A stretch of 21,805 bases of DNA from Chloroflexota bacterium. Lineage in GTDB: Bacteria > Chloroflexota > Ktedonobacteria > Ktedonobacterales > Ktedonobacteraceae. Where the stretch lies: the NCBI GenBank assembly GCA_005879655.1, contig VBJK01000119.1, positions 1 through 21,805 of the forward strand. The letters run 5' to 3'. The notes below the pieces were generated by a model. It made no database searches. It was given only the letters and a program-made list of their open reading frames with translations, and was not told where the DNA came from. Positions 1 through 21,805 of the stretch are shown in pieces (position 1 is the first letter of the stretch; each line of letters starts with the position of its first letter). A program made the translations under genes and the position numbers.

Positions 1-506
1 GAGAGCATCGCGGGCAGCCAACTTTGCGCCAGGTCAGGCTGCCTATGTAGGACAGCAATGGCTGCATGGGTCATCGAAATCGGGCAGCCATGTCCTGCTT
101 CCACCTGGGTCAGCAGGTAGAACGCGGCTGCGCGTGCCACGTGACTGCCTGGACGAGAGTCACGCCAGGAGGAGGCATGTAACCCCCGTGCTACAGCAGC
201 ATTCATCAGATGATGGTAGGCAGGGTGAAACCTCACCTCATCGATACGGTGCCCATAGCGATCATGCGTCTGCAAAACCGGCTCGAACGTATTGGCGTCG
301 AACCCCCATTGGATTACGTCCTCACGCCCCGCAAATGCACCCATCTCGCTCAGACTCTCCTCAGCCCAGCCTGCCCCTTCACGTAGCACACTCTCAACCA
401 GAGCTGCATCGGATCGAAAAATATTCGAATTAACCAGTGGTGGTGGCTGATTAAAGACTGTGTGAGTCGGAGATCGTCGAGCCTGTGTCTGTTTTCCCGT
501 TTCCAT
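1..506 (-). CDS. aidB: AidB-type acyl-CoA dehydrogenase, N-terminal part (runs off left edge)
   Basis: An open frame on the minus strand starts at the ATG at 504-506 and is still open at position 1 (about 168 codons seen). A GGGAA stretch lies just before the ATG. The translation holds hallmarks of the AidB N-terminal domain: THTVFNQPPPLVNSN near residues 15-29, a REGAGW motif, and RIDEVRFHPAYHHLM followed by a QVEAGHGCPISMTHAA segment. AidB is an FAD-binding acyl-CoA dehydrogenase relative, linked in E. coli to the adaptive response to alkylating agents; it binds DNA and its physiological substrate is uncertain. The FAD and C-terminal DNA-binding parts are outside the window, so integrity cannot be judged. 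No other adaptive-response gene (ada, alkB) is visible. Confidence 0.88.
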   Translation of the reverse strand, partial: METGKQTQARRSPTHTVFNQPPPLVNSNIFRSDAALVESVLREGAGWAEESLSEMGAFAGREDVIQWGFDANTFEPVLQTHDRYGHRIDEVRFHPAYHHLMNAAVARGLHASSWRDSRPGSHVARAAAFYLLTQVEAGHGCPISMTHAAIAVLHRQPDLAQSWLPAML

Positions 507-853
507 AGCGTTCCCTTTTCTGGATAAGCACAGAGAAGCGCATCAGCTTCATCTGCATTTTTTAGGCTTTTTTTATTCTATCATCTTTACTCTCCAAGAG
601 ATGAGGCTCATAAGTTCTTTGATTGATGCAATTGGGTCAGAGCCGAAAGCGAGAGATCTAGAGCTATCTTACCCCTCACGTCACCCATATATGGACGAGT
701 CAGAATGGGGAGAGAAATAGCCAGCTCCATGTCACAACCTCCGCGAGATACGAGAGACCAGCAGGTCAGTTTTTCCCTGCGCTCTTTTCCGTAGCTTATG
801 GCAAGCTGGCCCTTTTACCGAAGTAGTATGCCCGAAAGAGTGACAACAACTCA
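507..853. other. Gene-less spacer upstream of aidB
   Basis: This 347-base stretch separates the methyltransferase stop from the aidB start, both on the minus strand, so it should carry the aidB promoter. I see an AT-rich block near 560-595 but no convincing -35/-10 pair, no clear terminator hairpin and no open frame with coding character. Confidence 0.5.
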
Positions 854-1672
854 TCACTGCTGGCATAGTGCGGCTTGAAGATCAAGCAATCGCCAAGAAC
901 CGGCAAACGCTTCATCCTCGATCTGGCAATGCATCAATTGATATGTCTGTTCAAAGACCTCCTGTGTTACAACTCCGCTTTTGACGATGAAGGATTGGAC
1001 AAGCGCGAAGAACATGAGAATGACCTTTCTCATAGCATCAGGTACAACAGCAAAATCCAGCATTTTTCTTGTGAACGTCACCTCATAGCCAGCCTGCCTG
1101 AGCAGTTCGGACCAGTTCGGCTGTCTCTTCCGTGCACCGTTGGCGTGCAGAGCCTGCTCATACCAAGAGCTGAGCTGTTCACAGGCTGGACTACTGCAAT
1201 GGCCTGCTTCTGCTTCGATGAGACGCAAGACGCCATGCGGTCGTAAGAATGACCTGCACTGAGTCAGCATTGGCAACCATTGCTCCTCAGTCAGCCATGC
1301 AGAGAGAAAGTGCCCACAGATCAGATCAAATGAGTCATGCGGGAAATGCAGTCCGCTTCTCAGATCCATGACGGAAACCGAAATATTGTGACAAAGGCTC
1401 ACCCGTGCCCTGGCATGAGCATACTGGATATTGGCGAGGCTCGGATCGATCCCGACCACCTCTGCTTCAGGCAACTCAAATGCGACATCAAGCAGCCAGT
1501 TCCCTGCGCCGCAAGCCAGATCGAGTAAGCGAAGCGAAAGTGTCTCTGGAAGCAATGATGGCAGAGTATCAAGACAGGTGCGTAGAGCTATGTGTTGTGA
1601 CCACAATCGTGCGGCCTCGGCAGCAAATGTAGGGTCAAGAATGGGATAAACAACGTCTGAGGCAGTAAACAT
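854..1672 (-). CDS. Class I SAM-dependent methyltransferase
   Basis: The 272-residue protein has a Rossmann-type SAM-binding core: motif I DLACGAGNW at residues 51-59, the acidic residue after strand 2 in VGIDPS (D76), and a later DSFDLICGHFL strand-4 region followed by FLRPHGVLRLIEAEAG. It therefore probably transfers a methyl group from SAM to a small molecule; the substrate cannot be told. I chose the ATG at 1670-1672 over a TTG at 1690 because AAGGAGAGG sits 3 bases upstream of the ATG (rc of 1676-1684), and the longer frame would put that ribosome site inside the gene. The start lies 11 bases after the response regulator stop, so the two are probably co-transcribed. The C-terminal 80 residues (helical, FALVQSFIVKSGVV) may cap the active site. 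Confidence 0.85.
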   Translation of the reverse strand: MFTASDVVYPILDPTFAAEAARLWSQHIALRTCLDTLPSLLPETLSLRLLDLACGAGNWLLDVAFELPEAEVVGIDPSLANIQYAHARARVSLCHNISVSVMDLRSGLHFPHDSFDLICGHFLSAWLTEEQWLPMLTQCRSFLRPHGVLRLIEAEAGHCSSPACEQLSSWYEQALHANGARKRQPNWSELLRQAGYEVTFTRKMLDFAVVPDAMRKVILMFFALVQSFIVKSGVVTQEVFEQTYQLMHCQIEDEAFAGSWRLLDLQAALCQQ

Positions 1673-1675
1673 GTT

Positions 1676-1684
1676 CCTCTCCTT
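1676..1684 (-). promoter_or_regulatory. Ribosome binding site deciding the methyltransferase start
   Basis: AAGGAGAGG on the minus strand lies immediately upstream of the ATG at 1670-1672. It supports that start over the longer TTG frame. Confidence 0.7.
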
Positions 1685-2070
1685 CAACAAATGGGCATTC
1701 CAACATACTGTTGTGCTAGCATCTTGATCGTTTCAATAGTCAACGGCTTGGTCACATAGTGACTGGCCCCACGGTAGCCGGCACGCACTCGATCAACGAC
1801 TCCATCAAGGCGAGTGAGCATAACAATGGGGACAGCAGCAAAGCGTGGTTTGCCTTTGAGATAACGGGCTACCTGATAGCCGTTCAATTTGGGGAGTCTG
1901 ATATCGAGAAAGATCAATGCAGCAATGGAGGCAGTCTCTTGAAGTAGCCAGCGTATGGCAGCCAGACCATCGGGGAAACTCATCCCGTGGTATCCTTCGC
2001 GCTGCAACGCTACTTCCACAATTTTCCTCGTGAGAGGTGAATCGTCGATGATAAGGATGGGGCCTAGCAT
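1684..2070 (-). CDS. Single-domain response regulator (CheY/Spo0F-like receiver)
   Basis: At 128 residues the protein is a receiver domain with no output domain. The acidic pair is D9-D10 (ILIIDDS), the phospho-acceptor is D56 (ALIFLDIRLPKLNG), the switch threonine is T86 (VMLTRLDG) and the conserved lysine is K108 (YVTKPL). It should be phosphorylated by a histidine kinase and act through protein contact; no kinase lies in the window. The ATG at 2068-2070 is preceded by GGAGGG (rc of 2074-2079) and opens directly on LGPILIIDDS, as expected for the family. An upstream GTG at 2106 would add 12 residues with no domain match. The methyltransferase follows after 11 bases. Confidence 0.9.
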   Translation of the reverse strand: MLGPILIIDDSPLTRKIVEVALQREGYHGMSFPDGLAAIRWLLQETASIAALIFLDIRLPKLNGYQVARYLKGKPRFAAVPIVMLTRLDGVVDRVRAGYRGASHYVTKPLTIETIKMLAQQYVGMPIC

Positions 2071-2073
2071 ATT

Positions 2074-2079
2074 CCCTCC
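2074..2079 (-). promoter_or_regulatory. Ribosome binding site deciding the response regulator start
   Basis: GGAGGG on the minus strand, three bases before the ATG at 2068-2070, favours the 128-residue form over the longer GTG frame. Confidence 0.65.
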
Positions 2080-2243
2080 AACATCAATGAGGCGGCTTCT
2101 GTACACAGGTAGTATAAAAGTTCAAGAACGCACAAAAGTTGTCTTTGCATAACTCGATTTCGATAGTTCGATGCAACTGTTCTACCTCCTCTTCTGTCGT
2201 TACTGCTTGAGTCAAGCAAAAATGGAAAACAAGCTTTTCTCAC

Positions 2244-2525
2244 TTAAAGACATCCCGTCTTCAAGGTGTGCATGATGAAGGCAAGATATTTCTCAGCTAA
2301 CTGCTCGACGCTGAGCCTGCCAACAGGATTGATCCAGAGATAGGTCCAGTTCAAGGCACCCAACAAGATCAGCGTGGCCAGCCGTGCATCGGCAACAGAC
2401 CAGAGACCAGCATCGCGTCCCTCTTCGATCACCCGCTGCAAACAGGCTTCATACTCATCACGGCATTGCTTGATGATCTCTTGCCGCTCTGGTGAGAGAA
2501 ACCTCCACTCATTGCTCTGGACCAT
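2244..2525 (-). pseudogene. TetR-family regulator, C-terminal fragment
   Basis: The 93-residue frame matches the ligand-binding half of TetR proteins: a WRFLSPERQEIIKQCRDEYE helix, then ADARLATLILLGALNWTYLW, then LSVEQLAEKYLAFIMHTL. The N-terminal DNA-binding helix-turn-helix (about 100 residues) is absent. Upstream codons to about 2570 show no TetR resemblance, and from about 2512 the opposite strand encodes an unrelated HTH protein. The gene was therefore cut by a recombination near 2515-2525 and should no longer bind DNA. The frame begins at an ATG that falls at the junction by chance. Confidence 0.75.
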
Positions 2526-2676
2526 TCCACAAGTTGCCCAAGCTCTCAGCCTGGGCCGAACGAAGGTCTATGAGCTGATCTACAAGGAGGGATTGCCTGT
2601 CCAAAAATTTGGACGAGCCACCAGAATCTCCCCAGTGGAACTGCGGCGTTGGCTTCAAGAGCGGGAGCGTCAATGA
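2512..2676 (+). CDS. Short HTH DNA-binding protein (excisionase/MerR-like, HTH_17 type), possibly 5'-truncated
   Basis: From a TTG at 2512 the frame gives 54 residues: WTIPQVAQALSLGRTKVYEL, then a wing KFGRATRISPVELRRWLQ. This is the winged helix-turn-helix of excisionase-like proteins, which bind short DNA repeats. Family members usually run 60-75 residues with a Met start, and here the N-terminus meets the TetR fragment, so the original start may be lost; no good ribosome site is visible. It lies upstream of a repeat cluster and a ParM-like gene on the same strand, so it could be the DNA-binding partner in a partition-like cassette. That role is inference. Confidence 0.6.
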   Translation: MLWTIPQVAQALSLGRTKVYELIYKEGLPVQKFGRATRISPVELRRWLQERERQ

Positions 2677-2730
2677 AAATGCTCGCTTTTAGAGCACTAT
2701 GCGGAGTCGATGGGATACCATCATGGTCAT

Positions 2731-2759
2731 CATTTGTCGTCATTTTGCAGTCATTTTGC
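2731..2759 (+). repeat. Iteron-like direct repeat, copy 1
   Basis: A 29-base block matches 2816-2844 at 27 of 29 positions. Internally it is built from CATTTGTCGT, CATTTTGCAGT and CATTTTGCGCT, units with a 10-11 base period. Confidence 0.8.
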
Positions 2760-2767
2760 GCTGTTTT

Positions 2768-2785
2768 GAGGGGATCTGTCCCCTC
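2768..2785. repeat. 7-bp hairpin between the iteron-like repeats
   Basis: GAGGGGA-TCTG-TCCCCTC forms a perfect 7-bp stem with a 4-base loop, midway between the two repeat blocks. It could be an operator dyad or a short stem; no U-run follows, so a terminator is unlikely. Confidence 0.6.
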
Positions 2786-2815
2786 AACAACGCGCCGTTT
2801 CACCCGAAATGTCGC

Positions 2816-2844
2816 CATTTGTCATCGTTTTGCAGTCATTTTGC
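2816..2844 (+). repeat. Iteron-like direct repeat, copy 2
   Basis: Second copy of the 29-base block, 85 bases start to start from copy 1, differing at two positions. It ends 21 bases before the ATG of the ParM-like gene, overlapping the region where its promoter and ribosome site should lie. Confidence 0.8.
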
Positions 2845-2865
2845 TGACACACACAAGGAGAAGAC

Positions 2866-3571
2866 ATGTTTACAGAGACTACCGTTCATCCTGACTCTTT
2901 GCTGGCCCACCTTGGCCACAGCGAGCCGCTCACCAACACGAGCTTAAAAGACCCTGTGCGCCAGATCCCGTTTGTGCGTTGGGACGCCTCGTCTGGTCGC
3001 AAGATCGAGACCAAGGCAACCATTGTCTCGGTTGATAACGGCAATGATGCCTTCAAAGGTGCGATGCTCCATGCACATGCCCCTCGCTTTTGTACCAAGC
3101 GTCTTATCACAGCCTATGCTCCGGCGAGGAAGCTTGGTGCAGGCGATGGCATTACAACCTGGCAAGTCAATGGGTCTGAGCCATTCTGGATAGGCGACGA
3201 TGCCTTACTGGCAACGAAGGCCGAGAGCCTGCCCATCGGCATGACTGAGGAGCGGCTCCCCGATGAACGTTACCGCCGCTACCTGTTCGCCTGTCTGGTG
3301 GAACTGTTGCTCGAAGCAGGATACGGAACACTTTCACGCGAATTCCAAGGAGAACATGACCTCTTCCTCAGCTTTGGCCTTCCTAATGAAGAGGTGAGGC
3401 ATGGCAACGTCAGCGAGGTGGTAAGACAGGCACTGACTCCGCTGCTCAAAACGGCATAGACCGTTCGTCGCACTGACGAACAAGAACGCGTCACCACCTG
3501 GATTCTCAGATTGGTCCAACTCAATCCGTATCCACAGACCTTTGGCTCGTTTGCCACTTGGTACTATAAAG
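2866..3571 (+). pseudogene. ParM/actin-like ATPase, broken by an in-frame stop and an IS insertion
   Basis: AAGGAG at 2855-2860 precedes the ATG. The first 197 residues include the phosphate-1 motif of actin-like ATPases, VSVDNGNDAFKGAM (D57, K64), and a region PFWIGDDALLATKAES typical of plasmid-partition actins. A TAG at 3457-3459 ends the frame, yet the same frame continues with clearly coding sequence (TVRRTDEQERVTTW, then QLNPYPQTFGSFATWYY) up to the IS end at 3572. Full-length relatives are about 350-400 residues, so the phosphate-2 and adenosine motifs are lost. Such proteins polymerise to push plasmid copies apart; this copy cannot do so. Homology past the stop shows that the stop is a mutation and not the natural end. 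Confidence 0.75.
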
Positions 3572-3592
3572 TGGACCCATTTGTCAAGACAG
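3572..3592 (+). repeat. IS3-element terminal inverted repeat (orfB end)
   Basis: Starts TGGACCCA and keeps about 14 of 21 matches to the reverse complement of 4812-4832. Confidence 0.7.
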
Positions 3593-3650
3593 AAGGAGGG
3601 CTAGTTTTAAGAGCTACTCTCCTCCTTTTCCTCTCGTTGTGTTGCTTGTT

Positions 3651-4508
3651 TTATGCTAAAGTGATCGGTTTATCAGTAAAGTACACTTCAGCAGGGGTTT
3701 TATAATCGAGAGCTTGATGAACTCTTGTGTGATTATAAAAATCGAAATATCTGCTTAATTGCTGGCGAGCTTCCTTCGGTGAGGTATAGTCGTGTAAATA
3801 GACTTCTTCATATTTAATCGTCCTCCAGAGACGTTCTGTGAAAATATTGTCTAATGCACGACCTTTACTATCCATACTAATTTTAACGTTCGCCTCCTTT
3901 AATAGTTGCTGATACTGCTGATTCGTAAAATGGCTGCCTTGGTCGCTATTCCAGATCTCCGGCACCGCTGTCGAAAGTGCGAGTTGAACAGCTTCTAGAA
4001 CGAATGGCATTTCGAGTGTTTGATCGAGTGCCCAGCTCACCACATAGCGCGAGTACCAATCTAAAACAGCAACCAAATACATCCATCCTTGTTGTAATCG
4101 AATATAGGTAATGTCGATTCCCCACACCTGATTGGGAGTACCAATCGTCATATTCTTTAAAAGATATGAGAACACATGTTCTTTATGTTGCCGTCGACTT
4201 AAATTTGGCCCTGGATAAATGGCTACAATGCCCATTTCTCGCATATGACGCTGCACTGCTTTCCGATTAATTTGCACTCCTTCTCGTTGCATATGGGCCG
4301 CAATACGACGTGAGCCATAAAACGGATATTCTGTGTATAATTCATCAATACGATGTTTGATAGCGACTTCTTCGTCTGAAGGTTCTCGCGGCTGATAGTA
4401 GATGCTTGAGCGACTAATACTCAATAATTCGGCTTGTTGTGTAAGCGAAATATCGCTACTTTCTCGTTCTACAAGCATTGCCCGTTGCTCATGACTTAGA
4501 CTTGACAC
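3651..4508 (-). CDS. IS3-family transposase orfB (DDE catalytic subunit)
   Basis: This 285-residue frame starts at a GTG and carries HTH_21 (residues about 45-100, ELYTEYPFYGSRRIAAHM) followed by the integrase core. The catalytic triad is visible: D132 in WGIDITYI, D189 in NSDQGSHF and E225 in DNIFTERLWRTIKYE, with the D(35)E spacing of IS3 elements. The C-terminal YNHTRVHQALDYKTPAEVY is standard. In intact relatives it is made as an OrfAB fusion by -1 frameshifting at A7 (4509-4515). Here orfA is damaged, so orfB may have no active fusion partner. Confidence 0.93.
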   Translation of the reverse strand: MSSLSHEQRAMLVERESSDISLTQQAELLSISRSSIYYQPREPSDEEVAIKHRIDELYTEYPFYGSRRIAAHMQREGVQINRKAVQRHMREMGIVAIYPGPNLSRRQHKEHVFSYLLKNMTIGTPNQVWGIDITYIRLQQGWMYLVAVLDWYSRYVVSWALDQTLEMPFVLEAVQLALSTAVPEIWNSDQGSHFTNQQYQQLLKEANVKISMDSKGRALDNIFTERLWRTIKYEEVYLHDYTSPKEARQQLSRYFDFYNHTRVHQALDYKTPAEVYFTDKPITLA

Positions 4509-4777
4509 TTTTTTTAAGCCATGTCAGTTATGTCGTCAATTTGCCGATTTCCGCATACAAATCAGTCAGTTGTTGTTCATATGCCTCTTTCATTTCTGCT
4601 GTACTGTCTTGCTTCTCAAAAAGACTTGGTAAACCCTCAATTGCAATTGTTCTCCAATTCTTTAATTGCGTAGGATGAACCTCATACTCTGAGGCAATTT
4701 GAGCCAGGCTCTTCTCTTCCTTCAAGAGTTCTTGGACGACTTTGCGGATGACCAGCTGCGGTATACTGTTTTCTCAT
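4489..4777 (-). pseudogene. IS3-family transposase orfA, frameshifted and with a premature stop
   Basis: The ATG at 4775-4777 opens with MRKQYTAA, the standard orfA start, but one extra base near 4757 throws it out of frame. The HTH body (KVVQELLKEEKSLAQIAS, HPTQLKNWR) continues in the next frame. That frame ends at a TAA (4528-4530), although the sequence after it reads on as coding (LTWLKKS) through the slippery run to a TGA at 4489-4491 that overlaps orfB, where orfA of relatives normally ends. A CAA to TAA change explains this. Both lesions would stop production of OrfA and of the OrfAB fusion. Confidence 0.7.
4509..4515 (-). promoter_or_regulatory. A7 slippery run (relic of programmed -1 frameshift site)
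   Basis: Seven adenines followed by G on the minus strand lie in the orfA/orfB overlap, the position used for OrfAB fusion in IS3 elements. The upstream TAA in orfA (4528-4530) now stops ribosomes before they reach it. Confidence 0.6.
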
Positions 4778-4811
4778 AATGGTTCAGTATATCTTATTTC
4801 TGACCCTTTTC

Positions 4812-4832
4812 CTGTCCGAATTTCTGGGTCCA
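4812..4832 (-). repeat. IS3-element terminal inverted repeat (orfA end)
   Basis: Ends TGGGTCCA, the inverse of the 3572 end, 35 bases beyond the TTATTTC stretch upstream of orfA. Confidence 0.7.
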
Positions 4833-4974
4833 TTATAGTTCATATCCGCAGACATAGCTCACCTCCAAATGGGTGTTTCAGTGATGTCACACTAGAGAGT
4901 GTGGCGCTTATCGACAGTTCTTTCTACTTGTGGCACAAAGGTTTATCTGTTGGAATTTTTTGACGCTTATCTGT

Positions 4975-5003
4975 ATACTTATATGAAAGTGTAATATAAG
5001 TAT
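4975..5003. repeat. AT-rich hairpin
   Basis: ATACTTATAT at 4975-4984 pairs perfectly with ATATAAGTAT at 4994-5003 around a 9-base loop. With no gene on either side it could be an operator dyad, a recombination site or a relic. Confidence 0.6.
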
Positions 5004-5142
5004 GTATCACTAGTATCACTGTATTTGTATGAATGTACCGAATTGATCACAAATGACTTGAGGTTTAAGACTATGAGGATATGGCACGTAACGTATTCAT
5101 CCACTCAGCCCCATTACCAAAGATGGTTCACTCGATTAGATA

Positions 5143-5289
5143 CTACAAGGCTGTCAGTACTGATCGAATCGCTTGTTCGGTACTCTTAAAAAGAGCTAGC
5201 TGCTCACACGCTTCTGGCAGCTCAAACAGTGACGAGAAGCGGAGCTGAAATAAGAGGGCAAGTACGGATTTTACCCTAATTGACACCAT
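5143..5289 (-). pseudogene. Small remnant-like frame (48 residues), unknown
   Basis: From an ATG at 5287-5289 the minus strand encodes 48 residues that look like natural protein (LALLFQLRFSSLFELPEACE, then STEQAIRSVLTAL) and end in TAG at 5143-5145. It resembles the helical tail of a larger protein cut at its 5' side; I do not recognise the family. No ribosome site is clear, and the start codon lies inside the 5273-5306 hairpin. Confidence 0.3.
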
Positions 5290-5306
5290 AAGGTATCAAT
5301 TAGGGT
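5273..5306. repeat. 15-bp hairpin in gene-less DNA
   Basis: ACCCTAATTGACACC (5273-5287), loop ATAA, then GGTATCAATTAGGGT (5292-5306): 14 of 15 positions pair. No T-run follows on the plus strand, so it is not an ordinary terminator. Confidence 0.75.
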
Positions 5307-5507
5307 GTCAAACCTATTCTATATGCGTGTAAATGCGCCTCCGAAGTCTGAGTATGATGGGCATGAGTGTTATTGTGGATAGATGAGAGGTATTTTATAC
5401 TCTCCGACAAGCTGCTAGTTGGTCAAGTTACAATTCGTCTGTCGTCGGGAATTGCCTCTTTAGGCGGAAGCTAGAACTTTCTCAATGACAAGTTTTTTTT
5501 ATGGATT

Positions 5508-5846
5508 CACCCACCAAGTTGCAGGTTCTTCAGATCAGGAAATTCCTACATTTTATTTATGGGTTAAAATTGCCCTTAGAGATGAGTAATAGTTCCCCCA
5601 AAAAATCGCAATATATATTAGAGGGTTCATGGAACTCTGCACAGATACGCGCTCGATGAGAGGGATTGCGCTCTGAAAATTACGTTTTGCATTCTGTCCA
5701 TCACACCATTCATAACAGAGTTCTCTGCGCCCCGTAGATGTTGCTTGCATTCTCTTTCAAGATAACCGAACAGAGAACGTCCCTTCGTTCCAGACACATT
5801 TGAAGGAAACTAAGACCTGATTCTCTTCGCTCCAAGTTGGTGGGTG
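5508..5846. repeat. Pair of inverted 14-mers, possible small element
   Basis: CACCCACCAAGTTG at 5508-5521 is mirrored by CAAGTTGGTGGGTG at 5833-5846 (13 of 14), and ATCAGG at 5534-5539 is mirrored by CCTGAT at 5816-5821. The enclosed 311 bases contain no intact gene. This could be a miniature or decayed transposable element; no target duplication was found. Confidence 0.35.
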
Positions 5847-6045
5847 TCGTCATGTTCACCCTACCGCTTTAGTCTGGTGATGGGATTTCTTGCAGTTTCC
5901 TAGATAGTGTCTGCTCAATCGACACCGTCCTATGATACTCGTCACCTTCCTCTTGCAGCCTGTGTTCTATTGCACTGTAATCTCTCAGATTGTGGACTGC
6001 ATTAGGCTAGTAAGAGAGTGACCAAATCAAGAGGAGATCAGTTCT

Positions 6046-6647
6046 ATGGAGGCTGATAATTCCAAAAGCTGCACTACACTCGCTGAATGCTTTAGCAAGC
6101 ATTATAAAGAGATTACTCAAGGCGCTTATGGATTAGCCGACAAATGGCCTTTTGCTTTTGATGGACTTGCAGAAAATCGAAAGTGTGCTGCAACAATATT
6201 ATTGCATGAAGCATATATTGATGCGTCTTCAACGTTTTCTCATTTTAAGCCAGAGCGCAGGCCGTTTCCCATCTGGTTTTTCAAGATCATGTATTGTGTC
6301 ATGTTGGGGAAGCTACATAGCCTCAAGCAGAAACGGTGGCAGCAAGTCACACCGAGTACATCTTCTGCTGTTGAAGAAGATCCACCGGAGAGTGATCCAT
6401 TTGACTTGTTCATCTCACCCCACTGCACCGATCCACAGGACCACTATGTGGTGGTTGAGCAGGTGAATGAGTTGCTTTCTTCCTTAAACCCACGGATCGT
6501 AGCATTCTGTATCACTACGCCATTCGTGATAGGTCAGGACCAGAGATTGCTCAGAGGTTAGATTGCTCCCTCGATCAATTTCATACCCATCTTTCTTACA
6601 TCCGACAACACTTACGCACCATTGCTCAAAACGATGGCATGAATTAA
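6046..6647 (+). pseudogene. Sigma-70-like (ECF-type) factor with a frameshift before region 4
   Basis: An ATG with GAGGAG about 9 bases upstream begins a frame whose first 105 residues resemble sigma region 2 (FSKHYKEITQGAYG, ILLHEAYIDASSTFSHFKPE, PFPIWFFKIMY), followed by an acidic linker. The initial frame ends at 6561 after a non-homologous tail. From about 6508 another frame reads YHYAIRDRSGPEIAQRLD and on to YIRQHLRTIAQNDGMN with a TAA at 6645-6647, a natural helix-turn-helix region 4. One missing base near 6500-6508 (GCATTCTGTAT) separates the halves; the total of 602 bases fits 200 codons plus one lost base. Without region 4 the product should not recognise -35 elements. Confidence 0.65.
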
Positions 6648-6767
6648 AAAGCGGTCTTCGGCTGCTCAAGTGGATTTGCCTGCTTAAAGTACAGCAAATC
6701 AGCGTGATTTTGTGCAAACGATACCGTTCATCTAACAAAATGTTCAAGAAAGGAGAAAAAACGAAGT

Positions 6768-7366
6768 ATGGAGCGTCAAGACTCTGCTTGGCAACAGCAA
6801 CGTGCTAGAGAAGAATTGCTGCTCCTCTTTTTAAAGTCCTATGAAGAGGGAAATTTAGAGGTCTTTGGTGCTATTTTAGAGCAGGCAGAAACCGATCCAG
6901 AACTGGATACCCTCATATGGAGTGCCTTTCTGACTCATCTGAGTCAAAAAGGCATTCATCCTGCTCCAGAAGAGGAGAAAGAGGGGCTTATTGCCCTTCT
7001 ACAACAGTCACTCCTATCCAATCGGAAGAGACCAGAACCTCCTCCACTCACACTGGCCGATATCGCAGCTCGGATGCAGGTTGAATTGATCTTGCACCGA
7101 GCGGACTACGCAGACCTTCCTGCGATAAGACGAGCACTCGACACCCTAGTTCAGTTTCGTGACCCGCTTCCTGACCCGCTTGACCTTCTTACCATTCAAG
7201 CGATCTTCTTAGAATGCGGGTTGGCAGTCCCATCACCCTTTGACAATGCCTTTCTTCAAGCAGCACGACGGCTTCAAGAAAAAAGAGCCGTCCAGTAGTA
7301 CGACAAGAGGCATTACCCACGTGCATCTTACAGCAGCTCCAAGAACATGCTGTTCGCAAATCCTGA
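6768..7366 (+). CDS. Helical protein of unknown function, frameshifted at an A6 run
   Basis: AAAGGAG precedes the ATG. The 176-residue frame is rich in helices (LLLLFLKSYEEGNLEVFGAI, DPELDTLIWSAFLTHL) and has a proline-rich hinge near residue 90. I do not recognise a family. Its frame stops at 7298, but the -1 frame right after GAAAAAAG (A6 at 7278-7283) reads VVRQEALPTCILQQLQEHAV to a TGA at 7364-7366, which looks like the true C-terminus: 199 residues if one A is restored. Homopolymer loss, transcript slippage or a sequencing error could explain it. It lies 120 bases after the sigma-like gene on the same strand and may be its partner (for example a regulator), which is inference. Confidence 0.55.
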
Positions 7367-7418
7367 AGGGGAGACACTTCAAGCTTTCCCTAAAGGGACC
7401 CTCATTTTGTTCCGATGA
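7347..7418 (+). CDS. Possible 23-residue frame, truncated neighbour gene
   Basis: An ATG overlapping the end of the preceding gene encodes NPEGETLQAFPKGTLILFR and stops at TGA 7416-7418. The composition looks protein-like and the overlap suggests translational coupling, but no ribosome site is clear and the product is very short. It may be the front end of a lost gene. Confidence 0.25.
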   Translation: MLFANPEGETLQAFPKGTLILFR

Positions 7419-7439
7419 TCTGTTCAGGAGTAAGATCAT

Positions 7440-8684
7440 ATGATGAGCATACAATTTCCAGAATACTGGAAGCCGATAGGGCATGTTGACGTTCGGATCG
7501 GGTCGTTGCGCAATGATGCGCGACTCTATGACAATTATCCAACGTTTCAACGCGAAAAGATCTGGCCATATCGCATGAAACAAAGTCTCATTGATAGTAT
7601 TCTTCGTGGGTTTCCCATTCCAGAACTGCTTGCCAATTGCCGGGAGCATCAATTCTGGATCGTTGATGGGCAACAACGACTCTCGGCGATCCTTGAGTAC
7701 CTTGCTGATGGCTTTCCGACCTCACGCCTCAAAGAAGATCCTTGCTTACAGCCGATTGAGCCAAACAAACGGTACTCGCGCTTGTCTTCAGAGGCACGTG
7801 AGCACTTCGACAATTACACCTTACGTATTAGTGTTGTAGAGAACATGGATGAGAGCCAACTGGGTGCCCTCTTCCGCCGTCTCCAGAATCAGCAGTCCCT
7901 GATGCTGGCCGAAAAGCTGTGGACCTTTACCAGTGAAGCGAACAAACAAGCAGCAGAACTGGCAACTCATCCATTTTGGACAAAAATGTATGGAGGGAGA
8001 CAAACACGCAAGCGCCCCTTCCTCGCCAGCCTCCATCTCCTGTGTCTAGAGTTGTCCGGTTTCACCAATCTCACAACACCTTGTCTGCGAGATGTCGCAG
8101 CAGGAGCACATGATGAGCAAATCACGTCAACAACCATTGCCATGATACGACAACGACTTGAAGAGGTGGCACGCCTGTTTTATGGAACGATGATCCAATC
8201 ACTCAAGGAACTCATCCCCGTCTACCAGGCGCTCATCCTGCTTGAAAAATCGGATTGTGATGTTGCTAAATCAACACTGGGGTGCTTATCTCCCTGGTTT
8301 GCCCAGATTCGGCAAGCCTCACTTCAAGCACGAAAAACCTATGGGCAAACTGATATCCTTTCCAAAATAATCTACAGCCGTTATCAGCTACAGTTTTGGG
8401 AAGAGGAACTTCCCAAGGTGCGACAGGCCGTGGGCATCTGCATCATTGATCGCAAACGCGCCTTTAGTAAGAGTGATCGAGAACAGGCATTGCAAAGGCA
8501 AGAAGGCATTTGTCCACCCTGTGGTCAGCCCATCACTGTCTCTGATATTGGACACCATATCGTCTTACACGCCAAAGGTGGACCAACGACCGTCGAGAAT
8601 TGTATTGTTCTTCACGAAGCCTGTCATAGCAGACTTCATAGACTCCCAGGGACCGAATGGGAGATCCTCAGAGAAGCGGCTTGA
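7440..8684 (+). CDS. DUF262 domain protein with C-terminal HNH nuclease motif
   Basis: The 414-residue protein begins with a DUF262 (ParB/sulfiredoxin-fold) domain: YPTFQREKIWPYRMKQSLID, then FWIVDGQQRLSAILEYL with the signature DGQQR at 76-80. A helical middle follows. The last 60 residues are an HNH-type module: CPPC (C358, C361), GHHI (H372-H373), N387, then LHEACH (H392, C395, H396), so both the metal-binding cysteines and the catalytic His are present. In GmrSD, SspE and BrxU, DUF262 domains couple nucleotide binding to nuclease action against phage DNA. CAGGAG lies 9 bases before the ATG at 7440; a second ATG follows directly. herA starts 270 bases downstream. A role in defence is inference. 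Confidence 0.85.
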   Translation: MMSIQFPEYWKPIGHVDVRIGSLRNDARLYDNYPTFQREKIWPYRMKQSLIDSILRGFPIPELLANCREHQFWIVDGQQRLSAILEYLADGFPTSRLKEDPCLQPIEPNKRYSRLSSEAREHFDNYTLRISVVENMDESQLGALFRRLQNQQSLMLAEKLWTFTSEANKQAAELATHPFWTKMYGGRQTRKRPFLASLHLLCLELSGFTNLTTPCLRDVAAGAHDEQITSTTIAMIRQRLEEVARLFYGTMIQSLKELIPVYQALILLEKSDCDVAKSTLGCLSPWFAQIRQASLQARKTYGQTDILSKIIYSRYQLQFWEEELPKVRQAVGICIIDRKRAFSKSDREQALQRQEGICPPCGQPITVSDIGHHIVLHAKGGPTTVENCIVLHEACHSRLHRLPGTEWEILREAA

Positions 8685-8942
8685 ACAATCTCCACGTTGC
8701 CATAGGCTGGCTCTCCGCTGCCGAGTGGCTGACACGGTAACGGACAGCCAAGGAGTTCCTGCCCTCCTCTTCCTTGCCAGGGGCCAGTTGCCGCTCCTGG
8801 TGGGGAATGATGCGGCAGAGGACGAAATCCATCCACTTCACTGAAGAGTCCGCCTCTAGACTGGACATAGGTAAGCGATAGAGTCATCAGGAAGATGCTT
8901 AGCAGAATGATCAGGGTAGTACACGTTTCTTACTTAAATAGC

Positions 8943-8947
8943 AGGAG
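8943..8947 (+). promoter_or_regulatory. Ribosome binding site deciding the herA start
   Basis: AGGAG lies 7 bases before the ATG at 8955. The longer frame from 8895 has no such site and adds 20 residues without family resemblance. Confidence 0.7.
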
Positions 8948-8954
8948 AAAGCCC

Positions 8955-10835
8955 ATGTCCAACAGCTACCTGTTTACCCAAAAGAACGTTATCGGCTTGT
9001 TTAATGGCTTTGTGGGCAGTGGGAACAGTCTAGAATTTCATGCTGATCTGGTTCTTCCCTATCGTAACGAGTTTCAATGTCTCCCAATGCATGGCCAATA
9101 TCTGCTCGTACAACTCCAAACACCTTCTGAAGCTATCTTGGGCCGTATCGTTTCTCTCGGCTCGGATGGCGCATTAGCCTCAAAAAAGAGCGAAGATGAG
9201 AATCTTAGTGCCCTTCGTGAAGCCAAGGAGATCTCAGAGAAAGCCCGTGAAAAAGACCTCAAGTATCGAGTCAATATGCAAATCTTAGGGGTCTTGCGAA
9301 AACGCCCTGGTCAACCTCTGACCTTTGTCCCTTCTCATCGCCGACTTCCGCACCTAGGAAGTCGAGTCGCCTTTCCGACAGGGGAAGTCCTACAAGAAAT
9401 TGCAGGCCATAACATTGCTGGCGCAGCGATTGGTCATCTGGCCTTGGGTGAATACATTTACGCTCAGGGATGTCCCACTATAAAAGAGGAGAATTGGATG
9501 CATCTTCTTGCTCCAGAAATTCTCGTTCGTTTTCCTGTAGAAAGTCTTATCGCCCGTAGATCCTTCATCTTCGCACGTGCAGGCTTTGGCAAGTCCAATT
9601 TAAATAAATTGCTCTTGAGCCAATTATACCGACAGACCCCTACAGTGATCAAACGGGGGAATCAATCCGTTCCCGTTGGAACACTTTTGTTTGATCCAGA
9701 TGGAGAATACTTCTGGCCTGATGATAAAGGAAGACCAGGACTCTGTGATGTGCCTGAACTCCAAAAGAAGCTTGTGGTCTTTACACCCAGAATGGCACCC
9801 AGTCCCTTTTACCAATCCTTTGTAGCAGGAGGAATTAAAATCGACATCCGTCAGCTCTCTCCTACTGACGTGCTCTCTATCGCGCTGTGCGCTCAAAAGC
9901 AGGACCAACAAAATGTACAGAAATTAAAGGGACTCAAGCAAAAACCATTGGCTGCGCTTGTCGATCTCATTGCTGAACGTGGAAATCAGACCCTCCTCAC
10001 TGAGATGAATCGGCTCCTGGGCCTGGATAAACAGCAGGCCGCAGAAGCTTTGGCGGCACGCTCGAATATGACGACTGTAGTGCAGACCCTGCATGATCCA
10101 GACAGCCAACTGCTCAAACAACTCCCCAAGGCACTTGCTCAGGGGAAGCTCTGTGTCATTGATGTCTCACAATTGCATGATGGACAGTCCCTGATTTTAT
10201 CGGGCCTTCTTCTGCATCATCTTTTTCAGCTTAATCAGGAGGAGTTCACCAAAGCTCAACCACATTCCATTCCTATCATTGCGGTCATCGAAGAAGCTCA
10301 GTCAGTCTTGAACAACAGGTCCCCGGCAGCCGAACCCTATATCTGCTGGGTCAAAGAGGGCAGAAAATATGATCTGGGAGCCTTGCTTATTACCCAACAG
10401 CCAGGCAGTCTTCCCCCAGAAATCCTGAGTCAAGGTGACAACTGGTTTGTCTTGCACCTGTTATCAGTCACTGATTTAAAAACCCTCCAGAAAGCCAATG
10501 CGTACTTTAGCCAGGATATCCTTTGCATGCTCCTCAATGAGCCACTTACTGGGCATGCCGTATTCTGGAGTTCGGTCTGTGGCAAACCTTATCCCGTCTC
10601 GCTGCGTGTCTTATGCTTTGAGCAAGCCTATAGCAGACTTGATCCGAACTATGAGCGAGCCTCTATCCCGACCTTTGCCGCTTCTTTACAGACGAGTGTT
10701 AGCCATAAACCAGAAAGTGTCCCAAGCGTATTCCTCTCTTCTGAATACGATGACTGGCCTCCTTTGGACGAAAACGATCCAGAATTTGAGGACAGGGAGG
10801 AAAAAACTGACCATGAATTTGAGGTTTTAGTGTGA
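8955..10835 (+). CDS. HerA-type DNA translocase ATPase
   Basis: The 626-residue protein has the HerA layout. A barrel-like N-terminal domain (about 1-195) is followed by a RecA-type motor with Walker A FARAGFGKSN (K213, S214), the HerA hallmark DPDGEY at 247-252, Walker B IIAVIEEAQ (E446, E447), and the sensor/arginine-finger region LLITQQPGSLPPEILSQ at 478-494. HerA proteins form hexamers that pump double-stranded DNA; with NurA they resect DNA ends, and with Sir2 or DUF4297 partners they act in phage defence. No NurA is seen; the neighbour is a DUF262-HNH protein. The last 45 residues are acidic and probably disordered (DDWPPLDENDPEFEDREE). The hairpin array starts 25 bases after the stop. 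Confidence 0.88.
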   Translation: MSNSYLFTQKNVIGLFNGFVGSGNSLEFHADLVLPYRNEFQCLPMHGQYLLVQLQTPSEAILGRIVSLGSDGALASKKSEDENLSALREAKEISEKAREKDLKYRVNMQILGVLRKRPGQPLTFVPSHRRLPHLGSRVAFPTGEVLQEIAGHNIAGAAIGHLALGEYIYAQGCPTIKEENWMHLLAPEILVRFPVESLIARRSFIFARAGFGKSNLNKLLLSQLYRQTPTVIKRGNQSVPVGTLLFDPDGEYFWPDDKGRPGLCDVPELQKKLVVFTPRMAPSPFYQSFVAGGIKIDIRQLSPTDVLSIALCAQKQDQQNVQKLKGLKQKPLAALVDLIAERGNQTLLTEMNRLLGLDKQQAAEALAARSNMTTVVQTLHDPDSQLLKQLPKALAQGKLCVIDVSQLHDGQSLILSGLLLHHLFQLNQEEFTKAQPHSIPIIAVIEEAQSVLNNRSPAAEPYICWVKEGRKYDLGALLITQQPGSLPPEILSQGDNWFVLHLLSVTDLKTLQKANAYFSQDILCMLLNEPLTGHAVFWSSVCGKPYPVSLRVLCFEQAYSRLDPNYERASIPTFAASLQTSVSHKPESVPSVFLSSEYDDWPPLDENDPEFEDREEKTDHEFEVLV

Positions 10836-10860
10836 TCTTATGGGTAATATACGTAACCCT

Positions 10861-11156
10861 AGCACATCTGTGAACCACTTGACACGCTCAATTGCTGTCA
10901 AAACTCTCCTTTTCTGACAGCAATTCCCATCCCAGAGCATATCTTTCAACGACAAAGACCACCTCACACACCCGTTGCTGTCAAACCTCTCTTTTTCTGA
11001 CAGCAACGACCCACCCACAGCATATCTTCCAGCCCCCAAAGCCCTTTCACATACCCCATTGCTGTCAAAATCCTCATTTTTTGACAGCAATTGCCAAAAT
11101 CTGGACCATCCAAAACTCATCTTTTAGGCGTTGACAGCAATTTTGACAGCAACGCC
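10861..11156. repeat. Array of hairpins with 83-84 bp period (TTGCTGTCA half-site)
   Basis: Three hairpins (stems 10890-10900/10915-10925, 10973-10983/10998-11008, 11058-11067/11082-11091) share TTGCTGTCA and TGACAGCAA around a T-rich 14-base loop. They start at 10892, 10975 and 11059. The outer two base pairs co-vary (AA/TT in the first, CG/CG in the second). AGCATATCT (AGCACATCT in the first) recurs at 10861, 10936 and 11019. The array ends with two tandem TTGACAGCAA copies at 11131 and 11143 enclosed by GGCGTTG (11127-11133) and CAACGCC (11150-11156). Eight half-sites are present. No U-run follows the stems, and the spacing suggests a protein-bound array (iteron, centromere or attachment site). 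Confidence 0.85.
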
Positions 11157-11289
11157 GAATGTCTTCCATTGTACACCAAGAGACTCAGTGGACATTCACA
11201 GGCACGATTTGAGAAGAGAATGAACACGGATGACTCTGGTAAACAACTGTAAGAGAGTCCCCCCTTCGGCATGAACCCTCTTCTAGAGT

Positions 11290-11344
11290 CCGCTGACGTT
11301 CATCCCACGCTCAAATTTCCAAGTTTTGACCGCTGATGTTCGTC
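11290..11344 (+). repeat. Short direct repeat pair CCGCTGAYGTTCRTC
   Basis: CCGCTGACGTTCATC at 11290-11304 recurs as CCGCTGATGTTCGTC at 11330-11344 (13 of 15), 40 bases apart. Confidence 0.55.
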
Positions 11345-11368
11345 GGTTTTCGCAAAAAATCGTGGGTG

Positions 11369-11396
11369 TTGCTACAGTTGTTGCTACATGTAGCAA
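11369..11396. promoter_or_regulatory. 16-bp perfect palindrome with extra half-site
   Basis: TTGCTACATGTAGCAA at 11381-11396 is a perfect dyad, and one more half-site TTGCTACA lies 12 bases upstream at 11369-11376. The 12-base offset equals that of the last two half-sites of the 10861-11156 array, and TTGCTACA shares its first five bases with TTGCTGTCA. It looks like an operator or recombinase core. Confidence 0.55.
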
Positions 11397-11519
11397 TGCC
11401 CATTTTTGTGTGTTCGGTTCTGCCGGAAGATAATCGATAAAGATCTCTAGCAGTCTTTTCCTGTCAATTCGTCCATCTTCAAAGGAAGGACGAAAAGGGA
11501 TCAACCCAGGCATCAGCTT

Positions 11520-11852
11520 GTGCATTGGTTTCTCCATCAATCAAAGCTTGAATCATGTCTCTTCCGCTCTTGCCCAGCACATCTGTGGTGGTACTTTCTG
11601 ATCCAACAAGCAGCCGCACCTATATTCTCGATCAGCAACGCGTGGGATCAACCACGCTTACAGACTCCTGAGCAATTTGAACGATGGAGTCACATTGTCG
11701 CCATTGCCCATAACCATCTGGTGTTGGCTTCTCCTCTCGTCGAACCAGAGTTGCGTCCTTGGGAGAGCAAACAACGCTCTGCTCTAAGAGGAGGCAAAAG
11801 AGTTCCTCTTTGCTCCCTCTTCTTAGGTCTACTTAAACAGGAGTATCCCTGA
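11520..11852 (+). pseudogene. Transposase C-terminal fragment
   Basis: Within this frame, WDQPRLQTPEQFERWSHIVA followed by HNHLVLASPLVEPELRPW matches the tail of large IS transposases (the segment after the catalytic core). Upstream of it the expected DQQR stretch is in a different frame, a sign of a frameshift. Sequence after about 11800 is unlike a transposase end. It is a relic next to the PKS 3' end. Confidence 0.55.
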
Positions 11853-12896
11853 CCTCACGCTCCGTTTGAGATGGTTTGACCGCAAGAAGCGGAAGGATCG
11901 ACTCTGTTAACTCACGGACGCTCGGTCCGACAATCAAGAGCTCTAGTGGGAGGGAGATATCTAGCTCTTCTTCGAGCCGACGCTTAGCCTCCATACCCAC
12001 GATTGAATCCATGCCCATATCCAGCAGGGCTTCATCTAGCAACAAATCGTTTACTTCTACGCTCAGAATTGGGGCGAATACCTGTTGCAAGTAAGCATTC
12101 AGACAGCCTTCCCATTGATCCTGACTTAGACCCCTTAAATCACGGATGATTTTGGATTCACTTTTTCGCTCTTTTACCACCTCAGACTGTTCCAAATAGT
12201 TTCTCAAAGCATCCTCGCGCTCCTTGTTCAGCCCCTTCATTACGCCACTGTGTATCTGCGCCACCACCGTGCCATTCTCATCAAACAACTGAAATCTCCC
12301 ATTCAGTTGGCCCTTTATTTGTGGACTATCTTGCAACACCACGTGACACCACAATACTTGATCCACGAGCTGGTTATGGCAAACAAAGCCCTCCCAACGA
12401 GTCACCATATATCTCAGGTCCGTATCCTTGCCTCTGGATAAAGCTGCATGAAATAACTGTGCACAGGCTTCAAAAACCCCCGGATGGACTCCTATTGCAT
12501 ATTCATGGGAGGTTCTTAAGCTAGGTGGCACCCTCAACCGTGCTAATGCCTCTCCTTCACGGGACCAAACCAGCTCGATCCATTGGACACTCTCACCTAA
12601 AAAGATTCCTCTTTCTTGAACTTTCTGATAAAATTCTGCTCCGGAATACCGATTCGTACAGCGACTGATGATCTCTTCTTTCAAGTCGGCATCGACTGAT
12701 TGACTTGGAGCGGTGTTATCTAGGTGTATTGTCCCTTGTACATGCTTCTTCCAGTTGTCGTCGCCTTGATGGCTGAAAAAAGAGAAATCCAGCTCGCCGC
12801 TCTCTTTTGCGTTGAGCATTAAGGAGAGCGTGACTGTCCCACTCTCGGGAGGCATGACTGCCGTGAGAAAATCGATGGTTTGAATACGAAACGCCG
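11833..12896 (-). pseudogene. PKS module, rear part: DH remnant and ACP (cut from the preceding frame)
   Basis: An ATG at 12855 gives 340 residues, but in-frame DH-like sequence begins earlier (ITAFRIQTIDFLTAV, up to about 12893) with no start codon, so this is the continuation of the gene ending at 12897. It holds the second half of a dehydratase domain, in which the usual catalytic Asp of the HP...DxxxQ motif is Glu (HPGVFEACAQ, E129). An acyl carrier protein follows, LLDMGMDSIVG with the phosphopantetheine Ser at 284. The DH front half with the catalytic His motif (HxxxGxxxxP) is missing. No thioesterase follows. Confidence 0.7.
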
Positions 12897-15548
12897 TTAT
12901 CTGCCATGAGTGCCTTTCACATCGGGAACAGCATCTATGCTCAGAGCATACTCAACCAGTTTGGCTTTGATAGGGGTGTTGATGATTCTTCCGTCGAGAA
13001 GGTTATTCTCATCTATCTTTTCTTTCTTGCTCTCCTTTTTTGCCCGGGAGACGAGGCGATCCATTGTGGTCTCACACCAAAAATGTTTTCTCTGGAATGG
13101 ATAGGTCGGCAAAAGAATTTTTCGTCTACTATAGCCCTGCTCAAAACCTGACCAATCGATGTCTAATCCCCAGCAATATAGATTGGCCAAGGTAGTCGTT
13201 AAGGTTCTCCATGGATCACCTTCTGTGACGGATGGAAAGCATTGCACACCAAAACGAGTAAAAAGATCCTCTTGTTCGCCTGCATCATCTAGAATACCTG
13301 TCTGTAGAAAATGTTTATATCCGAGCTTGTGAAGGGACTCTATCCCTTTCTTCCTGCTTAGCTCCCTGCCCAATACCTGCTCCCAATACCTCTGTGAGAG
13401 AGCCTCTTGCTTTTCAACAGGTCTGCCAGTACTCCCAGAGATGATGCGGATCAGTGGATGACTCAGAGCTCTCTCGCCACCTGCTTTTCCAGTCACTCCC
13501 CAATGTCCCAAAATAAAGCCGAATGCTGTTTCCATATCCATAATTCCAGTAGCACAGGCCGCCACCAGTTCTCCGCAGTGACTTCCCAGCACAGCATTGG
13601 GTCTAACCCCCCATGCCTCCCACATTTTTAACAAACTCAAGTGCAAGGCAAACGTAAGAACATCGTCCAGCAATCCGGCAGTACTTACGTCATAGATTCT
13701 CTCTCCCAAGGGACCGTTCTCTAACAAGGAGATATCGGCTAACTGCCGGAATCGTTCGTCGCAGGAACGAATAGCTTTTTGGAAGATTGGCTGTGTTTCA
13801 AACAAGCATTGTGCCAGTGCTTGATGCATTTTCCCCTGGATAAGAAAGGCGAGTTTGGGATGCGTGTGATCCCGTCCCTTTCCTTCAATCACGCCCTCAC
13901 CTTTATCCCCACGAAGATACCCAGCTATTGCAGTTTTCATTTGCTCCCTGTTTTCAGCAATAAATGCAAATCGACAAGGAAATTGAGATCTTCCGGTATT
14001 GGCCGTAAAGCATATATCTTCAAGTTTCTCTTCACTGCTCTGATCAAAGTGCTTCCCGTACCTCGCTATGACTTGGGATAAGGCTTTCTCATCTTTTGCT
14101 GAAAGGGCCAGAATATGCCAGGACCTCTCGCAGGAAGAAGGCGAAGTCATGTCAGGGACCTCTGGCCATTCTGAGACAATGACATGGGCATTGGTGCCAC
14201 TAAACCCAAACGCACTCAGCCCTAACACTCTTTGTTTTCCAGTTGGTTCCCAAGGAACCACGTTTTGGGGAACGATTGCAGGAATTCTATCCAGGCGAAT
14301 TTTTGGATTGACTTTATGCAAATGCAAGTTTGGTGAAATTTGCTTGTTCTGCAAACATAAGACCGATTTAATGAGGCCCGCTATACCGGCAGCCGCTTCC
14401 AAGTGTCCTATATTGCTTTTGACCGAACCGATGTAGAGCGGCTGTGCTCTCTTGTACTCTCCTGCAAATACTTCCGTCAATGCTTGAAATTCGATGGGAT
14501 CTCCTAAAGCGGTACCCGTTCCATGAACCTCCACATATCCAATATCTACGGGAGAGACATTTGCCATTGCGAGTGTTTTCAGGATCAATTCTTTTTGAGC
14601 CTTCCCATTTGGCACGGTCAGCCCGCTTCCAGGGCCATCTTGATTGACACCAGTCCCCTTGATAACGGCTAAAATGGGATCGTTATCCCGTAGTGCGTCG
14701 GAAAGCCTTTTTAATACCACTATTCCACAGCCCTCACCGCGTCCATAGCCATCACCACCTGCATCAAACGTTTTGCACCTTCCATCTGAGGCAAGCGCAT
14801 GCAAGCTACAGAGGGAGAGAAATCCATCAGGCACCAGCAACAAATTGACGCCGCCAGCCAGAGCCAAAGAGGATTCCCCTCTTTGCAAACTTTCACAAGC
14901 CAGATGTACTGCCACCAGCGATGATGAGCAGGCTGTATCAAGAGCAATGGACGGACCATGTAATCCTAAAATGTAGGAAATTCTGCCAGAGGCTATACTC
15001 GACATCAAACCGGTTAGCCTATAGGGATTCATATCGGCGTTTTCACGAGGCAAAAAGGCATATTCGGAACCGATGATCCCGATAAAAACACCAGTTTGCG
15101 TCCCTTTGAGCTGGTCTGCCGGGATACCTGCCCGTTCGAGCGCTTCCCAACTCACCTCCAAGAGCAATCTTTGCTGTGGGTCCATTTCAACCGCTTCTCG
15201 TGGCGATATGCCAAAAAAGCGGGCATCGAATTCACCCACATTTTCCTGCAAAAATCCGGCCTCTTTGAGATAGATTTTCCCGGCTATGCTCGGCTCCGGG
15301 TCATAGAAGTCCTCGATGTGGAATCTGTCCCGAGGAACCTCAATGACGCCATCACCACCTGTGGTTAAAAACTGCCAGAACGTTTCTGGGTCATGGCATC
15401 CTCCTGGGAAACGGCACCCCATCCCAATTATGGCAATCGGCTCTTGCTCCTTTTTTTGCTGCTCCAGTTCCGCTTTTAACCTTCTTATGGCAGATAACGA
15501 GCTTTTTAAGAGTGATGCGTAATCTTCTTGTCCAATTTCTTTCAACAT
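12897..15548 (-). CDS. Type I PKS module: docking, KS, degenerate AT, start of DH
   Basis: The 883-residue protein begins with a coiled-coil docking helix (SLSAIRRLKAELEQQKKEQ). A ketosynthase with complete triad follows: C207 in DTACSSSL, H342 in VHGTGTALGDP, H382 in SNIGHLEAAAG. Its NQDGPGSGLTVPNG stretch is of cis-AT type. Residues 565-790 are an acyltransferase relic (KLAFLIQ, FETQPIFQKAIRSCDERF), but GHSxGE reads GSHCGE (655-660), and the substrate-binding lobe after it is mostly missing. The frame then enters a DH (LLDGRIINTPIKAKL) and stops at 12897. The ATG overlaps the stop of the previous gene (ATGTTGA), so translation is coupled. Loading would need an AT in trans. Confidence 0.8.
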   Translation of the reverse strand: MLKEIGQEDYASLLKSSLSAIRRLKAELEQQKKEQEPIAIIGMGCRFPGGCHDPETFWQFLTTGGDGVIEVPRDRFHIEDFYDPEPSIAGKIYLKEAGFLQENVGEFDARFFGISPREAVEMDPQQRLLLEVSWEALERAGIPADQLKGTQTGVFIGIIGSEYAFLPRENADMNPYRLTGLMSSIASGRISYILGLHGPSIALDTACSSSLVAVHLACESLQRGESSLALAGGVNLLLVPDGFLSLCSLHALASDGRCKTFDAGGDGYGRGEGCGIVVLKRLSDALRDNDPILAVIKGTGVNQDGPGSGLTVPNGKAQKELILKTLAMANVSPVDIGYVEVHGTGTALGDPIEFQALTEVFAGEYKRAQPLYIGSVKSNIGHLEAAAGIAGLIKSVLCLQNKQISPNLHLHKVNPKIRLDRIPAIVPQNVVPWEPTGKQRVLGLSAFGFSGTNAHVIVSEWPEVPDMTSPSSCERSWHILALSAKDEKALSQVIARYGKHFDQSSEEKLEDICFTANTGRSQFPCRFAFIAENREQMKTAIAGYLRGDKGEGVIEGKGRDHTHPKLAFLIQGKMHQALAQCLFETQPIFQKAIRSCDERFRQLADISLLENGPLGERIYDVSTAGLLDDVLTFALHLSLLKMWEAWGVRPNAVLGSHCGELVAACATGIMDMETAFGFILGHWGVTGKAGGERALSHPLIRIISGSTGRPVEKQEALSQRYWEQVLGRELSRKKGIESLHKLGYKHFLQTGILDDAGEQEDLFTRFGVQCFPSVTEGDPWRTLTTTLANLYCWGLDIDWSGFEQGYSRRKILLPTYPFQRKHFWCETTMDRLVSRAKKESKKEKIDENNLLDGRIINTPIKAKLVEYALSIDAVPDVKGTHGR

Positions 15549-17929
15549 AAGATCAAATCTCCTTGAACCAGGCCTGGCTCTTTCTGTTGTGTCGTCATTA
15601 ATTCAGCAAGGTTCTTTCTTAGCTCATAAACAACCTCTTCCAAAGTCATATCCTGGACTTCTTTTGTATCTTCCATGGCAAGAAGTTCCATTTCTTCCAG
15701 AAGTAACATTTCTTCTAGCTTTGAAGAGTGAGGAAGATTTTGCTTTTCCAGTTCTGAGAAAGGAATGTGTTTGACAATGTATGCAGATAACTCTGAGATG
15801 TTCGGATAATCAAATATCGCTGTATCAGTAAGATCAATCAGAAAGATCCCTTCAAGCGAAACCCGAAACTGTTCCGCTAGAACCGATTCCATCCCCATAT
15901 CAAAAAATCCTTGGTGAAGCCCTGGCACATCAGGAGGATTAAAAGCCAGCAAAGAGGCCAACACGTCTTGCACATACCTTTCGATCATTTCCAGGCGCTC
16001 CCCTTCGAGTGCCTGACACAGTTCTGCCAAGAAGGTTACACTTTCAGGCTGCCCTGGTTTTTCATCCTCTTGCTTTTGGATGGGGGCTGTAGGGGCGATC
16101 CCTTGCGGTCGCCCCGTTCCTACGGCCTCAGTTGTTGGCGCGAACGGTGCTTCTCCAACCCAGTAGCGCTCTTTTGAAAAAGGATACGTTGGCAAAGGTA
16201 TCTTGAAACGTCTCTCATTTTGACACATACTTTCCCAATCGATCTCCCTCCCGCTTGCCCAAAGTTCCGCTATCTTTTCCACTATAGCCGATGAAGATCG
16301 AACAGTTTCAAGATTGTCAGGAGCCTGCTCTATTTTGAGCTTTTTTTCTGCTGTTCTAGACTTGATATTATATTGAATGTAGAGACCGTTTTTCCCAAAA
16401 GCCTCCTCTTGATTAAGAAAGAGCTTCAGTTTCTCAATGATCTCCTCGACATCTCTCGCCGTAAATGCCAGCCTGCACGGCATAGGGTCCCGACCAGTTT
16501 GCAACGTATAAGCCACATCTTTCAGCTTGGCCATTTTGCCCTGATCCTTCATGCTTTTTTCCATGAAGTCTTTAAGGAGTTGAGCAGAAACACGGAGATT
16601 CTGCTCTTTTTGAGCCGATAACACGATAATGACAGGCTCTTTATTCAGCTCTCCTTGAATATCTGTATCGTTTTCCGCTTGATATTCCTCTAGAACAAGG
16701 TGTACATTCACTCCCCCCGCTCCAAATGAGCTTATCCCGGCACGTCGCGGATACACCACCTCTTCACCATTTACTTGAATTACAGGTTGTTTCCACTCTT
16801 CGAGAGTTTGTTGAACAAAAAACGGCGTATTCTCGAAATCAATGTGAGGGTTGAGCTTGCTTGTATGTAACAACGATGGTACGAGCTTCTTGTGCTTCAT
16901 CTGAAGCACGACTTTTGCGACCTGGGAAATCCCTGCTGCTGCCTCCAAATGACCAATATTGGACTTGACTGAGCCAATGGCACAGAACTGTTTATCCGAT
17001 GTATATTCATTGGAAGCATTGGAAGCATTGAAAGCATCGCTGAGACCGGTAATTTCAATGGGGTCACCAAGTTTGGTTCCCGTACCATGAGCCTCAACAT
17101 AACTAATACTACGTGGATGGACATGAGCAACCGTCAGCGCTTTATGAATGACTTCCGTTTGAGCAACCGGATTGGGCACACTATAGCCAAACGTTTTACC
17201 ATCGTTATTGACTGCTGATCCTTTGATGACAGCATAAATATGGTCCCCATCAGCTATGGCGTCTCTCAGTGGTTTTAATAACACTGCTCCAACACCCTCT
17301 CCTGGAACATAGCCATCCCCATCTTGACCAAATGAGCGGCAATGTCCATCACTTGAGGCGAACTGAGTCATGCAGAGAGATATATATTTACTTGGGTGCA
17401 AAGAGAGATTGACTCCTCCTGCAATAGCCATGGCACATTCACCCCTTTTTATGCTTTCACAAGCCAGGTGAATGGCATAAAGGGAAGAGGAGCAGGCGGT
17501 ATCCAGAGCGACACTTGGTCCGCTCAGGTTGTAAATATAGGAGACGCGGTTGGCGATGGAATAGGTTTGGGAGTTGACCGGTATAATGTTTCCTCGCTCA
17601 TATTCCTTTATGAGATATAACTGGTAATTATTGTAGGTGACACCAGCAAAAACACCGACATTCGCTCTGCCGTCTCCTGCGCTCTCATCTCTCAACAAAC
17701 GCTTTGAATAACCAGCATCTTCAAAACACGCTGCTACGATTTGCAGAAAAAGCCGTTCCTGTGGGTCCATAAAACGCGCTTCGAGAGGCGAGATATGGAA
17801 AAACGATGGATCAAAGGTATCTATATCTGGCAAAAAGCCACCCCACTTACAATACATGCCCCCCGTTTTGCCACCCGTCCCCGGTTTATAATATTTCTGA
17901 TAATCCCACCGTTCTTGCGGAATCTCCAC
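15542..17929 (-). CDS. Type I PKS module: KS (5' part lost), linker, ACP, C-terminal docking
   Basis: From a GTG at 17929 the protein runs 795 residues. The KS has C146 (DTACSSSL), H281 (EAHGTGTKLGDP) and H327 (SNIGHLEAAAG); its NNDGKTFGYSVPNP is trans-AT-like. KS sequence also extends upstream in frame to about 18000 (GISGHYPQAANLDAFW), where a TAG blocks it, so about 23 KS residues are not translated and the fold is probably incomplete. After the KS come a linker ending LPTYPFSKERYW, no AT, an ACP (DMGMESVLA, S682) and a Glu/Leu-rich tail (LEEMLLLEEMELLAMED, MTLEEVVYELRKNLAEL) that suits docking to the next protein. A 9-base tandem repeat (about 17010-17036) encodes NASNASN. Confidence 0.78.
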   Translation of the reverse strand: MEIPQERWDYQKYYKPGTGGKTGGMYCKWGGFLPDIDTFDPSFFHISPLEARFMDPQERLFLQIVAACFEDAGYSKRLLRDESAGDGRANVGVFAGVTYNNYQLYLIKEYERGNIIPVNSQTYSIANRVSYIYNLSGPSVALDTACSSSLYAIHLACESIKRGECAMAIAGGVNLSLHPSKYISLCMTQFASSDGHCRSFGQDGDGYVPGEGVGAVLLKPLRDAIADGDHIYAVIKGSAVNNDGKTFGYSVPNPVAQTEVIHKALTVAHVHPRSISYVEAHGTGTKLGDPIEITGLSDAFNASNASNEYTSDKQFCAIGSVKSNIGHLEAAAGISQVAKVVLQMKHKKLVPSLLHTSKLNPHIDFENTPFFVQQTLEEWKQPVIQVNGEEVVYPRRAGISSFGAGGVNVHLVLEEYQAENDTDIQGELNKEPVIIVLSAQKEQNLRVSAQLLKDFMEKSMKDQGKMAKLKDVAYTLQTGRDPMPCRLAFTARDVEEIIEKLKLFLNQEEAFGKNGLYIQYNIKSRTAEKKLKIEQAPDNLETVRSSSAIVEKIAELWASGREIDWESMCQNERRFKIPLPTYPFSKERYWVGEAPFAPTTEAVGTGRPQGIAPTAPIQKQEDEKPGQPESVTFLAELCQALEGERLEMIERYVQDVLASLLAFNPPDVPGLHQGFFDMGMESVLAEQFRVSLEGIFLIDLTDTAIFDYPNISELSAYIVKHIPFSELEKQNLPHSSKLEEMLLLEEMELLAMEDTKEVQDMTLEEVVYELRKNLAELMTTQQKEPGLVQGDLILC

Positions 17930-18000
17930 GATACAATCTCTACCGGACTCCAGATTGTTCCAAAATGCATCGAGATTGGCGGCTTGTGGATAGTGCCCAC

Positions 18001-21000
18001 TTATCCCAAAGAACTACCTTTTTGCGGTTGATCCTGACGCATCTCTTCCCATTGGAGGGATTGGCTCTTGCTTCTTTGTTGGAAAAGCGCGTTCAGCGTT
18101 TCTTTATGCTCTTTGAGAAAGTAGTGCGCTAGATCCGTGATACATTTGTACTGGAAGAACGTTGTGGAAGGAATTGGCCCAAACACTACTTCGATCATTG
18201 GATGTAATCGCGCAATGATAATGGAATCTAGTCCATACTCATCAAATCCTACTTCTCGATCAAGCTTTTCCGGGCTGATTTTTAAAACCGTTGACAGGAT
18301 ATTTACTAAATAAGAGATGGTAAATGCAAGGATTTCGTCCGGTTTGGTAGCGTCCGAACGGGAACGCTGTCTGGACGGTTGCAAGGGATTCTGAGACAGC
18401 AATGGCTGACTTATTGCTGGGATAGCCGGGATCGTTCCGCTTTCACTAGAGGTGTTGCTTTGTACCAGTGGATGCAGTGCGGCAACTGCCTGTATACGAG
18501 GCTCCTCAGACTGGTTTTCTCCACAGGTATTTGTGAGTGAACAGGAGCTACGCACTACCTCCATGGCAGAGGTGGGGAGCCAGTAGCGTTCGCGGGCAAA
18601 CGGATAGGTTGGCAGGCTGATTCTATACGGCTTGACGTCCCCATACAACTTATTCCAATCAAAAGCCAGTCCCTTGACCCAGAGGTCCAGTAGCTTACCG
18701 TATTTCTTCTTGCTTACCCAGGCATCAATAGCAATCCCAATATCATCATCCACATCCAACACTGCCAGAGCTTCTTTATAGCGTTTCACTTGTCCTCGAT
18801 ACACGTCTACGATTCCGTCCTGGTCCTCCACAAACTGTTCAAGTTTCTCTGCAAGTTTCTTCATAGACCCCGCAACAACCGCCAGACGCTCTTGCATCGC
18901 TTCCCGTCCCACCTGAAGAGTATAGGCCAGATCAGCCAGGTTCTCATCAGAGAGCTGCTGATCAACGATCTCCTCTAACAATTGCTGGGCTCTCTTCTTG
19001 AGTTGCTCTTCATTTCTCGCTGACAGTACAATGATTGCCGGGTTGTGAGCATCTACAGTGATGGCGGTCCGTGGGTGCGTGTCTGGTATATATTCTTCCA
19101 GCACCAGATGAGCATTAGCACCTCCAGCCCCAAAAGATGATATTCCAGCTATTCTGGGATAGAGTCTTCCTTCTCCATTTAGCTCGACCAGAGGCCGTTT
19201 CCAGTCCGTCAATTCTTGCTGTAGCACAAAGGGTATTTTCGTACTATTGATGTTAGGATTGATTGTTTTTGCATGCAAGCTTGGCACAATCTTCTGGTAC
19301 TTCATTTGCAGCACAATTTTTGTCACTCCAGCAATCCCTGCTGCCGCTTCCAGATGGCCGATATTTGATTTGACCGAACCGAGCGCGCAGAATCCTATCT
19401 CTTGAGTATCCCGGTGGAATGCTTGGGTCAGTCCAGTCACTTCAATTGGGTCGCCCAACTCTGTCCCAGTCCCATGCCCTTCAATATAACTGACTGTTCG
19501 AGCAGATATCCCAGCCTTTGAGAGTGTACTATGAATTAGCTCTCCCTGAGCGGTCGGGTTGGGCACGGTATAGCCATTGGTTGTGCCACCATGATTGATG
19601 CCAGTCGCACGAATGACTGCGTAAATCTGATCGTGATCGGCAATCGCTTCGGATAATCGCTTTAATACAACGACACCAACACCTTCACCGGGCACAAATC
19701 CATTCCCGCCCTGTCCGAAGCTCTTGCACAGCCCGTCAACTGAGAGCATGTTCTGTGCACAGAGGAATATATAATTGGCAGGGTGGAGATACAGATTCAC
19801 TCCACCAGCTAGTGCCATCTTACATTCACCACGATAAATATGCTCACAGGCTTCATGAAGCGCTGTTAAGGAGGAGGAACACATCGTATCGATCGGCATA
19901 CTGGGTCCTTGCAGATTTAGCAGATAGGAGACGCGGTTAGCAACTGAGCCAAAGGAGGTAGAAGGATGTAGGAGATGTAGATCATCCCTGTCTTTGCCTC
20001 GCTTCCACAAATCAGGACCATAGAGACTAAAGCCAGTTTTGGTTATGCCTGCAAAAACACCTACCTTGTGGTGACATTGCACGCCAAGTTGTTCCCTGGT
20101 ATATCCTGCATCCTCCAAGGCTGCCCAGCAGGTTTCAATGAATAATCTCTCCTGAGGGTCTATACTTTGCGCCTCCTGCGGAGATATGCGAAAGAAGAGA
20201 GGATCAAAATCGGCAAATCCTTCCACAAACCCGCCCCATTTGCTATAGCTTTTGCCTTGTTTTACAGCTTCATTAATGTCCGCATGATAGAAGCCTTCTA
20301 GCGGCCAACGCTCTGCTGGGATTTCAGTAATGCTGCTCTGGCCTGCCTTTAAGTTCTTCCAGTAGTCTTTCAGATTTCTTGCCCCCGGATAACGCCCGGC
20401 AATCCCAATGATGGCAATTGGTTCACGTTCAGGCTTGCCTGAGTCTGCAATGGAGATACTATGAGCCTGCTTCTCTCCTCTTCTCAAAGAGATCGGCGTA
20501 GGAAATACGCGCTCAATATGCTGCTTGCTTACAGATGGTCTGCTCATAGAAGAGATCGCTTCTTCTTTGAGGCCGGTCCACTCTATACATGCTTGTTGGT
20601 AATCCTCCATAAAATACGTGGCTAATTCGTCCAGGGTCCTATATTCAAAAAATAAAGTTTTTGACAATTCTCCAAAGATGGCTGCGAATCTTTGATTGAG
20701 TTGGACAATCTTCAGCGAATCGATCCCGTAGCTCTCCAAAGGCTCATGGGCATCGATGTGCGCTACACTCAATTTGGTAATCGCGCTAAACTGCACTTTG
20801 ATTTGCTGGATAACTTTCTCTCGCAGACGGACAGGATCTATTTGTAGATACGCTTCCGTTGCCGGGTATGATGGAGCTTTTCCTGTCCTGTCACTGCCAT
20901 ATGCTTTCAGCTTTGAGAGACTGCCTTCCAATATCAGGACTTGATCTTCTGCTAAAGCAAAGCCCTGATATAATGCGCGGATACCCGCCGATGTCTCCAT

Positions 21001-21805
21001 GGGAACCATTCCTGCATTCTCTGAGAGAACCTTTGCGGCTTCTGCGTCGATTTTCATTCCGCCATCTTTCCACAGCGGCCAGTTGATTGAGAGCGTTTTT
21101 CCCCACCGTTGTTGGGAGGCGACTAAATAGTTCCTATACCTTGCGTATTCATCCATAAAGACATTGGCCGCGGCATAGTCGGTCTGCCCTACACTGCCAA
21201 AAGCCCCTGCAAGGGCGGAAAAGAGGAGGAAGAAGTCAAGCGGTATATCCTTGCTGGCTTGATCAAGATTCACCAGTCCTGTGACCTTTGGTGCCAGAAC
21301 ATGCGCTATCTCGTCTCGCGTTTTTTTCAGCAGGAAGTTGTCACGAATCACCCCTGCGCTGTGAATGATGCCGTCTAGGTTGCCATAATCTTGCTGTATA
21401 CGCTGAATTAAGTCGCAGACCGCTTGTCTCTGTGTCACATCGACTTGCTCGTATGTTACCTGTGTCCCCTGAACGCCCAATCGTTTGATCCACTCCTGCT
21501 TCTGCGCATCCAGCGGGGAGCGACCAGTGAGAATCAGTGTTGCATCCCTCACTTGATTGGCTATTTCTTGAGCGAAGATAAGCCCCAGTCCGCCTGCACC
21601 TCCTGTGATCAGGTAGACACCACCATCTTTCCAGGGGCATTCCCCTTCTGTTGGGATGTCTTGCACTTCGCTCCAATCGGCAACCCAGCGTTTGCCGTCA
21701 CGGTAGCGAATCTTTTGAGCGCTAGGACAACGGCTGTTTTCCTGCAATATCTTGACAAGCTCTTGCGTATCTGCTTCCAATTCGATGAGTTGCCCGACAA
21801 GCTTG
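18001..21805 (-). CDS. Type I trans-AT PKS: KR, ACP, KS, linker, ACP (5' end beyond right edge)
   Basis: The frame is open to the right edge; a TTG at 21780 is not a likely start because KR-like linker sequence continues upstream. Counting from that codon: ketoreductase (TGGAGGLG at 59-66, S188, Y202, N206; VIRDN near 144-148 keeps the last Asp of the LDD motif of B-type KRs), ACP1 (SYGIDSLKIVQ, S355), KS (C634 in DTMCSSS, H769, H809; GGTTNGYTVPNP as in trans-AT KSs), LPTYPFARERYW linker, ACP2 (EYGLDSIII, S1186). No AT is present. The frame ends at TAA 18001-18003 just as the next KS begins, which suggests one originally longer megasynthase. Confidence 0.85.
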   Translation of the reverse strand, partial: KLVGQLIELEADTQELVKILQENSRCPSAQKIRYRDGKRWVADWSEVQDIPTEGECPWKDGGVYLITGGAGGLGLIFAQEIANQVRDATLILTGRSPLDAQKQEWIKRLGVQGTQVTYEQVDVTQRQAVCDLIQRIQQDYGNLDGIIHSAGVIRDNFLLKKTRDEIAHVLAPKVTGLVNLDQASKDIPLDFFLLFSALAGAFGSVGQTDYAAANVFMDEYARYRNYLVASQQRWGKTLSINWPLWKDGGMKIDAEAAKVLSENAGMVPMETSAGIRALYQGFALAEDQVLILEGSLSKLKAYGSDRTGKAPSYPATEAYLQIDPVRLREKVIQQIKVQFSAITKLSVAHIDAHEPLESYGIDSLKIVQLNQRFAAIFGELSKTLFFEYRTLDELATYFMEDYQQACIEWTGLKEEAISSMSRPSVSKQHIERVFPTPISLRRGEKQAHSISIADSGKPEREPIAIIGIAGRYPGARNLKDYWKNLKAGQSSITEIPAERWPLEGFYHADINEAVKQGKSYSKWGGFVEGFADFDPLFFRISPQEAQSIDPQERLFIETCWAALEDAGYTREQLGVQCHHKVGVFAGITKTGFSLYGPDLWKRGKDRDDLHLLHPSTSFGSVANRVSYLLNLQGPSMPIDTMCSSSLTALHEACEHIYRGECKMALAGGVNLYLHPANYIFLCAQNMLSVDGLCKSFGQGGNGFVPGEGVGVVVLKRLSEAIADHDQIYAVIRATGINHGGTTNGYTVPNPTAQGELIHSTLSKAGISARTVSYIEGHGTGTELGDPIEVTGLTQAFHRDTQEIGFCALGSVKSNIGHLEAAAGIAGVTKIVLQMKYQKIVPSLHAKTINPNINSTKIPFVLQQELTDWKRPLVELNGEGRLYPRIAGISSFGAGGANAHLVLEEYIPDTHPRTAITVDAHNPAIIVLSARNEEQLKKRAQQLLEEIVDQQLSDENLADLAYTLQVGREAMQERLAVVAGSMKKLAEKLEQFVEDQDGIVDVYRGQVKRYKEALAVLDVDDDIGIAIDAWVSKKKYGKLLDLWVKGLAFDWNKLYGDVKPYRISLPTYPFARERYWLPTSAMEVVRSSCSLTNTCGENQSEEPRIQAVAALHPLVQSNTSSESGTIPAIPAISQPLLSQNPLQPSRQRSRSDATKPDEILAFTISYLVNILSTVLKISPEKLDREVGFDEYGLDSIIIARLHPMIEVVFGPIPSTTFFQYKCITDLAHYFLKEHKETLNALFQQRSKSQSLQWEEMRQDQPQKGSSLG

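Follow-up and report, generated by a model that had tools for sequence, protein, structure and literature searches.

The N-terminal domain of lambda integrase binds arm-type sites that lie far from the core of the attachment site (PMC4880445). In the Cluster K mycobacteriophages CrimD and Pixie, arm repeats flank a core that either duplicates the 3′ end of the tmRNA gene or overlaps a tRNA gene, the repeats of CrimD forming pairs of 11-bp sites, and within this cluster the arm consensus varies among related integrases and single arms or pairs may be inverted (PMC3203893). ICEMlSymR7A carries five 10-bp arm-type motifs for IntS, TGKTGGTATC, within a 283-bp attP (PMC11963761).

Here we describe an array of ten-base half-sites in a 21,805-bp stretch of DNA from a member of the Ktedonobacteraceae (Chloroflexota), referred to throughout as the window. 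Judged on its sequence, the array is probably the inner part of the integrase-distal (attR-like) end of a genomic island at the 3′ end of a tRNA-Leu gene, with a series of hairpins acting as extra arm-type sites. Arm motifs of 10 bp around an attachment site are a feature that the window would share with ICEMlSymR7A (PMC11963761), and arm-type sites distant from the core one that it would share with lambda (PMC4880445). The layout differs from all three systems. Eight sites lie on one side of the proposed core, and six of these make up three inverted pairs in a repeat unit of 83 bp, whereas Cluster K phages have four or six predicted arm sites with the core flanked on both sides (PMC3203893). 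ICEMlSymR7A has five sites, and the available portion of its description contains no inverted periodic array (PMC11963761); the five arm sites of lambda are set among IHF, Xis and Fis sites, an inverted-pair repeat unit going unmentioned in the corresponding excerpt (PMC4880445). The titles and abstract openings of the surveyed literature name no periodic inverted arm array either, which does not prove its absence from print.

The hairpins lie at 10892..10923, 10975..11006 and 11059..11090 (none assigned to a strand), spaced by 83 and then 84 bp, and each is an inverted pair of TTGACAGCAA-type half-sites around a 12-nt spacer. The first two contain the half-sites TTGCTGTCAA and CTGACAGCAA, and the third pairs TTGCTGTCAA with TTGACAGCAA. 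They are followed by a tandem pair of TTGACAGCAA with a 12-bp period on the minus strand (11131..11152, with half-sites at 11131-11140 and 11143-11152), which is an exact minus-strand match to KGCTGTCANNNTKGCTGTCA at 11132-11151 and which we propose as the distal arm pair, M2. The pattern TTGCTGTCA-N14-TGACAGCAA had three matches in the window and none in 100 dinucleotide shuffles, bearing out the three hairpins with a common half-site described in the initial annotation. A scan of the whole 21.8-kb window found exact TGACAGCAA eight times, every copy inside the array, with exact TGACAGCAA/TTGCTGTCA confined to the six hairpin positions and the tandem pair. The two tandem half-sites had also been placed inside a GGCGTTG/CAACGCC dyad, which is indeed present (11127..11156, unstranded) but is probably incidental, since its right arm is absent from the nearest relative (L113). 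Covariation of the outer stem pairs, a further claim, holds for hairpins 1 (AA/TT) and 2 (CG/CG) and fails at hairpin 3, where the outer extension is one A-T pair followed by a C/T mismatch. The three units seem to have arisen from one another by duplication in tandem. Half-site identity is 20/20 between units 1 and 2 and 19/20 between units 2 and 3, compared with 31/46 and 10/38 for the respective linkers, so that the half-sites are better conserved than their surroundings; the linker between units 2 and 3 may lie outside the duplicated stretch.

When folded as RNA, positions 10861-11170 gave z scores of -7.75 on the plus strand and -5.39 on the minus strand, with none of 100 shuffles equally stable on either strand. 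This strong fold on both strands would suit a regulatory or protective RNA, such as a hairpin-rich 3′ UTR of herA or a transcription-end region. A Rho-type region comes into consideration because the plus strand is C-rich and G-poor, few parts of the window being as C-skewed as 10862-11130 (34.6 % C, 11.9 % G). We consider an RNA role distinctly unlikely, as 10700-11900 contains no intrinsic-terminator-like site (a GC-rich stem followed by a T run), the window has no Rfam match at gathering thresholds, and the stem 10-mer recurs as direct repeats, which RNA pairing leaves unexplained.

The array adjoins a plus-strand gene for a HerA-like ATPase (DUF87, 8895..10835), read here as island cargo, and binding by HerA had been among the functions first suggested. 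The array would then consist of loading or recognition sites for the neighbouring HerA-like translocase, in the way that FtsK-like TraB proteins recognise clt repeats; the position of the array directly downstream of herA and the repetition of 10-bp sites near eight helical turns fit such a role. We compared, out of 80 herA loci from other groups, the 76 that have at least 300 nt of downstream sequence. None of the 76 has a comparable repeat, the highest count of 9-mer copies per 500 nt being 4 against 8 here, and on this ground we reject binding by HerA as very unlikely. In whole genomes the inverted pairs were absent from all 301 phylum genomes in a pattern search and, in a looser form, from all 47 class genomes. 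The distribution of herA itself (E ≤ 1e-60 in 1 of the 47 class genomes) contrasts with that of the tandem motif, present in 17, and elsewhere the half-site belongs to integrase arm pairs, accompanying integrase genes and tRNA attachment sites.

An attachment site was the sole candidate on the earlier list to gain support, which came from the tandem family, a copy of a tRNA-Leu core and the spacing between them. At 11255..11271 on the plus strand lies GAGTCCCCCCTTCGGCA, whose 17 nt are identical to a tRNA-Leu 3′ end and which we propose as the copy of the attachment core. The segment between it and the tandem arms (11153..11254, unstranded) is 102 bp long. As in an attR, the core thus matches the 3′ end of a tRNA gene and paired arm repeats, here with a 12-bp period, stand at a fixed distance from it. 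There are 32 copies of the 17-mer, spread over 22 of the 47 class genomes (control 0). The extended form TTCGAGTCCNCCCTTCGGCA has 29 occurrences in 21 of the 47 (control 0); all but one of these loci yielded a tRNA-Leu call with ARAGORN, 27 of the 28 with a CAG and one with a CAA anticodon (L293), the remaining locus being interrupted by a contig end. With 29 copies accounted for as tRNA-Leu 3′ ends, three of the 32 bare 17-mers are solitary. The tRNA ends that match the core are mostly those of tRNA-Leu(CAG), which is most likely the target tRNA gene of the island.

Each of the three solitary cores (L331, L333 and L334) is preceded by a 12-bp tandem, ending 83, 102 and 83 bp before the core, respectively, so that L333 has the same arm-core gap as the window. 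The window and all three solitary cores (4/4) have an exact 8-mer tandem at offset 12 in the interval 60-140 bp upstream of the core, and none of the four has an exact-8 repeat at offset 9, 10, 11, 13, 14 or 15; the background at offset 12 is 0.041 per 50 nt in a DNA set that is itself enriched in the motif. The same test was negative at L264, which has a different tRNA-Leu, and a looser tandem is discernible there by eye. L333 is the nearest match to the window in layout, with arms lacking an integrase, the core, and then the tandem arms and an integrase piece that belong to a second element. Immediately ahead of its arms L331 carries an integrase gene, which marks it as an integrase-proximal end, and no integrase was found at L334. 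Similarity between the core-to-arm segment of the window and those of other distal ends was not clear, the best being matched by 22 of 500 shuffles. A 10-bp match between 2516-2525 and 11100-11109, tried separately as a core, was at chance level (E 4.4).

When 10836-11180 was used as a DNA query against the 47 class genomes only the tandem part was matched (G200, 25 nt, 100 %; G104, 27 nt, 93 %). The tandem motif KGCTGTCANNNTKGCTGTCA has 43 matches in 17 of these genomes, the reversed-pattern control having none, and in 43 of 43 its two variable bases are the same letter (both G or both T), which would follow if the motif holds two copies of one site. We read 34 of the motif sites, from 30 stretches, in wide context. 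A tyrosine integrase gene on the same strand ends 2-98 bp before the motif at six sites and a tRNA on the opposite strand starts 68-115 bp after it at ten, one or both arrangements being present at 11 of the 34. The remaining 23 sites have neither, and at a few of them an integrase is more distant or reversed. At these 11 sites the motif is placed as arm-type sites of an integrase would be. The tandem also occurs in 117 stretches of viral contigs, several of which form near-identical sets. Five integrase queries detected an integrase in 25 of 149 motif loci from class genomes and viral contigs combined, within 300 bp of the motif in 17 of the 25 as counted from the individual rows. One viral contig (L229) shows a full site consisting of an integrase gene, the tandem, a tRNA-like core and, about 210 bp on, a second tandem in the same direction. 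Downstream sequence was sufficient for 40 integrase ORFs, of which 22 are followed by an exact-8 tandem within 350 nt, a count that is not independent because most of the loci were chosen via the motif; all 22 tandems have a period of 12, with 11, 12 and 13 allowed. Comparison of integrase N-terminal identity with arm sequence gave no simple trend.

Eight tRNA-Leu loci were read more widely, and tandem arms could be named after the tRNA in six of them. The arms are TTGACAGCA(G/A) in G240, TTGATAGCAA in G224, TGTAGC in G269, TTACGACAA in G184 and AAACTG in G120, all at tRNA-Leu(CAG), and TTGACGACA at the tRNA-Leu(CAA) of G232; they lie 55-153 bp from the tRNA end with a period of 11 or 12 bp. 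The six elements resemble the window in targeting the 20-nt tRNA 3′ end with tandem arms after it and differ from it in having no inverted hairpin series. The loci L322, L323, L324, L325, L326 and L329 (five CAG, one CAA) have this 20-nt tRNA 3′ end in common and differ in their half-sites. A full integrase ORF, with Phage_integrase and SAM-like domains, is present in the stretches of four of the six elements. The element of G240 ties the half-site of the window to an integrase gene, its arms TTGACAGCAG/TTGACAGCAA standing beside an integrase (Phage_integrase Pfam match, E 1.3e-28) and differing from the window's half-site by a single base. Two consecutive elements surround a solitary core in G224 and, as judged by eye, in G120.

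We favour an attR-like end as the most likely reading because the tandem belongs to an arm-type family and because the tRNA-Leu core copy has a 12-bp tandem before it at all solitary cores. The conservation of the half-sites against drifting linkers speaks for it too, as does an excisionase-like HTH_17 gene in the window with homologues at the loci of such integrases. The end would be integrase-distal, given the orientation of its arms relative to G240 and L229 and the lack of an integrase alongside. The hairpin half-sites equal those of the arms except for one base in two of the hairpin half-sites, and the rest of the window contains no further copy, so the economical reading is that the hairpins are extra arm-type sites for integrase or excisionase.

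The shared half-site could alternatively belong to operators of an excisionase or another island regulator that control excision or cargo expression, rather than to an integrase arm. Dyads are typical of dimeric regulators, and the half-sites of the hairpins form such dyads. The window also has an excisionase-like HTH_17 gene on the plus strand (2521..2676), apparently truncated at its N terminus, with homologues of 35-71 % identity in the loci of integrases of this arm-site family. Excisionase-like genes near the integrases of G240, G224, G269 and G184 have 43-61 % identity to it. Genes for recombination directionality factors may moreover be far from int (PMC11963761, in the part available). 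We nonetheless hold operators to be quite unlikely, as the half-sites of relatives are tandem pairs at att arms beside int and the core, which fits integrase arms better.

The inverted layout appears to have no counterpart among the related attachment ends examined. A series of three inverted pairs was found at no other site among 143 distinct motif sites, L175 having scattered inverted copies of the half-site and no series. Because the layout is absent from the other sites searched, the role assigned to the inverted pairs rests on the common half-site. Single hairpins in 17 viral-contig stretches, one in each, were about as many as expected by chance on a rough estimate from the size of the collection, and searches for a plasmid match of the array returned only 21-26-nt matches (E 6). 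A CsrA-type sponge and an integron attC were considered and set aside.

To the right of the core, 11271..11325 on the plus strand resembles the DNA that follows the tRNA-Leu 3′ end of G304 (L143) and its core copy (L131), none of 500 shuffles scoring as well in either comparison, and may be where a second element, or what is left of one, begins. A second 12-bp tandem pair, TGTTGCTACA twice (11367..11388, plus strand), lies across the core from the array, and its half-site resembles the TGTAGC(AAC) of G269 (L323). It would be the end or remnant of a second element and is oriented opposite to the usual arms. Large polyketide-synthase-like ORFs, named by eye, occupy the minus strand at 11833-21804, to the right of the attachment region.

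Upstream of herA on the same strand the presumed island encodes a DUF262 (GmrSD_N) protein with an HNH domain (7440..8684), also read as cargo. Protein matches to DUF262-HNH and to HerA fall on contigs of equal size (15453, 10928, 26883, 19301 and 6717), and the two genes appear to stay together among close relatives, making them a candidate HerA-nuclease defence pair. Among the 80 herA loci of other groups the flanks of 79 had no DUF262 homologue (E 1e-3) and the remaining one had a weak match. No DUF262 relative was confirmed in viral contigs, where the one HerA relative (L335) has no such repeats. An IS3-type transposase gene (rve and HTH_21, 3651-4508) also lies inside the presumed island. 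On the left side a TetR-family gene without its N-terminal part (2244-2525) and the truncated excisionase-like gene join near 2525, a junction that is probably a deletion or insertion scar; in an intact element the excisionase-like gene would be expected on the other strand. At its left edge the window has a fragment of an acyl-CoA dehydrogenase gene with 74 % identity to G276, a genome of the phylum to which a Herpetosiphonaceae genome belongs; the 47 class genomes used here are those of the class of G276, probably Ktedonobacteria. Repeats resembling TTTTGCAGTCAT, with an 11-12-bp period, occur at 2725-2855 just upstream of an ORF (2866-3459) that is actin-like by eye and has no match in Pfam, NCBIfam, PADLOC or PHROGs. 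The window has no tRNA gene and, with five integrase queries, no integrase match better than E 0.05, the element being either cut or extending beyond the window.

Read from the outside inwards, the proposed end would comprise the 17-bp core (11255-11271), 102 bp of intervening DNA, the tandem pair (11131-11152), the three inverted pairs (10892-11090) and then herA. The N-terminal domain of the integrase, or an excisionase jointly with the integrase, would bind the ten-base half-sites, those of the hairpins being recognised as double-stranded DNA, and the bound protein would link them to the core when the island integrates or is excised. Duplication in tandem of a unit of 83 bp may have given rise to the additional inverted pairs, which would have been retained through binding the same protein; the pairs could serve to store integrase, to position it or to bias excision. 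We infer that the island is, or formerly was, mobile. It is also conceivable, though unlikely, that the inverted pairs form a regulatory platform, with integrase or Xis held on one face of the DNA at eight-turn intervals, deciding between integration and excision or tying excision to the expression of herA and DUF262.

As part of the end of a mobile element, a puzzling non-coding array would find an explanation. Ends of this kind that lack an integrase may be recognisable by a copy of a tRNA 3′ end that lies some 83-102 bp from a tandem with a 12-bp period. The at least five arm half-sites found at a single tRNA-Leu(CAG) end would provide a data set on how integrase N-terminal domains choose their arms, and should the inverted pairs prove to be a regulatory platform, the locus would represent an attachment-site design with periodic inverted arms.
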